Source: an uncultured Bacteroidales bacterium (GTDB lineage Bacteria; Bacteroidota; Bacteroidia; Bacteroidales; F082). From it: a stretch of 64,000 nt of DNA. The stretch spans positions 62,001-126,000 of the forward strand of contig ONFO01000003.1 in NCBI GenBank assembly GCA_900317155.1. Direction: 5' to 3'. Below are positions 1 to 64,000 of this stretch, piece after piece. A model generated the notes under the pieces. The model had not been told where the DNA came from, searched no databases, and saw only the letters and a list, made by a program, of their open reading frames with translations. The position numbers were made by a program, and so were the translations under genes. Positions within the stretch are counted from its first letter, which is position 1; every line of letters begins with the position of its first letter.

Positions 1-1467
1 TGCTTCCTCCAATGTAGAACTAAATTCCTTCAAGGCACCAGGCTGCGTGCCAGGCAACAGCTTTCCTGAGCCGTGACCCAGACACTCATGCAGGTTGGTA
101 TGTACCACATCGGCATCGGAACCATATTTCTTACACAAGTCGACCTCTTCCTGCGAGTAGGCAAACTCCTTGAGGGCACTCCGCGGACATTCGTCAGCTG
201 CTTTGTCGTATGCTTCCATCAAATTGGTAATGGTCACCGACTTGGAACCGTAGTCTTTGCGAATCCAGTCGGCATTGGGCAGGTTGATGCCAATGGGAGG
301 CGACGGGAAGCAGTCGCCACCCAACGTGGTGACAATGATGCTCTTGGCTGAGACACCTTTACACTCCTCTTTCTTGAAACGCGGATCAACGGGCGAGTGG
401 TCCTCAAACCATTGGGCATTCTCACTGATGATATTGGAGCGTACTGTAGCCTCTATGTCTTTGTAATCAACGATTGCTTCCCAAGTGGCCTTCATACCCA
501 TCGGGTCGCTATAGTCTTCAATGAAGCCGTTCACAAAATCGATGTGCGAAACAGAATCCTGCACCCACGCGATGTTGTATTCGTCCCAGGTCTTCAGGTC
601 GCCCGTTGTGTAATAGTCGATGAGCTTTTGCGTATAGTTACGTTGGCTGTCATTCTCCGCCACCTCATTCGCCTTCTTCAGCCAGCCGATGATAGCCGTG
701 ATGGCTTCACCGTATAGGCCATCTGCTTTGTACACCTCTTCACGAATCTTGCCATCCTTTTTCACTAGCTTGGAATTCAATCCATAGCTGATTGGCGTGG
801 CGTCATTAGGCTTGCGCATCTTGTTGTAGAAGGCTTCCACATCCGCCTTCTCGATATCGCCCTCATAGAAGTTCACCGCCGAGTTGACGATGATGTCGTC
901 CTCGCTGCTGCGGCGCACCTTGTAAAGTTCTTTGTCGAAGACCACAGGTGTCAGGAAGGCGATGAAGTCTTCCACCGTTTCGCCTTCGTTAAGCGGCAGC
1001 AAGTTGGCGTCGCTGCCCTTAATCAGGTCTGCAAAATAAGCTTCGCTGACCTCGGGGAAGAACTTATCCTCAGCATAATGATGATGGATGCCATTGCTAA
1101 AGAAAATGCGTTTGGCATACACCAAGAAATTCTGGAAATCAGCACATTCACGATCTCCTTGATAGGAGTTCAACACGGCCTCAATGGTCTTGCGAATCAC
1201 CAGATTGTACTTGAAGTTTTGATCGGCGAGAATATCGCGACCACATTTGGCCGCCTCGCCTAAATAATAAATGTAACTCTTCTGTTGAAGCGTCAGCTGG
1301 TCCCATTCAGGAACCTGATAGCGCATGATCCGCAAGTCAGCGAACTCGTCCACCAAATACTTGAATTCCTCTTGAGGCTTGGGCTGTTCGGCGACTTCCT
1401 CTTGTTGTTTTGGAGCGCAGCCCACCAAAGCGGTAGCCATTCCAATGCAAATCATTAGTTTTTTCAT
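1..1467 (-). CDS. Dipeptidyl peptidase III (M49 family) lipoprotein, C-terminus cut by window edge
   Basis: The open frame begins at 1467 and runs off the left edge without a stop (489 codons present). The N-terminus is a lipoprotein signal peptide with lipobox LVGC, so the enzyme is probably anchored on the cell envelope. The M49 hallmark HECLGH is at residues 460-465 (bases 73-90), where the two His bind zinc and the Glu is catalytic; HECLGH in place of the eukaryotic HELLGH is the form known from Bacteroides DPP III. Family members are about 675-740 residues, so about two thirds is visible and the second Glu-containing zinc motif lies outside. The family removes N-terminal dipeptides from short peptides. 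It starts 31 bp after the DUF481 gene on the same strand and probably shares its transcript. Confidence 0.9.
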   Translation of the reverse strand, partial: MKKLMICIGMATALVGCAPKQQEEVAEQPKPQEEFKYLVDEFADLRIMRYQVPEWDQLTLQQKSYIYYLGEAAKCGRDILADQNFKYNLVIRKTIEAVLNSYQGDRECADFQNFLVYAKRIFFSNGIHHHYAEDKFFPEVSEAYFADLIKGSDANLLPLNEGETVEDFIAFLTPVVFDKELYKVRRSSEDDIIVNSAVNFYEGDIEKADVEAFYNKMRKPNDATPISYGLNSKLVKKDGKIREEVYKADGLYGEAITAIIGWLKKANEVAENDSQRNYTQKLIDYYTTGDLKTWDEYNIAWVQDSVSHIDFVNGFIEDYSDPMGMKATWEAIVDYKDIEATVRSNIISENAQWFEDHSPVDPRFKKEECKGVSAKSIIVTTLGGDCFPSPPIGINLPNADWIRKDYGSKSVTITNLMEAYDKAADECPRSALKEFAYSQEEVDLCKKYGSDADVVHTNLHECLGHGSGKLLPGTQPGALKEFSSTLEEA

Positions 1468-1498
1468 TTATTTGACTTTTATAGATAACAGTTTACAG

Positions 1499-2248
1499 TT
1501 AATGCTTAAACCTAATCGAGACCTCCGACAAGAAATCGTGTTTCTTATAGTTTTCGGCAGGGACTTGGCTACGGTACTCATAGGAGAACGCGACGTCGAG
1601 GAAGAGCTTTCGGGTGATTTGGGTTTGCAGCTTGATGTTGCTGTTGATGATGTAATCGTCGAAATCGAGCACCGAAGGCTGATAGAAGAAGGTGTATAAC
1701 AATGTGAGATTCTCTGCAAGTTTTTGCTTGACTTTGGGACGAATTGAGATGCGGTAGTTGTTGTTGGGCAAGTGGGTATCATCGGTAAAGTCAGCCCAAT
1801 CGTAAACGAAGGCGGCGCTGATGGAATAGTCGCACAATCTAGGGATAGTATAGATACGGTATTTCATTCCAACAAGACCGCTCAGCCTAAGGTCGTAGCC
1901 CTTGTATTTGTTGGTGAGCATCTCGCAAGCAAAGAATGGAGAGTATTTGTCGTGCTGGAACAGGTCAATCTTCACACCGCCATTGACCTCAAAGTTGGTC
2001 TCTTTCCAATGCTTGTCTCCGCCACTTTTGTCGATAAGCGAACTATAAAGCAGCTTGTAGTGGGCGTCGAAGGCAACCAGGCTATCGTTACGTTCGACGG
2101 CACCATCGTTGCTGATGTTGCAGTTGTTGACGTTGCCCGCATTCAACGAGGCGCCGAGACCAAAATTGTAATGCCATTTGTTCTGTGCATTTGCGCATAC
2201 TACGCAAAAAACCAATAGTGTAAGAAGACGAAACCGCAATTTATTCAT
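1499..2248 (-). CDS. DUF481 (YdiY-like) outer-membrane beta-barrel protein
   Basis: 249 residues starting at MNKLRFRL. A longer upstream frame exists but has no signal peptide, so this ATG was chosen. A Sec signal peptide ending in CANA-Q is followed by alternating amphipathic strands rich in Tyr, Phe and Asp/Asn (for example YKLLYSSL, YRISIRPKVKQKL, LFLDVAFSYEYRS) and a terminal aromatic-basic strand ending in IRFKH, as expected of an outer-membrane barrel. The overall pattern fits DUF481, the family of the salt-induced barrel YdiY; the substrate is unknown. It lies 25 bp downstream of the hydrolase gene on the same strand. The family call is moderately sure and the barrel call firmer. Confidence 0.65.
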   Translation of the reverse strand: MNKLRFRLLTLLVFCVVCANAQNKWHYNFGLGASLNAGNVNNCNISNDGAVERNDSLVAFDAHYKLLYSSLIDKSGGDKHWKETNFEVNGGVKIDLFQHDKYSPFFACEMLTNKYKGYDLRLSGLVGMKYRIYTIPRLCDYSISAAFVYDWADFTDDTHLPNNNYRISIRPKVKQKLAENLTLLYTFFYQPSVLDFDDYIINSNIKLQTQITRKLFLDVAFSYEYRSQVPAENYKKHDFLSEVSIRFKH

Positions 2249-2273
2249 TTCTAGGTAATTAAATAAAAATAGT

Positions 2274-3191
2274 TTATTTGTACAAATCCTTTGGCGAATA
2301 AAAGTCGTAGGGCGGCATCGTTGCAGGGTCAAGGTTCGTGTAAGTGCCGTCCACTTGGAGTTTCTCCTTTCCATAGATATAATGGCGACAGAACCACACA
2401 AGGTCATCAACTGTCAGTGGACCACCTGCAGCAACGCTGTGACCATAGCCCTCAAAACGACGGGCAAAATAAGGATAGTCATACTTCTCGAAACGTTTCA
2501 CCAAAGCATCAGTCCCATAAAAGCCAATATTGAAGAAGCTTATCCCCTTGTATGACACCAAGTTATCCATCGTTCCGTGAAACATCATGGTCGGGGCTGG
2601 CTCACGGTTGCGATATTGCACCTTACCTTCATGCGAGAATATGGCACCTGCGTATGAAACCACACCTGCCAAGCGGAAGTCTTCAGGAAGGATGTCCGAA
2701 TTTAGGAATCCGTTGCACATCGCATAGTCCACCTGCAAAGCGGTGATGGCACCCGCACTTGAACCAATCATCACAATGTAATCCTTGTTGACTTTCAGGT
2801 CTTTGGCATGTTCAAGCAGATAATGCAAAGCCGAAATGGCATCTTCCGTAGCCATGTAAACCGCTTTCTCCACAGGATCAGTGTTGAGGACACCAATGTT
2901 TTTGGCTCCAATGAGGCCTAGTCGATAATCAATTGAGGCCACCATGAAGCCTTTGTCGACAAGCTGCTTGAAATAGGCTTTTTCCCATTTGCCGTCACGA
3001 TGTCCACCGATGAAACCGCCCCCAAAGACATAGACCAAACAGATGGTGCTGTCGTTGACATGCTCCGGAGTATAGAAATCAAGATAAAGCTGGAGCGTGT
3101 CGCGCTCAGCGTATTGATAGGTTTTCATGTCCTGGCCAAAGGCCGTCATGCCCGCTAGGAAAATTGCTAAGAGTAAGATTATTCTTTTCAT
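2274..3191 (-). CDS. Secreted alpha/beta-hydrolase, carboxylesterase-like
   Basis: 305 residues starting at MKRIILLL, chosen because it opens a clean Sec signal peptide (cleavage about TAFG-Q). The fold signature is in order: an oxyanion-hole motif VFGGGFIGG in the position of the esterase HGGG, the nucleophile elbow GSSAG, an acidic residue in the strand FHGTMDNLV and the histidine in GYGHSV. This matches carboxylesterase/feruloyl-esterase-type hydrolases of Bacteroidota, which cleave ester substituents from peptides, lipids or plant glycans. The substrate cannot be read from sequence. It sits between lpxD and DUF481, separated from lpxD by a palindromic repeat. Confidence 0.8.
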   Translation of the reverse strand: MKRIILLLAIFLAGMTAFGQDMKTYQYAERDTLQLYLDFYTPEHVNDSTICLVYVFGGGFIGGHRDGKWEKAYFKQLVDKGFMVASIDYRLGLIGAKNIGVLNTDPVEKAVYMATEDAISALHYLLEHAKDLKVNKDYIVMIGSSAGAITALQVDYAMCNGFLNSDILPEDFRLAGVVSYAGAIFSHEGKVQYRNREPAPTMMFHGTMDNLVSYKGISFFNIGFYGTDALVKRFEKYDYPYFARRFEGYGHSVAAGGPLTVDDLVWFCRHYIYGKEKLQVDGTYTNLDPATMPPYDFYSPKDLYK

Positions 3192-3204
3192 GGTTGTGTT
3201 TTTG

Positions 3205-3263
3205 ACTATGGCCAATAGCTTATGACTATGGCCTGCTTTAACTGAGAGGCAGGCCATAGGCTA
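3205..3263. repeat. Intergenic palindrome, family A (TATGACTATGGCCT), copy 1
   Basis: Between lpxD and the hydrolase gene. Two direct copies of GACTATGGCC are followed by an inverted copy (AGGCCATAG), giving a potential hairpin with the stem ATGGCCTGC/GCAGGCCAT. The core AGCTTATGACTATGGCCT recurs with one mismatch at 40907-40924. No coding function is seen. Confidence 0.6.
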
Positions 3264-3266
3264 TCG

Positions 3267-4208
3267 TTATGATTGATGCATTTTATAGTATTCTTTCAAG
3301 AACTCAGGCAATTGGCGCAGGGCAGCCTGCTCGCGCCATTGCTTCCGCACCTCCTGAGCAGGTACACCGAAGACGGCCTTGCCCGGCTCGATGTTTTTGT
3401 CGACAGCGGAAGTGGCCAACACCACCGCGCCTGTTCCGATGACCAAATCCTTGTTGATGCACACACGGCCCCAAAGGATGACATCGTCTTCGATGCGGGT
3501 CACACCGGCAATGGCGGCATGGGCACCAATGAGGCAGTTGTGGCCAATGTAGCTGTCGTGACCGATTTGGCAGTGGTTGTCGAGTTTGGTACCGCTCTCG
3601 ATAATGGTGTCGGAGGTGACGCCACGGTCGATGCTGCATAAAGCACCAATCTCCACATCATCGGCAATGACCACACGACCGAAGGACTCAAACTTCTTGA
3701 ACCCCTCATTACGGCGCTGGAAGTAGTAGCCGTCGGCCCCTATGACGCTTCCCGAGTGGATGATAACGTTGTCGCCAATCACGCAGTGGTCATAGATGGT
3801 CACGTTGGGATGGATGAGGCAGTTCTTGCCAATGATGGTGTGGTGCCCGATGAAAGCGCCTGGCATGATGAGTGTCCCCTCGCCTATCTGAGCTGAATCG
3901 CTGATGGGTTGCGTCTGCGGCTCAAAGGGACGAAAATGTCTCATGATACGGATGAAAGCATCGAAAGGGTCGTCATGGAGCAACAAGGCCTTGCCTTCTG
4001 GACACTCCACTTCCTTATTAATAAGCACCACTGTGGCGGCCGAGTTGAGGGCCTTGGCATAGTATTTCGGGTGGTCGACGAAGGTGATGTCGCCCGACTC
4101 CACCTTATGAATTTCGTTCAAGCCCGTAATGGGAAAATTGGCTGGGCCAACATATTTAGCGTCAATAAGTTCCGCGATAGTTTTCAGGGTAGTTTTCTTT
4201 ATTTTCAT
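3267..4208 (-). CDS. lpxD: UDP-3-O-(3-hydroxyacyl)glucosamine N-acyltransferase LpxD
   Basis: 313 residues starting at MKIKKTTL. LpxD adds the second 3-hydroxyacyl chain (from acyl-ACP) to UDP-3-O-acyl-glucosamine in lipid A synthesis. An N-terminal uridine-binding domain (to about residue 100) precedes a left-handed beta-helix of hexapeptide repeats (IGEGTLIMPGAFIGHHTIIG onward). KLDNHCQIGHDSYIGHN carries the His expected at the catalytic position, and a short C-terminal helix follows. Length is slightly under the ~340 of E. coli LpxD. A -7 box lies 26 bp upstream, directly after the efp terminator. Bacteroidota often carry a second LpxD-like gene, so this may not be the only copy. Confidence 0.9.
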   Translation of the reverse strand: MKIKKTTLKTIAELIDAKYVGPANFPITGLNEIHKVESGDITFVDHPKYYAKALNSAATVVLINKEVECPEGKALLLHDDPFDAFIRIMRHFRPFEPQTQPISDSAQIGEGTLIMPGAFIGHHTIIGKNCLIHPNVTIYDHCVIGDNVIIHSGSVIGADGYYFQRRNEGFKKFESFGRVVIADDVEIGALCSIDRGVTSDTIIESGTKLDNHCQIGHDSYIGHNCLIGAHAAIAGVTRIEDDVILWGRVCINKDLVIGTGAVVLATSAVDKNIEPGKAVFGVPAQEVRKQWREQAALRQLPEFLKEYYKMHQS

Positions 4209-4233
4209 CGAAAGAAGTTTATAGAATGATGCG

Positions 4234-4241
4234 CAAAGATA
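4234..4241 (-). promoter_or_regulatory. -7 promoter element for lpxD
   Basis: The minus strand reads TATCTTTG followed by CGC, a match to the Bacteroidota consensus TAnnTTTG, 26 bp before the lpxD start. No convincing -33 TTG at standard spacing. Confidence 0.6.
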
Positions 4242-4242
4242 C

Positions 4243-4274
4243 AAAAAAAGCGCAAAGTCAATGACTCTGCGCTT
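4243..4274 (-). terminator. Rho-independent terminator after efp
   Basis: The minus strand forms the hairpin AAGCGCAGAGTCA / TGACTTTGCGCTT (one mismatch) followed by a run of seven T. It lies 20 bp after the efp stop and just upstream of the lpxD promoter. Confidence 0.8.
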
Positions 4275-4294
4275 AATTTATGCCATGCTTTTTA

Positions 4295-4858
4295 TCAGGC
4301 CTTCACACGCTCGCAATACTCACCCGTGCGGGTGTCGACACGAATCATATCGTCGGTGTTGATGAACAGCGGCACGCGGACCATAGCGCCCGTCTCGACG
4401 GTGGCTTCCTTCAAGGCGTTGGTGGCGGTGTTGCCCTTCTCACCAGGCTCGGTATAAGTCACTTGCAGCACAGTCTTCACCGGCATTTCGGCGAAAAGGA
4501 TGGTCTCGGTGCTGGCGTCGACCACGACGTCAACGATATCATTTTCCTTCATGAACTTCACGCCTGTGATGTTGTCGCCAGCGATCGGAATCTGGTCGTA
4601 GGTCTCGGTATGCATGAAGATATAGTCTTCACCTTCCTTGTAGAGATACTGATAAGGACGATGTTCAACGCGGACATCCTCAAGCTTCACGCCAATGTCG
4701 AAACGCTTTTCCAAAACGTTGCCGGTCAGCACATCCTTCAGTTTAATACGCATGATAGTGTTGCCTTTACCAGGCTTAACATGTTGGAAGTCAATGCAGA
4801 AATAAATCTTTCCATCCAGACGGACGGCGCTTCCAATCTTTACATCTTGACTTAACAT
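4295..4858 (-). CDS. efp: Translation elongation factor P
   Basis: 187 residues, the normal EF-P length. EF-P enters the ribosomal E site and relieves stalling at polyproline. The KOW-like N-terminal domain carries the tip loop HVKPGKGN with Lys31 at the position modified in other bacteria. Two OB domains follow, ending in VDTRTGEYCERVKA close to the standard EF-P signature. No modification gene (EpmA/B or EarP) is seen in the window, so the modification state is unknown. It has its own promoter and terminator, so it is probably monocistronic. Confidence 0.97.
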   Translation of the reverse strand: MLSQDVKIGSAVRLDGKIYFCIDFQHVKPGKGNTIMRIKLKDVLTGNVLEKRFDIGVKLEDVRVEHRPYQYLYKEGEDYIFMHTETYDQIPIAGDNITGVKFMKENDIVDVVVDASTETILFAEMPVKTVLQVTYTEPGEKGNTATNALKEATVETGAMVRVPLFINTDDMIRVDTRTGEYCERVKA

Positions 4859-4935
4859 AGTATTTCAGATTTAATTATTTAAGATTCAAAGATTTAAAAT
4901 TCAAAATTCAATTCCAAGGTAATGAAATGAAGGTG

Positions 4936-4965
4936 CAAAGGTAGTGGATTTCAGGGAAATGGCAA
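4936..4965 (-). promoter_or_regulatory. Promoter of efp
   Basis: The minus strand reads TTG, 19 nt, TACCTTTG, then C, a full match to the Bacteroidota -33/-7 pattern, 77 bp before the efp start. Confidence 0.75.
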
Positions 4966-4997
4966 AGGAATTGTTGAAAAAAGTGATTTTGGCACAT

Positions 4998-5048
4998 TAA
5001 AAAGCCACCCTCACACTCCGTTTTCTCCAGAGTCTTCTAGGGTGGCTT
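4998..5048 (-). terminator. Terminator after the first FISUMP-like gene
   Basis: Arms AAGCCACCCT (5002-5011) and AGGGTGGCTT (5039-5048) are perfectly complementary with a 27-nt loop. On the minus strand the stem runs into TTTTTAAT. It lies 35 bp past the stop of the gene ending at 5083. Confidence 0.8.
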
Positions 5049-5082
5049 TGTGGGTTTTCCGCTGTTATAGCCTCTATAGATA

Positions 5083-5802
5083 TTATTTGACGTGCACGGA
5101 ATGTACGGGGCGAACTGAGAATCCATCGCGGCGGCATTCGTCGATTAGGACACAGTCGTCCGAAACGAAATAGAGGCCCATCGCATAGTGCGGGTAACCG
5201 GCGTTGAGTGACATCGACCAGTAGTGGCCGCGAGTACTCTCATCACCCTCGCTGGAGCCAGCTGCAGGCAGGAAGAGACTCTTTCCATTCGCTGCGGTAA
5301 ACAGTCTACCGTTCACGCCGTTCTGTGTTGTCCAAATGTTGGTCGTGTTGTCGAGCAACTCCTGCCAATCTTCCCTTGTGGGCATGCGCCAACCTCTACT
5401 CCAGTTGGCTTCAGCCGCATCATCCTCGGGAAACAGGGTAGTCTGGTTATCGGTGAAGCCGTTATTGCCTAAACTGGATAGGGTACAATACTTGGTGAGA
5501 TAAAGATTCTCCCAAACACCAGGATTAGGAATCCAGACACCGTCACCAATGCTATACTTGTAGTTGCTCCAATTGTATGTCTCCTTAGGCTGAATCTCGC
5601 CCCAAGCAAAGTAGTTGCCGTAACCTTCGGGCTTGTCGGCACCCACGTTGCAAGTGGCCCACAGCGTACCACTTGGCAAGCAAAGGTCAACACACTCGTG
5701 TCCGTAGTATGAGCTATTGCCCGAATCTTTTACACATCCAACGGTGCAAACCGCGGTAATCATTAGCATTAAGGCTGCTACTGCCTTCATTACTTTTTTC
5801 AT
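5083..5802 (-). CDS. FISUMP-like lipoprotein, copy 1
   Basis: 239 residues from MKKVMKAV; the lipobox region TAVCTVGC makes it a lipoprotein. The body matches the family with VDLGLPSGTLWATCNVGA near the start, YGNYFAWGE, then WRMPTREDWQELL and a C-terminal FSVRPV, which resembles the Fibrobacter succinogenes major paralogous domain (TIGR02145). Its function is not known; surface display is likely. It is a tandem paralogue of the next gene, with near-identical signal-peptide DNA, and a third relative lies at 26335. Copy 1 reads VDLCLPSG where the others read VDLGLPSG. Confidence 0.75.
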   Translation of the reverse strand: MKKVMKAVAALMLMITAVCTVGCVKDSGNSSYYGHECVDLCLPSGTLWATCNVGADKPEGYGNYFAWGEIQPKETYNWSNYKYSIGDGVWIPNPGVWENLYLTKYCTLSSLGNNGFTDNQTTLFPEDDAAEANWSRGWRMPTREDWQELLDNTTNIWTTQNGVNGRLFTAANGKSLFLPAAGSSEGDESTRGHYWSMSLNAGYPHYAMGLYFVSDDCVLIDECRRDGFSVRPVHSVHVK

Positions 5803-5840
5803 ATTGATTAGATTTGTGATCATTCCATTTGTTTATGGCG

Positions 5841-5848
5841 CAAAAATA
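5841..5848 (-). promoter_or_regulatory. -7 element for FISUMP-like copy 1
   Basis: The minus strand reads TATTTTTG followed by CGCC. The surrounding ~31 bp (TTTGTTTAYGGCGCAAAAAT and onward) is repeated almost exactly at 6866-6898. Confidence 0.6.
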
Positions 5849-5873
5849 ACATAATTCCTTGACTTGATATGTA

Positions 5874-6581
5874 TTATTTCGCGGAACAGACAGGACGAAC
5901 AGCCATGCCATGGTAACGATCTGTTCTGTAAATATCGTAAATACCATCTATATGAAAGCAGAAAGCCCATGCAAAGTGAGGACTATTTGAATAGAGCAAA
6001 TTTGACCAATATGAGCCAGAAAGATGGGAAACTTCTTCAGAATACGGAGAAGCTATGGTTGTTGCAGGAAGGAAAAGACATCTTCCATTATTTGCAGTAA
6101 AAAGGAAGCCTGATGATCCATTCCGAACAGTCCATGTGCCAGTTGTGTTATTTCGTAATTCCTCCCATTGTTCCAAAGTTGGCAGGCACCACCCACTTCC
6201 CCATTGTGATGTTGCAGCATCATCTTTAATCTCCAGCGTAGACAGGCTATCAACTATTCCAAAATTGGAATTGGTGTTGTATTTGGTAAGTCGAATATTA
6301 TTCTCACTATCAACATCACTAAACTTATAAGTATTCCAATCAAAGTATGTCTTAGGTTGCGTCTCACCCCACGCGAAATAGTCACCATAACCTTCTGGTG
6401 TATCCGAACCCACATTGCAAGTTGCCCATAACGTTCCACTTGGGAGTCCAAGGTCAACATAATCATGCCCCCCATAACTACCACTAACTGTAATAGGTTT
6501 GTCTGTTTTTTTACATCCAATAGCACAAACAATTGTTGTCATTAGCATCAAGGCTGCTACTGCCTTTATTAATTTTTTCAT
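5874..6581 (-). CDS. FISUMP-like lipoprotein, copy 2
   Basis: 235 residues from MKKLIKAV, chosen because it aligns with the start of copy 1 and opens the lipoprotein signal (TIVCAIGC, then KKTDK). VDLGLPSGTLWATCNVGS, YGDYFAWGETQPK, WCLPTLEQWEEL and a terminal MAVRPV show the same domain as copy 1. The two genes are in the same orientation, 71 bp apart. The shared signal-peptide DNA and diverged bodies suggest an old tandem duplication with a conserved export module. Function unknown. Confidence 0.75.
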   Translation of the reverse strand: MKKLIKAVAALMLMTTIVCAIGCKKTDKPITVSGSYGGHDYVDLGLPSGTLWATCNVGSDTPEGYGDYFAWGETQPKTYFDWNTYKFSDVDSENNIRLTKYNTNSNFGIVDSLSTLEIKDDAATSQWGSGWCLPTLEQWEELRNNTTGTWTVRNGSSGFLFTANNGRCLFLPATTIASPYSEEVSHLSGSYWSNLLYSNSPHFAWAFCFHIDGIYDIYRTDRYHGMAVRPVCSAK

Positions 6582-6898
6582 ATTGATATTTTTTTGGATT
6601 AAACTTTCTATTTTCCTTTCTAGCATCAGACAAAAAAAAGCGTGAACCTAACCGTTTTCCGCTCTTCGAGGTATTGGCGTAACCTAATATACACAGAAAA
6701 TGCTTCAGCTCACGCCAACGCGCGAGCATCTACCCAAATTCAGTATATTATTCTCTCGTAAACGCCAATTTTCGAAGAGAAAGAATTTGTCTAAATGCTT
6801 TGATTATAATGATTTATGATTTTTCTATTATTCCTTAATTACTGTTTTGACAATTCGACTTCCGTTTGTTTACGGCGCAAAAATAGCATAATTCCTTG
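6582..6898. other. Non-coding stretch upstream of FISUMP-like copy 2, with relic promoter
   Basis: I find no credible gene. The segment 6866-6898 repeats the promoter region of copy 1, with a minus-strand -7 box TATTTTTG at 6878-6885. It sits about 300 bp before copy 2, so it is either a distant promoter with a long leader or the remnant of a lost copy. Short inverted segments are present (ATTGGCGT near 6672 with ACGCCAA near 6714; TTCTCTCG near 6752 with CGAAGAGAA near 6774). Confidence 0.5.
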
Positions 6899-6924
6899 AA
6901 TGGTCAAACAAATTATTTCATTTT

Positions 6925-7140
6925 CCTTTCGCCCCGCTGGGGCTTCATTGGTTTTATCGTTTTCATTTCGGCAGGGGTTGAAACCACCTGCATATTCATC
7001 CTTCGTCCCTCTGGGACTTTGCCACAACCGTGGAAACCCCGTAGGGGTGACAGGATGATTAGGCAGGCGGTGAAATGCAATGGAACCCCTGCCGACAAAC
7101 AAATCCAATTCCGAATTAAGCCCCGTAGGGGCGACAGGAA
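6925..7140. repeat. Cluster of REP-like GC-rich palindromes (CCCCGTAGGGG type)
   Basis: Four short imperfect palindromes occur in about 215 bp: GCCCCGCTGGGGC (~6931), GTCCCTCTGGGAC (~7002), CCCCGTAGGGGTGACAGG (~7037) and GCCCCGTAGGGGCGACAGG (~7121). The spacers are also related in inverted orientation: CGGCAGGGGTT near 6969 against AACCCCTGCCG near 7084, and ACCACCTGC against GCAGGCGGT. It resembles paired REP elements. No transposase is nearby. Confidence 0.65.
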
Positions 7141-7244
7141 AACACCGCAGCACAAAAAAAGCCACCCATCCGCATCATGTATCGCAAAATTCCCTATTTT
7201 TACGGCTTCAAAACCATTGGAAACAATTTCAAAATTTCACAAAT

Positions 7245-9344
7245 ATGAGAAAAAACAAACTTTTCCTGTTAGCCATGATTACCTGTTCAATCGTATCGTG
7301 CAACACACAAAAGCCTGAGACAGAGCCCAAAGGCAAAGACAAAATCGGGCCGAAAGAACTCACCCTGACTTCCGACATCATGACGCCCGAGGTGCTTTGG
7401 AGCATGGGCCGCATCGGCGAATACAGCCTCTCGCCCGACCACTCACAGATCGTATATAACGTCACCTACTACAGCGTGCCCGAAAACCGCAGCGGCTCCA
7501 CCTTGTATATTATGAACGCCGACGGCTCTAACAACCGCGTGCTTTCGGATGCCAACGTCAGTGAATACAGCCCGCAATGGCGTCCCGACGGAAAGAAGAT
7601 TGGCTTCCTCGCCCCTAACGACGACGGAGTAATGCAACTTTGGGAAATCAACCCCGACGGCACAGGACGCCAGTGTGTCTCCAACGAAGCCGACGACATC
7701 AACGGCTTCCTCTATTCGCCCGACTGCGCTCAGGTGCTCTTCACCAAAGAAGTAAAACTGAAAGAGACCGTGGCCGACATCTATCCTGACCTCGACAAAT
7801 CCTCTGGCCGCATCAACAACGATTTGATGTACCGCCACTGGGACCATTGGGTTGATACCTACGGACACCTCTTCGTGGGCAACTTCAGCAATGGAAAGAT
7901 CGAGAACGCCTTCGACGCCATGAAGGGCGAGCAATGGGAAGCTCCCGTGCGTCCCTTCGGCGGCATGGAGCAGGTGCAATGGCTGCCCGACGGCAAGAGC
8001 TTCGTCTACTGTTGCCGCAAGAAGGTCGGTAAGGACTACGCCCTCTCCACCAACACCGACATCTACCAATACACCATCCAAAGCGGCGAGTGCAAGAACC
8101 TCACCGAAGGCATGATGGGATACGACCTCAACCCTGTCATCTCGCCTGATGGCAAATACATGGCCTGGGAGAGCATGGAACGTGACGGCTACGAGAGCGA
8201 CAAACAACGCCTCTTCGTAATGAACCTCGAAACAGGCGAAAAGACCGACTACTCGGCCAAGTTCGACCAATGCTGCACAGGCTTCAGCTGGGCTGACGAC
8301 AGCAAGACCTTGTACTTCATCAGTGACGCTTACGCCACCGATCAACTCTACGCCCTCAACCTTGAAAACGGCGAAATCAAGAAGCTGACGGAAGGCAAGC
8401 ACAACTACATCTCGGTGCAATTCAACGGCGACAAGCTGATTGCTGGCCGCCAGTCGATGAGCCACCCGACCGAACTCTTCAGCGTTGACCCCGCCACGGG
8501 CGAGGCGAAACAAATCACCACCGTCAACGACAAGATCTTTGCCCAACTCACCATGGGCGATGTGAAGGAACGCTGGGTGAAGACCACCGATGGCAAGGAC
8601 ATGCTCGTGTGGGTCATCTACCCGCCCCACTTCGATGCCAACAAGCAATATCCTGCACTGCTCTACTGCGAAGGCGGACCGCAAAGCACCGTGAGCCAGT
8701 TCTGGAGCTACCGCTGGAATTTCCAGATGATGGCTGCCAACGACTATATCATTGTCGCCCCCAACCGTCGCGGCCTGCCCGGCTTCGGTCAGGAATGGCT
8801 TGAGGAAATCAGCGGCGACTATGGTGGACAGTGCATGAAGGACTACCTCAGCGCCATCGACGAATTGGCCAAGGAGCCTTACATCGACGAGAACCGCCTC
8901 GGTGCCGTGGGTGCCAGCTTCGGCGGCTACAGTGTATATTGGTTGGCCGGTCACCACGATGGTCGTTTCAAAGCCCTCATCGCCCACGATGGTATGTTCA
9001 ACCTTGAGGCGCAATATCTTGAAACCGAAGAGATGTGGTTCGTGAATTGGGACCTCGGCGGCCCCTTCTGGGACTGGAACAACCCGACCGTGCGCAAGAC
9101 CTACGCCAACTCGCCCCACCTCTTCGTCGACAAATGGACCGCACCCATCCTCGTCATCCACGGCGGCTTGGACTACCGCATCTGCTTCACGCAAGGCATG
9201 CAGGCCTACAACGCCGCCATCTTGCGCGGTATCCCTGCCGAGTTCCTCTATTTCCCCGACGAGAACCACTGGGTGCTGAAACCGCAGAACGGCGTTTTGT
9301 GGCAGCGGAGGTTCTATAATTGGTTGGATAAATATTTGAAATAA
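7245..9344 (+). CDS. S9 family prolyl oligopeptidase-type peptidase lipoprotein (DPP5/DPP IV-like)
   Basis: 699 residues from MRKNKLFLL; the lipobox IVSC (Cys19) predicts a lipoprotein. The longer upstream frame runs into the REP cluster and was rejected. The N-terminal two thirds are a beta-propeller of PD40/WD40-like repeats (YSLSPDHSQIVYN, YSPQWRPDGKKIGF, PVISPDGKYMAWES). The C-terminal catalytic domain has nucleophile Ser558 in GASFGGYS, Asp643 in GGLDYRI and His675 in ENHWV. The family trims dipeptides or short peptides, here presumably for uptake by a protein-fermenting anaerobe. A terminator follows 11 bp after the stop. Confidence 0.92.
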   Translation: MRKNKLFLLAMITCSIVSCNTQKPETEPKGKDKIGPKELTLTSDIMTPEVLWSMGRIGEYSLSPDHSQIVYNVTYYSVPENRSGSTLYIMNADGSNNRVLSDANVSEYSPQWRPDGKKIGFLAPNDDGVMQLWEINPDGTGRQCVSNEADDINGFLYSPDCAQVLFTKEVKLKETVADIYPDLDKSSGRINNDLMYRHWDHWVDTYGHLFVGNFSNGKIENAFDAMKGEQWEAPVRPFGGMEQVQWLPDGKSFVYCCRKKVGKDYALSTNTDIYQYTIQSGECKNLTEGMMGYDLNPVISPDGKYMAWESMERDGYESDKQRLFVMNLETGEKTDYSAKFDQCCTGFSWADDSKTLYFISDAYATDQLYALNLENGEIKKLTEGKHNYISVQFNGDKLIAGRQSMSHPTELFSVDPATGEAKQITTVNDKIFAQLTMGDVKERWVKTTDGKDMLVWVIYPPHFDANKQYPALLYCEGGPQSTVSQFWSYRWNFQMMAANDYIIVAPNRRGLPGFGQEWLEEISGDYGGQCMKDYLSAIDELAKEPYIDENRLGAVGASFGGYSVYWLAGHHDGRFKALIAHDGMFNLEAQYLETEEMWFVNWDLGGPFWDWNNPTVRKTYANSPHLFVDKWTAPILVIHGGLDYRICFTQGMQAYNAAILRGIPAEFLYFPDENHWVLKPQNGVLWQRRFYNWLDKYLK

Positions 9345-9354
9345 TCACAAACAA

Positions 9355-9390
9355 AAAACTGGCGGGGCACTCCCCCGCCAGTTTTCGTTT
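9355..9390. terminator. Bidirectional terminator between the S9 peptidase and DUF4419 genes
   Basis: Arms AAAACTGGCGGG and CCCGCCAGTTTT are perfectly complementary around a short loop, with A-runs before and T-runs after, so it can serve both convergent genes. Confidence 0.85.
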
Positions 9391-9416
9391 AACAATCAGC
9401 TTAATATCAACAATAT

Positions 9417-11075
9417 TTAATCTTCATCTTCGTTTATCTTAGTATCAGGAAACTGTTCCCTCAATGCCTTCAAGCATTTGTCAGATGGTTTTTTGCTAAA
9501 CTCGATTTCGTCTATATGTTTTGTCACGTTTTTCGGGATGATGACATCAAAGGACCTGCCCGTGTAAGAGAAATCCTTCCTTTCTTTATTATAAATCTGA
9601 AGCGTTCCAATGTGGTCGATACCGTCAAGGGCGGACCCGACATTTCTTTCCGCCGTGATAAATACATTGACATCCCAAGCACCGTTGTTCAAAGTATAAT
9701 TTGCATTGTTCACAACAATCCTTGCGGATGGATACCATGTCAACAGTTTGTTCCTTTCTTCTGCTGAAATGTCACCATACACTCGCAGCAATCTCATCTG
9801 CTTGTTTTTCATCCATTCCGGAAAATAGACCTTATCTTTGAATTGGAGTGTCAAACTGGGAAACGTATCAAGTTTATTCAAAACAAGAGGTATCTCTTTT
9901 ATTTTCAAATTGATACCCTCTACTTTCATATCATGTTTTAGTCTGACAAGATTCGCACTTTCTTCATCGGTCTTCTTCTTAACCAGCCAACCGATTTTTG
10001 GCGCAAGTGCAAAGTTTTCGGGGTTTTGTTCAAGGCCAAAGAATCCTCCCCACAACTCAATCATCGTTTCCTCTTTCGTCCCATCTTCCAACAATTCCAT
10101 GAAGCGAACATCAACTTTAGATATTTCATCAGGCAAATTGGAATCGCGAGTCAAAGTCTTCAAATCGAAGCGCTTGCCGTCCTTGTCGTAGGGGAAGAAC
10201 TTCACAATCCAACCGTCGATGATATTGGGTGCACCGTATTCTTCCTGCGTGTGCCATTTGAACATATTGCGCCAAAACCTGACATCCTTTTTGCCTTTCG
10301 AGGCATCGATAAACTTTTTCAGAATGGGCTCCAATTCGTTAATCCACCAATCTAAATCGAACGAGCGCAACTGCATTGCCTTGTCGTAAACCCGTTGCCA
10401 ATCTTCAGTCGTGCCCAACAAGGTCACTTCAGGAATACCACAAGCCACACGAATCACCACAAATTCAAAAAAAGCCTTCGTTGTCTCCATCAAGGTGATT
10501 TGGGAGGCGATTTGCTCATACTGCGTCGTGGTCGAAAAGTCAGCCATCATCGTCTCTGCAATCGTACCTTTGGTGTTGTTACGAATTTCTTCGGCAAATT
10601 GCGAAATTAGCACCTCCCATTCTGCCGAGTCAAGCGGCTGATCGCTTTCAACCACCAACGTCAATTTATCAGAGAAATCCACCATCCTATCGCGGTATTT
10701 CTCCGGGTCGGAATTGATATGGTGCGAAAAACCTTGGGCAATCAACATCCAAATCATATCGGGCGAAAGCACAAACGGGCGATGTTCTGCGTAGGCATCA
10801 TACATGCCATAAAAAAACGGATGAAACCAATGCCCATAGTTCACTAGACTATCTGCATCAATATTCATGGAAAGAACTTCATTTTCGTAAAATTCACCAT
10901 AAGGGACTTTGGCGTTAGAACGCGCCAAAGATTGGGCGATGTCCATAGGTTCCCGCAAAGGAAGCAGTTTTTCTGGTTTAGAGAGTCTCTCAATCTTGAT
11001 GGTAACTTGAGCCGAAGCCAACAACGGGAGAACCAGCATGGGCAGCGCAAACAGAAAGCGTAGATGTCTTTTCAT
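9417..11075 (-). CDS. DUF4419 domain protein, secreted
   Basis: 552 residues with a clean Sec signal peptide (MKRHLRFLFALPMLVLPLLA, then SAQ). The body matches my memory of DUF4419: FVLSPDMIWMLIAQGFSHHI near residue 100, then WEVLISQF, GIPEVTLLGTTEDW, and later ELWGGFFGLEQ with APKIGWLV. The biochemical role of the domain is unknown. The extra C-terminal ~150 residues (from about residue 400, FPSLTLQFKDKVYFPEWM) are not part of what I recognise. Transcribed alone, with a -7 box 28 bp upstream. Confidence 0.75.
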   Translation of the reverse strand: MKRHLRFLFALPMLVLPLLASAQVTIKIERLSKPEKLLPLREPMDIAQSLARSNAKVPYGEFYENEVLSMNIDADSLVNYGHWFHPFFYGMYDAYAEHRPFVLSPDMIWMLIAQGFSHHINSDPEKYRDRMVDFSDKLTLVVESDQPLDSAEWEVLISQFAEEIRNNTKGTIAETMMADFSTTTQYEQIASQITLMETTKAFFEFVVIRVACGIPEVTLLGTTEDWQRVYDKAMQLRSFDLDWWINELEPILKKFIDASKGKKDVRFWRNMFKWHTQEEYGAPNIIDGWIVKFFPYDKDGKRFDLKTLTRDSNLPDEISKVDVRFMELLEDGTKEETMIELWGGFFGLEQNPENFALAPKIGWLVKKKTDEESANLVRLKHDMKVEGINLKIKEIPLVLNKLDTFPSLTLQFKDKVYFPEWMKNKQMRLLRVYGDISAEERNKLLTWYPSARIVVNNANYTLNNGAWDVNVFITAERNVGSALDGIDHIGTLQIYNKERKDFSYTGRSFDVIIPKNVTKHIDEIEFSKKPSDKCLKALREQFPDTKINEDED

Positions 11076-11102
11076 GGTAATTCATTTTAGAGTATAACGC
11101 TG

Positions 11103-11110
11103 CAAATATA
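11103..11110 (-). promoter_or_regulatory. -7 element for the DUF4419 gene
   Basis: The minus strand reads TATATTTG followed by C, 28 bp before the start codon. No -33 TTG seen at normal spacing. Confidence 0.55.
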
Positions 11111-11166
11111 AACATTAAAACGATATAATTATCATTTCAGATAACATTTTTCCGTTTTAATGAATT

Positions 11167-11913
11167 TTACCCCATCTTCTGCCGCACCACCTCAAAACAA
11201 ACCACCCCCGTGGCCACCGAGACATTCAATGAATCGATGTCCCCAGGCATGGGAATCATCAGATGATCATCGAGGCGCTTGAGATAGGCGGGGCTGATGC
11301 CGTCTTCCTCCGAGCCCATCATCACGCAGAGCGGACCGGTGAGGTCGGATTTCCAAAGGCTCTCTTTGGCCTTTTCGGTGAAGCCCACCACGCGCAATCC
11401 GCTGGCTTTCAGGAAATCGATGGCGTCCTTCATATTCTCCACGCGGCAGACGTTGATCAAAGACAAAGCCCCTGCCGAGGTCTTCATCGCATCTCCGTTG
11501 ATGGAGGCCGAGCCATGGTTGGGAATCACGATGGCATCCACACCAGCGGCATAGGCCGTGCGGGCGATGGCGCCGAAGTTGCGCACGTCGGTCACGCGGT
11601 CAAGCATGAGAATGAAGGGGTCGCGGCCATCCTCGAAGACCATCTGCACCACCTTCTCCAAAGGCTGGTATTCGATCGGACAGATGAAAGCCACCACACC
11701 TTGGTGGTTCTTGCGCGTCAGGCGGTTCATCTTCTCGATGGGCACAAATTGCACCGGCACGCCATTGGCACGGCAGGTATTGGCGATCTCCGCAATCTCG
11801 GGCGAGCGCGTGCCGCCTTGGATATACACCTTTTCGATTTCCTTCTGCGAGCGAATCAGTTCAAGCACGGGATGGATTCCGAAAACCATATTATTCTTAT
11901 AATTGTCCTCCAT
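11167..11913 (-). CDS. rlmB: 23S rRNA (guanosine-2'-O-)-methyltransferase RlmB, TrmH/SpoU family
   Basis: 248 residues. An N-terminal substrate-binding domain (VFGIHPVLELIRSQKEIEKV) is followed by the SPOUT knotted methyltransferase with motif 1 LDRVTDVRNFGAIARTA, motif 2 VMGSEEDGISP and motif 3 IPMPGDIDSLNVSVATGV. These are the residues that bind S-adenosylmethionine in the trefoil knot. RlmB methylates G2251 of 23S rRNA in E. coli. Close relatives that modify tRNA exist, but the length and N-domain fit RlmB. Confidence 0.9.
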   Translation of the reverse strand: MEDNYKNNMVFGIHPVLELIRSQKEIEKVYIQGGTRSPEIAEIANTCRANGVPVQFVPIEKMNRLTRKNHQGVVAFICPIEYQPLEKVVQMVFEDGRDPFILMLDRVTDVRNFGAIARTAYAAGVDAIVIPNHGSASINGDAMKTSAGALSLINVCRVENMKDAIDFLKASGLRVVGFTEKAKESLWKSDLTGPLCVMMGSEEDGISPAYLKRLDDHLMIPMPGDIDSLNVSVATGVVCFEVVRQKMG

Positions 11914-11929
11914 AAACTTAAATTTTCCG

Positions 11930-11937
11930 CAAAAATA
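11930..11937 (-). promoter_or_regulatory. -7 element for rlmB
   Basis: The minus strand reads TATTTTTG followed by C, 17 bp before the start codon. Confidence 0.6.
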
Positions 11938-11944
11938 GGAATTA

Positions 11945-12040
11945 TGTTGAATTGTCGGGAGTTGAATCGTTTAATTGTTGAAAAAACTGCACCATTTCCA
12001 ACAATTCAACAAATAAACAGTTCAACAATTCAACAAATTG
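11945..12040. repeat. Short AT-rich repeats between the rlmB and TonB-C promoters
   Basis: CAACAATTCAACAAA occurs at about 11999 and again at about 12023, with inverted relatives (TTGAATTGT, TTAATTGTTGA) at 11951-11981. It fills the space between divergent promoters. No function can be assigned. Confidence 0.4.
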
Positions 12041-12042
12041 AT

Positions 12043-12050
12043 TACTTTTG
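12043..12050 (+). promoter_or_regulatory. -7 element for the TonB-C protein gene
   Basis: TACTTTTG followed by C, 23 bp before the ATG at 12074. It lies inside the longer reading frame, which supports the later start. Confidence 0.6.
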
Positions 12051-12073
12051 CATCATTAAAAAACTATAACGCT

Positions 12074-12850
12074 ATGAAAACAAAACTCATCATCGCCATG
12101 GTCATCCTCTTTTCGGGATGGCAACTGAAAGCCCAAATCACGGCACCAGAACCCATTGGAGGTCACTCCGTAACCGAGAACTACATCACCCGCACCCTCG
12201 TTTATCCCGAGGCTGACCTCGAACAGGGTAACAGCGGGAAAGTCGTTGTTGGCATGCACATCGATTCGCAAGGCGCGGCAAGCAACTACACCATCAAGTC
12301 GAGTTTCAGTGAAGCTGCCTCTCCTATCGCACTTCATTTGGTCAAGACCATCCTCTGGAAGCCTGCCCTCAACATCGGCATTCCTATCGACTACGAATAC
12401 GAGTATGAGGTCAACTTCAACGCAAAGAGCTACAAACGCTATTGGAAGCGCCACCAGCGCCTCACATTTCCTGCGGCCCTCGAAGCCGATACCTCTTATA
12501 AGATATATGAATACAAACAACTTGAAGAGGTGGCAAAGCCTTATTTCGCGGACGGTAGCAACATGACCCAATACATCGCCAAAAACCTGAGATTCCCTAC
12601 CGAAGCCAAAGAAAGGGAAATCCAAGGCACGGTGCGCCTGAGTTTCGTGGTTGAAACCGATGGCAGCCTCTCCAACATCGTTGTCGTCAACTCGGTGGGA
12701 GGCGGCTGCGACAACGAGGCCATCCGACTCCTTGAAGAAACCATTTGGATTCCTGCTGAGAAGAACGGGGAATACGTTCGCAGCAACAACATGCAAGACA
12801 TCACCTTCAGCATTGGAAGCCATAACTTCCAAGATGGAAATGCTTACTAA
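12074..12850 (+). CDS. Secreted protein with two TonB C-terminal domains
   Basis: 258 residues from MKTKLIIAM, with a Sec signal peptide ending KAQ. Two TonB-C units are visible. The first, about residues 35-115, has YITRTLVYPEADLEQGNSG, a GKVVVGMHIDSQGAAS strand and ILWKPA. The second, about 170-250, has MTQYIAKNLRFPTEAKE, GTVRLSFVVETDGSLSN and TIWIPAEKNG. A working energy transducer has an N-terminal membrane helix and a Pro-rich spacer before one such domain; here both are absent, so this is a stand-alone periplasmic relative, not a TonB. It is 24 bp upstream of the DUF3078 gene and may share its transcript. Confidence 0.75.
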   Translation: MKTKLIIAMVILFSGWQLKAQITAPEPIGGHSVTENYITRTLVYPEADLEQGNSGKVVVGMHIDSQGAASNYTIKSSFSEAASPIALHLVKTILWKPALNIGIPIDYEYEYEVNFNAKSYKRYWKRHQRLTFPAALEADTSYKIYEYKQLEEVAKPYFADGSNMTQYIAKNLRFPTEAKEREIQGTVRLSFVVETDGSLSNIVVVNSVGGGCDNEAIRLLEETIWIPAEKNGEYVRSNNMQDITFSIGSHNFQDGNAY

Positions 12851-12874
12851 TCAACAAATAAATATCAAATCAAG

Positions 12875-13789
12875 ATGAAAAAAGTTTTATTTACTGTTTT
12901 GGCTTTTTCGTTAGCCATCGTTTCTTTCGCACAAGATGAATTGCCGCAAGGTTGGAGCCACAAAGGTAATTTCGGGCTCAATTTCGGCCAAACTTCCTAC
13001 ACCAACTGGGCAGCTGGCGGCCAGAGTACCATCAATGGACAAGGCATCTTCTATTATGAAATCCATTACTTGAAAAACAATTTCAAGTGGGACAACACAT
13101 TAAACACTTCTTTGGGCTACAGTTATTTTGACTTTAAGAAAAAGCCCATCAAGACTGACGATAAAATTGAATTCACCTCTTTGGCAACTTTAAAAGCCAC
13201 TGAGCACCTCAACTATGGTGCAGAGTTAGCTTTCCGCTCACAGTTTGCCAAGGGCTTCGACTATGCCAAAGACTCCACCCAGTACATCTCCAAGTTCCTC
13301 GCCCCTGCATACATCAGTTTGGGCCTTGGTATCGAATGGGTACCCAATCCTCACTTCTCACTCTATTTCTCACCCATCACAGGCCGTGTCACTATTGTGA
13401 ACGATGATTATCTGGCTTCCATCGGCGCCTTCGGTGTCAACTCACTTGATGCCAACGACACCACCCAACATGCCAAGAATGCAAAAGTTCGCTATGAATT
13501 AGGCGCCCGTGCCGTAGCCAAATTCCAATATCCGCTTGCCAAGAACATCGACTTTAACTCGAAGCTGGAGCTCTTCTCCAACTACCTCAACCATCCCGAG
13601 CGCATCGATGTGGACTGGCAGAACATGCTCGTGTTAAAGGTGAACGACTGGCTCAACTGCAACCTCTCCACACACCTTATCTATGACTACGATGTCCCGT
13701 TCTACAGTGAAAACGGACTGAAAATCAAAGGTTCAAAGGTACAATTCAAGGAAGTGTTGGCCATCGGTTTCATGATCAACTTGAAATAA
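12875..13789 (+). CDS. DUF3078 outer-membrane-type protein
   Basis: 304 residues with a Sec signal peptide (ending SFAQ). The N-terminal signature NFGQTSYTNWAAGGQSTING is typical of DUF3078. The remainder alternates strands with aromatic girdles (FKWDNTLNTSLGYSYFDF, LGIEWVPNPHFSLYFSPITG) and ends in GFMINLK, as in an outer-membrane beta-barrel. Function is unknown. The phosphoesterase gene starts one base after its stop. Confidence 0.8.
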   Translation: MKKVLFTVLAFSLAIVSFAQDELPQGWSHKGNFGLNFGQTSYTNWAAGGQSTINGQGIFYYEIHYLKNNFKWDNTLNTSLGYSYFDFKKKPIKTDDKIEFTSLATLKATEHLNYGAELAFRSQFAKGFDYAKDSTQYISKFLAPAYISLGLGIEWVPNPHFSLYFSPITGRVTIVNDDYLASIGAFGVNSLDANDTTQHAKNAKVRYELGARAVAKFQYPLAKNIDFNSKLELFSNYLNHPERIDVDWQNMLVLKVNDWLNCNLSTHLIYDYDVPFYSENGLKIKGSKVQFKEVLAIGFMINLK

Positions 13790-13790
13790 C

Positions 13791-14294
13791 ATGCTGAAAG
13801 TCGGCATTTTGTCGGACACACATTGCACCCTCGTGCCACAACTTTTCAACTTCTTCAAGGATGTTGACGAGCTGTGGCACGCGGGCGATATAGGCAACAT
13901 CGAAACGGCAGAGACTTTGGCCCAATTCAAGCCTTTGCGTGCCGTGCATGGCAATATCGACGATCATATTGTTCGCCTACAATATCCCGAGGACTTGTTT
14001 TTCCACGTGGAAGATGTTGACGTTTACATGACCCACATCGGCGGCTATCCAGGACATTACATGCCTGAGGTGAAGTATATTCTCGAAACAAAGAAACCCA
14101 ACCTGTATATTTGTGGCCATTCACATATATTAAAGGTAATATACGACAAGAAACTGGATTTGCTCCATGTCAATCCAGGAGCAGCAGGCAATTCAGGATT
14201 TCACAAGCAAATCACCTTCATCCGAATGGCCATCGACGGGAAAACCTTCAAGGACATGGAAATCTTCCAGCTTGACCGAAACAAGGTCATTTGA
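13791..14294 (+). CDS. YfcE/MJ0936-type metallophosphoesterase
   Basis: 167 residues, usual length for the family. Metal-binding motifs are in order: GILSDTH (D-x-H), WHAGDIGN (GD), VHGNID (GN), MTHIGGYPGH and ICGHSH (the final His pair). The YfcE class hydrolyses small phosphodiesters in vitro, and the physiological substrate is uncertain. The gene follows the DUF3078 stop after a single base, so the two are cotranscribed and probably translationally coupled. Confidence 0.88.
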   Translation: MLKVGILSDTHCTLVPQLFNFFKDVDELWHAGDIGNIETAETLAQFKPLRAVHGNIDDHIVRLQYPEDLFFHVEDVDVYMTHIGGYPGHYMPEVKYILETKKPNLYICGHSHILKVIYDKKLDLLHVNPGAAGNSGFHKQITFIRMAIDGKTFKDMEIFQLDRNKVI

Positions 14295-14300
14295 AACAAA

Positions 14301-14334
14301 AAGGCCGACTCCCACGGAAGTCGGCCTTCGTTTT
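14301..14334 (+). terminator. Terminator after the phosphoesterase gene
   Basis: Arms AAGGCCGACT (14301-14310) and AGTCGGCCTT (14319-14328) with loop CCCACGGA, followed by CGTTTT. It probably also stops the convergent DUF4293 transcript. Confidence 0.85.
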
Positions 14335-14349
14335 GCTAATTCAGTTCCC

Positions 14350-14838
14350 TTAGCGGATACGGTCGGTGGAACGCACCTTTTTGATATCCTTCTTCAATCC
14401 AGAGGCGGCAGCAATGGTCAACAACAAGGCAACTAAAGGCAGAAAAGCGCCCACCTTGAAAGTCGGGTCGGCACCTATGGGATTGCCAATCACGCGGATG
14501 TAATAGCCAAAAACCACCGCAATCCAAGCCACGATAACAATAATGTCGATGCGTGCTATCTTGTGCAGCTTGACAAACTGCGCCAATTTCACGGCACGGA
14601 ACAAGCCCATAGCAAGATAGCCGCTCAAGAGAATCGCAGTAACCGCCAAAATCAGCACTGGCAAACTGAATGTTTTGGGATAAGGCACCGTTCCACCTGG
14701 AATGCCAGACTCAATACCAAACACATTAAATGTCAAAATATTAGTCTCGCCAAGATACTCAGCTAACGGAAGGAAAAACAACAGCGCAAAAAGCAGTGCA
14801 GATAGGAAAAAGAAAATGGATTGCAATCTTTGTGACAT
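14350..14838 (-). CDS. DUF4293 four-helix membrane protein
   Basis: 162 residues with four hydrophobic segments (about 8-28, 60-80, 97-117 and 130-147). The pattern QRLQSIFFFLSALLFALLFF at the start, LPLAEYLGE, and a GAFLPLVALLLTIAAASGLK stretch ending KVRSTDRIR, agrees with DUF4293, a Bacteroidota inner-membrane family. I recall this family next to rho in related genomes, as here, where it is divergent from rho. Function unknown. Confidence 0.75.
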   Translation of the reverse strand: MSQRLQSIFFFLSALLFALLFFLPLAEYLGETNILTFNVFGIESGIPGGTVPYPKTFSLPVLILAVTAILLSGYLAMGLFRAVKLAQFVKLHKIARIDIIVIVAWIAVVFGYYIRVIGNPIGADPTFKVGAFLPLVALLLTIAAASGLKKDIKKVRSTDRIR

Positions 14839-14861
14839 AACTCTTAGATTTAATTTGGGTG

Positions 14862-14869
14862 CAAAAATA
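14862..14869 (-). promoter_or_regulatory. -7 element for DUF4293
   Basis: The minus strand reads TATTTTTG then C, 23 bp before the start codon. Confidence 0.6.
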
Positions 14870-14961
14870 CGATTTTACCATCAAACGCCAGCTTTAAAAA
14901 AGAATTCTGAATGAAAAAGCATTGAAAAACCACGAAATATTTGGTTTTTTATTCGAAAAAA

Positions 14962-14991
14962 TTGCCATTTCAAAAAAAAAGTCTACCTTTG
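14962..14991 (+). promoter_or_regulatory. Promoter of rho
   Basis: TTG, 19 nt, TACCTTTG then C: a full Bacteroidota -33/-7 match. The transcript would begin near 14998, leaving about 100 nt of leader before the rho ATG. Confidence 0.75.
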
Positions 14992-14997
14992 CGCCAC

Positions 14998-15034
14998 TTT
15001 TGTGAGGTTATTCACGTTATATGAACTCACAAAA
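14998..15034 (+). promoter_or_regulatory. Hairpin at the 5' end of the rho leader
   Basis: Arms TTTTGTGAG (14998-15006) and CTCACAAAA (15026-15034) pair perfectly around a 19-nt loop, at or very near the predicted transcription start. Other bacteria autoregulate rho through its leader, so it is a candidate control or stability element here. That role is inferred. Confidence 0.45.
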
Positions 15035-15099
15035 CAGTCCCAAAGAATAATATTGTATCAAGACAACTATTCCATTCGGAATTCACAAGTCCACTATTT

Positions 15100-16956
15100 A
15101 TGTATAACATTTTTGAACTTCAAGAGAAGTCGTTAGACGACCTCAAAATCATTGCCACGGAATTGGGCATCGATGACGAGAACAGAGACAGAATGCAACT
15201 CATATACGACATCATCGACCATCAAGTGGATCATCCAGACATCAAAAAAACCGAAAAGCCAAAAAAGGCAAAACAAAAGGCGCCAAAATCCGAAAAAACT
15301 GAATCGAAAGCGACGCCTGTAGTTGAAAAACCGGCCGCGAGTGAACCGGAAATAAAAGAGCCAGCCAAAGCACCTGCCAAACCTATTGAAGAAGCCAAAG
15401 AGCCTGTCAACAATAATACCCAACAAAGCAAACGTACCAAACGTCCTCGCATCAACAAAGAAGCAGAAGCCAACGTCGGCGAACGGTCGAAAAACAACAC
15501 ACCACAGACTGTGCAGAATCCTGTTCCAAAGCAAGAAAAGCCTGCCCAGCCTATTGTGGAAGAAGCTGTTGCAACTCCTGAGACTCAGGTTATTGAAGAA
15601 GCCGTTGAGACGAAATCCGTTCGTGAGAAAAAAGAGAGTTTCAAGCAAAAGCGCAAACGCATCCACGAGAACGAGGAAGAAAGTGCTCCTGTCAAAGACG
15701 CCCCTACTGCTGAAGCAGAAAACGTCGTGGAAGAAAAACCAATAACAGAAGAAGAAACCGCTTCCAAGCAAGAAAAGAATGAGCGAGGGGAACGTAGTAT
15801 TGAACAGCGTCCTCGCCGCGATGACCTGCTCAGTCAATTCGACAGCAGTGTTAAAGCCGAAGGTGTGCTTGAAATCATGCCAGAAGGCTTCGGATTCCTC
15901 CGTTCTTCAGACTACAACTACCTGCCTTCTCCCGACGACATATATGTCTCACAGTCGCAAATCAAGCTGATGGGGCTGAAGACAGGCGACACCATTCTCG
16001 GCGTCATCCGTCCACCCAAGGCCAGCGAGAAATATTTCCCTTTGGTGAAAGTCGACCTCATCAATGGCCGCCGTCCCGAAGAAGTGCGCGACCGCATTCC
16101 CTTTGACTACCTCACTCCTCTTTTCCCGAACGAGAAATTCAATATCACAGGACACAAAGGCTGCACTATCTCAACCCGTATCATGGACCTCTTCGCCCCC
16201 ATCGGCAAAGGCCAGCGTGGCTTGATTGTGGCCCAACCTAAGACGGGTAAGACTGTCTTATTAAAAGAGGTGGCCAACGCCATTGCGGCCAACCATCCTG
16301 AAGTCTACCTCATCATCCTTCTTATCGACGAACGTCCCGAGGAAGTCACCGACATGCAACGCAGCGTAAACGCCGAGGTCATCGCATCCACATTTGACGA
16401 GCCTGCCTCCAAACATGTGCAGATTGCTAACATCGTGCTGGAGAAGGCCAAGCGTCTCACTGAATGTGGTCACGATGTAGTCATCCTTTTGGATTCCATC
16501 ACTCGTCTTGCCCGCGCCTATAACACCGTTTCGCCCGCATCGGGCAAGGTGCTCACCGGTGGCGTGGAAGCCAATGCCTTGCAAAAGCCGAAGCGTTTCT
16601 TCGGTGCCGCACGTAAGATTGAAAACGGGGGCTCACTGACTATTTTGGCCACCGCCCTCATTGACACAGGCTCCAAGATGGACGAAGTCATTTTCGAAGA
16701 ATTCAAGGGCACAGGCAACATGGAATTGCAACTTGACCGCCGTTTGTCGAACAAGCGCATCTTCCCATCCATCGACATCGTTGCTTCGGGCACACGCCGC
16801 GACGATCTGTTGGTCGACGAACGTACACTGGCTCGCGTTTGGGCACTACGCAACCACTTCGCCGACATGACGCCGCTTGAGGCCATGGAGTTCCTGAAAG
16901 ACCGCGTTGCCAAGACGATCAACAATGAAGAATTCCTAATGAGTTTGGATAAATAA
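15100..16956 (+). CDS. rho: Transcription termination factor Rho with long N-terminal insertion
   Basis: 618 residues against ~420 for E. coli Rho. The Rho_N helix domain is at residues 1-45 ([19 protein letters not shown]). It is followed by about 195 residues of low-complexity Lys/Glu/Pro/Ala sequence (roughly 48-243), then the RNA-binding OB domain (about 247-320, starting [16 protein letters not shown]). The hexameric ATPase has Walker A PKTGKT at 380-385 and [11 protein letters not shown], with the Q/R-loop region at [19 protein letters not shown]. Rho is an RNA-dependent helicase that releases transcripts. Such insertions are usual in Bacteroidota and may extend RNA binding. Confidence 0.97.
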
Positions 16957-16970
16957 TTCTATAAATGAAG

Positions 16971-17008
16971 AAATGGTGCACGGTTTCGCTGCACCATTTT
17001 TTCTTTTA
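16971..17008 (+). terminator. Terminator after rho
   Basis: Arms AAATGGTGCA (16971-16980) and TGCACCATTT (16990-16999) with a 9-nt loop, then TTTTCTTTT. Confidence 0.85.
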
Positions 17009-17018
17009 ATACAAATCC

Positions 17019-17621
17019 ATGAAAAAAGTACTTGTTTTCCTAACAGTGATTCTCTTTTCAATGCCAATGCGGGCACAAAATCTCACTCTTTTAGACAGTA
17101 TAAAGAATGTCAATGCAAATGTGATGACCCTTGAGGCTAACGTACACAACCATACCAAGAAAACCGACAGGACCATTGAAAAGGACGGGGATTTTTATTA
17201 CAGCTTCTCCGATAAGTTCTCGGCCGTATTTAAAAACGACAGTTACATGATTGTCAATGGCAACCATATCAAGGTGGACATCGGCATCTTCCACGGCAGC
17301 TTCAGAATGTGGAATGGCCCCATCCGCTCGTTGACCCGTGCCTTTCTCTATGCACTACAAGGCCGTTGCGAAGACTTGGCCGAAGAAAACAATTTCACCC
17401 TACAAACAGAATCGGACGAGCATTTCCACACTGTCTACTTCACCACGAAAAAGAAGTTACTGATAGGCATCGGCCTCAAGCAAGCCATTTTCCGATACGA
17501 TAGGGAAAGCCTGCTTCTCAAGGAAATCGTGCTGATTGACTACAAAGATTCTATCGATACCTTTACCCTTGAAAACGAGAAATATAACACCGAAATCGAG
17601 GATAGCATTTTCGACATTTAA
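17019..17621 (+). CDS. LolA-like periplasmic protein
   Basis: 200 residues with a Sec signal peptide (cleavage about MRAQ-N). Short strands such as TKKTDRTIEKDGDFYYSF, FSAVFKNDSYMIVNGNHIK and FTLQTESDEHFHTVYFTTK fit the LolA/LolB half-barrel, with Asn-Gly turns where LolA carries its lipid-facing strands. LolA ferries lipoproteins across the periplasm; Bacteroidota carry several LolA-like paralogues, so the exact role is not fixed. The stop codon overlaps that of the convergent Mur-ligase gene by two bases. Confidence 0.65.
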   Translation: MKKVLVFLTVILFSMPMRAQNLTLLDSIKNVNANVMTLEANVHNHTKKTDRTIEKDGDFYYSFSDKFSAVFKNDSYMIVNGNHIKVDIGIFHGSFRMWNGPIRSLTRAFLYALQGRCEDLAEENNFTLQTESDEHFHTVYFTTKKKLLIGIGLKQAIFRYDRESLLLKEIVLIDYKDSIDTFTLENEKYNTEIEDSIFDI

Positions 17622-18973
17622 TCGTACAAGGCCTTCAAATCATCGGTCGTCAGACCGTTGAAGTCGCCAGAACTCATGAAAGCGCCAATGACATTATGTC
17701 GTTGGCCTTTTTCTAATAAGGCGACCAGCTCCGCCTTGTTATGCACGACCTTCAAGTCAGTACGGCCAAAGCCTTCAACGATACGCGAATCGGGCATGAG
17801 TTCCAGCTTTTTGATGGCCACGGCATGTGGGTCGTAGAAGACAATCGCTGTGTCAGCCAGTTTCAAGGCATCGCGATAATGGTCGATGAAAACTTCACTA
17901 AGGCTACTATAAGTGTGCAACTCAAAGACTGCAATCAAATGTTTCTCAGGGAACTGTTCGCGCAAGGCCTTCACGCTGGCATTCACCTTTGAAGGTGCGT
18001 GGGCAAAATCGCGGAAGACGAAGTTGTCGCCATTGTCGAACAACAGTTCCAAGCGTCGGGCTGCACCTTTGAAAGACGCAATGGCTTCATAGAATTGCAC
18101 ATCGGTCACGCCGAGTTGTTGGCAGACCAAACGTGCCGCATTGATATTCTTCATGTTATGGCTGCCAAAGATGCCCACTTCCCTCCTACTGCCGTCAGGC
18201 AAAAGCAAGGTCGTCTTGATGCCGTTGCTCTCAAAGGGATGCACACCATAGCCGAAGGTACGGCACTGTGCGCCTCGGGCAATCTTTTCGGCCTCAACAT
18301 CGGTTTGGTCGTAAATCAAGCAACCACCTGGCTCAATGGTGCGGACAAAAATGCGGAATTGTTCGAGATAGTTGTCAAACGTCGGAAAGACATTGACATG
18401 ATCCCAGCCGATGCCACTAATCACCGCAATATGAGGATGATAGTGATGGAACTTCGGTACGCGGTCAATGGGCGAAGTGAGGTATTCGTCGCCTTCCATC
18501 ACCATATATTTCGCTGTCTCGCTGAGGCGTACCATCACATCAAAACCTTCCAACTGCGCCCCGACCATGAAATCGGTCTCGATGCCAACATGCTTAAGCA
18601 CATGAAGAATCATAGAGGTGATGGTCGTCTTGCCATGGCTACCGCCGACAACGATACGCATCTTGTCCTTGCCCTGCTCGTAGAGGTATTCGGGATAGGA
18701 ATACACCTTCAGGCCCAGTTCTTGGGCGCGCACCAGCTCGGGGTTGTCGATACGGGCGTGCATGCCGAGGATGACGGCATCATACGACTTATCCAGTTTC
18801 TCGGGATACCAGCCCCATTGCGGAGGCAGGATGCCTTCTTTGGCAAGACGCGACTTGGAAGGCTCGAAGATCTCGTCGTCCGAACCCGTGACTTCATAAC
18901 CCTTGCGGTGCAAGGCAATGGCGAGGTTGTGCATGGCACTCCCGCCTATGGCAATAAAGTGGACTTTTTTCAT
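17618..18973 (-). CDS. mpl: Mpl-type Mur ligase (UDP-N-acetylmuramate:tripeptide ligase)
   Basis: 451 residues. The N-terminal nucleotide-binding domain HFIAIGGSAMHNLAIALHRKG, the ATP loop GGSHGKTTITSM, the central EGDEYLTSPIDRVPKF, ISGIGWDHVNVFPT and the C-terminal FRDFAHAPSKVNASVKAL match murein peptide ligase more than MurC. Mpl reattaches recycled L-Ala-gamma-D-Glu-meso-DAP to UDP-MurNAc, saving peptidoglycan peptides. It begins 17 bp after the SRP RNA gene and could be read through from that promoter, as I see no separate promoter. Confidence 0.85.
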   Translation of the reverse strand: MKKVHFIAIGGSAMHNLAIALHRKGYEVTGSDDEIFEPSKSRLAKEGILPPQWGWYPEKLDKSYDAVILGMHARIDNPELVRAQELGLKVYSYPEYLYEQGKDKMRIVVGGSHGKTTITSMILHVLKHVGIETDFMVGAQLEGFDVMVRLSETAKYMVMEGDEYLTSPIDRVPKFHHYHPHIAVISGIGWDHVNVFPTFDNYLEQFRIFVRTIEPGGCLIYDQTDVEAEKIARGAQCRTFGYGVHPFESNGIKTTLLLPDGSRREVGIFGSHNMKNINAARLVCQQLGVTDVQFYEAIASFKGAARRLELLFDNGDNFVFRDFAHAPSKVNASVKALREQFPEKHLIAVFELHTYSSLSEVFIDHYRDALKLADTAIVFYDPHAVAIKKLELMPDSRIVEGFGRTDLKVVHNKAELVALLEKGQRHNVIGAFMSSGDFNGLTTDDLKALYD

Positions 18974-18990
18974 AGTGATAAAACAAAGAA

Positions 18991-19087
18991 GGGTAAGCTA
19001 CTCATATCGCACCGCTACAACCTCCTACCCTTGCTACATTCCTGTCCTGGGGGATTTCAGAGGGAGCTGGTCGTATAAGACTTACCC
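18991..19087 (-). ncRNA. ffs: Small SRP RNA (4.5S-type)
   Basis: On the minus strand the RNA starts GGGTAAGTC and ends CTTACCC, so the ends pair as a closing stem of about 97 nt. The apical part has CCCCCAGGACAGGAA, then TGTAGCAAGGG, the conserved SRP pattern (GGA...GGAA and AGCA internal-loop strands) that binds Ffh M domain. A consensus promoter ends 5 nt before it and a T-rich tail (TTCTTTGTTTT) follows. The RNA acts with Ffh and FtsY in co-translational membrane targeting. It would be missed by protein-only annotation. Confidence 0.85.
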
Positions 19088-19091
19088 GATG

Positions 19092-19121
19092 CAAAAGTAC
19101 GGACTTTTCTTGGATTGGCAA
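19092..19121 (-). promoter_or_regulatory. Promoter of the SRP RNA
   Basis: The minus strand reads TTG, 19 nt, TACTTTTG, a full -33/-7 match placed so that transcription begins at the GGGTAAG end of the RNA. Confidence 0.8.
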
Positions 19122-19138
19122 GCAAAAATCGAAAAATT

Positions 19139-20548
19139 TTACTCGTGCCCGTAGCTCGACCCATCAAAGCAATGCGTGCAGAGGTCGCATTTGGGCAGGC
19201 CAATGGCACGTACAACGCTCTCCAAGGTGTTGAATTTCAAAGAATCCACACCGACATGTTTGCGTAGCATCTCCACGAGGTTGGCATATTCCTGGCTTGT
19301 CGGGTCGCAGTATTTTTCTATATTACGGTTGTCGTCGCCTTCCATCTCTTCGATGCAACGACGGGTAATAAGCTCCATGATGTTCTTGGAAGCAGAGAAA
19401 TTGAGGAAAGGACAACCGAAAAGCAATGGCGGACAACTGATGCGCACATGCACCTCCTTGGCACCATAGTCGTAGAGCATCTTTACGTTGTCGCGCAGCT
19501 GGGTGCCACGCACGATGCTGTCGTCGCAAAAGGCCACTTTCTTGCTTTCGAGCAAGGCTCGGTTGGGAATCAGCTTCATCTTGGCCACATGTTCGCGCTG
19601 GCTCTGGTTGACAGGCATGAAGCTGCGTGACCAGGTGGGGGTGTATTTCACCACGCCACGCAAATATGGAACCTTACGCACATTGGAATAACCCAACGCC
19701 ATTCCAATACCGGAATCAGGAATGGCAGAGACATAGTCGAGATCGAAGTAGTCTTGCTTGCCCATCTCGCGACCTTCATTATAACGAGCCTCCTCCACGT
19801 TGATACCCTCATAGTCAGCAGCTGGATAACCATAATAAATCCACAGGAAAGAGCACACCTGCTTCTTTGGGCTTGGTGGCAAAAGCTGTTGAATACCATC
19901 GAGTGTTACTTTGACAATCTCTCCAGGACCAACATTGTAGCAAGTCGCATAATCGAGATTGATGAAACTATGGCTTTCGGAGGCTACCACATAACCTTCC
20001 TCACTCTTTCCAACAATAATAGGTGTGCGTCCGTAGTAATCGCGGGCGGCGATGATGCCGTCTGCAGTCATGATAATCATGGAGCACGAGCCTTTCACCT
20101 TATTATATACGTTTTGGATACCATCGACGAAGTCCTCTCCTTGTGTGATAAGCAGGGCCATCAGTTCTGTAGGGTTTGTGGCACCCGAGCTCAGCTCTGC
20201 AAAATGCTGACGTTGATCCAAACAATGCTCGACCAACTCGTCCAAATTGTTGATTTTTGCTACTGTAGCAATAGCAAACTTACCTAAATGCGAGTTGACC
20301 ACAATGGGTTGAGCATCCGTATCGCTGATGACACCGATACCAATATTGCCTACAAACTTACCTAACTCATCGCAAAATTTCGTACGGAAATAGGAGTTTT
20401 CAATATCGTGAATCGAACGGTGAAACAATTCGCCGTCATAGGTTACCATACCCGCACGCTTGGTGCCAAGATGTGAATGATAATCAATACCATAGAATAA
20501 ATCCTTCACGCAAGGATGTTTAGAAACAGTGCCAAAAAAACCGCCCAT
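19139..20548 (-). CDS. Amidophosphoribosyltransferase (PurF) paralogue lacking the N-terminal nucleophile Cys
   Basis: 469 residues. Canonical PurF is processed to expose Cys1, which releases ammonia from glutamine. Here the protein begins MGGFFGTVSK, and a stop codon lies 12-15 bases upstream in frame, so no Cys-first start is available. The phosphoribosyltransferase half keeps the PRPP loop VAFCDDSIVRGTQL (338-351). Cysteines in the places of the B. subtilis 4Fe-4S ligands are present: Cys232 (VCSFLWIYYG), Cys372/379 and the cluster CDLCTHC (454-460). Similar MGGFF-type paralogues occur, to my memory, in other Bacteroidales next to a normal PurF. It may use free ammonia or be regulatory. 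The leader contains a terminator-like hairpin. Confidence 0.85.
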   Translation of the reverse strand: MGGFFGTVSKHPCVKDLFYGIDYHSHLGTKRAGMVTYDGELFHRSIHDIENSYFRTKFCDELGKFVGNIGIGVISDTDAQPIVVNSHLGKFAIATVAKINNLDELVEHCLDQRQHFAELSSGATNPTELMALLITQGEDFVDGIQNVYNKVKGSCSMIIMTADGIIAARDYYGRTPIIVGKSEEGYVVASESHSFINLDYATCYNVGPGEIVKVTLDGIQQLLPPSPKKQVCSFLWIYYGYPAADYEGINVEEARYNEGREMGKQDYFDLDYVSAIPDSGIGMALGYSNVRKVPYLRGVVKYTPTWSRSFMPVNQSQREHVAKMKLIPNRALLESKKVAFCDDSIVRGTQLRDNVKMLYDYGAKEVHVRISCPPLLFGCPFLNFSASKNIMELITRRCIEEMEGDDNRNIEKYCDPTSQEYANLVEMLRKHVGVDSLKFNTLESVVRAIGLPKCDLCTHCFDGSSYGHE

Positions 20549-20569
20549 AGTGTTTTCAATTTAGGTGAT

Positions 20570-20606
20570 AAAACAAAAAACATCTGCGGGAACTACCCCG
20601 TAGATG
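20570..20606 (-). promoter_or_regulatory. Terminator-like hairpin (possible attenuator) in the leader of the PurF paralogue
   Basis: The minus strand reads CATCTACGGGG, TAGTT, CCCGCAGATG, then TTTTTTGTTTT. The hairpin starts at the predicted transcription start (7 nt after the -7 box) and the gene starts 22 bp after the T-run. A terminator placed between promoter and gene suggests conditional read-through. No alternative antiterminator helix was found in the short leader. Confidence 0.55.
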
Positions 20607-20611
20607 GACTG

Positions 20612-20619
20612 CAAAAATA
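20612..20619 (-). promoter_or_regulatory. -7 element for the PurF paralogue
   Basis: The minus strand reads TATTTTTG followed by C, with a TTG 21 nt upstream. It is divergent from, and overlaps the upstream region of, the tsaC promoter. Confidence 0.65.
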
Positions 20620-20631
20620 CAGAATTTCACC

Positions 20632-20659
20632 TTGGTTCCGCAACATTTTTGTATTTTTG
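20632..20659 (+). promoter_or_regulatory. Promoter of tsaC
   Basis: TTG, 17 nt, TATTTTTG then CGCG, 20 bp before the ATG at 20680. It lies inside a longer frame, which argues for the later start. Confidence 0.65.
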
Positions 20660-20679
20660 CGCGTTTTTTTCATAAATCT

Positions 20680-21297
20680 ATGATACTCAAACTCTACCCT
20701 ACCGATCCCAACCCGCGCTACGTCAAGATGATCTTGGAATGCTTGGCCGACGGCGGTACCATCATCTTCCCTACCGACACCTTGTACGGTTTGGGAGGTT
20801 GCATCAACAACCCGCGTACCTTCGAACGCATCTGCCAAATCAAAGGCATCAAGAAGGAGAAGGCCAACTTCTCTTTTATCTTCCACGACCTCAGCATGTT
20901 GAGTGAGTTCACCAAGCCCATCAACAACGATGTGTTCAAGATGATGAAACGCAACCTGCCTGGGCCGTTCACTTTCATTTTGGAGGCCAACAACAACATT
21001 CCACGCATCTTCCAGAGCAAGAAGAAGACCATCGGCATCCGCATCCCCGACCAACCAATCATAACGAACATCGTGAAGGAGTTCGGGAGTCCTATCATGA
21101 CCACCTCTTTGGCCGACGAAGAAGACGAAATCAACCCTTACCTCACCGACCCTGAAGAGATTCATGACCGTTACAAGGACTTGGTAGACATCGTCATCGA
21201 CGGTGGTGCAGGCGAGAACGAAGAAAGTACCGTTGTGGATTGCACTGATAATGATATAGTTATCATTCGTCAAGGCAAGGGATTGTTGGACGAATGA
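20680..21297 (+). CDS. tsaC: L-threonylcarbamoyladenylate synthase (Sua5/YrdC family)
   Basis: 205 residues from MILKLYP. It makes threonylcarbamoyl-AMP from threonine, bicarbonate and ATP, the first step of the tRNA t6A37 modification. YrdC motifs: GGTIIFPTDTLYGLGGCI near residue 25, a KGIKKEKANFSFIF segment in place of the usual KRRP loop, LPGPFTFILEAN, GIRIPDQPI, and SPIMTTSLADEE. The C-terminus ends soon after the YrdC domain, so it is the short TsaC form, not long Sua5. It is 70 bp upstream of the tRNA gene. Confidence 0.9.
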   Translation: MILKLYPTDPNPRYVKMILECLADGGTIIFPTDTLYGLGGCINNPRTFERICQIKGIKKEKANFSFIFHDLSMLSEFTKPINNDVFKMMKRNLPGPFTFILEANNNIPRIFQSKKKTIGIRIPDQPIITNIVKEFGSPIMTTSLADEEDEINPYLTDPEEIHDRYKDLVDIVIDGGAGENEESTVVDCTDNDIVIIRQGKGLLDE

Positions 21298-21339
21298 AAA
21301 AAAATTGGCTGAAAAAGTCAGGGATAACGAAAAAAGCTG

Positions 21340-21347
21340 TACTTTTG
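21340..21347 (+). promoter_or_regulatory. -7 element for tRNA-Lys
   Basis: TACTTTTG followed by C, 20 bp before the mature tRNA 5' end. Confidence 0.6.
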
Positions 21348-21367
21348 CACCCGCAAAAAGCAAGGAT

Positions 21368-21440
21368 GACTCGGTAGCTCAGCAGGTAGAGCACAACACT
21401 TTTAATGTTGGGGTCCTGGGTTCGAGCCCCAGCCGGGTCA
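21368..21440 (+). tRNA. tRNA-Lys (anticodon TTT)
   Basis: A full cloverleaf can be drawn. The acceptor GACTCGG pairs with CCGGGTC (one T-G wobble). The D stem is GCTC/GAGC. The anticodon stem CAACA/TGTTG closes the loop CTTTTAA with anticodon TTT. The T stem CTGGG/CCCAG closes TTCGAGC. The discriminator is A, and CCA is not encoded. TTT reads AAA/AAG lysine codons. Confidence 0.95.
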
Positions 21441-21454
21441 CGAAATTAAAAAAC

Positions 21455-21490
21455 AGACCTAATTGATTTCCAATCAGTTAGGTCTTTTTT
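21455..21490 (+). terminator. Terminator after tRNA-Lys
   Basis: Arms AGACCTAA (21455-21462) and TTAGGTCT (21478-21485), with further pairing TTGATT/AATCAG inside, followed by TTTTT. Confidence 0.85.
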
Positions 21491-21525
21491 ATACCCCAAA
21501 AATGGCCTGCCGTGTCGACCGCGTG

Positions 21526-21771
21526 TCAATCGTTGTTTTTATAAAACGCAATTAGCTCCTCCATGGTAGCGAAAGGTTTCTCGTCGAGGTCCACCCAGAC
21601 TCCATCATTGAGGCGCTGCATCTTCCAACCTATCACCGCACCGTCGACCATCACTGGCACAACGCGTCTGTCCATTCCAAGATTGAAGCCCTCTCCTATC
21701 AGACCTTCATACGCCTTATTCATCTTATCGACGATGCTACTTAGGCTACCTTTTATCTTGTTATTCGGCAT
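21526..21771 (-). CDS. Small conserved-looking hypothetical protein (81 aa)
   Basis: I do not recognise a family. It is 81 residues, with no signal peptide or membrane helix. A charged helix (SSIVDKMNKAYEGLI) is followed by short strands VVPVMVDGAVIGWKMQRLN and WVDLDEKPFATMEELIAFYK, so a compact alpha-beta cytosolic domain is plausible. It is supported as real by its own full promoter 23 bp upstream and by the absence of a competing frame. Confidence 0.6.
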   Translation of the reverse strand: MPNNKIKGSLSSIVDKMNKAYEGLIGEGFNLGMDRRVVPVMVDGAVIGWKMQRLNDGVWVDLDEKPFATMEELIAFYKNND

Positions 21772-21794
21772 AGGGTGGATTGTGTTTTATGCTG

Positions 21795-21824
21795 CAAAAA
21801 TACACAAAATAATGTGAAAACCAA
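21795..21824 (-). promoter_or_regulatory. Promoter of the 81-aa protein gene
   Basis: The minus strand reads TTG, 19 nt, TATTTTTG then C, a full -33/-7 match. Confidence 0.7.
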
Positions 21825-21963
21825 AAACAAAACGGAAATCATATACGGCTGCCATGATACGACAACCCTACAATCTATATCGGCTACCACGGTGTGACAG
21901 CCCAACAATCCAAAACTTTTAACTACACTAAACCTTATGCCATCAATTCTAAACTTTTTTCAT

Positions 21964-21971
21964 TATCTTTG
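21964..21971 (+). promoter_or_regulatory. -7 element for the UvrD/PcrA helicase
   Basis: TATCTTTG followed by CC, 19 bp before the ATG at 21991. It overlaps the longer upstream frame, which favours the later start. Confidence 0.6.
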
Positions 21972-21990
21972 CCGACCAAACGAGAAACCC

Positions 21991-24282
21991 ATGATTGACC
22001 TATTGAAAGACCTCAACGAGCCTCAAAGAGAGGCCGTTACCACTATAGAAGGCCCCGTGATGGTGATTGCCGGTGCCGGCTCGGGCAAGACCCGTGCCCT
22101 CACCTACCGCGTCGCCTACATGATCCAAGAGGGCGTCGACCCCTTCAGCATCATGGCTCTCACCTTCACCAACAAGGCCGCCCGCGAGATGAAGGAACGC
22201 ATCATGCAACTCGTCAACGCGAGCGACGCCCGCAACGTGTGGATGGGCACCTTCCACTCCATCTTTGCAAGGATTTTGCGCATCGAGGCGGAAAAGATTG
22301 GCTTCACGAGCAATTTTTCGATTTACGATACTGATGACTCGAAGGCTCTCATCACGCAGATACTCAAAGACTTGAGCCTCGACACCAAGGTTTATCCCGC
22401 CAAGCAAGTGCTGTCGCGTATCTCAGCGGCCAAGTCGAGCCTTTACTCTCCAGAAGACTACGCCAACGACCCGGAGATTCAAGAAACCGACCGCAAGTCG
22501 AACAAGCCGCTCATCGCACAGCTGTTCAAGCTCTACAACGAGCGCCTGCACCGCGCCAACGCCATGGACTTCGACGACATCTTGTACTTCACCAATGTGC
22601 TGCTGCGCGACAACCCCGATGTGCTCTACAAATACCAAAACCATTTCAAGTTCATCCTCGTCGACGAGTACCAGGACACCAACTATGCCCAATACCTCAT
22701 CGTGAAGCGCATCGCGGCGCTGTTTGAGAACATTTGCGTGGTGGGCGATGACGCACAAAGTATCTATGCTTTCCGTGGTGCCAACATCCAGAACATCCTC
22801 AACTTCAAGAATGATTATCCTGATTATAAGTTGATTAGGCTGGAACAAAACTACCGTTCCACCCAGAACATCGTCAACGCTTCGAACGCTGTCATTGCAC
22901 ACAACAAAGACCAAATCAAGAAAAAGGTGTGGAGCGACAAGGAGAAAGGCGAACTCATTGGCCTCATCCACGCCAACAGCGACACCGAGGAAGGCACCAT
23001 GGTGGCCAATAGCATCTTCCAATACAAGATGACGCGTCACCTGCCAAACAAGAGCTTCGCCATCCTCTACCGCACTAACGCCCAAAGCCGTTCGATGGAA
23101 GAGGCGCTGCGCAAGCAGAACATACCTTATAAAATATATGGCGGTCTCTCGTTTTACGACCGCAAGGAAATCAAGGACCTGCTGGCCTATTTCCGCGTCG
23201 TCATCAATCCCGAGGACGAACAAGCGCTTTTGCGCATCATCAACTACCCTGCCCGTGGCATCGGCAAGACCAGCATCGAGCGTATGATGGTCGTCGCCAA
23301 CGAACAACGCACAAGCATCTGGAAATGCATGGAAAACAACGTGTTTCCGCAAGACTTCAACATGGGCACGGTCAACAAGTTCCGCGACTTCATGGTGATG
23401 ATCAAGAGCTTCCAGTCACTGCAAGAAAAGATGAATGCCTTCGAATTGGCCAAACACATCACCAATACCATAGGACTCATCAAAGTGTTGAAGGAAGACG
23501 ACACGCCAGAGGGCGTCTCGAGGGTCGAAAATGTGGAGGAATTGCTCAATGCCATCATGGAGTTCAGCGACCGGCAAGTGGATGAGACCACAGGCGAAAC
23601 CGCCCGCGTTGACTTGGTGCAGTTCATGGAAGACGTGGCTTTACTCACTGACAGCGAGATGAAGAAAGACGACCCCGAGGAGGACTTCGTCAGCCTGATG
23701 ACTGTACACTCGGCCAAGGGCTTGGAGTTCCCCTACGTCTATGTCGTGGGCATGGAAGAGAACCTCTTCCCTGGCATCCTCAGCCTCAGCACGAGAGAAG
23801 AGCTGGAAGAGGAACGCCGTCTGTTCTACGTGGCCATCACCCGCGCAATGACCAAGCTGACATTAAGCTATGCCGAGCAACGCTACCGTTACGGTAACCT
23901 CACCCTCAGCGAGCGTTCGCGCTTCGTCGATGAAATTGACGCTAATCTCATCGAACAGACACAGAAAGCTTCATTTAAAGGCACTTCGCCAACAAGTGAA
24001 AGGTCTTTCGGACGCTTCAGCGAACACGGCTTCCGCAAGTTGGAGAGCACACCATCGATAACAAGGCCAAGTTACAGCCAACCCACTGTACCACAAAACT
24101 TTGAACCGTCCAACCCAGACATCTTGCAGGAAGGCATGAGGGTGATGCATCAGAAGTTCGGTGCTGGCACTATTTTAAGCATTGATGGCGCTGGAGCGAA
24201 TAAAAAAGCCTCAGTGCATTTTGACACTGCCGGTGTAAAGATGCTCATGTTAAAGTTCGCACGTTTGGCGATAATCAAATAA
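21991..24282 (+). CDS. UvrD/PcrA-type superfamily 1 DNA helicase
   Basis: 763 residues from MIDLLKDLN. Helicase motifs are in order: Q motif LNEPQREAV, Walker A IAGAGSGKTRAL, Ia LTFTNKAAREMKERI, Walker B FILVDEYQDTN, III GDDAQSIYAFRGA, IV LEQNYRST, V VSLMTVHSAKGLEFPYV and VI EERRLFYVAITRA. The C-terminus (LQEGMRVMHQKFGAGTI to the end) is the Tudor-like RNA polymerase-contact domain of PcrA/UvrD. The protein unwinds 3' to 5' in nucleotide-excision and mismatch repair and clears replication/transcription conflicts. Confidence 0.95.
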   Translation: MIDLLKDLNEPQREAVTTIEGPVMVIAGAGSGKTRALTYRVAYMIQEGVDPFSIMALTFTNKAAREMKERIMQLVNASDARNVWMGTFHSIFARILRIEAEKIGFTSNFSIYDTDDSKALITQILKDLSLDTKVYPAKQVLSRISAAKSSLYSPEDYANDPEIQETDRKSNKPLIAQLFKLYNERLHRANAMDFDDILYFTNVLLRDNPDVLYKYQNHFKFILVDEYQDTNYAQYLIVKRIAALFENICVVGDDAQSIYAFRGANIQNILNFKNDYPDYKLIRLEQNYRSTQNIVNASNAVIAHNKDQIKKKVWSDKEKGELIGLIHANSDTEEGTMVANSIFQYKMTRHLPNKSFAILYRTNAQSRSMEEALRKQNIPYKIYGGLSFYDRKEIKDLLAYFRVVINPEDEQALLRIINYPARGIGKTSIERMMVVANEQRTSIWKCMENNVFPQDFNMGTVNKFRDFMVMIKSFQSLQEKMNAFELAKHITNTIGLIKVLKEDDTPEGVSRVENVEELLNAIMEFSDRQVDETTGETARVDLVQFMEDVALLTDSEMKKDDPEEDFVSLMTVHSAKGLEFPYVYVVGMEENLFPGILSLSTREELEEERRLFYVAITRAMTKLTLSYAEQRYRYGNLTLSERSRFVDEIDANLIEQTQKASFKGTSPTSERSFGRFSEHGFRKLESTPSITRPSYSQPTVPQNFEPSNPDILQEGMRVMHQKFGAGTILSIDGAGANKKASVHFDTAGVKMLMLKFARLAIIK

Positions 24283-24289
24283 AAATTCA

Positions 24290-24297
24290 TACTTTTG
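24290..24297 (+). promoter_or_regulatory. -7 element for DUF4290-murA
   Basis: TACTTTTG then CAC, 18 bp before the DUF4290 start. Confidence 0.6.
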
Positions 24298-24315
24298 CAC
24301 TAAAATTGTAATACA

Positions 24316-25026
24316 ATGGACAGAATTGGATTAACTTATAATACAGAAAAAGAGCAAATTGTCATCTCGGAATATGGCCGTTGCATACAAGAAATGATCA
24401 AGAAGTTGCCAGAGATTGAAGACCGCGAGCAGCGCACCGAGGCCGCCAAATACATCATCAGCGTGATGGTGCAGATGAACCCGAGCATCAAGCAGTCGAG
24501 CGACTATGAACACAAGCTCTGGGACCATCTCTATATGATTTCAGGCTACCAACTCGATGTGGACAGCCCTTACGCTCCGCCCGTCCCAATGGAAAAACAA
24601 AGAAAACCTCAACATATTGGTTATCAGAATAACGACATCAAATACGGACACTATGGCCAATACCTCATCAAGATGATTGAGGCAGCCTCGCGAGAGGAGA
24701 ACGACGAGATTCGTGAAGCCCTCGCGTATTCTTTAGCCAGTCAGATGAAGCGTAACTATCTGGATTGGAACAAGAGTGTCGTTAACGACCAAGTTATCAT
24801 CGACGATCTGAAAAAAATCAGTGGCGGACGCCTCGCCATCGCCGACGAGTCAAAGCTGAACAACAACGGCGACATGCTTGTAAAAGGCCAGCCACAAGCC
24901 AAACAACAGCAGCAGCAACAGCAAGGCAAGAAGAAAAAGAAAAAAGTGCCAAACCTGAAGGCCAACATGAACAACCCGAACAATCCGGCATATAAGAAGC
25001 GCATGCAAGAATTAGGTAAAATGTAA
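24316..25026 (+). CDS. DUF4290 family protein
   Basis: 236 residues, no signal peptide. The N-terminal two thirds are helical and match DUF4290 (LTYNTEKEQIVISEYGRCIQ, IISVMVQMNPSIKQSSDYEHKLWDHLYMI, ALAYSLASQMKRNYLDWNK). The tail is a polyglutamine run (seven Gln) and a Lys-rich basic stretch (KKKKKK), suggesting nucleic-acid contact. The murA start is 4 bases after the stop. I recall DUF4290 next to murA in many Bacteroidota, so a conserved two-gene operon is likely. Function unknown. Confidence 0.8.
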   Translation: MDRIGLTYNTEKEQIVISEYGRCIQEMIKKLPEIEDREQRTEAAKYIISVMVQMNPSIKQSSDYEHKLWDHLYMISGYQLDVDSPYAPPVPMEKQRKPQHIGYQNNDIKYGHYGQYLIKMIEAASREENDEIREALAYSLASQMKRNYLDWNKSVVNDQVIIDDLKKISGGRLAIADESKLNNNGDMLVKGQPQAKQQQQQQQGKKKKKKVPNLKANMNNPNNPAYKKRMQELGKM

Positions 25027-25030
25027 GGCA

Positions 25031-26329
25031 ATGGCATCACTGAAGATCAAAGGCGGCTGCAAGCTGCAAGGCGAAATCATCCCGCAAGGTGCAAAGAACG
25101 AGGCCATGCAGATTCTTTGTGCCTGCCTGCTCACCGAGGAAAAAGTCACCATCCACAACCTGCCCGATATCCTCGACATCAACAACTTGATTGCTCTGTT
25201 GGAAGGCATGGGCGTTACAGTGGAGCGACCTACTAGACATGACATTGTATTACAAGCCAAGTCCATAAACTTCAACTACTTCCATCTGAGTGCCTACCAA
25301 AAAACCGCATCAAAGCTTAGAGGTAGCGTGATGATGACCGGCCCGATGCTGGCACGCTTCGGCAAGGCCTACATGCCCAAGCCGGGTGGCGATAAAATCG
25401 GTCGACGCAGATTGGACACACATGTCATCGGTCTCCAGAAACTCGGCGCCATCTTTGATTTCAACTCATACGAAGTCGAGGTGCAACGCGGAGGACTAAA
25501 AGGCTGTTACATGCTCCTTGACGAAGCCTCCGTAACCGGTACGGCCAACATCGTCATGGCCGCAGTATTGGCCCAAGGCACCACCACCATTTTCAACGCC
25601 GCCTGTGAACCTTATCTCGTGCAGCTCTGCACCATGCTCAACAGCATGGGAGCCGACATCAAAGGTGTCGGATCCAACCTTTTGACCATCAATGGCGTAA
25701 GCCGATTGCATGGCACGGAACACACGCTGCTTGCCGACATGATTGAGGTGGGCAGTTTCATCGGCATGGCCGCAATGACGGGTTCTGAAATCACCATTAA
25801 AAACGCTGGCATCGCTCAATTAGGCATCATTCCTGACGTATTTCGCCGACTTGGCATACAAATGGAATACCATGGCGACGACATCTTCATTCCTGCCCAA
25901 GACCATTATGAGGTGCAGACTTTTATGGACGGCAGCATCCTCACCGTGGCCGATGCGCCCTGGCCAGGCTTCACGCCCGACCTCATTAGTATCGTACTCG
26001 TAGTAGCCACACAAGCAAAAGGAACTGTGCTCATCCACCAGAAGATGTTTGAGAGCCGATTGTTCTTCGTCGACAAGCTCATTGACATGGGTGCACAAAT
26101 CATCCTCTGCGACCCGCACCGCGCCAATGTCATCGGCCTTGACCATGCCCATGCTCTGCGTGGCATCCGCATGGCCTCCCCCGATATCCGCGCTGGTGTA
26201 GCCCTGCTCATAGCCGCCCTCTCTGCCGATGGCTACAGCATCATCGACAACAGCGACCAGATCGAGCGCGGCTATCAATATATTGATAAGCGATTGAACA
26301 CGCTGGGGGCAAAAATTGAGCGTTTGTAA
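25031..26329 (+). CDS. murA: UDP-N-acetylglucosamine 1-carboxyvinyltransferase MurA with Asp at the fosfomycin-target position
   Basis: 432 residues. MurA moves enolpyruvate from PEP to UDP-GlcNAc, the first committed step of peptidoglycan synthesis. The substrate-site pair Lys-Asn is at GAKNEAMQ. The active-site loop reads KPGGDKIGRRRLDTH, with Asp121 where most MurA carry Cys (GGCxIGARPVDLH); this Cys is the residue alkylated by fosfomycin. Natural Cys-to-Asp MurA is known to be active and fosfomycin-insensitive in other bacteria. The rest of the fold (GSFIGMAAMTGSEITI, PWPGFTPDLISI, FESRLFFVDKLIDMGA) is normal, so the enzyme should be functional. Confidence 0.95.
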   Translation: MASLKIKGGCKLQGEIIPQGAKNEAMQILCACLLTEEKVTIHNLPDILDINNLIALLEGMGVTVERPTRHDIVLQAKSINFNYFHLSAYQKTASKLRGSVMMTGPMLARFGKAYMPKPGGDKIGRRRLDTHVIGLQKLGAIFDFNSYEVEVQRGGLKGCYMLLDEASVTGTANIVMAAVLAQGTTTIFNAACEPYLVQLCTMLNSMGADIKGVGSNLLTINGVSRLHGTEHTLLADMIEVGSFIGMAAMTGSEITIKNAGIAQLGIIPDVFRRLGIQMEYHGDDIFIPAQDHYEVQTFMDGSILTVADAPWPGFTPDLISIVLVVATQAKGTVLIHQKMFESRLFFVDKLIDMGAQIILCDPHRANVIGLDHAHALRGIRMASPDIRAGVALLIAALSADGYSIIDNSDQIERGYQYIDKRLNTLGAKIERL

Positions 26330-26334
26330 TTAGA

Positions 26335-27180
26335 TTATTTCTGCCTATTTACTGAACGCACAGCCCGTACAGTTCGGCCCCAATCACGGAAGTCGAAATG
26401 GTTTGTGTTAGCATAGGCGGAGTTCAATTGGAAATACCACGACTCACTTGGGTTGAATATTTCTAACGAACTCGACCAATAGTCACCTTCGGTGCCAGCA
26501 TAAACAAGCCCATTCCCATCGCGGATACCAGCAGCAGGAAGAAAGAGGCTGTTGCCATTGGGGCCAGTGAAAAGCCGTCCATTCACTCCGTTTTGATTTG
26601 TCCAAACCGAAGTACAATTGTTATTCAACTCCTGCCATTCCTCTATCGTAGGCGTGCGGGCATCATTGCCCCAAAAAGCTGAGGCCGCGTCGTCTTCAGA
26701 CAGCAGGATGTCTAAGGTATCGGTATAGCCATTGCAACCAAAATTGGATTTGTTGCAATATTTCGTTAAAGAACTGCCTGTTCCACTGCAACAATAACTG
26801 TAAGTATCCCAGTCGTATGCACTCTTTGGGCAGGTTTCAGCCCAAGCAAAGTGGTCACCATAGTCTTCGGGGGCACTGGCACCCACATTTCGGTTTGCCC
26901 ACAACAAACCACTGGGCAGACCGAGGTCGACCCAATTGGAAGTGTCAGGCTCCCGTAACACATAGATCGTATCCAAATCCATCAAAAACGACCATTCTGT
27001 ACCATCGTCGTGAACCAATTCTTGTCCAACGTCATCAATATGAATGCCCATAACTGATTGGGTACTGAGACAAATTGTGTCTGTAAGGGTTTTGTACTTT
27101 ATAGTATAATGCCGATGACTTTGACCGAAACAGAAAACACCCGAAAAAAGTAAGACTATGAGTAAAGCATTCTTTTTCAT
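26335..27180 (-). CDS. FISUMP-like secreted protein, third copy
   Basis: 281 residues with a Sec signal peptide (ending CFGQ), not a lipoprotein. About 75 residues of extra N-terminal sequence (YKTLTDTICLSTQSVMGIHI) precede the shared domain WVDLGLPSGLLWANRNVGAS, YGDHFAWAETCPK, RTPTIEEWQEL, and the terminal RTVRAV. It is related to the genes at 5083 and 5874. Its start overlaps the stop of the upstream gene by 4 bp (ATGA), so the two are translationally coupled. The convergent murA stop is 5 bp away. Confidence 0.75.
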   Translation of the reverse strand: MKKNALLIVLLFSGVFCFGQSHRHYTIKYKTLTDTICLSTQSVMGIHIDDVGQELVHDDGTEWSFLMDLDTIYVLREPDTSNWVDLGLPSGLLWANRNVGASAPEDYGDHFAWAETCPKSAYDWDTYSYCCSGTGSSLTKYCNKSNFGCNGYTDTLDILLSEDDAASAFWGNDARTPTIEEWQELNNNCTSVWTNQNGVNGRLFTGPNGNSLFLPAAGIRDGNGLVYAGTEGDYWSSSLEIFNPSESWYFQLNSAYANTNHFDFRDWGRTVRAVRSVNRQK

Positions 27181-27638
27181 CTTCTTATGAATTTGATAGT
27201 TTGACTATTGACTTTGATTACATAAAGTATGCCTCGTTCAAATGATGACAAATCCACGATGCACTCCTTGCAATTCGGCTTGTTGTAAACCACACGACCC
27301 AAAAGGTCAGAAATGACGATGTTCCCCACGCCATAACTTTTGACAAACAGCCTTTCGCCACTGACATAACTGACATTGTCGGATTCATTTTCACTCACAA
27401 CGAGGTTTCCCTCCTCCGAAAAATAATATTTGACCATGTCATCCATAAAGAAGTTCATGTCGTTCACCACCATAATTGAGTCTTGGAAATGTATGTCAAT
27501 GCCATCGGCCAATGTATAACTGACCAAAGAACAGTCGGGCAAGACGAGGTTTAAATACTTCATCTCATTTGAGTTTTGCGCATTAAGTCCATGGCATACA
27601 ATGAATGCCATCACAAGGAAAACAAACCGTTTTTTCAT
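27177..27638 (-). CDS. Small secreted protein with T9SS-like sorting tail
   Basis: 153 residues with a Sec signal peptide (ending GLNAQ). The middle (LVLPDCSLVSYTLADGIDIHF, DSIMVVNDMNFFMDDMVKYY) is not recognised. The last ~55 residues resemble a type A T9SS sorting domain (VGNIVISDLLGRVVYNK, then LSSFERGILYVIKV and IKFIRR), though short and without the usual YPNP entry motif. It overlaps the next gene by ATGA. The pair may be exported together; the function is unknown. Confidence 0.65.
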   Translation of the reverse strand: MKKRFVFLVMAFIVCHGLNAQNSNEMKYLNLVLPDCSLVSYTLADGIDIHFQDSIMVVNDMNFFMDDMVKYYFSEEGNLVVSENESDNVSYVSGERLFVKSYGVGNIVISDLLGRVVYNKPNCKECIVDLSSFERGILYVIKVNSQTIKFIRR

Positions 27639-27659
27639 ACTTCAGTTTTTTATATGGTG

Positions 27660-27667
27660 CAAAAATA
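27660..27667 (-). promoter_or_regulatory. -7 element for the 27638/27180 gene pair
   Basis: The minus strand reads TATTTTTG then CACC, 22 bp before the start codon at 27638. Confidence 0.6.
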
Positions 27668-27710
27668 GCACAAATAAGTAGATGAGCAAAATATGTTTAC
27701 ATAAAAGAAT

Positions 27711-27758
27711 CGAGATTACGGGACATTGATTTGTCCCGAAGTCCCGTGTCTCGAAGTC
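27711..27758. repeat. Intergenic palindrome, family B (GTCCCGYGTCTCGAAGTC), copy 1
   Basis: CGAGATTACGGGAC (27711-27724) faces GTCCCGTGTCTCG (27741-27753) as an imperfect hairpin with an inner GGGAC/GTCCC pair. GTCCCGTGTCTCGAAGTC recurs with one mismatch, on the other strand, at 61985-62002. Confidence 0.6.
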
Positions 27759-27910
27759 GAAAGATATTGCAGATTAATTTTGAATAGTTACATAAGGAAT
27801 GAGAAAAAGAAAAACCATTCTTACCCTGCCATTTTGTCAATAATAGCGTTCTGGCAAAAGATTTGATAAACTGTTCAGCAAAATGAGAAAATAAAAAACA
27901 CATACATATC

Positions 27911-28549
27911 ATGACAGAAAACAAAAACGTTAACAATCAGGACGATGCCTTGAAAGACACCGTCAATCCCGACATGGAGAACAAGCAAGAACCCGTCGAC
28001 GAACAACCCAAACAAGAAGAAGCTGCCGAAGCCAAAGAGGCCAAAGGTGACAATGTTTCCGAAAAAAAGTCGAAGCGGTTCAAGATTCGTCATGCCCAAG
28101 AGAAGGCCTTGGAGGAAGAAAAAGCCAAGTATGCCGAACTGAACGACAAATATTTACGCCTATTCTCGGAGTTCGACAACTTCCGCAAGCGCACTGCAAA
28201 GGAAAAACTTGACCTGACCGTCACAGCTTCCGAAAACGTCATCAAAGAGATCTTGCCCGTACTTGATGACTTTGAACGTGCTCTGCAAAACATGGAAAAG
28301 AACGGCAACGAGGCCGACTTACAAGGCGTCACCTTGATTTTCAACAAATTGAAAGACACTTTGAAGAAGAAAGGCTTGGAGGAAATCGAGGCAATGGGGA
28401 CCGAATTCAACACCGACGAACATGAAGCCTTGACGATGATTCCTGCTCCTGAAGAGGACAAGAAGGGCAAGGTCTTAGACGTCATACAAAAAGGCTACAA
28501 GCTGAACGGCAAGGTGATACGGTTTGCACGTGTCGTTGTCGGTAACTAA
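27911..28549 (+). CDS. grpE: GrpE nucleotide exchange factor
   Basis: 212 residues. An acidic disordered start (1-60) is followed by a long coiled coil ([36 protein letters not shown]) and the beta domain with EGxxFDPxxHEA equivalent ([17 protein letters not shown]), then [23 protein letters not shown], the GrpE signature. GrpE drives ADP release from DnaK. dnaJ follows after 14 bp; dnaK is not in the window. Confidence 0.97.
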
Positions 28550-28563
28550 GAAAGGAATCAAGA

Positions 28564-29757
28564 ATGGCAGAAAAAAGAGATTACTATGAGGTGTTAGGGG
28601 TCAACAAAAACTCCACGCCTGACGAGATAAAGAGCGCCTACCGTAAGGCTGCCTTAAAATGGCATCCGGACAAGTGGGTTAACGGCACCGATGCAGAGAA
28701 GAAGACCGCCGAGGAAAACTTCAAGGAAGCCTCGGAGGCTTATTCCGTGCTGAGTGACGAGAACAAGAAGGCGCGTTACGACCGCTACGGTTTTGCTGGC
28801 ATGGATGGCGGCTCAGCCAACGGTGGCAGCGGATTCGGTGGATTCGGCGACTTCGACCTGAACGACATCCTGAACAGCGTGTTCGGTCGTGGTTTCGACT
28901 TCGGTGGCGGCGGCTTCAGTGGCTTCAGCAGCTTCGGAGGCGGCGGCAGCCGTGGCGGCACCATGAAGCAACGCGGTTCCAACCTCCGCGTGAAGGTAAA
29001 ACTCAACTTGCAGGAAATCGCTCACGGCACGAAGAAGAAAATCAAGGTGAGCAAATATGTGGCTTGCTCACATTGCCACGGAAGCGGATCTGAAGATGGT
29101 TCGACAGAAACCTGTCCCACCTGCCATGGTCGCGGTCAGGTAGTGCAGACCGTCAACAGCTTCTTCGGACAAATGCAGACCGCTTCAGTGTGTCCTACCT
29201 GCAATGGCCGCGGCACCATCATCAAGAAGAAATGTACACATTGCGGTGGCGAAGGCATCATGAAAGGTGATGAAATCATTGAGATTGACATCCCTGCCGG
29301 CGTGGGTGAAGGCATGCAGCTCACCGTGCGTGGCAAAGGCAATGCCGGCCCGCACAACGGCATCAATGGCGACCTGCTCGTCCTCATCGAGGAAGAAGCC
29401 CATCCCGAGTTTGAGCGCGATGAGAGCACGTTGATCTACAACCTGTTCATCACCATACCTGAGGCCATCATGGGCACGCAAGCCGAAGTACCCACCGTAG
29501 ACGGCAAGGTACGTGTAAAAATCGCTCCTGGCACACAGAGTGGTAAGGTACTGAGGCTAAGAGGCAAAGGCTTGCCCATCCTCAACGGTTACGGTAACGG
29601 CGACATGCTCGTCAACGTGAATGTTTGGATTCCGAAGAAGTTCAACAAAAAGGAAGAGGAACTGTTGCAGCAACTCGCCCAATCAGAGAACTTCAAGCCT
29701 AATCCAACCGCTGAAGAAAGGAGTTTTTTCAGTAAGATTAAGGATTACTTTAACTAA
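28564..29757 (+). CDS. dnaJ: Chaperone DnaJ
   Basis: 397 residues. The J domain has HPD at 34-36, followed by a slightly extended helix II/III linker ([16 protein letters not shown]). A long Gly/Phe-rich region comes next (about 75-140: [33 protein letters not shown]). Four zinc-binding repeats follow, [24 protein letters not shown] and CTHCGGEG, then the two C-terminal substrate domains. It is a complete type I J-protein, cotranscribed with grpE, that delivers unfolded clients to DnaK. Confidence 0.97.
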
Positions 29758-29850
29758 AATGCGGAATTATTAATGCTGAATGCTGAATGAGAGCGAAGCC
29801 CATCTTCGATTTGCATCATTCCGCATTCCGCATTAACTACGTTGAATCTG
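29758..29850. repeat. Intergenic repeats of the ATGCGGAAT/ATTCCGCAT type
   Basis: AATGCGGAATTATTAATGC near 29758 and the inverted ATTCCGCATTCCGCATTAA near 29818 can fold on each other; ATGCTGAATGCTGAATG is a short tandem between them. The longer frame of the next gene (from 29787) would translate this repeat, so it was not accepted as coding. Confidence 0.5.
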
Positions 29851-29876
29851 CGATTTCCGCATTCTTAATTACCAAT

Positions 29877-30800
29877 ATGACTAAAATATCCGTCAACGAG
29901 GTCACAAAACGTTATGCCGACCATGTCGCTTTAGACCGTATTTGCATTGACATTCCAGAGCACTGCATTTACGGCCTTTTGGGTCCCAATGGTGCGGGCA
30001 AAACCACCCTCATACGCATCCTCAACCAAATCACCGCCCCCGACACAGGTGAAGTGATAATTAGTGGCGAAAAGCTCAACCAAAAGCACATTGCACGCAT
30101 CGGATACCTGCCCGAGGAGCGCGGCCTTTACAAAAAAATGAAAGTCGGTGAACAAGCCATCTATCTTGCCGAACTGAAAGGCATAAAAAAAGCCGAGGCT
30201 CAGAAAAGGCTTAAGGAATGGTTCGACAAGTTTGAAATCGGCAGTTGGTGGGACAAGAAAGTCGAAGAACTCAGCAAGGGCATGCAACAGAAAGTTCAGT
30301 TCATCACCACCATTATCCACGAGCCTGACATTCTCATCTTCGACGAGCCTTTCAGCGGTTTCGATCCCATCAATGCCAACCTGTTGAAGGAATCCATCCT
30401 CGGTTTGCGCGACAAAGGTGCAACCATCCTCCTCTCCACCCACAACATGGCCTCCGTCGAGGAACTTTGCGACAGCATCACCTTAATTAATAAAGGTAGG
30501 AGCATCTTGCAAGGCAAAGTCGGCGACATCAAGCGACAACACGACACCCACAAAAGAGAAATCATCCTCCGCACCGACGACTTTCAGCCGATTTATGCTT
30601 TAGGCGACACCTATAATAATATAAAGGTGGAACCTACCGAGGTTGAAAATGAGATGAAACTGACTACCTTCAGCGAATCGCCTAACGAGCTATTGAGCCA
30701 ACTGCTCCAAATCGGGCAACTAGTTTCCTACAAGGAAGTGCTACCCTCGATGAACGACATCTTCATCCAAGAAGTTCAATCTCAAAACCAAGCCTCATGA
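29877..30800 (+). CDS. ABC transporter ATP-binding protein (NatA-like)
   Basis: 307 residues from MTKISVNEVTK, chosen because upstream sequence is intergenic repeat. Walker A is LLGPNGAGKTTLIR, the signature is VEELSKGMQQKVQF, Walker B is ILIFDEPFSGFDPIN, and the H-loop is LLSTHNM. The last ~80 residues form the extra regulatory domain common in NatA/DrrA-like subunits. It powers the permease encoded next (4-bp ATGA overlap). The substrate could be an ion, drug or lipid; the sequence does not decide. Confidence 0.92.
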   Translation: MTKISVNEVTKRYADHVALDRICIDIPEHCIYGLLGPNGAGKTTLIRILNQITAPDTGEVIISGEKLNQKHIARIGYLPEERGLYKKMKVGEQAIYLAELKGIKKAEAQKRLKEWFDKFEIGSWWDKKVEELSKGMQQKVQFITTIIHEPDILIFDEPFSGFDPINANLLKESILGLRDKGATILLSTHNMASVEELCDSITLINKGRSILQGKVGDIKRQHDTHKREIILRTDDFQPIYALGDTYNNIKVEPTEVENEMKLTTFSESPNELLSQLLQIGQLVSYKEVLPSMNDIFIQEVQSQNQAS

Positions 30801-32110
30801 ACAAGATCGGACTTATCATCAAGCGCGAATACCTGACTCGCGTGCGCAAACGCAGCTTCCTCATCATGACCTTCCTCGGCCCCATCCTCATGGCTGCCAT
30901 CTATATTATCCCCATTATGCTTGCGCTCAACTCCCATGAGGAACATTTGCGCATTGCAGTGGTTGACGAAAGTCAATGGTTCGAGGACCGCTTCAACAAC
31001 ACCAAAGAGCACACCTTCATCCCTATGCCAGGCCAACCAATTGACTCCGTAAAGGAGATGGTGAAAAACGGCGTGTTCGACATGGCACTTTATGTGCCGC
31101 CCACCCAACTCAACATCCCATCGAATGCGGTGGTTTACAGCATTCGACAAGTGCCCATGGAAGTTGAGACCTACATCAGCAGCGTGATGGAGAAAGAAAT
31201 CGAAGACCAAAAGTTGATGGCCCAAGGTGTTGACCCTGAGATTGTCAGCGCAGTCAAGACCAATGTCAACCTTTCTGTCATGCGGATGGACGAAAAAGGC
31301 AATGAGAAAGAGACCTTCACCAAGGTGCAATTCACTCTCGGCATATTATTGGCCATGTTGGTCTATATGTTCATCATTTTCTTCGGAGGCCAAGTGATGC
31401 AAGGCGTGTCGGAAGAAAAAACCAGCCGCATCATCGAGGTCATCATCAGTTCGGTGAAGCCGTTCCAACTCATGATGGGCAAAATCATTGGCGTTTCACT
31501 GGTAGCCCTCACACAGTTCGTGATGTGGATTCTATTAACGATTGTTCTCTACGTTGGATTTAGTGCTTTCATTGGCATCAGCAATCCTGAAATGATTTCT
31601 TCGGGCACTGTGATGAGCCAAGAAATCACCTCCAACGACATCATGAGTAACGAAAGCGTGCAGAGCATCCTGCAAATTGTTCATTCCATCGATTTCGGCA
31701 CCATCATCACCACCTTCCTGATTTTCTTCGTGATGGGCTATTTGTTGTATGCTACCCTTTATGCCGCCATTGGATCTTTGGTTGACAACAACACAGATGC
31801 GCAGCAATTCACGTTACCCGTCACCGTACCTTTGATTGTTGCAATCATATCATCGTTTTACATCGTCAACAACCCCGACAGCAGTCTGTCCATCTGGCTG
31901 TCAATGATACCTTTCACCTCTCCCATCTCCATGATGGTGAGGATTCCATTCGGCGTGCCCATCTGGCAAATCGTGGTTTCGGTGATTCTATTGGCCGGCA
32001 CCTTCATTCTGATGACCTGGATTGCAGGCAAAATCTACCGCACCGGCATTTTGATGTATGGAAAAAAACTTTCATACAAAGAAATATTTAAATGGTTAAA
32101 GTATAAATAA
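30797..32110 (+). CDS. ABC-2 type permease (NatB-like)
   Basis: 437 residues. One N-terminal helix (about 20-42) and a large extracytoplasmic domain (about 45-185: LRIAVVDESQWFEDRF, GVFDMALYVPPTQL) precede five or six helices, including GILLAMLVYMFIIFFGGQVM and FLIFFVMGYLLYATLYAAIG. EEKTSRIIEVIISSVKPFQLMMGK is the conserved ABC-2 coupling segment. The architecture matches NatB Na+ exporter-type permeases. It overlaps the ATPase gene by 4 bp. Confidence 0.9.
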   Translation: MNKIGLIIKREYLTRVRKRSFLIMTFLGPILMAAIYIIPIMLALNSHEEHLRIAVVDESQWFEDRFNNTKEHTFIPMPGQPIDSVKEMVKNGVFDMALYVPPTQLNIPSNAVVYSIRQVPMEVETYISSVMEKEIEDQKLMAQGVDPEIVSAVKTNVNLSVMRMDEKGNEKETFTKVQFTLGILLAMLVYMFIIFFGGQVMQGVSEEKTSRIIEVIISSVKPFQLMMGKIIGVSLVALTQFVMWILLTIVLYVGFSAFIGISNPEMISSGTVMSQEITSNDIMSNESVQSILQIVHSIDFGTIITTFLIFFVMGYLLYATLYAAIGSLVDNNTDAQQFTLPVTVPLIVAIISSFYIVNNPDSSLSIWLSMIPFTSPISMMVRIPFGVPIWQIVVSVILLAGTFILMTWIAGKIYRTGILMYGKKLSYKEIFKWLKYK

Positions 32111-32184
32111 TTGTATAACAAATAATTACAACACACTTTTGCATATTATCAAGTAATAAAAAAATTGGCAGAAAAAAGTATTTT

Positions 32185-32215
32185 TTGGGGATTAAAAAGA
32201 AAAATCCTATTTTTG
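32185..32215 (+). promoter_or_regulatory. Promoter of secDF
   Basis: TTG, 20 nt, TATTTTTG then CAGG; a 78-nt gap separates the box from the ATG. Confidence 0.7.
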
Positions 32216-32292
32216 CAGGCTCATAATTGAGTAAAAAGGTTAAAATAGAAAATTTAACAAATTAAAAGTCAAATAATTAAATCAGTTTTACA

Positions 32293-35200
32293 ATGCAAAA
32301 CAAAGGAGCAATCAGGACGATAGCCATTATCTTCTCGCTCATCTTTCTCTACCAGCTTTCCTTCACCTTGGTGACCAAGCGTGTGGAAAAGAAAGCGGAG
32401 AAGTTTGCAGAAGCCGAGGCTACCAAACTGGCAAATGGAGACGAGTCACAGTTCAATCTTCTGAGAGACCAGAAGGAAACGTATTATCTTGACTCGGTTA
32501 GCAACGTGAATGTGTACAACTTGGGTGTCAAGAAGTTCACCTATCGCGATGCAAAAGAAAGAGAAATCAACTTAGGTTTGGACTTGAAGGGCGGTATGAA
32601 CGTCACCCTTGAAGTCTCAGTGAAAGACATCGTGAAAGCCTTGTCGGGCGACTCGCAGGATCCCACCTTCCTGAAAGCCATGGAATTGGCTACCAAGAGA
32701 CAGGAAGAGAGCAAGGGCGATTTTGTCACCTTGTTCGGTGAGGCTTTCAAGGAGGTTGATCCCAATGCCAGCCTTGTCTCCATCTTCTTATATGAGTTCA
32801 AGGACAAAGGCATCAACATCAACTCAAGCAACGACGATGTGCTGAAGGTTTTGAAGAGCGAGAGCGATGGTGCCATCGACCGTTCCTATCAGATCTTGGG
32901 TACCCGTATCGACCGTTTCGGCGTGGCCCAACCCAACATCCAAAAGATGGAGAACTCAGGTCGTATCCTCGTCGAACTGCCTGGTATCAAGGATCCAGAG
33001 CGTGTACGTAAGCTCCTCCAAGGTACTGCACAACTCGAGTTCTGGGAAACCTACAATTTCTCCGAGATCCAACAGTTCTTCACTGAGGCCGATGCCAAAC
33101 TGGCCCAGACCAGAAAGGCTCAGAGCAATTTGGAAGAAGAAACTCCTACAACTGTTGCCGACACCATCGTTGAGGCTGGTGAAGTCATTGCCGAGGAAGG
33201 CACTGTGGCCGACAGCACAGTCAGTGGCGACCTGATGGACCAACTTGCCGAAAACAAGAGCGAAGAACAAGCTGCTGAAGATGAGAGCTTGGATCAAATG
33301 GCCCAGAACCATCCTCTGTTTGCCAAGTTGCAGCCCATCAATGGTGGCTCAGCCCGCGTGGGTATCGCTCAAGTGAAAGACACCGCTGCCATCAATAAGA
33401 TGCTGGCTGAGACCAAGAGCATCTTCCCGCGCCAACTCAAATTGGCTTGGACAGTGAAACCTGAGACATTCCCTGGTGAAAACGGTGAGAGCATTGAAGT
33501 GCTCGACCTCGTGGCCCTGAAGATGTCGCGCGACAACAAGTGCGCTCTCGGTGGTGAAGTCATCACCGATGCCCGTCAAGACTACGGTCAAGGCAACCAA
33601 GTGGAAGTGACCATCCAAATGAACCCCGAAGGTGCCAAGGCCTGGAAACGCTTGACTGGCGAAAACGTCGGCAAACAGATTGCCATCGTTCTTGACGATT
33701 ACGTCTACTCCTACCCCGTCGTCAACGGTGAAATCCCGAATGGCCGCTCGTCTATCAGCGGTGGCGGTATGACTATCGAAGAGGCTCAAGACTTGGCCAA
33801 CATCCTGAAGGCCGGTAAGCTGCCTGCACCTGCCAGAATTCTGGAAGAGCAAGTGGTTGGTCCTTCACTCGGTAAGGAAGCCGTACAAAAAGGTATGTGG
33901 TCGATGGTGTTCGCCTTCATCCTGGTGCTGGTCTACATGGTGTTCTTCTACAAGAAGGCCGGTTTTGTTGCCGATATCGCTTTGTTGGTCAACGTATTCT
34001 TCCTGTTCGGTGTGCTGGCATGCCTCGGCTCAGTGTTGACCCTGCCTGGTATTGCAGGTATCGTATTGACCTTGGGTATGGCTGTTGACTCTAACGTGAT
34101 TATCTTCGAGCGTATCAAGGAAGAAATCAAGGCTGGCAAAGGCATCAGACTCGCCATCTCAGATGGTTACAAGAACGCATATTCCGCCATTATCGACGGT
34201 AACGTCACCACCTTGATTACTGGTATCATTCTGATTATCTTAGGTACAGGCCCCGTCCACAGCTTCGCCGTCACCCTCTGCATCGGTATCCTGACCTCTT
34301 TAGCCACATCAATCTTTATTTCGAGATTGATTTTCGAACGTATGCTCGACAAAGACAGAGAAATCAGTTTCTCGACAAATCTGACACGCAACTTCTTGCA
34401 AGACAAGCATTACGACTTTATCGGAATGCGCAAGACCTCCTTCATTATCTGCATCTGCTTCTTGGTAGTCAGCTTGGGCTCACTCGCCATCCGCGGTTTG
34501 AACCTCGGTATTGATTTCAAGGGTGGTCGTAACTACGTCGTCCAATTTGACGATCCCAGCATCAAGGTTGAACAGGTGCGTGACGCTTTAACCACGGTCA
34601 ATTTCGACAAGAATGCCATTCATACAGCTCTCGCCATGAGAGAAGACCAAGAAGTTGACGATTGGTCGGCTCCTGAAGTGAAGACCTATGGTACTAACGG
34701 ACAGGTGAAGATTACAACCAAGTTCTTAATCAACAACGACAGTCCCGCTGTTGACTCTGTCATCCAAACCATCCTTTATGATGGCCTGAAGGGTCTATAC
34801 ACCAACAACCTCAGCATGACTCAATTCTCTTCGGAAGATGAGACTGTGGGTATCCTGAGTACGCAGAAGGTCGGTGCCACCATCGCCAGCGACGTCACGC
34901 GTAAGTCTATCTGGGCTATCATCGTGGCTTTGGCTCTGATGTTTGTCTACATTGCCATCCGATTCAAGAAGTGGCAGTATGGTGTGGCCTCCATCATGGC
35001 TTTGACGCAAGACACCCTCATCGTGTTAGGTATGTACTCCTTGTTCTACAACGTGCTGCCCTTCACCATGGAAGTTGACCAGAGCTTCATCGCCGCTGTA
35101 TTGACAGTTATCGGTTACTCCATCAACGCTACTGTGGTTATCTTCGACCGTATCCGTGAGAATGTCGGATTGCATCCGAAGTCCTCATGGAAGGTGAACA

Positions 35201-35448
35201 TGAACAATGCCGTGAACAGCACGTTGACCCGTTCGTTCAACACCTCAGGTTCGACCTTGGTTGTGTTGCTCGCCATCTTCATCTTCGGCGGCGACACCAT
35301 CCGTGGCTTCATCTTCGCCCTGTTGGTCGGTGTGTTGGCCGGTACGTTCTCTTCAGTGTTCCTGTCTTCGCCTTTCGCATACGTCTTGATGAAGGGCAAC
35401 AAGAAAGACAAGGAAATCACTGAAGAAAGCGCCTCAAAGAAGAAATGA
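32293..35448 (+). CDS. secDF: Fused protein translocase SecDF
   Basis: 1051 residues joining SecD (about 1-690) and SecF (about 700-1051) in one chain, the common form in Bacteroidota. The SecD part has LGLDLKGGMNVTLEV, the P1 domain with RIDRFGVAQPNIQ and RILVELPG, an Ala/Glu-rich insertion (about 275-345), and helices with VLTLGMAVDSNVIIFERIKEEI. The SecF part has RGLNLGIDFKGGRNYVVQF and a second IGYSINATVVIFDRIREN. It uses the proton/sodium gradient to pull secreted proteins out of SecYEG, relevant to the many exported proteins here. Confidence 0.96.
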   Translation: MQNKGAIRTIAIIFSLIFLYQLSFTLVTKRVEKKAEKFAEAEATKLANGDESQFNLLRDQKETYYLDSVSNVNVYNLGVKKFTYRDAKEREINLGLDLKGGMNVTLEVSVKDIVKALSGDSQDPTFLKAMELATKRQEESKGDFVTLFGEAFKEVDPNASLVSIFLYEFKDKGININSSNDDVLKVLKSESDGAIDRSYQILGTRIDRFGVAQPNIQKMENSGRILVELPGIKDPERVRKLLQGTAQLEFWETYNFSEIQQFFTEADAKLAQTRKAQSNLEEETPTTVADTIVEAGEVIAEEGTVADSTVSGDLMDQLAENKSEEQAAEDESLDQMAQNHPLFAKLQPINGGSARVGIAQVKDTAAINKMLAETKSIFPRQLKLAWTVKPETFPGENGESIEVLDLVALKMSRDNKCALGGEVITDARQDYGQGNQVEVTIQMNPEGAKAWKRLTGENVGKQIAIVLDDYVYSYPVVNGEIPNGRSSISGGGMTIEEAQDLANILKAGKLPAPARILEEQVVGPSLGKEAVQKGMWSMVFAFILVLVYMVFFYKKAGFVADIALLVNVFFLFGVLACLGSVLTLPGIAGIVLTLGMAVDSNVIIFERIKEEIKAGKGIRLAISDGYKNAYSAIIDGNVTTLITGIILIILGTGPVHSFAVTLCIGILTSLATSIFISRLIFERMLDKDREISFSTNLTRNFLQDKHYDFIGMRKTSFIICICFLVVSLGSLAIRGLNLGIDFKGGRNYVVQFDDPSIKVEQVRDALTTVNFDKNAIHTALAMREDQEVDDWSAPEVKTYGTNGQVKITTKFLINNDSPAVDSVIQTILYDGLKGLYTNNLSMTQFSSEDETVGILSTQKVGATIASDVTRKSIWAIIVALALMFVYIAIRFKKWQYGVASIMALTQDTLIVLGMYSLFYNVLPFTMEVDQSFIAAVLTVIGYSINATVVIFDRIRENVGLHPKSSWKVNMNNAVNSTLTRSFNTSGSTLVVLLAIFIFGGDTIRGFIFALLVGVLAGTFSSVFLSSPFAYVLMKGNKKDKEITEESASKKK

Positions 35449-35487
35449 TTGAACATCATACATTAACCTTCTAAACTGCTTGCAAAG

Positions 35488-35518
35488 AATCCCGCTGGAA
35501 ACGGCGGGATTTTTTTTG
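35488..35518 (+). terminator. Terminator after secDF
   Basis: Arms AATCCCGC (35488-35495) and GCGGGATT (35504-35511), loop TGGAAACG, followed by a run of T. Confidence 0.85.
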
Positions 35519-35550
35519 TTGCCACTATGGCTCGCGTTCAGAAATATGCC

Positions 35551-35558
35551 TATCTTTG
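35551..35558 (+). promoter_or_regulatory. -7 element for the IgGFc/PKD T9SS cargo gene
   Basis: TATCTTTG then CG. The transcript would begin around 35565, only ~10 nt before the first ATG (35575) and ~46 nt before the second (35611). Confidence 0.55.
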
Positions 35559-35574
35559 CGATTGAAATAAACTG

Positions 35575-38358
35575 ATGAAACGATTATCATTTGATAATCA
35601 AGCAATAAAAATGAAAACCACTTTGCGCATAATGGCATACCGATTCTTCGCCTTATTGCTTTTGGCGCCTTTCTTTGTGCCAAATGTCATTGCGCAAAGC
35701 ACCTTCGGCACTGATTTTTGGTTGACTTTCATGCCCAATTTGAGGCTGGAACAGGAACATCCAGAAAGAGCCTTGTATCTCAAAATGTCGGCTGAAAGGG
35801 CATGTTCGGGCACGGTGACCAATCCTCGCACGAACTGGTCGTCGGAGTTCAATGTCGCTGTAAATCAAATAACCACGCTTGAAATTCCTTTTGAGCAGGC
35901 CTACGATGAAGAGGCCTCCGACACCATCCTTGACATAGGCTTGCATGTGGTGGCCACGGATTCCATTTCGTTGTTTGCGTTCAATTTCCGCGAGTATTCG
36001 TTGGATGCGTCATGCGTTTTCCCCATCACAGCTTTGGGGGACGACTATATAGTGCAGTGCTATGCACCAAATTCCATCACTGATGACACCGCCATGCGTT
36101 CGGAGTTTTCGGTATTGGCGCTAGAAGACAACACAATGGTCGAAATCCAGTTGACTAGCGACACAAAGGGCGGTCATCATGCAGGGAATATCTTTTACGT
36201 TGTATTGGATGCAGGCCAATGCTATCAAGTTCAATCCGTACCTCTTGGAGAACTGGATGGTAACCTTTCGGGTACTCGGGTGCGAAGCCTTGAAGGAAAG
36301 AAAATTGCTGTATTTACTGGAGACAGAGGCACTTATATTCCAGATTCGGATCCGTTTTGCGGAACTGCGGATTTCATTTTTGAGCAAATGCCTCCCATAG
36401 ACACGTGGGGAAAGCGTTTCATCGTGACCAGTACGGAGAGGCGGTATTACGACAGGGTGCGTGTTACTGCCGCCAACGACAACTGCCAAGTTTTCGTGGA
36501 CGGTGTTTTGCAAACCACTATTGAGGCTTTTGAAACCTACGAATTTGAAATGCAACCTGACGCCCCAGCCATATTGCTTGAGACTTCGGAGCCTACGGAG
36601 GTGTTCACGTACCTTACAGGAGCATTATACCATCAGAGTGATCCGCTAATTGGCGACCCTTCCATGGTGCGCATCAGTCCATTGGAACAAACCATGGATT
36701 ATGTCACTTTTCCCATATTTGTCGATGGACATTGCACGAACCATTATATGAACATTGTGGTGGCCACCGCACTCGTCCAAAATATGGTGTTAGATGGCCA
36801 GAATATCGCTTCCCGTTTCAGTGAGGTAGCGAGTTATCCTGAATATTCTTTTGCCAAGATTCCGTTATGGTCTGGGGTGCACACTTTATCGAATCCAATG
36901 GGTGGTTTTGTGGCACATGCCTACGGATTGGGGCGAGGCGAAAGTTATGCGTATTCTTTGGGAACACATTCGCATAGCCTTGTAAGTCAAATTATTGTGA
37001 ATGATGAAACTGCCGTTGCACATCCTTTGGGCTTCGATATTTGCCTGAACGACGAGCCTGAATTTGATTTGCAGACCAATTTCAATTGCTCCGCCGCTCT
37101 TTGGGATTTCGGCGATGGGACAACAGCTTCGGGTTTCCCAATATCCCACTCATTCACCGAGGCAGGTAATTATGCTGTTTTGTGTGATGTTTTCAAGGAC
37201 GAGCAAGGCCAAACCGTATTGGTTTCCACTTTGACGACAGCCATCCACGTTCATTCCAACTACATGAGCGAAGAATATGTCTCGGTTTGCGATGCTTATG
37301 AAAATAACGGGATAACCTATACGGAATCAGGTGTTTATGATTTACAAGGCGAAACTTATTATGGCTGTGACAGCATTGTGAGTTTGCACCTCACCGTCAA
37401 CCATAGCGATACGACTAAAATTCACGTCGAAGCCTGCGATGCTTACACTTGGTATGGACAAACCTATTCGCAATCTGGCACTTATGAGCATCTTTTGGAA
37501 AGTGTCCAAGGTTGCGACAGTCTGTTGTTGCTGGAACTCGAAATGGGGGGAACTTTTAGCACGACAGAAGATGTTGAGGCTTGCAATAGTTACACATGGC
37601 ACGGCCAAACCTATTATGCTACTGGCGTTTATTCCGATACCGTCCAAAATCCCGATGGTTGTGATAGTCTTTTTGTTCTTCAATTAACCGTAAATTATGA
37701 TGTTACAAATGACACTATGGCTACAGCTTGCGACGAGTTTACTTGGAATGGCCAAACCTACACTGCATCAGGACATTATGAGCAAACACTACAAACCATA
37801 ACGGGCTGCGACAGCATTGTCAGCCTTGACCTCACCGTAAACCATGCCCAGCAACTTGTTCTTCAAGGTTTGTCGCAAGTGTATGTCTCAACCAATATCA
37901 TTGATGGCATTTATGAATATAAGGTAACTGATTCAGTGGGTATTACACCTGGCACGCTCATTTGGTCGTGCACCGTTCCCGATTGGGTGGTCATGCCATC
38001 GGAAAGTGGTTTCAGCTGCCAACTTTGGGTAACTACTTTTGGACATGGCATATTGTCGGCAAGAACCGACGAGGACTGTGAGGTCAGTTTCAGCCTCGAC
38101 ATTTTCGCGGAATGGTTCGATATTGACGAAAACAGAAACTTGAAAATCAGCGTGTTTCCTAATCCCTCCAACGGAAAGTTGATGATTGAGGGCATTGAAG
38201 TGGTTAGCGTGAGGATTTACAATGTCCTTGGCCAATTGGTGGAGACCGTGCAAAGCACAAACGAAATCGATTTGGACACCCTGCCCAATGGAATTTACAA
38301 CATTTGCATTTTCTCCGCTGATGGTTTGGTTTCGTGCAAGAAAATTGTAGTGGAATAG
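35575..38358 (+). CDS. Large T9SS cargo protein with IgGFc-binding-like, PKD and repeat domains
   Basis: 927 residues; a start at 35611 (MKTTLRIM) gives a more usual signal peptide and is a real alternative. After cleavage (about VIAQ-S) comes a region resembling the bacterial IgGFc-binding N-terminal domain (STFGTDFWLTFMPN, later GKKIAVFTGDRGTYIP and SMVRISPLEQTMDYVTFP). A PKD-type unit follows (ALWDFGDGTTASG), then four ~52-residue repeats with a Cys pair each (ACDAYTWYGQTYSQSGTYE to GCDSL), then a type A sorting domain (VFPNPSNGKLMIEG to SCKKIVVE). The protein is likely exported through T9SS and surface-attached, perhaps as an adhesin. A TAG stop ends the gene. Confidence 0.8.
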   Translation: MKRLSFDNQAIKMKTTLRIMAYRFFALLLLAPFFVPNVIAQSTFGTDFWLTFMPNLRLEQEHPERALYLKMSAERACSGTVTNPRTNWSSEFNVAVNQITTLEIPFEQAYDEEASDTILDIGLHVVATDSISLFAFNFREYSLDASCVFPITALGDDYIVQCYAPNSITDDTAMRSEFSVLALEDNTMVEIQLTSDTKGGHHAGNIFYVVLDAGQCYQVQSVPLGELDGNLSGTRVRSLEGKKIAVFTGDRGTYIPDSDPFCGTADFIFEQMPPIDTWGKRFIVTSTERRYYDRVRVTAANDNCQVFVDGVLQTTIEAFETYEFEMQPDAPAILLETSEPTEVFTYLTGALYHQSDPLIGDPSMVRISPLEQTMDYVTFPIFVDGHCTNHYMNIVVATALVQNMVLDGQNIASRFSEVASYPEYSFAKIPLWSGVHTLSNPMGGFVAHAYGLGRGESYAYSLGTHSHSLVSQIIVNDETAVAHPLGFDICLNDEPEFDLQTNFNCSAALWDFGDGTTASGFPISHSFTEAGNYAVLCDVFKDEQGQTVLVSTLTTAIHVHSNYMSEEYVSVCDAYENNGITYTESGVYDLQGETYYGCDSIVSLHLTVNHSDTTKIHVEACDAYTWYGQTYSQSGTYEHLLESVQGCDSLLLLELEMGGTFSTTEDVEACNSYTWHGQTYYATGVYSDTVQNPDGCDSLFVLQLTVNYDVTNDTMATACDEFTWNGQTYTASGHYEQTLQTITGCDSIVSLDLTVNHAQQLVLQGLSQVYVSTNIIDGIYEYKVTDSVGITPGTLIWSCTVPDWVVMPSESGFSCQLWVTTFGHGILSARTDEDCEVSFSLDIFAEWFDIDENRNLKISVFPNPSNGKLMIEGIEVVSVRIYNVLGQLVETVQSTNEIDLDTLPNGIYNICIFSADGLVSCKKIVVE

Positions 38359-38359
38359 A

Positions 38360-38389
38360 TTGGGTTTTGACAGAATTATTGTACTTTTG
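38360..38389 (+). promoter_or_regulatory. Promoter of the PorE-like gene
   Basis: TTG directly after the preceding stop, 19 nt, TACTTTTG then CCC; 51 bp before the ATG at 38441. Confidence 0.7.
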
Positions 38390-38440
38390 CCCAATAATAA
38401 AAACGCCCTTTCCGCGTTTGCAAAAAGAGAGTTTACACCT

Positions 38441-40897
38441 ATGAAAAGATACCTCCTTATCCTCATGTCGGCCCTGTTCATCTTTATGAGCTCCGACCTC
38501 TATGCGCAAAGAAGAAACCCCGCCAAAAACGCCGACCTCGCTTTTGGACGCAAGCAATACACAGAGGCAGCCGACCGCTACAAGAAAGCCTACCGCAAAG
38601 TGCGCCGCAACAAGGACGAACGCAACCGCATCAGTTTCCAAATAGGTGAGTGCTATCGACTTATCGGCCTAACCAAGCGTGCCGAGCCTTACTACAAGCG
38701 TCTTCTGAAGACAGAATACCCTAACACACATCCCGAAGTATATCTCTATCTGGCCGAGACTTATAAGATGAATGAAAAGTTCAAAGACGCCATTGAGATG
38801 TACGAGATCTATGCCCAAAAAGTTCCTGACGACCCAAGGGGGCCACGTGGCATTGAGACCACACAACTCATTCAGGAATGGATGGAAAACCCATCGAAAT
38901 ATGAGCTCACCGAGCTGAAAAAGGTGAACTCTACGAAAGACTCCGATTTTAGCGCCTGTTGGATCAGCAACAACTACAACGAAATCATCTTCACTTCCAC
39001 CCGCGACGCTGCCACCGGCAAAGAAAAAGACGGCATCACTGGGCAAGAATTTGCCGACTTCTTTACCTCCAGACAAGACCGTAAAGGCGACTGGAGCACT
39101 CCTGTCCTTGCTGATGAAAGCGAAAACATCAACACCAATGCAAGTGAAGGAACGCCTTTCATGAATTCGAAATACACCAAACTCTACTTCACCCGCTGCC
39201 AAAACGGTGCCCACAAGAAAAATGGTTGCCAGATTATGGTGGCAGGCAAGAGCGGCGGCGCCTTCTCTGAGGCCCGTCCGGTGGAAATTGCTGGCGTCGA
39301 CACCTTGGACATCGTGGGTCACCCCACCCTTTCGAGTGACGAGCTTATCCTTTATTTCGCTGCCGAACGCAAAGGAGGCTTTGGCGGTAACGACATCTGG
39401 GTGGCCATGCGTGAGAATGCCACAGAGCCTTTCAAACATCCTTTCAACCTTGGCGAACGCATCAACACAGCCGGCAATGAGATGTTCCCATTCTTAAGAT
39501 ACGACACAACCCTGTATTTTGCTTCCGATGGACACGGTGGTATGGGCGGCTTAGACATTTTTGTCACTTCAATGGACACAGCCGGCGAATGGGGCGAACC
39601 ACGCAACCTGAAATACCCCATCAATTCTGTCGGTGACGACTTTTCCATTATGTTCCACCCCACTGAAGAACGTGGATTCATCTCCTCCAACCGAGGCAAC
39701 AGTCGTGGCTTGGACAATATCTATTACTTCGAGGAGCCGCCAATCCTGTTTACCTTCTCGGGAACGGTCAAGGATGCAAAAACCAAGCAGTTTGTGAGCA
39801 ATGCTGCTGTGCGTTTGATTGGCAGCGACGGCTCCAACATCATGACACGTACCAATGACAAGGGCTACTTCAACTTCAGTGACAGCCAAATTAACAAGAA
39901 CACGACTTACGACATTACCATCGATAAGGACAACTACTTCACGTTGACTGCACAAGAGACAACCATCGGGCTTGAGTTCAGCAAGGACATCGAAAAAGAC
40001 TACGACATCGAACCTATCCCGCAGGAGCCCATTATGTTGCCCGACATCCTCTATGACTTGGGCAAATGGGACCTCAAGCCCCAGTTTGAGGACTCGCTTC
40101 AAGGCTTGATTGAAACACTGCAAGTGAATCCGACCATCACCATCGAGTTGGCCTCACATACTGATGCACGCGACACTGACGAACATAACGACATCCTCTC
40201 CCAGAAGCGTGCCCAAAGTGTTGTGGACTACCTCATCATTCGCGGTATTGACCCACTGCGACTCACAGCTAAAGGTTATGGCGAAAGAGTGCCGCGTACC
40301 ATCCAAAACGACATCACCGTTAAGGGCTATACTTTCAAAGCTGGCACAAGACTCACTGAAGATTTCATCAACAAATTGCCGAATACCGAAGTAAAAGAAG
40401 CCGCCCACCAGATGAACCGACGCACCGAGTTCCGCATCTTGAGCAAGGACTATGTGCCACGTGAACAAATCAACGAAGGCGGCACCGTCAATATCGCCAT
40501 CAACCCGCAGGAAGACCAAAGCGAGATGTTCACCGTCGACAAGAAAGGTTATTTCAACTTCGTCGCCAACGTGGACGGCTACAACGAGCCTTTCACCTAC
40601 AGCCAAAACGCAGACTTATGCATTTCGGAGAGCCGAGCCTTGCAGCTGTTGAAAGACGGTCGCATCACCGCCGACGACTTCCAAGGCGATGTGGAGAAGA
40701 TACTCACCACGGGCGGCATCGCCAACAATTCTATCTTCGTCATCAAGGAAATAAGAATCGCCGGACGCTCGCTCTACAATGTGGAGTGTAAGGTCGTCAG
40801 CAAGATGATCGAACAATGGGTCATCGGACAGAAGAACATGAAGCAACTCGGCAACTTCGAGTTTGATACTAAGGAGAAAAGGTTAAAGTTTAAATAA
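38441..40897 (+). CDS. PorE-like OmpA-family protein with extra C-terminal retropepsin-fold domain
   Basis: 818 residues from MKRYLLIL. The order is: signal peptide; TPR helices (about 25-130: ADLAFGRKQYTEAADRYKKA); WD40/PD40-like propeller (about 160-430: SNNYNEIIFTSTRDA, GHPTLSSDELILYF); carboxypeptidase-regulatory-like domain (FSGTVKDAKTKQFVSNAAV); and OmpA peptidoglycan-binding domain (IELASHTDARDTDEHND, QKRAQSVVDYLIIRGI). This is the PorE architecture of the T9SS trans-envelope link, though no lipobox is seen. PorE of P. gingivalis ends after OmpA (about 670 residues). Here residues 691-818 resemble a clan AA aspartic-protease domain with SQNA (721-724) where DTGA should be and a retained WVIGQKNMKQLGNFEFD. 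Confidence 0.8.
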   Translation: MKRYLLILMSALFIFMSSDLYAQRRNPAKNADLAFGRKQYTEAADRYKKAYRKVRRNKDERNRISFQIGECYRLIGLTKRAEPYYKRLLKTEYPNTHPEVYLYLAETYKMNEKFKDAIEMYEIYAQKVPDDPRGPRGIETTQLIQEWMENPSKYELTELKKVNSTKDSDFSACWISNNYNEIIFTSTRDAATGKEKDGITGQEFADFFTSRQDRKGDWSTPVLADESENINTNASEGTPFMNSKYTKLYFTRCQNGAHKKNGCQIMVAGKSGGAFSEARPVEIAGVDTLDIVGHPTLSSDELILYFAAERKGGFGGNDIWVAMRENATEPFKHPFNLGERINTAGNEMFPFLRYDTTLYFASDGHGGMGGLDIFVTSMDTAGEWGEPRNLKYPINSVGDDFSIMFHPTEERGFISSNRGNSRGLDNIYYFEEPPILFTFSGTVKDAKTKQFVSNAAVRLIGSDGSNIMTRTNDKGYFNFSDSQINKNTTYDITIDKDNYFTLTAQETTIGLEFSKDIEKDYDIEPIPQEPIMLPDILYDLGKWDLKPQFEDSLQGLIETLQVNPTITIELASHTDARDTDEHNDILSQKRAQSVVDYLIIRGIDPLRLTAKGYGERVPRTIQNDITVKGYTFKAGTRLTEDFINKLPNTEVKEAAHQMNRRTEFRILSKDYVPREQINEGGTVNIAINPQEDQSEMFTVDKKGYFNFVANVDGYNEPFTYSQNADLCISESRALQLLKDGRITADDFQGDVEKILTTGGIANNSIFVIKEIRIAGRSLYNVECKVVSKMIEQWVIGQKNMKQLGNFEFDTKEKRLKFK

Positions 40898-40900
40898 TTG

Positions 40901-40977
40901 GACTATGGCTTATGACTATGGCCTATGGCCACTTGGCCAATGAAAGAAGGCCATAGTCATAGGCCATAAGCCATAGA
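40901..40977. repeat. Intergenic palindrome, family A (TATGACTATGGCCT), copy 2
   Basis: Between the PorE-like gene and purM. GACTATGGCTTATGACTATG is mirrored by CATAGTCATAGGCCATAAGC about 25 bp on, giving a long hairpin of nested GGCCATAG/CTATGGCC units. It shares its core with 3217-3234. It lies in the purM leader. Confidence 0.65.
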
Positions 40978-40987
40978 AAATAAAATC

Positions 40988-42148
40988 ATGGACAATCGTT
41001 ATGCTCAACGCGGCGTTTCAGCCGAAAAGGAAGACATTCACAACGCCATCAAGAACCTTGATAAGGGTCTCTATCCCAACGCATTCTGCAAAATCATTCC
41101 CGACATCCTCGGCCATGACCCTCTGTATTGCAACATCATGCATGCCGACGGCGCGGGAACCAAGTCATCGCTCGCCTACCTCTATTGGAAAGAGACTGGC
41201 GACATGAGCGTATGGGAAGGCGTGGCACAAGACGCCGTGGTGATGAACACCGACGACCTCATCTGCGTGGGTGCAACTGACAACATGCTCCTCTCCTCCA
41301 CCATCGGACGCAACAAGAGCCTGATTCCAGGCGAGGTGATCTCCGCCTTGATTAACGGAACGGAGCATTTCTTGCAGAAACTCCGCGACTTGGGCATCGG
41401 CATCTATCTCACTGGTGGCGAGACCGCCGACGTGGGCGACCTCGTGCGCACCGTCATCGTCGACAGCACCGTGACGACACGCATCCGCCGCGATGAAGTG
41501 ATTGAGAACAACCTGCAACCCGGCGATGTTATCGTGGCCTTCGCCTCTTACGGACAAGCCACTTACGAGGACAGCTACAACGGCGGCATGGGCAGCAACG
41601 GCCTCACTTCGGCCCGCCATGATATGCTGAATCATTACTTGGCTGAGAAATACGACGAGAGCTACGACCACAGCATCCCTGAAGATTTGGTCTATTCCGG
41701 TCCGCACAAACTGACTGATCCGACTGAAGTCCCCGGCGTGGACGTAGGCAAACTCATCCTCTCGCCCACCCGCACCTATGCCCCGCTGATGATCCCGATC
41801 TTGAAGGAGTTCCGTAAACAAATCCACGGCATTATCCATTGCAGCGGCGGCGCACAAACAAAAGTACTGCACTTCGTGGATAAGTTGCACATTGTGAAAG
41901 ACAACATGCTGGCTTTGCCGCCTTTGTTCAAGATGATCCAAGCCGCTTCGGGCACCGACTGGCACGAGATGTACAAAGTCTTCAACATGGGCCATCGTTT
42001 GGAGATTTACACCAACGAAAAGGCTGCCAATGAGATGATTAACATTGCAAAGGAATTCAACATTGATAGCCAGATCATTGGGCATGTGGAGGGTTCGGAT
42101 GCGAAGCGACTGACTATCAAGAGTGAGTTCGGAACTTTTGAATATTAA
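40988..42148 (+). CDS. purM: Phosphoribosylformylglycinamidine cyclo-ligase PurM
   Basis: 386 residues, long for AIR synthase (~345) but normal for the Bacteroidota form. Motifs: the N-terminal RYAQRGVSAEKEDIHNAI, HADGAGTKSSLAYLYW (ATP site), VWEGVAQDAVVMNTDDLICVGA, LTGGETADVGDLVRT and CSGGAQTKVLHF. It closes FGAM to AIR in purine synthesis using ATP. I recall purM, prfA and pyrF as neighbours in Bacteroides; here 4.5 kb of unrelated genes separates purM from prfA. Confidence 0.93.
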   Translation: MDNRYAQRGVSAEKEDIHNAIKNLDKGLYPNAFCKIIPDILGHDPLYCNIMHADGAGTKSSLAYLYWKETGDMSVWEGVAQDAVVMNTDDLICVGATDNMLLSSTIGRNKSLIPGEVISALINGTEHFLQKLRDLGIGIYLTGGETADVGDLVRTVIVDSTVTTRIRRDEVIENNLQPGDVIVAFASYGQATYEDSYNGGMGSNGLTSARHDMLNHYLAEKYDESYDHSIPEDLVYSGPHKLTDPTEVPGVDVGKLILSPTRTYAPLMIPILKEFRKQIHGIIHCSGGAQTKVLHFVDKLHIVKDNMLALPPLFKMIQAASGTDWHEMYKVFNMGHRLEIYTNEKAANEMINIAKEFNIDSQIIGHVEGSDAKRLTIKSEFGTFEY

Positions 42149-42169
42149 ACAAACCATAAAACAAAAACA

Positions 42170-43516
42170 ATGAAAAAGCTACTCTCATCGTTAGTATTCG
42201 TTATTCTGTTTCATACCATTGCCAATGCTCAATTCAATAACACTTTTATTGATGCTTTCTTCCCCGAAAGCTCTTATTACCAAGGCCATTCCAACAATTC
42301 CAACTATCAGTTGGACACTTTAAATTGGAGTGAATGGTATAACTATACTAATCCTATTAATGGAGGAGTCTATCATTCTCTCTGTCATTACAGATATGTC
42401 TTCAATTATCTTCCAGATGGTCATGTCCATCAAATAATGAATTATGCTTTCTCCAGCTATAATCAATGGGTACAAGGCAACCGTTATTCTTTTGAGTATG
42501 ATGAAAATGGCAGACTGACGACCTTTATAATAGAACAGCAAAGGCCAAACGGACAATGGCAGTATTATACAATCAAAGAATACACGTACGATGACCTAAA
42601 CAGAGTATCTGTTGTGTACTCCACCTCTTGGAATGGAGAAGGCTATGAGGATGGCCATCAGGAGTATCGATTCGAATACGATGAAGTTGGCCATTTGGTC
42701 AGCAAAAGTGTGTTTTTGAATAATCTTGATATCTATTTTTGCCGTTGGCTATATACTTACGAAAACGACAAAATGACTTCTGAGTGTTATCAAAGTTGGG
42801 CTAATTCAACATGGAACAATAATAAATTGTACGTCTACTCTTATGAAAACGATAACATTTCCAATAAGTTGTATCAGATATGGGATGATTCAGAAGAAGA
42901 CTGGTGTAATTTTGAAAATATAACATACAATTATCGGCCGGAGGAAGCAAAAGCTTTTATCATTTATCAAGCGTGGGAGAATGAATGGATAAACTTGTTC
43001 CGAGCAATTAGTTTCATTTCCAATGGCCAGTTAGTAATAGAGAGTACACAAGAATGGCAAGACGGGGATTGGATTGACTTTTCCATGTGCGACTATTCTT
43101 TTGACGATTCTGGAAATTTCATAGAGGCAAAATGGAAAGATTATGTTGATGGTGAATGGGTTGATAGTGACTACAATTCCGAAACCACTATCAGTTATAA
43201 TAATGGAGCATCTATTCTTTATGGCTATATACAATCTTTTCAAGCAAGATACTCATGCACTGGTAATGTCATAGAATCCTCTTTCCCCCATCAAACAGAA
43301 GTCTTCCCTAATCCAGGATCAAACCAATTCACTATCCAAACTGAAACTCCGTTCTCTAATGTGATTGTTTATGATTTGATGGGGCGTCAAGTATACAACC
43401 AAGCCATTTCCGGAAACACAATTCGTATCGACACAAACAATTGGCCTTCTGGGGTCTACTTTTGGAAAGCATATAGTTCAAGTTCTACCTTATGCGGGAA
43501 GTGGGTAAAAAACTAA
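42170..43516 (+). CDS. T9SS cargo protein with YD-like repeats
   Basis: 448 residues with a Sec signal peptide (ending IANAQ). The body is a series of strand repeats with Tyr/Asp/Asn/Trp turns (YSFEYDENGRLTTFI, YTYDDLNRVSVVYSTS, FEYDEVGHLVSKS, YSYENDNISNKLYQIW) resembling YD/RHS-type or MORN-like beta repeats. The last ~75 residues are a type A sorting domain (VFPNPGSNQFTIQT, VIVYDLMGRQVYNQ, WPSGVYFWK). The DNA is visibly more AT-rich than purM or prfA around it, consistent with acquisition. It forms the first accessory module between purM and prfA. Confidence 0.75.
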   Translation: MKKLLSSLVFVILFHTIANAQFNNTFIDAFFPESSYYQGHSNNSNYQLDTLNWSEWYNYTNPINGGVYHSLCHYRYVFNYLPDGHVHQIMNYAFSSYNQWVQGNRYSFEYDENGRLTTFIIEQQRPNGQWQYYTIKEYTYDDLNRVSVVYSTSWNGEGYEDGHQEYRFEYDEVGHLVSKSVFLNNLDIYFCRWLYTYENDKMTSECYQSWANSTWNNNKLYVYSYENDNISNKLYQIWDDSEEDWCNFENITYNYRPEEAKAFIIYQAWENEWINLFRAISFISNGQLVIESTQEWQDGDWIDFSMCDYSFDDSGNFIEAKWKDYVDGEWVDSDYNSETTISYNNGASILYGYIQSFQARYSCTGNVIESSFPHQTEVFPNPGSNQFTIQTETPFSNVIVYDLMGRQVYNQAISGNTIRIDTNNWPSGVYFWKAYSSSSTLCGKWVKN

Positions 43517-43533
43517 TCCTTTAATCAAACACC

Positions 43534-43628
43534 ATAGACATCACCGAAAAACTTGAAACGATTGTCACGGGTGTTGTCCGAACCTTTTATTGACGAATTT
43601 TGGTGAAACCACCATTTTTCGTCTTTTT
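43534..43628 (+). repeat. Relic prfA 5' end plus palindrome, copy 1
   Basis: ATAGACATCACCGAAAAACT then TGAAACGATT would translate [10 protein letters not shown], matching the first ten residues of prfA ([10 protein letters not shown]) at 46655 but with ATA for ATG and several synonymous changes. About 30 bp later comes an inverted repeat TGACGAATTTTGGTG / ACCATTTTTCGTC (43591-43623). The same two-part unit is at 45932. It is not expected to be translated. Confidence 0.7.
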
Positions 43629-43653
43629 TTGTGCTTTAGCACATCTTCCAGCA

Positions 43654-44265
43654 TCACAATTCCCGAACGATGGCATCCAAAGTCCGTCCATCGGAGCCAA
43701 AGCCAAGCTTTTCCTTCAATTTTTGTTTCCGCTTGAAAATGGCGCTCTCCGAAACGCAATAGATTTCGGCCAGTTCAAAGGTCGAAAGACCTGATTTTAC
43801 TAAACAACAAAATTGGAAATCCTTGTCGGAGAGGCCTTTATCCTGAAGCAATGCTGAAAACGAGGTGTAAACCGCGATTACAACCTCACATAAAGCACTT
43901 ATTTCCTGATCATTCACTGGCTCAAGAGACGTTCTCCGATTCACAGAATAATAACCTTTTGAGACCAACGACTTATAAGCATCGGACTGGCGAAGCAATT
44001 TCACGGCTTCCTTATCTTCGCCTGCTGGCATTACACTCTTCGACCGTTTCTTTCTACTCCAAACTAAACCAACAAATACAATAACTAACAGGCCAATTGT
44101 CAAGCCTTTCCAAACCCATGATGATTGTCCTTCGACTTCTTTCTTGCCATTTGCAAAAGTGAGCTGATAAGCAGTGACGCCAGTGATGCTATCCGTCGCG
44201 AGCGACAAGTTTTCGACAGGTTCCTCCAAATGAAATCTCATTGGTTTTGCAATTGTATCAAGCAT
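43654..44265 (-). CDS. Membrane-anchored HTH regulator (LuxR-like)
   Basis: 203 residues. A short N-terminal, presumably periplasmic, segment (about 1-48) precedes one membrane helix (about 50-68, WVWKGLTIGLLVIVFVGLVW) and a basic stop (SRKKRSK). The C-terminal ~65 residues read SDKDFQFCCLVKSGLSTFEL then AEIYCVSESAIFKRKQKL, a LuxR-type helix-turn-helix as in membrane-bound Bacteroidota regulators. The usual long TPR sensor domain is missing, so it is either a short form or truncated. It is divergent from the lipoprotein at 44433, and phased repeats between them are candidate binding sites. Confidence 0.7.
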   Translation of the reverse strand: MLDTIAKPMRFHLEEPVENLSLATDSITGVTAYQLTFANGKKEVEGQSSWVWKGLTIGLLVIVFVGLVWSRKKRSKSVMPAGEDKEAVKLLRQSDAYKSLVSKGYYSVNRRTSLEPVNDQEISALCEVVIAVYTSFSALLQDKGLSDKDFQFCCLVKSGLSTFELAEIYCVSESAIFKRKQKLKEKLGFGSDGRTLDAIVREL

Positions 44266-44284
44266 AATTTCTCCTTTTGTTTCG

Positions 44285-44292
44285 CAAAGATA
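44285..44292 (-). promoter_or_regulatory. -7 element for the HTH regulator
   Basis: The minus strand reads TATCTTTG then CG, 19 bp before the start codon. Confidence 0.6.
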
Positions 44293-44340
44293 ATAGTTTT
44301 CAAGATGCGTCAGGTCTTTTCCAACTATTCGGAGACATAA

Positions 44341-44384
44341 TTCCAGTATTTTTCCAGTAAAATTCCAATGTTATTCCAGCGTTT
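44341..44384. promoter_or_regulatory. Four TTCCA(G/A) repeats at exact 11-bp spacing
   Basis: Units begin at 44341, 44352, 44363 and 44374: TTCCAGTATTT, TTCCAGTAAAA, TTCCAATGTTA, TTCCAGCGTTT. The spacing is one helical turn, so all cores face the same side of the DNA. They lie midway between the divergent HTH regulator and lipoprotein genes. Direct repeats phased like this are typical of cooperative binding of a regulator; that use is inferred. Confidence 0.6.
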
Positions 44385-44432
44385 TGAATGGCCGTTTTAC
44401 CAATTTTGCCGTCAAATTAAAACACATATACC

Positions 44433-45863
44433 ATGCACAACATCAGAAAAAGCCTTTTGGCACTCATGCTCGTCACAATGACGATTTCTTGCACAGCGCA
44501 GAACGAAGAAGTCTATGTCACCGCCAACACTAACCTCTGCCCCAACTGTTTCAACCAATATCGGATGCTCGATAGTCTCGATGAAACCATTCCGCTGCAT
44601 TTGGTCTTTCAGAACAGCAATCCTAAAGAAGCTAAGAGGTTTTCAGACAAGTTTTTGCACATCACACGTGACTTTGACTTCATTTGCGACGATTCGCTTT
44701 ACACATCTCTTTCGCACAACGTCTTTCCTTGGCTGTACTACTACAAAGAAAGTGTACTCATTTTCGACGCTAACTTCAACCAAAGTGAAAAATGGATAGC
44801 TATTTTTAATAGGCTTCATGAGCAAAATGACTTTGCAAAGAAAATCGCCCAATTGCCTTATGAAGTGATCCTATCCGAAGACAGTAGATGTATATTATTG
44901 GGAAACAAATACCTATTCATGGATTTTACCTACAACGAACTTCACTTGTTCGACTCGGATTTCCGATTTTTGAAAACCCAAGATTTTGCAAATTCAGACT
45001 TCTCCACACTTTATCAAAACGTTTTCCACGATGAAAAGACTTGGAAGGACGTAAGTCGTTATGCCACAGAGATTAAATCCTATATTCCAGATTTCGGAAG
45101 AGTTAAGATCAATAATGGCTGTATCTTTAATGACACGTTATTTATGCTCATCAATGTCAACTATATCGAAAGCTATTACAACGAAAAAAGACAAGATTCC
45201 GCCGTCAAAGCGATGAATGAAAGTGCTATCATCGGTTTGGATGAACAGCTTAACATTCAGACAATCTATCCTTTGCGCTTTCGCGATTCATTACGATTCG
45301 ACGATTTTATAGTCAATGCATACGCACACTGCGTCTTTCAAATCAACGATTGGGATGACATTATTCTGAGTATTTCACAAAAGGAAGAAAGCGAAAAGCA
45401 TATCCTTTGCAGAATGGAGAAATCGAACGGAGAAATCAGGTTCAAATCACTGGTTAACAACGCTTTCATCCCTGAATTCAACGAAAAGCACCAACTTGGG
45501 ACAAAACTATGTTTGATTAAAGCTGACGGTCAAAACGCCTATTTCAATGCCGCACCCATCATTACCAACTACGAAAACGACCGTATCCTCGAACTGCCAT
45601 TCAACAACGACAACGCGCATTTTGACCTAAATCATGGCATTGCAGAAGCAGATTACATCCTTGCAGACGCCTTTCAAACAGCTACTGGTGACTATTTATT
45701 GTTGTATTATCTCGAATCGAAGAACAAAGTAAGCCTCGTGGATACGACAGGTTCAATAGTTTGGACACTTCATCTTCCTGACAATTGGTCAAAGGCATAC
45801 TTGGTTGACGAGATGCACCTGTTTTTCATTGATGATGACAACTGTCTCTTCAATGCATTTTAA
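44433..45863 (+). CDS. Lipoprotein with thioredoxin-like N-terminus (CPNC) and unknown C-terminal domain
   Basis: 476 residues; the signal ends at lipobox TISC (Cys20). The N-terminal 120 residues read as a thioredoxin-like fold: strand EEVYVTANTN, then LCPNCFNQYRMLDSL (CxxC at a helix start), IPLHLVFQNS, and VFPWLYYYKES with a Pro at the cis-Pro position. The remaining 350 residues are strand-rich with repeated turns (KYLFMDFTYNELHLFDSDF, IIGLDEQLNIQTIYPL) and could be a beta-propeller, but I do not recognise the family. It is divergent from an HTH regulator and forms the second accessory module before prfA. Confidence 0.6.
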   Translation: MHNIRKSLLALMLVTMTISCTAQNEEVYVTANTNLCPNCFNQYRMLDSLDETIPLHLVFQNSNPKEAKRFSDKFLHITRDFDFICDDSLYTSLSHNVFPWLYYYKESVLIFDANFNQSEKWIAIFNRLHEQNDFAKKIAQLPYEVILSEDSRCILLGNKYLFMDFTYNELHLFDSDFRFLKTQDFANSDFSTLYQNVFHDEKTWKDVSRYATEIKSYIPDFGRVKINNGCIFNDTLFMLINVNYIESYYNEKRQDSAVKAMNESAIIGLDEQLNIQTIYPLRFRDSLRFDDFIVNAYAHCVFQINDWDDIILSISQKEESEKHILCRMEKSNGEIRFKSLVNNAFIPEFNEKHQLGTKLCLIKADGQNAYFNAAPIITNYENDRILELPFNNDNAHFDLNHGIAEADYILADAFQTATGDYLLLYYLESKNKVSLVDTTGSIVWTLHLPDNWSKAYLVDEMHLFFIDDDNCLFNAF

Positions 45864-45931
45864 TCATCATCAGTTGGTTTCAGCGTTGGGCATTGAATTA
45901 TTTCGTACCTTCGCCCAATAAATAATAAGCC

Positions 45932-46018
45932 GTGGACATTGCCGAAAAACTCGAAACGACAGGTGCAATCCATTTTTTATTGACGAATTTTGGCAAAAAC
46001 GCCAATTTTCGTCAATAA
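45932..46018 (+). repeat. Relic prfA 5' end plus palindrome, copy 2
   Basis: GTGGACATTGCCGAAAAACT then CGAAACGACA would translate (M/V)DIAEKLETT, again resembling the prfA start. It is followed after about 25 bp by the inverted repeat TTGACGAATTTTGGC / GCCAATTTTCGTCAA (45980-46014). Against copy 1 the whole ~90-bp unit aligns with scattered changes. The palindrome ends about 10 bp before the VapBC -7 box, so it could double as the toxin-antitoxin operator. Confidence 0.7.
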
Positions 46019-46023
46019 TTTTG

Positions 46024-46031
46024 TATTTTTG
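46024..46031 (+). promoter_or_regulatory. -7 element for the VapBC-like module
   Basis: TATTTTTG then CG, 23 bp before the antitoxin ATG and directly after the palindrome. Confidence 0.65.
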
Positions 46032-46054
46032 CGAAGTATTGAAAAACAAAAGTC

Positions 46055-46276
46055 ATGACAACGCTCAGTGTAACCATAGACGACACTAACAAACTCCAAA
46101 TGCTATTGGATTGGCTTCGTTCCATCTCTTTTGTAAAAAAAGTGGAGATCGACGAGTCATCAACAGGGAATTTTGATGAGGTTATGAAAGTATTGGAACA
46201 AATTCCCGAAGGTGGAATTTTGAAGGAAATTACGGATCCTGTCGAATGGCAAAGGCAACAACGCGATGAGTGGTAA
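46055..46276 (+). CDS. Antitoxin of a VapBC-like pair
   Basis: 73 residues. An N-terminal strand MTTLSVTIDD and helix TNKLQMLLDWLRSISFVKKV suggest a ribbon-helix or Phd-like dimer domain, and the acidic, helical C-terminus with WQRQQRDEW fits a toxin-wrapping tail. I cannot place it in a named antitoxin family. It overlaps the PIN toxin gene by 11 bp, the usual arrangement for coupled antitoxin-toxin synthesis. Confidence 0.75.
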   Translation: MTTLSVTIDDTNKLQMLLDWLRSISFVKKVEIDESSTGNFDEVMKVLEQIPEGGILKEITDPVEWQRQQRDEW

Positions 46277-46649
46277 GACTTTTATTCTTGATACGAACGT
46301 CATCATTTATCTTTCACAAGAGAAAATGAGGCTTACTGATTTCTCTTCAAAGGGCGATAGACTTTGCATTTCAATTATTTCCTATATGGAAGCGTTAGGC
46401 CATCCTTTCAATAACAAGATTGAAGAGACTATTGTCAAAAGTCTATGTGACACTTGCGAAGTCTTTAATCTGACAAAACAGATTATCGACAAAACCATTG
46501 AAATCCGTAAGCAAGCCAAGATTAAACTTCCAGATGCCATTATTGCTGCAAGTACATTGGTAAATAATGCAATTCTTGTTACCGCCAATGTTAAGGACTT
46601 CAAAATGATAGATGGAATTAGTATTATCAATCCTATTCCATTTCAATAA
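46266..46649 (+). CDS. PIN-domain toxin, VapC-like
   Basis: 127 residues, standard PIN size. Metal-binding acids are in the expected places: Asp9 in FILDTNVII, Glu in ISYMEALG, Asp in IKLPDAIIAAS, and the final VTANVKDFKMI with Asp. VapC toxins are Mg-dependent ribonucleases, most of which cut tRNA or rRNA. All acids are present, so it is probably active. The gene ends 5 bp before prfA. Confidence 0.88.
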   Translation: MSGKTFILDTNVIIYLSQEKMRLTDFSSKGDRLCISIISYMEALGHPFNNKIEETIVKSLCDTCEVFNLTKQIIDKTIEIRKQAKIKLPDAIIAASTLVNNAILVTANVKDFKMIDGISIINPIPFQ

Positions 46650-46654
46650 AGACA

Positions 46655-47761
46655 ATGGACATCACCGAAAAATTAGAAACAATAAAGCACCGCTGGGAGG
46701 AAATGGGCGAACAACTTGCCGACCCCGCCGTGGCTTCCGACATGAAAAAGTTCGTGAAGCTCAACAAGGACTATAAGGACCTGGAGCCTATCGTCATGGC
46801 CTTCAAGGAATACAAAACACTGAAAGCCAACGTGGAAGAAGCCCGCGAAATCCTCGCTACGGAGAAGGACGAGGAGATGCGCAAGATGGCCCAAGAGGAA
46901 TTGGACACCGCCCAAACGCGCATCGAGCAGTTGGAGCAGGACATCCGCGTGATGATGATTCCCAAAGACCCGCAAGACAGCAAGAACGCCATTATGGAAA
47001 TCCGTGCAGGCACGGGCGGCGACGAGGCCTGCCTTTTTGCTGGCGACCTGTTCCGCATGTACTCCAAATTCTGCGAAAACCGTGGTTGGAAGGTGGAAGT
47101 AACCTCTGTAAGCGAAGGCGCGAGCGGCGGCTACAAGGAAATCGACTTCACCGTGACAGGGAATGGCTGCTATGGGATTTTGAAGTTCGAGTCTGGCGTA
47201 CATCGTGTGCAGCGCGTACCCAAGACCGAGACTCAAGGCCGCATCCATACCTCCGCCGCTTCGGTGGCCGTGTTGCCCGAAGCCGAAGAATTCGACGTGG
47301 AAATCAACGAGGGCGAAATCAAATGGGACACCTTCCGCTCATCGGGTGCTGGCGGACAGAATGTGAACAAGGTGGAGTCGGGCGTGCGTCTGCGCTATAT
47401 GTGGAAGAACCCCAACACAGGCGAAATGCAGGAGATCCTCATCGAGTGTACTGAGACCCGCGACCAACCCAAGAACCGCGAACGCGCCTTGGCACGACTG
47501 CGCACGCGCATCTACGACATGGAATACCAGAAATACATCAGCGACATCTCCGCCAAGCGCAAGACCATGGTCTCGACCGGCGACCGCTCGGCGAAGATCC
47601 GCACTTACAACTACCCTCAAGGCCGCGTCACCGACCACCGCGTGGAAGGCTTGACAGTCTATAACCTCGCCGCCGTCATGGATGGCGACTTGGATGAAAT
47701 CATTAACCGTTTGCAGATGGCGGAAAACGCTGAAAGACTGAAAGAAAACATTGAATCATGA
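46655..47761 (+). CDS. prfA: Peptide chain release factor 1
   Basis: 368 residues, full length. The GGQ motif is in [18 protein letters not shown]. The stop-codon-reading loop is [15 protein letters not shown], with PKT at the PxT (PAT) position of RF1, which reads UAA and UAG. The C-terminal [20 protein letters not shown] is typical. It begins 5 bp after the toxin stop, and I see no promoter of its own; its natural upstream region seems to have been displaced, so it may now be transcribed from the VapBC promoter. pyrF begins 4 bp after its stop. Confidence 0.97.
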
Positions 47762-47765
47762 TATT

Positions 47766-48593
47766 ATGAATAAACACCAGTTATTTGAGCAAATCAAGAA
47801 AAAGCAGTCGTTCCTCTGTGTCGGGTTGGACACCGACATCAACAAGATTCCGCAGGAATTGTTAGCTATGGACGACCCCATCTTTGAGTTTAACAAACAG
47901 ATTATCAACAAGACTGCCCCGTACGCTGTGGCTTACAAACCCAACACCGCTTTCTACGAAGTGTACGGCGCCAAAGGCTGGCAGAGTCTTGAACGTACCG
48001 TCCAATACATCAAGAACAATCATCCCGACATTTTCATCATCGCGGATGCCAAGCGCGGCGACATCGGCAACACCTCGGCCAACTATGCCAAAGCCTTCTT
48101 CAACACCTTGAAAGCTGATGCCCTGACCGTAGCGCCTTACATGGGCAAAGACTCCGTAGAGCCGTTCCTCAACTTCGAGGACAAATGGGTCATCCTCTTG
48201 GCCTTGACATCCAACAAAGGTTCTCAAGACTTCCAATACCTGAACGTCGGCGAGCGCATGCTGCATCAACAAGTGTTGCAAACGGCCACCACTTGGGCAA
48301 CCTCAGAACAGATGATGTTTGTGGTGGGTGCCACCCATCCCGAGGAATTGGGAGAAATCCGCAAAATGTTGCCCGACTATTTCTTCCTTGTGCCAGGCGT
48401 AGGTGCCCAAGGTGGCGACTTACAAGCTGTGGCGCACAACGGCTTGAACGACGAATGCGGTTTGCTGGTCAACTCGTCGAGAGGCATCATTTATGCCTCC
48501 AATGGCAGTGACTTCGCTGTTCGCGCCGGTGAGGAAGCGAAGAAGTTGCAGGAGCAAATGGGGACGTTACTGAAGGAAAGAGGTCTAATCTAG
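47766..48593 (+). CDS. pyrF: Orotidine 5'-phosphate decarboxylase, type 2
   Basis: 275 residues from ATG 47766; an in-frame TTG at 47751 overlaps prfA and is less likely. It converts OMP to UMP. The catalytic Lys-Asp array is [19 protein letters not shown], with [15 protein letters not shown] and [14 protein letters not shown], plus the phosphate-binding [10 protein letters not shown] and NSSRGIIYA; this is the long bacterial/mycobacterial-type PyrF. It ends with TAG. It is translated closely behind prfA. Confidence 0.95.
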
Positions 48594-48619
48594 TCCGATT
48601 GCTTAGATTCTATCCATAA

Positions 48620-48655
48620 CGAAAAAAGTCGCCTCAATTGAGACGACTTTTTTCG
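48620..48655. terminator. Terminator after pyrF (bidirectional)
   Basis: Arms CGAAAAAAGTCG and CGACTTTTTTCG enclose CCTCAATTGAGA. The A and T runs inside the arms make it usable for both pyrF and the convergent gene ending at 48674. Confidence 0.85.
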
Positions 48656-48673
48656 TAGTAATCAGTAGGTCAC

Positions 48674-50716
48674 TTAACGGGCCACTGAGAAAGTGCGGTT
48701 CAACATGGCACCGTCATTGGCAATGACACGGATGAAATACATGCCATTATTCAAGCTTTCCGTGTTAACCTGAGCCTTGTTACCATTGATTTCCTGCTTC
48801 ATAAGGCACTGACCGACTGCATTGTAAACTTCAATGCTTCTCATTCCTTCGCCTTCCACATTCAACACGTTGGCGGTTGGGTTAGGATAGAGTTTCAGGC
48901 TGTTTTCAAATTCGTCAACGTTTTCCATCCATGTCTGGAAGGTAGTCTCGGGACCATAGTAGGTCTGGCCATTGACGACGGCATAAGCCTTCACCATGTA
49001 GATGCTTGACATCTCAAGATCATCGGTAAAGCCAAGGATATTCTGGAACTCATTGTAAACTCCATTGATAATCATCGGCTCGGAGCTAGTCACCTTACGG
49101 CAAGAGAAGCCCACCTCATCGGGATAGGTACTGCAAGTCATGTGAGCCATAAAGTCAGCATGGTTGTAGTCCACGTTAGCGACTTCCGTCTCAGTGATAT
49201 CCACTTGCACAGCACCTTCAACAGAAATCAGGTGTGTAGCCTCGGCACCAAACTCACCGTCGTCTTCATCACCGAAGAGCACATTGCCTTGACTATCCTT
49301 CACAATGTAGTAACCATGACCGAAGGAGCAGCAGATGCCATTTTCCATTTGGTCGTAGATGGTAAACTTAACGCATTCATTGGCAGGAACGGTGGCATGC
49401 TCAATGTGAAGCTGCGTACCTGTACCACTGGCAAGCATCGTGTAAGGGCCACCAGAAGCCAGAACCATACCATCAGGAGTAGTGAATTCCCAAGTGATGT
49501 GGTTGCCGAACTTGTCTTGCATAAGTTCAAGCTTCAGTTCTTCCTCTTCGCCTTCAATTTCAACACTCTGCCATTCCAAGCAATTCACGCTACTTGTAAC
49601 TTGAGTACTATACGGTTGACCGTTAGCCTCAGTGATCTCAACATTGATGGGATGCGTACCGAAAGAAACCTCAACAGGGATCTCCAATTTCTCAATCTCA
49701 TACTGGGCGAGGTTGCCTTCCCAGTTGATCGTGTAGGTTTCGCCTTCCACTTCTGCATTGATGGTCAAGGAAGTAAGAACATCTGTACCACCGTTCTGGA
49801 CATTCACATCCACAATTTTGGTGTGCGTGCAAGTGGCACCACCCACTTGACTGACGCTTCTAATCATCGGGTAGATCGGCTCGTCGGAACCTTGCACCAT
49901 ATCAAGATGGCAACCCGTCAGGATAGGACGATAAGCATTACCTTGTTGACGCTCAGAGACCCAAGCGAGGAAGAAGATATTGTCGATGTCGACATCCACG
50001 CCATTGGGGCTACCGATAACTTCAGGGATTTCATACTCATAGGTGCGAGTGATCAAAGTGCCCTGTGTGGTGGGGCTGATAGGATCACCCCATGCGCTCT
50101 CGCTAATGACATCGCGAAGGATGTGCATATGGACATATTGGCCGTTGAGCCATTGCGTCGGGTTGTAGTTACCGTAGTCGGCCTGTGAGCCCAAGATGCT
50201 GTCTTGCAACATGGCCACAGTCAAGAAGTTCTGATCGACTGTGCTATTACCAGTGTAATACACTTCAACCGTGATGGTAGCCAAACGGGTCTGAGGATTA
50301 ACAATGGCCATACCAGCAACATTGCATTCCGAAGCCTGATTCATCTGTTGGCTGGCAATACCAGCCCAAGCACTTCTGCTTTGACCAGCAGCCGTAGTAC
50401 GGTTGACCACACCAGTAGGATAACCAGAGATTTGGAAACCACCATGGATGGTGTTACCGTCTTGGGTAATCATGTTGGGATAGGAGGTTTGAGCATAACC
50501 GCCCGCATGGATGTTGATAGCCCATAGTCTATCAGGGTTGGCGGCCATAAGTTCATTTGCGATTCTGTGACCATCAGTGCAATAGCCACAACCACGGCCA
50601 GTGAACTCTTCAAGGATGACATTCCTATTGGCAGGTTCAGTTGATACATACTGCTGGGCCTTCAGTGAGAAAGAGAGCGCCAGCAAAGCCATTAAGGCAA
50701 GGGTAATTCTTTTCAT
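48674..50716 (-). CDS. Omp28-related T9SS cargo protein with thioredoxin-like CGYC motif
   Basis: 680 residues from MKRITLALMAL; starts further upstream (50740, 50770) lie close to or over the promoter. After the signal (LKAQQ) comes an Omp28-type domain: RNVILEEFTGRGCGYCTDGH, a thioredoxin-like strand-helix with CGYC, then WAINIHAGGY and ISGYPTGVVNR with a Pro in the cis-Pro place. The middle has beta domains, including FTIYDQMENGICCSFGHGYY. A type A sorting tail ends it (LYPNPTANVLNVEG, IEVYNAVGQCLMKQ). Omp28 proteins are surface lipoproteins in Porphyromonas; here export appears to be by T9SS. Confidence 0.8.
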   Translation of the reverse strand: MKRITLALMALLALSFSLKAQQYVSTEPANRNVILEEFTGRGCGYCTDGHRIANELMAANPDRLWAINIHAGGYAQTSYPNMITQDGNTIHGGFQISGYPTGVVNRTTAAGQSRSAWAGIASQQMNQASECNVAGMAIVNPQTRLATITVEVYYTGNSTVDQNFLTVAMLQDSILGSQADYGNYNPTQWLNGQYVHMHILRDVISESAWGDPISPTTQGTLITRTYEYEIPEVIGSPNGVDVDIDNIFFLAWVSERQQGNAYRPILTGCHLDMVQGSDEPIYPMIRSVSQVGGATCTHTKIVDVNVQNGGTDVLTSLTINAEVEGETYTINWEGNLAQYEIEKLEIPVEVSFGTHPINVEITEANGQPYSTQVTSSVNCLEWQSVEIEGEEEELKLELMQDKFGNHITWEFTTPDGMVLASGGPYTMLASGTGTQLHIEHATVPANECVKFTIYDQMENGICCSFGHGYYIVKDSQGNVLFGDEDDGEFGAEATHLISVEGAVQVDITETEVANVDYNHADFMAHMTCSTYPDEVGFSCRKVTSSEPMIINGVYNEFQNILGFTDDLEMSSIYMVKAYAVVNGQTYYGPETTFQTWMENVDEFENSLKLYPNPTANVLNVEGEGMRSIEVYNAVGQCLMKQEINGNKAQVNTESLNNGMYFIRVIANDGAMLNRTFSVAR

Positions 50717-50750
50717 AGTGATAGATTTAATTGATTTCATTTTTCCGCCA

Positions 50751-50758
50751 CAAAAATA
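50751..50758 (-). promoter_or_regulatory. -7 element for the Omp28-related gene
   Basis: The minus strand reads TATTTTTG then TGG, about 35 bp before the chosen start. Confidence 0.6.
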
Positions 50759-50767
50759 CACATTAAT

Positions 50768-50801
50768 CAAAAAAATGCGCCACTTTGTGACGCATTTTTT
50801 T
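50768..50801 (-). terminator. Terminator after ilvE
   Basis: Arms AAAAATGCG (50771-50779) and CGCATTTTT (50791-50799), with GCCAC/GTGAC loop pairing, flanked by A and T runs; 24 bp past the ilvE stop. Confidence 0.8.
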
Positions 50802-50824
50802 CATCATTTTCAAAATTATCCTCA

Positions 50825-51850
50825 TCAGAGGCCTTCGATGACGGTTGTCCAGCCAAATTCGTCAGGCTCAGTACCATATTGGATGCCACGAAGCTTGTTA
50901 TAGAGCTTCTCGCTCCACGGACCGGGTTTGCCATCGCCAAAGGTGTAGGATTTACCATTTTCGGGATCATCGATGCGTGAGATGGGGCTGATGACGGCGG
51001 CAGTACCGCAAGCGCCAGCCTCTTCGAAAGTGGAAAGCTCCTCTTCAGCAATGGGACGACGCTCGACCTTCAAACCGATGGTCTCAGCCAGCTGCATCAA
51101 GCTCTTGTTGGTGATGGAGGGCAGAATCGAAGTGCTCTGAGGCGTGATATAGGTGTCGTTCTTGATACCAAAGAAGTTGGCAGCGCCAGCCTCGTCGATG
51201 TACTTCTTCTCCTTGGCGTCGAGATAGAACTCGCAGGCATATTGGCCACCGTGGCAAGCCTCAACATGCGGGCGCAAGGAAGCGGCGTAGTTGCCACCCA
51301 CCTTGAAGGTACCGGTGCCCAGCGGGGCAGCGCGGTCGTACTTGCGCGTGATGACGTAGGGGTTAGCCATGAAGCCGCCCTTGAAGTAAGGACCAACGGG
51401 GGTCACGAAGACCACGAACAGATATTCGTCAGCGGGTTTCACACCCACACGGGCACCCGTGCCAATCAGCAACGGACGGATATACAGGGAAGCACCCGTT
51501 TCGTAAGGCGGGATAAAGTCGGCATTGAGACGGACAACCTTCTCAATAGCAGCCCAGAACTTGTCGTCGGGGAACTCAGCCATCATGATGCCCTGAGCCG
51601 AACGCTGCAAACGCTTGCAGTTCTCGTCCCAGCGGAACACACGCACCTTGCCGTCCTTGCCACGGAAGGCCTTCATGCCTTCGAAAGCTTCCTGACCGTA
51701 GTGCAGACAGGTGGCGGCCATGTGGATGTTGATGGAGGTGTCGGAGCTGACTTCAAGTTCGCCCCACTGACCGTTGCGGAAATAGCAGCGGACATTGTAA
51801 TTCGTTGGATAATAACCAAATGTTAAATTTGCCCAATCGATGTTTTGCAT
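50825..51850 (-). CDS. ilvE: Branched-chain amino acid aminotransferase
   Basis: 341 residues, of the longer (mitochondrial-like, BCAT type II) class IV PLP aminotransferases. Markers: HYGQEAFEGMKAFRGKDG, GASLYIRPLLIGTG, the PLP Lys in GTFKVGGNYAASL, and EAGAANFFGI (cofactor phosphate side), ending EEAGACGTAAVISPI. It performs the last step of Val, Leu and Ile synthesis or the first of their breakdown. It is monocistronic here, with its own terminator. I could not find a clear -7 box in the 135 bp upstream. Confidence 0.94.
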   Translation of the reverse strand: MQNIDWANLTFGYYPTNYNVRCYFRNGQWGELEVSSDTSINIHMAATCLHYGQEAFEGMKAFRGKDGKVRVFRWDENCKRLQRSAQGIMMAEFPDDKFWAAIEKVVRLNADFIPPYETGASLYIRPLLIGTGARVGVKPADEYLFVVFVTPVGPYFKGGFMANPYVITRKYDRAAPLGTGTFKVGGNYAASLRPHVEACHGGQYACEFYLDAKEKKYIDEAGAANFFGIKNDTYITPQSTSILPSITNKSLMQLAETIGLKVERRPIAEEELSTFEEAGACGTAAVISPISRIDDPENGKSYTFGDGKPGPWSEKLYNKLRGIQYGTEPDEFGWTTVIEGL

Positions 51851-51980
51851 GATATTTAATAATTTTAGTTGTTAAATTCTGTCGTTTCCTAAAAGTCCAC
51901 GAAATTACGAATTATTTCGATACAAAAAGCATTTCTGAAGAAAAATATTATCTGACCCAATACCGATTAAATAACTTTCC

Positions 51981-51988
51981 TATATTTG
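51981..51988 (+). promoter_or_regulatory. -7 element for the C10 protease gene
   Basis: TATATTTG then TG, 33 bp before the ATG at 52022. It overlaps the longest possible frame and thereby excludes that start. Confidence 0.55.
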
Positions 51989-52021
51989 TGTTCTCAAATG
52001 ATAATCAACATCAATAAAAAT

Positions 52022-54616
52022 ATGCGTATGAAACTCAAACTCTTACTTTTAGTGACGATGGTTACAATTATGCAGCTCCATCTTTTTGCCGAACATGTCA
52101 GCGCTGACAAGGCAAGTCAAGTAGGCATGAACTTCATGAAACAAAAATACACATTCATCACAACGAGAGGTGAAGCAGTTAAGATGTACAAATCGGTTGA
52201 ACTCACTCAAGTCACAAGAAGAAGTGTTGACAATCAGCACTTTTACGTTTTCAACCTAAACGATAATCAAGGGTGGGTGTTGGTGGCCGATGACGATCGC
52301 AGCATTCCGATCTTGGGTTATTCAAAATCAGGTGAGTTCGTGACCGAAAACCTTTCGGCCAACATTGAAGCTTGGCTTACAGGCATCAGTTCGGAGATTC
52401 AATATATCATTGATAATGATATAGTTGCTGACGAAAAGACCACATCACTATGGAAGGAGCTATTTTCTGGTGTATCAACGGAGTTTATCAACAGAGACGA
52501 AAAAGTTGTCAATCCTTTGGTTCAGACAAGGTGGAATCAAGCACCTTATTATAATGACCATTGTCCTTACGACAACCAGTATGGTGAGCGCACCGTGACA
52601 GGTTGTGTGGCAACCGCCATGGCGCAAGTCTTGAAGTATTGGAACTATCCCGAAGTGGGCAGCGGGAGCCATTCCTACTCAACAAGTTCATACGGCACCC
52701 TATATGCCAACTTCGGTGGCACACAATACGCCTGGAATAACATGCCAAACCGCGTCACAAGCCCCAACAACGCCGTTGCCACGTTGATGTATCACTGCGG
52801 TGTGAGTGTTGACATGAGCTATGGTGTGGCAGAGACTGGCGGCAGTGGCGCATACGTCATATCAAGCTATACCAACTCGGAGAATTGCGCTGAGTTTGCT
52901 TTCAAAAACTATTTCGGATACAAATCATCAGCTCATGGAGAGATGAAAGACAACACCAGCGACAGCCAGTGGAAGAACATGTTGCGTGCCGACCTTAACG
53001 CCTCAAGACCTTTGGTTTATGCAGGTTTTGGCAATGGAGGTCACTGCTTCGTTTGCGACGGCTACGACAACAGCGACATGTTCCACTTCAATTGGGGATG
53101 GGACGGTCAGAACGACGGCTTTTACTCACTTTCGGCCTTGAATCCTGGCAGCGGCGGCGCCGGAGGCGGATCATACAGCTTCACCAACAACCAGCAAGCC
53201 ATCTTCGGCTTGGAGCCTACCCAAAGCGGCGGAGGTGGCGGAGGTGGCAGCAGTACCAATGCCGACTTACGCCTTTATTCCGAATTATCGGTAGAAAACC
53301 AGATATGGTTCGGAAGCGATATTACGGTGACAGCCAGTATTGGCAACTGGGGTGAAACCGCCTTCAGCGGTAGCTTCTGCGCAGCGGCATTCGATGCCGA
53401 CGGCAACTTCATTGATTTCATCGACACTAAGTCAGTTAACCTTCAAGGAGGCTTCTATAATGACTACGAGTTCACCACCACCGGTAACATCGTGTTTGTG
53501 CCTGGCCAATACCAAGTTGCCTTATTCTACAAGACTAATGAGGGGGATTGGACCATCATTGACGACGGTAACTATAACAACTTGGCCGCTTTCCAGATTT
53601 ATTATGAAGATGACATTGAGACCTACTCAGATTTCACCATCCTCAGTGACAACGGCCAATTGATACAAGGCTCAACTGCGAGGATCAATGTGGATTTGGC
53701 CAATACCGGAAGCAACACTTTTTATGGCAACGTGAGAGTGAATCTGTCAACATTAAATGGAGAATGGGTACAAAACATCGAAATCAAAAACATCAGCGAC
53801 GGCTTAGGGTCTGGATACCATTTTACCAACGGCCTGACTTTCGAAGGAGAGATCACAGCAGAGCCAGGTACGTATCACATGGAGTTGGCATATTATAACA
53901 ACGGTTGGTATTACGCTGGCGCTTATTATCATTCAAACCCAATCACTGTGGTGGTGGAAGCTCCTGAGATAAACGCCGATCGGTACGAGGTCAACAACAC
54001 ACTGGCACAAGCCTACAAACTCGAGCTTTCAAACTGGTCAAACAACCAAACAGCAGTTTCAACCACTGGCTCCAATTTGCACGTAGGAAACGACATCGAT
54101 TATTATAAGGTAGAGTTGCCAACAGGCCGCAGCTACACCATCAATGCACGTCTGCACGACTCATACGCCAGTGGCAATGGGCAATCCTATACTGTTGATG
54201 CCATGTTTGCCTATTCAACTGACGGCCAAACTTTTTCAGCTGGTATTGACGACGTGATGGACGAAAGCATTTCTTTTAATGGAGGCACCATATACTTTGG
54301 CGTAACACCCTATTTTTCAGGAATGTCTGGAACTTATCTTCTGGAAATCGCCATCAGTATTGGGGGATTCGGTACCGATGAGAATTATGCGACAAGCTTC
54401 ATCTTATATCCTAACCCCGTGATAGACATTCTCCATATTAAATGCGACAACATGCAGCAATATGATGTCTTCAGCCTTGACGGAAAGCTGATAAAATCAC
54501 TGCAAAGAAATAACGATGAGGCTGTTCTTGACTTCGGCGACCTTGAAAGAGGCATCTACATGGTTCGAATTACTAGTGACAAAGGCATCGTGACAAGAAA
54601 AATCGTTAAAGACTAG
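52022..54616 (+). CDS. C10 family cysteine protease (streptopain-like) with T9SS tail
   Basis: 864 residues from MRMKLKLLLL (ATG at 52028 also possible). After the signal comes an inhibitory propeptide (about 25-165: GWVLVADDDRSIPILGYS), then the mature C10 domain with Cys195 in TVTGCVATAMAQVLKYW and His341 in GNGGHCFVCDGYD, with NWGWDGQNDGFY carrying the Asn/Trp of the active site. A Gly-rich linker follows (GGGGGGGSS), then two beta domains of CARDB/BspA-like type, a PPC-like domain (about 650-780) and a type A sorting domain (LYPNPVIDILHIK to TRKIVKD). It resembles interpain/PrtT-like proteases of oral and gut Bacteroidales. Confidence 0.9.
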   Translation: MRMKLKLLLLVTMVTIMQLHLFAEHVSADKASQVGMNFMKQKYTFITTRGEAVKMYKSVELTQVTRRSVDNQHFYVFNLNDNQGWVLVADDDRSIPILGYSKSGEFVTENLSANIEAWLTGISSEIQYIIDNDIVADEKTTSLWKELFSGVSTEFINRDEKVVNPLVQTRWNQAPYYNDHCPYDNQYGERTVTGCVATAMAQVLKYWNYPEVGSGSHSYSTSSYGTLYANFGGTQYAWNNMPNRVTSPNNAVATLMYHCGVSVDMSYGVAETGGSGAYVISSYTNSENCAEFAFKNYFGYKSSAHGEMKDNTSDSQWKNMLRADLNASRPLVYAGFGNGGHCFVCDGYDNSDMFHFNWGWDGQNDGFYSLSALNPGSGGAGGGSYSFTNNQQAIFGLEPTQSGGGGGGGSSTNADLRLYSELSVENQIWFGSDITVTASIGNWGETAFSGSFCAAAFDADGNFIDFIDTKSVNLQGGFYNDYEFTTTGNIVFVPGQYQVALFYKTNEGDWTIIDDGNYNNLAAFQIYYEDDIETYSDFTILSDNGQLIQGSTARINVDLANTGSNTFYGNVRVNLSTLNGEWVQNIEIKNISDGLGSGYHFTNGLTFEGEITAEPGTYHMELAYYNNGWYYAGAYYHSNPITVVVEAPEINADRYEVNNTLAQAYKLELSNWSNNQTAVSTTGSNLHVGNDIDYYKVELPTGRSYTINARLHDSYASGNGQSYTVDAMFAYSTDGQTFSAGIDDVMDESISFNGGTIYFGVTPYFSGMSGTYLLEIAISIGGFGTDENYATSFILYPNPVIDILHIKCDNMQQYDVFSLDGKLIKSLQRNNDEAVLDFGDLERGIYMVRITSDKGIVTRKIVKD

Positions 54617-54647
54617 TCCTCATTTCGACTGTAACGGCGAGATAGAG

Positions 54648-54686
54648 AAATCACCGGCATTTCAAGCAGATGCCGGTGATTTTCAT
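54648..54686 (+). terminator. Terminator after the C10 protease gene
   Basis: Arms AAATCACCGGCAT (54648-54660) and ATGCCGGTGATTT (54670-54682) with loop TTCAAGCAG, followed by TCATTT. It may also serve the convergent methyltransferase frame. Confidence 0.85.
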
Positions 54687-54704
54687 TTCAGTTTGTTCAG
54701 GTGT

Positions 54705-55868
54705 TCACAAATCCAAAATCGTTTCCAAATAATGCTGCCCGATGCCATACTGGGCCTTCAAATCCGCAATTTGCTGCAAAATTTTCGGCTCTTTCACGTT
54801 TTTCGATGTTTTCCTTCCAACCAGCAACACATTTTTCGGCGTATGTTCCATCTCGATGAACTCCATCACTTGAGTCTTGTAGCCGAAATACTCCAAAATC
54901 AAGGCGCGGATGGTGTCGGTGATCATCACAGCCTGACGCTCAAGGAAGATACCGTAACGCGTGATGGCGTCGACCTTGCCCGAGCGTTCCATCTCTTGAC
55001 GGATTTGCTTGTGGCAACATGGAGCGCAAACAATCAGTTCCGCTCCCGCCTTGATACCCGAAGCAATGGCATCGTCGGTGGCCGTGTTGCAGGCGTGAAG
55101 TGCAATCAGCACATCCAACTTTTCGGGGTGATAAGCCTCGATGCTGCTCTCCACAAACTCCAAGCCTTTCAAATTGTCCGCTTTGATGATCTCGTTGATT
55201 TTCAACACTAAATCGGGACGTATTTCCACACCTTTGATGTCGACAGCCAAGTTCAGACGTTGGGTCAACAACTCGTGCAAGGCAAAGGTAAGATATCCCT
55301 TCCCTGCCCCCATGTCGGCGATGTGAACCGTCCCATCAAACTTCATCGGCTTGATAAGACTCTCAACGATTTCAGCGTACTTATAAATCTGCTTGAACTT
55401 ATGCTGCATGTCGGCAGTGATCTTGCCCTCTCGCGTCGTCAAGCCAAGCTGATACCACCACGGATTCGCCGGGTTGATGAGACGGGCTTTCTGCTTGTCG
55501 TGTTCCAAATTCTGCTCACGGCACTCCTGCACCTTTTTGGTTTGAAGGGTTGCCTTGCCTTTGGACGAAACCAACAAGGTAACATCCTCGTCGACGGTAA
55601 ACAACACAGCATTCAGGAAACGATTGGGGAGCATTTCCTTCAGCATGTCAAGCATCTGCGTGGCATCATAGTTTTTCACTTCGTCGCGGCGCTCGTAGTG
55701 ATAGGTAAAGGAAAAAAGGCGTTTCTACTTTATTAATACGGGCTTCACATAGATGTTGCGCAACTCATCGTGCTTCAGCGCGGGCTTGCTCAACGTCATC
55801 TTCACCAAAGTGCTTTGCGCAACGGCCTCAGACACAAGGTCCAGATATTTCTCAATACTATCAAGCAT
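54705..55868 (-). pseudogene. SAM-dependent methyltransferase frame interrupted by one in-frame UAG
   Basis: Read from ATG 55868, the frame is 388 codons with a single TAG at codon 48 (55725-55727). Sequence on both sides reads as one protein: MLDSIEKYLDLVSEAVAQST, NIYVKPVLIK, stop, KRLFSFTYHYERRDEVKNYD. The downstream part alone is open for 325 codons from a GTG at 55679. It holds a class I methyltransferase (HIADMGAGKGYLTFALHELL for SAM binding; ALHACNTATDDAI and IVCAPCCHKQIR, with a CCHK motif as in tRNA/rRNA methyltransferase-like Methyltransf_32 proteins). CAG to TAG would explain the stop in one step. UAG is a normal stop elsewhere here, so recoding is unlikely; a fragment started at the GTG could still be made. 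Confidence 0.7.
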
Positions 55869-55889
55869 CTTTAATACTATTGCCAAAAC

Positions 55890-56501
55890 TTATTCCGGCA
55901 ATGCCACGGCAGGCCAGCCATAGTCTTGCACCATCTTGACCGGAAGGTTGTGCTTTTTCACATAGTCGGCGATGAAGTGCAATCTGACATCCTCGCGCTT
56001 CTCCTGGTTGCTGTTGAGTTCCCAAAACGCATCAAAGTTATCGCCGAAAATCCTCTTGGCGCTTTCCATGTTGCCAGCACCGTCCTCCACGGCATCGAAG
56101 CCAGTCACCTCAAAGCCCATGTCGGTCTTCTTCAGGTGCATCAGTCCAGGATGGTTGCCGCCTGAAACGGTCTTCAACGTGTCGCCAGCAACGTTGTAGT
56201 TGAACACCCAGAAGTCGCCCCACATCAGAATATCATCCTTATTCACATCATTTGTGCTGATAATCATAGGGCAAGGGATGCAATGCTCAGCCTCAGCGTA
56301 ATTCTTACCAATCACATTCACCAAGTAATCCTCAACGGTCGCAGCACACGCCACTGCATCCGGCACTTTGACTTCGACAGGAGTGTTTTCCACTTGGGTT
56401 TCCTTTGGTTCTTCTTTGGCTTTCTTATTGCCACAGCCAACCAAACTAACGCCGCAAATCAGGATGGCGGCCATCATCCACATTTTCATAGTTTTCTTCA
56501 T
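55890..56501 (-). CDS. Lipoprotein of unknown function
   Basis: 203 residues with lipobox SLVGC (Cys23), followed by a charged Lys/Glu/Pro linker (to about residue 48). The globular part (50-203: AATVEDYLVNVIGKNYAEAE, ILMWGDFWVFNYNVAGDTLK, GGNHPGLMHLKKTDMGFEVT, ADYVKKHNLPVKMVQDYGWP) looks like a small alpha-beta fold with conserved-looking Trp/His residues. I do not recognise the family. It has its own promoter and is followed 21 bp later by the interrupted methyltransferase frame, probably on one transcript. Confidence 0.7.
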   Translation of the reverse strand: MKKTMKMWMMAAILICGVSLVGCGNKKAKEEPKETQVENTPVEVKVPDAVACAATVEDYLVNVIGKNYAEAEHCIPCPMIISTNDVNKDDILMWGDFWVFNYNVAGDTLKTVSGGNHPGLMHLKKTDMGFEVTGFDAVEDGAGNMESAKRIFGDNFDAFWELNSNQEKREDVRLHFIADYVKKHNLPVKMVQDYGWPAVALPE

Positions 56502-56538
56502 TTTATTAATTGATTTTACAATGATTCAATTGATTGTG

Positions 56539-56546
56539 CAAAGGTA
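56539..56546 (-). promoter_or_regulatory. -7 element for the 56501 lipoprotein
   Basis: The minus strand reads TACCTTTG then CAC, 37 bp before the start codon. Confidence 0.6.
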
Positions 56547-56584
56547 AGGGTTATTCTCTAATTGGCAAAACTTATTCCACGGAT

Positions 56585-57742
56585 TCACTTCTCCAGCCAT
56601 TCCAAACCGAAGTTATAGAACACCATCGAGTAGCCCAGTGTGTCGCCGTCGGATTCCTCCACATAGAGGCCGATGCTATGGTCGGGCAGGATGCAGAGTG
56701 AGGAATAGGCAGCATCGTAAGGCACGATGCACTTGCTCACGGGCCAAGTCTTGCCTTCGTCATAACTAACGTAAACCGTAACGTTCTTTCGGCTTTCGGC
56801 GCATGGCAACGAATGCAGTAACACATTCTTTCCGTCTTCATTTACAGAAGAATAACGGATAATATCTCCGTTGCAGGCCGTGGCTACAAGGTCGGGCCAA
56901 GCGGAGGTTTCGGGGCGCCAAGTGGTGCCGCCGTCTTCGGAAATGTTGTACCACCGCTCGCCCTCGTGACGGATACTCATCAAGATGCGGCCATCGGCCA
57001 ATTCCACCACTTTGGCTTCATCGCCACGCTGGGAAGCACGTCCTGAAATATGCCATGTCTCACCATTGTCGTCGGAATAGACGGCATAGTTGCAAGCCGC
57101 CCATTCCTCGGTGTCGCGCACGGCGAGGACGAACATGATGCGTCCCTTGGAGGTCAGCAAGCCGTTGCCCGAGGCGAAGAAGGCAGACCACCAAGTGCGA
57201 CTCACCTCGTTATCACACTTCGCGCCGTAAAGTTCATCGGTGATGTCCTTGGGTTCAGTCCAAGTCTGGCCATTGTCGTAACTCCTTGCGACGTAAGTTC
57301 GTAGCGGGTTTTCAGGTCTTCCCTGCCAGAAGCCGCAACCACCCACGAAAGCCGCCAAAAGACCGCCTTCGTCGTTGGTACGCACCAAGGCGCAGTCACC
57401 GAAGCCTTTCCCCACCCCTTGACCTTCCATTAATGTGTAAGGCTCACTCCAAGTACGACCGCCATCGGTGCTGCGGTTGATGAGGATGTCGATGTCTTCG
57501 GGCAGGTCTATGTCGTTGTTTTTCCGCTTGTCGGTAGCGATAACCAGAGAACCGTCTTTGGCCGTGATGATCGCGGGTATGCGGTAGTTCTTCGAGTTGT
57601 AATCGCCTGGACAATAGATTACCGTCCGCAAACGGATGGAATCGGATTCAGGCTCGGATGTCTCGACAGGTTGGTTATTATTGCCGCACGAGGCCAGCAC
57701 AAAGCCTAATGCCATGATGAAAAGTGAAACTTGGTATTTCAT
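56585..57742 (-). CDS. Exo-alpha-sialidase (GH33) lipoprotein
   Basis: 385 residues with lipobox VLASC (Cys19). The sialidase six-bladed propeller is clear: the (F/Y)RIP motif in KNYRIPAIITAKDGS, and five Asp boxes (STDGGRTW, SYDNGQTW, SDDNGETW, SEDGGTTW, SYDEGKTW). The arginine-triad candidates include the YRIP Arg and an Arg in MSIRHEGERWYN. It removes terminal sialic acid from glycoconjugates such as mucins, a host-linked trait. No nan (sialic acid use) genes are in the window. Promoter box 20 bp upstream. Confidence 0.9.
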   Translation of the reverse strand: MKYQVSLFIMALGFVLASCGNNNQPVETSEPESDSIRLRTVIYCPGDYNSKNYRIPAIITAKDGSLVIATDKRKNNDIDLPEDIDILINRSTDGGRTWSEPYTLMEGQGVGKGFGDCALVRTNDEGGLLAAFVGGCGFWQGRPENPLRTYVARSYDNGQTWTEPKDITDELYGAKCDNEVSRTWWSAFFASGNGLLTSKGRIMFVLAVRDTEEWAACNYAVYSDDNGETWHISGRASQRGDEAKVVELADGRILMSIRHEGERWYNISEDGGTTWRPETSAWPDLVATACNGDIIRYSSVNEDGKNVLLHSLPCAESRKNVTVYVSYDEGKTWPVSKCIVPYDAAYSSLCILPDHSIGLYVEESDGDTLGYSMVFYNFGLEWLEK

Positions 57743-57761
57743 AAGTGTAGTATTTAGGCCT

Positions 57762-57769
57762 CAAAAATA
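57762..57769 (-). promoter_or_regulatory. -7 element for the sialidase gene
   Basis: The minus strand reads TATTTTTG then AGG, directly after the terminator of the M28 peptidase gene. Confidence 0.6.
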
Positions 57770-57770
57770 C

Positions 57771-57808
57771 AAAATTCTCCGTCTCAACCCAGTGAAACGG
57801 AGAATTTT
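57771..57808 (-). terminator. Terminator after the M28 peptidase gene
   Basis: Arms AAAATTCTCCGT (57771-57782) and ACGGAGAATTTT (57797-57808), a perfect 12-bp stem, 24 bp past the gene's stop. Confidence 0.8.
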
Positions 57809-57831
57809 GAAGTTTTATGTTCAAACAAAGC

Positions 57832-59637
57832 TTACTGCACCATGACTTTCGCCGTCACTCCCCTACTCTCGCCCATGGCTTTCAAGAAGTAAACACCCTT
57901 GTTGCATTTACCGAGGTCAAGGACGGAATGGCCATCCATGCGGTTTTCATAGACCTTACGGCCTGTGATGTCGAAAACTTCCACATCCCATTGGCCTTCG
58001 CCGAGATTGAGGTTGAAGGTGCCGTTGGAGGGATTGGGATAGACCACAGTACCACATATTACAGCCTCGTTAACGCTGTCCGGATACCCCACGCCAATAA
58101 GCGTTTCCGAAGCTGAAGAACAACCATCACTGTAAACAGCCAAAATAAAATATTCCGCTTGAGCGCCCACCGTAATTGTGTCCTGATATGTATAGACATC
58201 ATTTTCCAAGGTTGCAATCAATGCGTTGTCACGATACACTTCAAAACGCTCCAATTCTCCAGTAGAACCTTCCTCAGGGGCATCCCATCCCATCCAAATC
58301 GTAGTCATTTCTTTTGTAACAGGGGTTAAAATCTCAAAATTCCTCACCGGATTGCAATACACCTGCGGCGTCTCACCCATAGGATTGGCAATCTCGGCCA
58401 AACAAGCGATATTCATTTGGCAGTACTGCTGCGACATCTCGAAACTCGTCACACTCGTTCCAATCAAGTCGTTGGGCGTGTGGATGTAAGGGCTGTAGTG
58501 CTCATAGTCCTCAAAAGGATAGATACCCATGTAGCCATGGTTATTGAAAGAGGTGTGGTCGCTGTCGCCCTCATTGAAATTGACGTGGCGAATGGGCAAC
58601 TCGGGATAATACACCTCGCCTACATTCATATAATAGGTGCCGATGGGTTCCACCGAGTTGGGATAGATGCAGTCGATGTGGATCTGGTCACCATAGAGAT
58701 AGCCGTTCATGTCGTTGTTGAAATAGCCGATGATGTCCATACCCTGCTGTTGACAGCGCGAGGCGTAGGCTTCACTGCCATACAGACCCATCTCCTCGCA
58801 GCCGTAGGCGCAGTAGATGATGCTGTACTCAAACTCATACTGAGTCATGATTCTTGCGCTTTCGAGCACGCTGGCCACGCCAGTGGCATTGTCGTCGGCA
58901 CCGGGAGCGGATCCACCACTCATGGCCTGATATGAGAACGAGTCAAAATGGCTGCCACAAACAACATAGGTATCAGGATAGAGCGTGCCACGTTGAATGC
59001 CAATCACATTAGGAGCCGCAGCGCCGCTGCCCATCCACGTATTGGCATTGAAAGGCTGCTGCTCGACCTCAAGACCAAGAGCCTCCATGCGACTGGCAAT
59101 CCAATCGGAAGCGGCAAAGGCATTATTGGAGTTCCAAATGCGGCTACCATAATCCTGCAAGTGCTGAACAATGGCCTCGAGCGAGTCCATGTTGACTTGG
59201 TTCAGCATCTCACGGATACGAGGGTCTTCTTCCGTCACCACAGGGAAATCGCGGGTCAGCTTGGGCAGGCTGGCTTTCTTGTTGAAGATAGCCACAGCGC
59301 CGTCGTTCTTGTAAGGTTCGACAATTCCACTCACAATGACATAATTCTGTGTCGCATACAATGCATCATAACGTTGCTGTTGCTCTTTCGGGCAGTACAC
59401 CAAAGTATAGGTTTCGGCGTCCGAAAAAGCATTTTCATCAAGCATAACCATATTTGCCTCAAAGCGTTCAGCAGTGGCAAAAACTTCAGAATCAGTGTAG
59501 AAATGCACCGTCAGGTTCGGGTCAGAGAAATGTTTTTCCAGCTCGGCACGACCCGAATAGGAAAGCATCACGAAATTGCCGGCCATCGTGACCAACGACA
59601 AGGCCAGCGCAAACATAGTAGTAAAGAACTTTTTCAT
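57832..59637 (-). CDS. M28 family zinc aminopeptidase with T9SS tail
   Basis: 601 residues with a Sec signal (ending TMAG-N). An N-terminal region (about 20-130) without recognised motifs precedes the M28 domain. Zinc ligands are in order: GSHFDS (His), PGADDNATG (bridging Asp), YGCEEMGLYGS (catalytic Glu and ligand Glu), FNNDMNG (Asp) and GDSDHTSF (His). A fibronectin III-like domain (WMGWDAPEEGSTGELERFEVY) and a type A sorting tail (VYPNPSNGTFNLN, VEVFDITGRKVYEN) follow. It is likely a surface aminopeptidase in peptide feeding. Confidence 0.9.
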   Translation of the reverse strand: MKKFFTTMFALALSLVTMAGNFVMLSYSGRAELEKHFSDPNLTVHFYTDSEVFATAERFEANMVMLDENAFSDAETYTLVYCPKEQQQRYDALYATQNYVIVSGIVEPYKNDGAVAIFNKKASLPKLTRDFPVVTEEDPRIREMLNQVNMDSLEAIVQHLQDYGSRIWNSNNAFAASDWIASRMEALGLEVEQQPFNANTWMGSGAAAPNVIGIQRGTLYPDTYVVCGSHFDSFSYQAMSGGSAPGADDNATGVASVLESARIMTQYEFEYSIIYCAYGCEEMGLYGSEAYASRCQQQGMDIIGYFNNDMNGYLYGDQIHIDCIYPNSVEPIGTYYMNVGEVYYPELPIRHVNFNEGDSDHTSFNNHGYMGIYPFEDYEHYSPYIHTPNDLIGTSVTSFEMSQQYCQMNIACLAEIANPMGETPQVYCNPVRNFEILTPVTKEMTTIWMGWDAPEEGSTGELERFEVYRDNALIATLENDVYTYQDTITVGAQAEYFILAVYSDGCSSASETLIGVGYPDSVNEAVICGTVVYPNPSNGTFNLNLGEGQWDVEVFDITGRKVYENRMDGHSVLDLGKCNKGVYFLKAMGESRGVTAKVMVQ

Positions 59638-59686
59638 TTTTAGTTATTTTAGGGATTAATAATCAAAAACAGTATTGTATTAGGTG

Positions 59687-59694
59687 CAAAAATA
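59687..59694 (-). promoter_or_regulatory. -7 element for the M28 peptidase gene
   Basis: The minus strand reads TATTTTTG then CACC, with a TTG 20 nt upstream; 49 bp before the start codon. Confidence 0.65.
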
Positions 59695-59738
59695 CATAAG
59701 AAAACAACATATGACAACAAAAAACGAACAAATTGCAA

Positions 59739-60596
59739 TCACTTAAACAACAAAGCGAAAACAGTCAGGTTGCTGTCGCTCTGTTCAAGGACGAGGTTGC
59801 CGTTATGCCGAACCATGATTTGCTTCGACAAACTCAAGCCGATGCCCGTTCCGTTCGGTTTGGTGGTGTAGAACGGAATAAAGATTTCCTCGGTCTGGCG
59901 TAATGGGATGGCTTTTCCGTTGTTGGCCACGCGGATGACGGTTTGGTCTTCCGAGTTCAGGGCGGCGGTGATGCGGATGGAAGTGGCATCCGCTTGCACA
60001 GCGTTCTTAATCAAGTTGTTAAAAGCCATCATGATTTGACCTTCATCGGCATAGATGAGCAAGTCGGGCGTGTTGGCTTGATAGGTCAAAGTGGCACCTT
60101 GCTCGGCAACCTTTGCCTTGTTGAGGAGCAGCACACGGTCCATCAGTTCGTCCACCATCACCGCCTTGCGGACAGGCGGCTGGGCTTGTGTCATGCTGCG
60201 GTACGACTCCACAAAACGGATCAAGTCTTTCGATGAAGCTGAAATGGTCTCCAGCCCTGCCTTCACATCCACCCCTTCTTCGGTGAGCAAAGCATCGCTC
60301 AAGGAAGCGATGGGGGCGACGGTGTTCATGATTTCGTGCGTCATCACGCGAAACAGCTTGTTCTGCGAGGACTCTTCGTTGGCTGCGTCGCGCCGTTCGA
60401 AGATGCCCTTGATGCGGTTGAGGGCACGATTAAGTGCCGACTTCTCCTTGAAGTGGAAGTTCAGCTCGCCGTCCTCTAAGGCATCCATCATGAAGCCCAC
60501 CTTTCGGGCATCGTTCCTGCGCACGATAAGCGTCGTCACCACAATCGCTGCGACGACGGCCACCACAACAACCAATATCCAAATCCAAGCACTCAT
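59739..60596 (-). CDS. Sensor histidine kinase (NtrB-like)
   Basis: 285 residues, short. There is one N-terminal membrane helix (about 3-25) and no large sensor domain. The H box is VMTHEIMNTVAPIASL, the N box FNNLIKNAVQA, the F box IFIPFYTTK and the G2 box GTGIGLSLSKQI. The G1 segment reads VANNGKAIP, with Asn where the adenine-binding Asp of DNGxGI usually is; I recall similar forms in this Bacteroidota subfamily. It overlaps the upstream response regulator gene by 4 bp, so the pair is coupled. Confidence 0.88.
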   Translation of the reverse strand: MSAWIWILVVVVAVVAAIVVTTLIVRRNDARKVGFMMDALEDGELNFHFKEKSALNRALNRIKGIFERRDAANEESSQNKLFRVMTHEIMNTVAPIASLSDALLTEEGVDVKAGLETISASSKDLIRFVESYRSMTQAQPPVRKAVMVDELMDRVLLLNKAKVAEQGATLTYQANTPDLLIYADEGQIMMAFNNLIKNAVQADATSIRITAALNSEDQTVIRVANNGKAIPLRQTEEIFIPFYTTKPNGTGIGLSLSKQIMVRHNGNLVLEQSDSNLTVFALLFK

Positions 60597-61948
60597 ATTC
60601 CGTATTCCTTTAGGCGGCGGTATAAGGTCGGACGGCTGATTTTCAATGCTTTGGCCACTAGGGTCAAGTTGCCGTTGTAGGTCTTCATTGCATTGCGGAT
60701 GACCTGTTCCTCTGCGCTTTCGAGGGTTTGGTTTTGCGGTTTTGGCTTATCTTCATCCATCAGTTCCGAGGCGCGGAGTTGAAGGTCGGCGGCGCGTATG
60801 AGTTCCGCCTCGGAATAGATGACTGCCTTCTCGATACAGCCTTGCAGTTCACGGATATTGCCGCTCCAGCGGCAGCGTTTCAAGAGATTCATTGCCTCGT
60901 CGGAAAGGCCTTGCGCCTTGCGGTGATATTTCTCGGCGTATTGCTTGACAAACATCTCTGCCAAGGTGACGATTTCGTCGGGACGCTCGCGCAAGGGCGG
61001 AAGGTGCAAAGTCACCGTGTTGATGCGGTAGAACAAGTCTTCGCGGAAACGGCCTTCCTTGACCATCGTCGCCAGGTCCATGTTGGTGGCACAAATCAGG
61101 CGGATATTGATGGGGATGGATTTCGTGTCGCCCACCTTGGTGATGCTGCGGTTTTGGATGACGCGCAACAGTTTGGCCTGCTGTGCCAGCGGCACATTGC
61201 CAATTTCATCGAGAAACAGCGTGGTGCCGTTGGCCTGCTCAAACTTACCGATGTGGTCGGCATGGGCATCGGTGAAGGCGCCTTTCACATGGCCAAACAT
61301 CTCGCTCTCGAACAAGGTATCCGTGATGGCTCCGATGTCCACGCCCACCATCGGCTTGGCAGCGCGATTGGAAAGACGGTGTATCTCGTTGGCCAGCACA
61401 TCCTTACCCGTTCCATTCTCGCCCGTGATGAGCACGGTGGCATCGGTGGGAGCCACTTTCTCCACCATCGCGCGCAGCCGCCGCATTGCTTCGCTCTCTC
61501 CCCAGCGCATTGTCGGCGTGGCATTCGTGTAGGGTTGACACATGCGATGTGTCCCTACACGATGTTTCTTGCAAGCCTCTTCGAGTGTAGCAAGCAGTTT
61601 GGCATTGTCCCAGGGCTTCACCACGAAGTCGAAGGCTCCACGTTTCATGCCTTCCACGGCGAGGGCGATGTCGGCGTAGGCCGTGAAGAGCACCACCTCC
61701 ACCTCGGTGAAGTCGCGTTTCAGTTCCGAGAGCCAGAAGAGGCCTTCGTTGCCCGTGTTGATGTCGGTCTCGAAGTTCATGTCGAGCAGCACCACATCGG
61801 GCTTGAATGTCCGCATGGTCTCCATCAGCACTTTGGGCGAGGCGATGAGTTCCACCTCCGAGAAGCGCATGGGCAGCAATATCTTCAGTGCCGACCGGAT
61901 GCCGGCGTTGTCGTCAACGACTAGGATTTTGGATTTGAGTTTGGACAT
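60593..61948 (-). CDS. NtrC-type sigma-54-dependent response regulator
   Basis: 451 residues from MSKLKSKILVVDD; the longer frame to 62032 only translates a palindromic repeat. The receiver domain has phospho-Asp in VVLLDMNF and VVKPW. The AAA+ domain has Walker A GENGTGKD, the sigma-54 loop GAFTDA (Gly to Asp at position 5 of GAFTGA), Walker B TLFLDEIGN and RFREDLFYRI. The C-terminal Fis-type HTH is TLVAKALKISRPTLYRRLKE. It drives sigma-54 promoters when phosphorylated by the kinase encoded next. A palindromic element lies inside the gene at 61526-61561. Confidence 0.92.
   Translation of the reverse strand: MSKLKSKILVVDDNAGIRSALKILLPMRFSEVELIASPKVLMETMRTFKPDVVLLDMNFETDINTGNEGLFWLSELKRDFTEVEVVLFTAYADIALAVEGMKRGAFDFVVKPWDNAKLLATLEEACKKHRVGTHRMCQPYTNATPTMRWGESEAMRRLRAMVEKVAPTDATVLITGENGTGKDVLANEIHRLSNRAAKPMVGVDIGAITDTLFESEMFGHVKGAFTDAHADHIGKFEQANGTTLFLDEIGNVPLAQQAKLLRVIQNRSITKVGDTKSIPINIRLICATNMDLATMVKEGRFREDLFYRINTVTLHLPPLRERPDEIVTLAEMFVKQYAEKYHRKAQGLSDEAMNLLKRCRWSGNIRELQGCIEKAVIYSEAELIRAADLQLRASELMDEDKPKPQNQTLESAEEQVIRNAMKTYNGNLTLVAKALKISRPTLYRRLKEYGI
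61526..61561. repeat. Palindromic element inside the response-regulator gene
   Basis: CGTGTAGGG (61526-61534) and CCCTACACG (61553-61561) flank an inner ACACAT/ATGTGT pair, a near-perfect 36-bp palindrome. It is in frame and encodes part of the linker between receiver and AAA+ domains (RVGTHRMCQPYTNATP). It resembles mobile intergenic palindromes of Bacteroidota of the type GTAGGGACACATCGCATGTG. Confidence 0.6.
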
Positions 61949-61977
61949 TTCAGTTATTAGTTGTTCAGTTGTCAGTT

Positions 61978-62026
61978 TTTGACGCGGGACTTCGAGACGC
62001 GGGACGCGAGACTCCGAGTCCCGATA
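61978..62026. repeat. Intergenic palindrome, family B, copy 2
   Basis: GACGCGGGACTTCGAGACGC, then GGGACGCGAGACTCCGAGTCCCG: repeated GCGGGAC units with an inverted GTCCCG end. On the minus strand it contains GTCCCGCGTCTCGAAGTC, one mismatch from 27741-27758. It lies between the AAA ATPase stop and the response-regulator start. Confidence 0.6.
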
Positions 62027-62028
62027 AT

Positions 62029-63165
62029 TCAAACTTTTCTCCTATCCAACCAAAGTTTCATCAACGGGTCGGAAATGGAATAGGTTTTTTCCTTTCTTGT
62101 AATTAGGTCGTATTCAAGCAATTTGAGAGCCGCCGATTGGCTTGAACTTGGCGAACGCAAACGGTATTTCTTGTTGAATGCCGTGGAAGTGATGCCTTGC
62201 ACCTGTTTTTCGGCATGGATGGCGTAAAGCAGTTCCTTTTGCGCTTCGGTGATATAGGCCAACTGTTCACGCAACCGAGAGTCATTCTCGTCAATATAAT
62301 CCTCAATCAGCTGATTTACAGCTTCAACATCACATGTTTGGCCATTCGATGTTTCGGAAAATGCATCCTTCATGATGCGTTGTACATACAAAGTTACGCC
62401 CATAAACACCTCATAAACACGTGAAAAGGCATCGGGGGCAAGGTCTTTCCCGGCCTCCCGAAAATGATGAGTTGCAAAATCCAAATAGACATCGTATGCG
62501 ATAGGTTCCAATCGGAGCGATTTTGCACTTTGGAAAAATGGCCTTTTTGACGAGAAAAACATCTCTTCCATAAGCCTTCTCTGACTTCCTGAAAATACAA
62601 AATTGGCGTTCGAGAGTTTCTGGATATGAGTCCTTAACAACGCCTCTACATTCTTCTCTGGATAACGCGTAATCTGTTGAAATTCATCAATAACGACGAT
62701 GCATCGCTTATCGACTTTTTCAAGGTAACTGAAAATCTCCGCCAAAGTGTATTCCGGATTCTGGACATCACCCAACTTAACGTCGAAAGTGGGCATATTT
62801 TGGACGGTGTCGTAGCCGAAGCTTGCGCTTAGCGACTTCAAGAAAGTGACAAACTGCTTGCGCAACTTCACGCTTCGGGTGGCCACGTTGTCGAAAACCG
62901 CTGTCCCAAAGGCAAGAATGAACTCGCGAAAGGTCGTAGTGTGAAGTATATCGACCGAAACAGTGACATATTCATTCTTGATTTCCGGCTTGTCAAAAAC
63001 GAAATCCACCAAAGCCGTCTTCCCCATTCTGCGCTGTGAAGTCAGCACCACATTCATCTGATTATGAATCGATTTCTCCAAATCAGCCGCTTCCTTCACG
63101 CGGTCGCAAAAGTATTCGGGGGCAATCTTTCCTGAAACTATGAAGGGATTGATGTTTTTTACCAT
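62029..63165 (-). CDS. AAA ATPase of the archaeal-ATPase-like type with winged-helix tail
   Basis: 378 residues, no signal peptide. Walker A is SQRRMGKTAL near residue 45, Walker B CIVVIDEFQQI, sensor-type FVFSGSQRRLMEEM, and an arginine-rich RRxM pattern. The C-terminal part is helical, then a winged helix (EAQKELLYAIHAEKQVQGIT, SQSAALKLLEYDLITRKEKT), and ends SISDPLMKLWLDRR, a tail usual in this family. Related proteins are abundant in Bacteroidota genomes and often stand alone. The cellular role is not established. Confidence 0.8.
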   Translation of the reverse strand: MVKNINPFIVSGKIAPEYFCDRVKEAADLEKSIHNQMNVVLTSQRRMGKTALVDFVFDKPEIKNEYVTVSVDILHTTTFREFILAFGTAVFDNVATRSVKLRKQFVTFLKSLSASFGYDTVQNMPTFDVKLGDVQNPEYTLAEIFSYLEKVDKRCIVVIDEFQQITRYPEKNVEALLRTHIQKLSNANFVFSGSQRRLMEEMFFSSKRPFFQSAKSLRLEPIAYDVYLDFATHHFREAGKDLAPDAFSRVYEVFMGVTLYVQRIMKDAFSETSNGQTCDVEAVNQLIEDYIDENDSRLREQLAYITEAQKELLYAIHAEKQVQGITSTAFNKKYRLRSPSSSQSAALKLLEYDLITRKEKTYSISDPLMKLWLDRRKV

Positions 63166-63184
63166 AAGGCCTTGATTTTGGGGA

Positions 63185-63192
63185 CAAAGATA
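63185..63192 (-). promoter_or_regulatory. -7 element for the AAA ATPase gene
   Basis: The minus strand reads TATCTTTG then TCC, 19 bp before the start codon. Confidence 0.6.
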
Positions 63193-63247
63193 ATGCTTTT
63201 ACTCAAATTACCGAAAAAAAATTACCGAAAAAACATAATTTGCAATT

Positions 63248-64000
63248 TCACTCCTTCTTCAACGCCTGCGCCGGATTTGTCCGCGCGGCCTTCAAGGTCT
63301 GCCAAAGGACGGACAAGAAAGCCATCAACATACCGAGGATGGCAGCCACGGCGATGACCCAACCGTAATGCTCGATGCGATAGGCGAAACGATCCAAATA
63401 GCGGCCACAGAACCAAACCGCGAGCGGAATGCCGATAAGTGCCGCAATGCCGACCAAAACCATGTAATCCTTCACCGTGCGCCACAACTCGCGCCGGACA
63501 TTGCTGCCAAACACCTTACGGACGGCGATGCTCTTGGTGCTTTGTTCGCTGTAATAAGTGCTCATGGCCACGAGGCCGAGCAAAGAAATCAGCACGGAAA
63601 GCAACATGAACAATTCCAGCAATCGCATAGCCATTTTTGCAGGTTGAAGCAACAAGTTGTTAAGGTCTTTCACATAGCCGTTTTGTGCTGGCTCCACGTA
63701 GGTGCCGTTCTTTTCCTCGGAATAGTCGGCGTAGGCTTGCATAATGGCTTTTTCGGTCTCTCTGTAATCACCTGAAACATCAATCATTACGCCGTTGCCC
63801 CAAATCAAGTCTTCCGATCGTGCAATGATGACCGCCGAAAATTGGTTGGGTTCAGAAGATGCTGCCGAGCGCGTCGGAATGTCCTCATAGATTCCGCCCA
63901 CAGTCTCGGGATTGCTGCCGTTGATGTGCATATTGCGTGTGTAATAATGTGCCGTCGAGTCGCTCAAAGCGAGTTTTTCGGCCAAAGTCCTTGACATCCA
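63248..64000 (-). CDS. FtsX/MacB-like ABC transporter permease, N-terminus beyond window
   Basis: The frame is open to the right edge; 250 C-terminal residues are visible. A periplasmic stretch (SSEPNQFSAVIIARSEDLIW) is followed by three helices (about 120-145, 178-196 and 210-235 of the visible part), with the FtsX signature STYYSEQSTKSIAVRKVFGS and the end ARTNPAQALKKE, typical of MacB/FtsX-type permeases. The partner ATPase is probably outside the window. It lies downstream of the AAA ATPase promoter region but is read toward it from the right. Confidence 0.88.
   Translation of the reverse strand, partial: WMSRTLAEKLALSDSTAHYYTRNMHINGSNPETVGGIYEDIPTRSAASSEPNQFSAVIIARSEDLIWGNGVMIDVSGDYRETEKAIMQAYADYSEEKNGTYVEPAQNGYVKDLNNLLLQPAKMAMRLLELFMLLSVLISLLGLVAMSTYYSEQSTKSIAVRKVFGSNVRRELWRTVKDYMVLVGIAALIGIPLAVWFCGRYLDRFAYRIEHYGWVIAVAAILGMLMAFLSVLWQTLKAARTNPAQALKKE

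Follow-up and report, generated by a model that had tools for sequence, protein, structure and literature searches.

Displaced prfA starts between accessory gene modules of the purM–prfA interval in Bacteroidales: a probable hotspot of gene exchange without a recombinase of its own

Hotspots without mobility genes are common, and the way in which genes come to be added at them, as distinct from being swapped, is mostly inferred. Such recombinase-free hotspots have been described with constant core neighbours, a high turnover of content, no mobility genes found and increased exchange in an adjoining core gene. For the T6SS effector-immunity arrays of Vibrio cholerae, homology-facilitated illegitimate recombination without an integrase has been proposed (Kirchberger 2017, PMC5361080); modules are added there successively at one place, and the older genes (viz. 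immunity genes and parts of effectors beside a secretion cluster) are displaced but kept. SXT, which resides in prfC, and the islands that target dusA carry an integrase (PMC8409611). Integron cassette arrays, with which PMC5361080 draws a comparison, are ordered series of small cassettes.

The interval between the core genes purM and prfA of an uncultured Bacteroidales bacterium and its relatives resembles the V. cholerae arrays in its successive additions, in the retention of displaced older pieces and in showing no integrase among the module families scanned, but what is displaced here is the 5′ end of prfA, an unrelated and essential gene, and the modules carry mixed cargo; a homologous anchor is seen in prfA, and the joins at two loci with purM remnants (L046 and L172) are without extended homology. 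It shares the listed traits of the recombinase-free hotspots and differs from them in that scars of the flanking gene record the steps and in that exchange is raised on the prfA side only. Unlike SXT and the dusA-targeting islands, it has exchange that runs ~160 nt into the gene, and neither an integrase among the module families scanned nor a crossover confined to a core site, as in SXT or CIMEs, was found. Its ordered small cassettes, with hairpin spacers, are reminiscent of integrons; unlike in integrons, the repeats are a gene start, and the search of the bacterium's own genome for the integron integrase (TIGR02249) returned 7 weak matches and none over the cut-off. Among the papers listed by a literature search on a purM–prfA hotspot and on prfA-truncating cassettes, none dealt with this locus. 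We consider it probable that the interval is a hotspot without a recombinase of its own, fed by homologous recombination in prfA, in which ectopic left joins leave stubs of the old prfA.

Our analyses started from a window of 64,000 nt of contig ONFO01000003.1 (GCA_900317155.1), in which all coordinates are counted. At 43534 (ATAGACATCACCGAAAAACTTGAAACGATT) and 45932 (GTGGACATTGCCGAAAAACTCGAAACGA) the first ~27 nt of prfA recur in decayed form; these copies, hereafter stubs 1 and 2, separate three accessory modules upstream of the intact prfA at 46655 (Table 1), as a sequence-only reading of this DNA had claimed. The stubs and the prfA start form one repeat family of three copies, two of which match the 43-nt reference copy at 72% and 79% identity; a second repeat, the stretch 3′ of each stub (TTTTATTGACGAATTTTGG...), occurs at 43585 and 45975 with 87% identity over 39 nt. 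The 90-bp unit described in that reading thus holds a prfA stub of ~27 nt, its remainder being a tail and a hairpin and not prfA. The relics lie between modules, as proposed, and none was found between purM and module 1. Of the names given to the modules, the T9SS cargo and the PIN toxin are borne out by Pfam domains, the small partner of the toxin having no Pfam match; the "regulator" and "lipoprotein" correspond to a minus-strand ORF and a lipoprotein-like ORF that are both present, and since neither has a Pfam match these labels are a reading of the sequence only. The stretch that follows module 2 (45901..45931) is a putative promoter region.

Table 1. Features of the purM–prfA interval and adjoining core genes in the window.
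Feature	Coordinates	Strand	Evidence or occurrence
purM, left core flank	40988..42148	+	AIRS and AIRS_C domains
Module 1, T9SS cargo with C-terminal sorting domain, family c2	42170..43516	+	Por_Secre_tail 2.3e-12
Stub 1, displaced prfA start, start codon decayed to ATA	43534..43563	+	L042-shared block begins here
Tail of stub 1, class J1, not prfA	43564..43584	+	Also in L042, L156, L177; diverged in L038
Stem-loop followed by T run, terminator-like	43585..43630	+	-14.9 kcal/mol, z -4.1
Module 2a, 203-aa protein, family c4	43654..44265	-	ORF; no Pfam match
Module 2b, 476-aa lipoprotein-like protein, family c5	44433..45863	+	ORF; no Pfam match
Right flank of module 2, promoter-like stretch and leader	45901..45931	+	Leads into prfA in L042, L118, L050
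Stub 2, displaced prfA start, GTG	45932..45959	+	Repeat and alignment score
Tail of stub 2, class J2	45960..45974	+	Common to L189
Stem-loop and promoter-like stretch 5′ of module 3	45975..46031	+	-24.5 kcal/mol, z -6.4; 57 nt identical in L038
Module 3a, small protein, family c3, antitoxin by position only	46055..46276	+	No Pfam match
Module 3b, PIN-domain toxin of VapC type, family c6	46266..46649	+	PIN 5.7e-11
prfA, intact release factor 1 gene	46655..47761	+	PCRF and RF-1 domains
First 120 nt of prfA, homogenised among occupied loci	46655..46774	+	Divergence profile
pyrF, next core gene	47751..48593	+	OMPdecase domain

Several controls bear on these copies. A 23-base IUPAC pattern of the prfA start, allowing up to 3 mismatches, found in the 3.80 Mb of the bacterium's own genome the three known sites without a mismatch and a single further site, with 3 mismatches, and its backwards control found 0; because the pattern is near-unique in this genome, the copies in the window are not due to chance. 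The same search rules out a dispersed repeat or mobile unit in this genome, so that the scattering which would speak against the sequence-only reading was not encountered. When the 27-nt starts of window ORFs of at least 100 aa were compared with the 8 kb upstream of them, prfA gave the top match (23 matching nt, a value reached by 1 of 3000 random positions); the runner-up, an A-rich start of the MKK type at 5823 of the minus strand, scores 21, and the scan found no other convincing ORF-start stub in the window. In a search of 60 of the 99 genomes of the genus, the prfA-start pattern (up to 3 mismatches) was matched mostly at prfA starts, and its backwards control had 0 matches; six off-locus matches with 2–3 mismatches in five genomes (G017, G034, G062, G082 and twice in G075) are taken for chance. 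The hairpin pattern was matched in 4 of 60 genomes, three times at the purM–prfA locus (G000, G016, G079) and once elsewhere (G026) with 3 mismatches, where the backwards control matched too.

We have compared 68 distinct purM–prfA intervals of the genus, 15 from a sister half and 53 from the close half to which the window belongs; the relatives are draft genomes, mostly MAGs, and their joins are known from the assemblies. All 15 intervals of the sister half are tight (2–69 bp), whereas in the close half 15 of 53 are empty (2–8 bp) and the 38 occupied ones differ in the modules they combine, six of the latter ending at contig ends. The same two core genes hence enclose variable content in related genomes, and not the fixed shared gene set that would have told against the stepwise arrival put forward earlier. 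On a core tree of 41 loci (from 49 with a long prfA, those with too short a purM and two gapped loci being omitted), full contents require at least 22 changes and the occupied or empty state 6, against 12.3 with shuffled labels, so occupancy is clustered. A GTG start of prfA is found at 21 of the 38 occupied loci and at none of the 15 empty ones. Family c2 is the sole gene before prfA in three loci (L040, L117, L175) and the first module in two (L046, L115), and all six close-half genomes that match family c5 do so at this locus only.

Remnants of displaced genes beyond the newcomer were identified on both sides. A stub scan of all 38 occupied intervals, for which the reversed-sequence control had a maximum of 28, gave 7 prfA stubs above the control in 6 loci, those of the window scoring 54 and 50; two more, in L156 (28, equal to the control maximum) and L177 (21), are assigned by where they lie and by their tails. 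Matches at 29, one above that maximum, in L044, L054 and L092 lie inside a c1 gene and are taken for chance. By reading, 15 loci have several modules, of which eight hold a clear stub, two a stub recognised by context only and five none. Wherever a comparison was possible, the stub extends the right flank native to its left-hand module. Stubs of the purM 3′ end, which the sequence-only reading did not foresee among its separators, occur in 2 of 32 complete occupied intervals (L046 and L172), and both start within ~2 nt of the same purM base. A derivation of the tails from the purM end is unsupported (best local score 20, null 95th percentile 19, median 14 in either case).

The intervals are mosaics of blocks that break at a stub and at the prfA start. 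Locus L059 consists of one module and prfA, and L042 of the same module, a stub, a second module and prfA; the shared module (c0) is 99.66% identical over 588 bp, reaching the stub of L042, and this stub is identical over 26 nt to the live prfA start of L059, the prfA bodies being 85.0% identical. The window and L042 in turn share 2405 bp at 97.2% identity, a block that starts 3 nt ahead of stub 1 and ends on the base preceding stub 2; identity is lower in the core (purM 89.5%, prfA body 91.0%), and the genes to the left of the cassette are unlike. The same cassettes also stand behind different modules: c4–c5 behind c2 in the window and behind c0 in L042, c3–c6 with tail J2 behind c5 in the window and behind c8 in L189, and c9 behind c12 in L038 and behind c0 in L177. 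In the clearest recent pair, L035 and L168, the modules are 99.8% identical, prfA is identical over nt 1–161 and nt 181–1080 are 89.2% identical, which agrees with the earlier proposal that a donor prfA start travels with its module. That modules arrived stepwise, each restoring an intact gene, fits these intermediates well, and the order in which two joined modules arrived is not fixed by sequence alone. Among 127 pairs of module ORFs, 16 exceed the prfA body in similarity by 5 points or more and 90 fall short of it by 3 points or more; most exchanges are therefore old or from unlike donors. Where stub joins have a tail in common, as several do, they may be inherited and not new.

Divergence profiles computed on alignments of prfA and purM place the exchange on the prfA side. 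At matched body divergence, fourfold-site differences in prfA nt 1–120 are 0.134 among occupied and 0.312 among empty loci (ratio 0.43), the dip being confined to this 120-nt stretch, with ratios of 0.83–1.06 in eight others; none of 300 label shuffles, which ignore kinship, was as extreme. Loci L061 and L092 were left out of this prfA profile owing to gaps and kept in the shuffle test. The purM side has no matching dip (0.84 in the last 120 nt against 0.73–1.00 in eight other stretches), and the explanation is weaker for the left boundary than for the right. Among occupied loci, differences are more frequent in the first 30 nt of prfA (0.147) than in nt 30–150 (0.05–0.07), and hence crossovers may cluster near nt 27–30, with more precision than generic homologous recombination calls for.

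We suggest that small gene modules are exchanged between species of one half of the genus by ordinary homologous recombination, presumably of the RecA type, on DNA that may enter by transformation or conjugation; ComEC is present in the genome, which by itself is no proof of competence. The right crossover would fall inside prfA, at about nt 161 in the clearest pair, and a newcomer would therefore bring its own promoter region and prfA start, leaving prfA working. A left join in or near purM would give clean replacement, and an ectopic one, as supposed for the first joins, would give addition, the recipient's old prfA start, cut to its first ~27–38 nt, remaining between the old and the new module. 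Since the stub and the prfA start form a short direct repeat, a unit of stub, hairpin, module and prfA could then be joined to other modules or lost, with the 27-nt repeat as the presumed crossover seam; the direction of each step is likewise conjectural. An unlikely alternative is that the first nine prfA codons are a reusable exchange site: units of stub, hairpin and module between prfA-start repeats would come and go before prfA like integron cassettes, with no integrase of their own, by short-repeat recombination or a factor in trans.

It is improbable, to a somewhat greater degree, that cassettes sharing a conserved left end of tail and hairpin are integrated site-specifically in trans, with the first ~27 bp of prfA as their attachment site; the variants with an integrase encoded elsewhere, CIME-like or restoring the target 5′ end as SXT and the dusA islands do, are disfavoured. 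For such integration speak the ends of the clear stubs, all between prfA nt ~27 and ~38, the hairpin-containing left end common to cassettes with unlike cargo, the direct repeats that bound the cassette shared by the window and L042, a precedent in PMC8409611, and six tyrosine recombinase genes in the bacterium's own genome, all on other contigs. Yet a Pfam scan of 15 module families and one 61-aa ORF, with the singleton families c11, c15, c17, c18 and c19 outside it, matched no recombinase, and no mobility genes were seen in the interval among the families scanned. Exchange moreover passes the 27-nt core to prfA nt ~160, right ends vary even among cassettes of a single cargo, the stub tails fall into three classes that do not align with one another, the purM stubs need a separate explanation, and the exact degenerate prfA-start pattern, searched for a phage origin, had 0 matches in viral contigs.

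That assemblers or binning fused modules of different species at the conserved prfA start is very improbable. Most relatives are MAGs, a repeat of 23–31 nt could mislead short-read assembly and one and the same interval occurs on two contigs of G094, but the same joins recur in separate genomes (window and L042, L038 and L177, window and L189), the stubs have diverged from prfA as products of an assembly join would not, and the blocks span kilobases on single contigs. Slightly less credible still is a local tandem duplication of the prfA start followed by gene insertion, with no transfer of prfA alleles between genomes; in its favour, the stubs are directly oriented and adjoin the intact gene, but stub alleles track the left module across genomes, and prfA 5′ ends are common to genomes whose cores are ~10–15% divergent. 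Least credible of all, stubs kept by selection as leader peptides or regulatory leaders, with hairpins as attenuators, would suit the stub 1 type, readable as an ORF of 18–19 codons that stops before a strong hairpin, but not the start codons lost in 3 of 9 stubs (ATA in stub 1, GCG in L041, CTA in L156), the early in-frame stops in L041, L156 and L177, or the 30 occupied loci in which no prfA stub was recognised (L046 and L172 included; best score 29, control maximum 28).

With exchange by homologous recombination in prfA as the probable process, the stubs of a housekeeping gene are seams which reveal the module that once stood beside prfA and which right cassette joined which left one. In this group of gut Bacteroidales the chromosome keeps a legible record of earlier gene swaps because old prfA starts sometimes stay as stubs, and in one recent pair the donor tract visibly ends ~160 nt inside prfA. 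The start of an essential gene has been replaced repeatedly while the gene was kept intact, and the addition of genes by homologous recombination becomes testable in natural populations of these mostly uncultured, mostly ruminant bacteria.

Relics of the prfA start had been recognized between the modules of the window by the sequence-only reading, and this observation stands, since the stubs (displaced copies of the prfA start) have the layout tabulated below and a 23-base pattern, allowed up to 3 mismatches in the 3.80 Mb of the organism's own genome, was almost confined to these positions (the three window sites and one site with 3 mismatches). Both stubs reproduce the first ~27 nt of prfA and lead through a non-prfA tail into a stem-loop (folding z -4.1 and -6.4). 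Related strong stem-loops followed by a promoter-like stretch lie between the modules and at the right end of modules of family c1, and their alignment shows paired changes (GACG/CGTC vs. GGCG/CGCC).

Features of the purM-prfA locus in the window (in gene order) and in other loci
Locus	Feature	Position	Remark
Window	purM	40988-42148	left core gene
Window	T9SS cargo (c2)
Window	stub 1	43534	tail J1
Window	stem-loop, promoter-like stretch	43585-43630
Window	divergent ORF pair (c4-c5)
Window	stub 2	45932	tail J2
Window	stem-loop, promoter-like stretch	45975-46031
Window	PIN-toxin pair (c3-c6)
Window	prfA	46655-47761
Window	pyrF
L035	stem-loop, promoter-like stretch	6925-6980	right end of c1 module
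L041	c3-type remnant	gap ~2881-3183	antitoxin-like, without PIN toxin
L046	purM stub	gap ~1368-1483	left of c1; joined to end of c2
L172	purM stub	gap ~1177-1289	left of c1; joined to middle of c6

A prfA 5' match was present in 92 of the 99 genomes of the genus; contigs of GTDB-220 were also searched, and 80 loci were kept. Regions spanning purM to prfA were retrieved for close relatives and for some members of the genus's sister half, and removal of duplicates by sequence left 68 intervals. All 15 intervals of the sister half (L201-L215) are tight (2-69 bp), and the window's half (n = 53) comprises 15 empty intervals (2-8 bp) and 38 occupied ones, the latter with complete gaps of 430-5297 bp and 6 of the 38 running off contig ends. 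Most occupied intervals are changing combinations from about a dozen protein families, including small lipoprotein-like proteins, T9SS cargo, the c4-c5 and PIN pairs, an NYN protein, AAA/DUF4143, a DUF1016 nuclease and a SocA-like protein. The 1220 bp gap of L119 (genome G010) holds repeat-rich sequence (GAGGACCTCACCACAC-like units) and two minus-strand ORFs, with no recognisable gene module. On a core tree of 41 loci, occupancy requires 6 changes vs. a mean of 12.3 with shuffled labels and is therefore clustered, one supported clade having 25 of its 29 loci occupied; the full contents require at least 22 changes.

When the 38 occupied intervals were scanned against 37 prfA 30-mers, seven stubs in six loci (two in the window; L038, L041, L042, L115, and L189) scored 36-60, above the maximum of 28 in the reversed-sequence control. 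Position after the right flank of family c0 and a shared tail are all that identifies the stubs of L156 (28) and L177 (21). Reading of interval contents gave 15 loci with two or more modules: six with a clear prfA stub, two with a purM stub, two with a context-only prfA stub, and five with neither (L051, L159, L160, L176, and L197). Comparable stubs continue the native right flank of the left-hand module. The first module of L042 is that of L059 (99.66% over 588 bp). The L042 stub and the live L059 prfA start are identical over 26 nt, with prfA bodies just 85.0% alike. The stubs decay: the start codon is lost in three of nine and early stops occur in three. Antitoxin-like c3-type remnants that lack the PIN toxin persist in L041 and, behind the stub, in L156.

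Our comparisons reveal mosaic exchange among genomes whose cores differ by ~10-15%; the breakpoints fall at prfA starts and within prfA itself. The same right-hand cassette recurs behind different left modules. In the window and L042 a block of 2405 bp, which opens 3 nt ahead of stub 1 and stops just short of stub 2, is 97.2% identical (purM 89.5%, prfA body 91.0%), and L038 and L177 share the c9 cassette at 94.7% over 1343 bp (prfA body 89.1%). The c3-c6 cassette with tail J2, shared by the window and L189 at 78.5%, is an older case. L035 and L168 have modules 99.8% alike and an identical prfA nt 1-161, beyond which divergence is ~10%. Fourfold-site differences in prfA nt 1-120 are 0.134 among occupied pairs (n = 378) vs. 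0.312 among empty pairs (n = 66) at matched body divergence, a difference reached by 0 of 300 label shuffles, which ignore kinship; occupied/empty ratios in the other eight prfA windows are 0.83-1.06. A GTG prfA start is found in 21 of 38 occupied loci and in none of the 15 empty ones. The L035/L168 tract, the low divergence of nt 1-120 and the GTG starts argue that the modules travel together with a donor prfA start. Two observations count against a simple version of this picture: within occupied loci nt 30-150 of prfA vary less than the first 30 nt, and purM has no matching dip (ratio 0.84 in its last 120 nt, 0.73-1.00 in other windows).

Mechanistically, the first joins would be homology-facilitated illegitimate recombination, the stub would afterwards be reused as a short repeat, and homologous recombination would be anchored in prfA. 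Two of the 32 occupied intervals with both ends carry ~115 nt of the purM 3' end between modules, beginning within about 2 nt of one purM base despite different left partners. Ectopic joins between two purM-X-prfA intervals explain these purM stubs but not their repeated breakpoint, and an insertion site in prfA alone does not account for them. No recombinase was found among the 15 module families scanned; in the organism's own genome six tyrosine recombinase matches all lie on other contigs, and no integron integrase matched above the cut-off. ComEC is encoded, which permits DNA uptake but does not show it.

Matches to c5 occur in 15 genomes of the genus. In six of the window's half (G000, G116, G079, G022, G014, and G060) c5 is confined to the purM-prfA locus, in eight of the sister half c5 and prfA lie on different contigs, and G114 has no PrfA match by which to place it; from this distribution we infer a single capture, after which the module was passed around. 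L219 and L220, from G099 (sister half) and G114, are other sites of c5, which there lies close to a small protein resembling by eye the c16 of L118; at L219 c4 is also nearby. The older module order may have been c4-c16-c5.

Sister-half PrfA is 62-66% identical to that of the window, whereas PrfA of Bacteroides fragilis is higher (71%); sister-half PurM is 81-86% identical. In trees that included five sister rows, sister-half PrfA groups with L028, from another family, whereas PurM unites both halves of the genus with full support. On this discordance, prfA looks to have been replaced in place in one half of the genus.

The closest known kinds are sequential displacement arrays of V. cholerae (PMC5361080), hotspots at which the flanking core genes recombine (PMC5635113, PMC2884548), and elements restoring the prfC or dusA 5' end (PMC8409611). 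The purM-prfA locus, of which no report was found among the literature matches listed, differs from these in that the displaced part is the start of a gene that is both essential and unrelated. The displaced prfA starts record successive steps at this locus.
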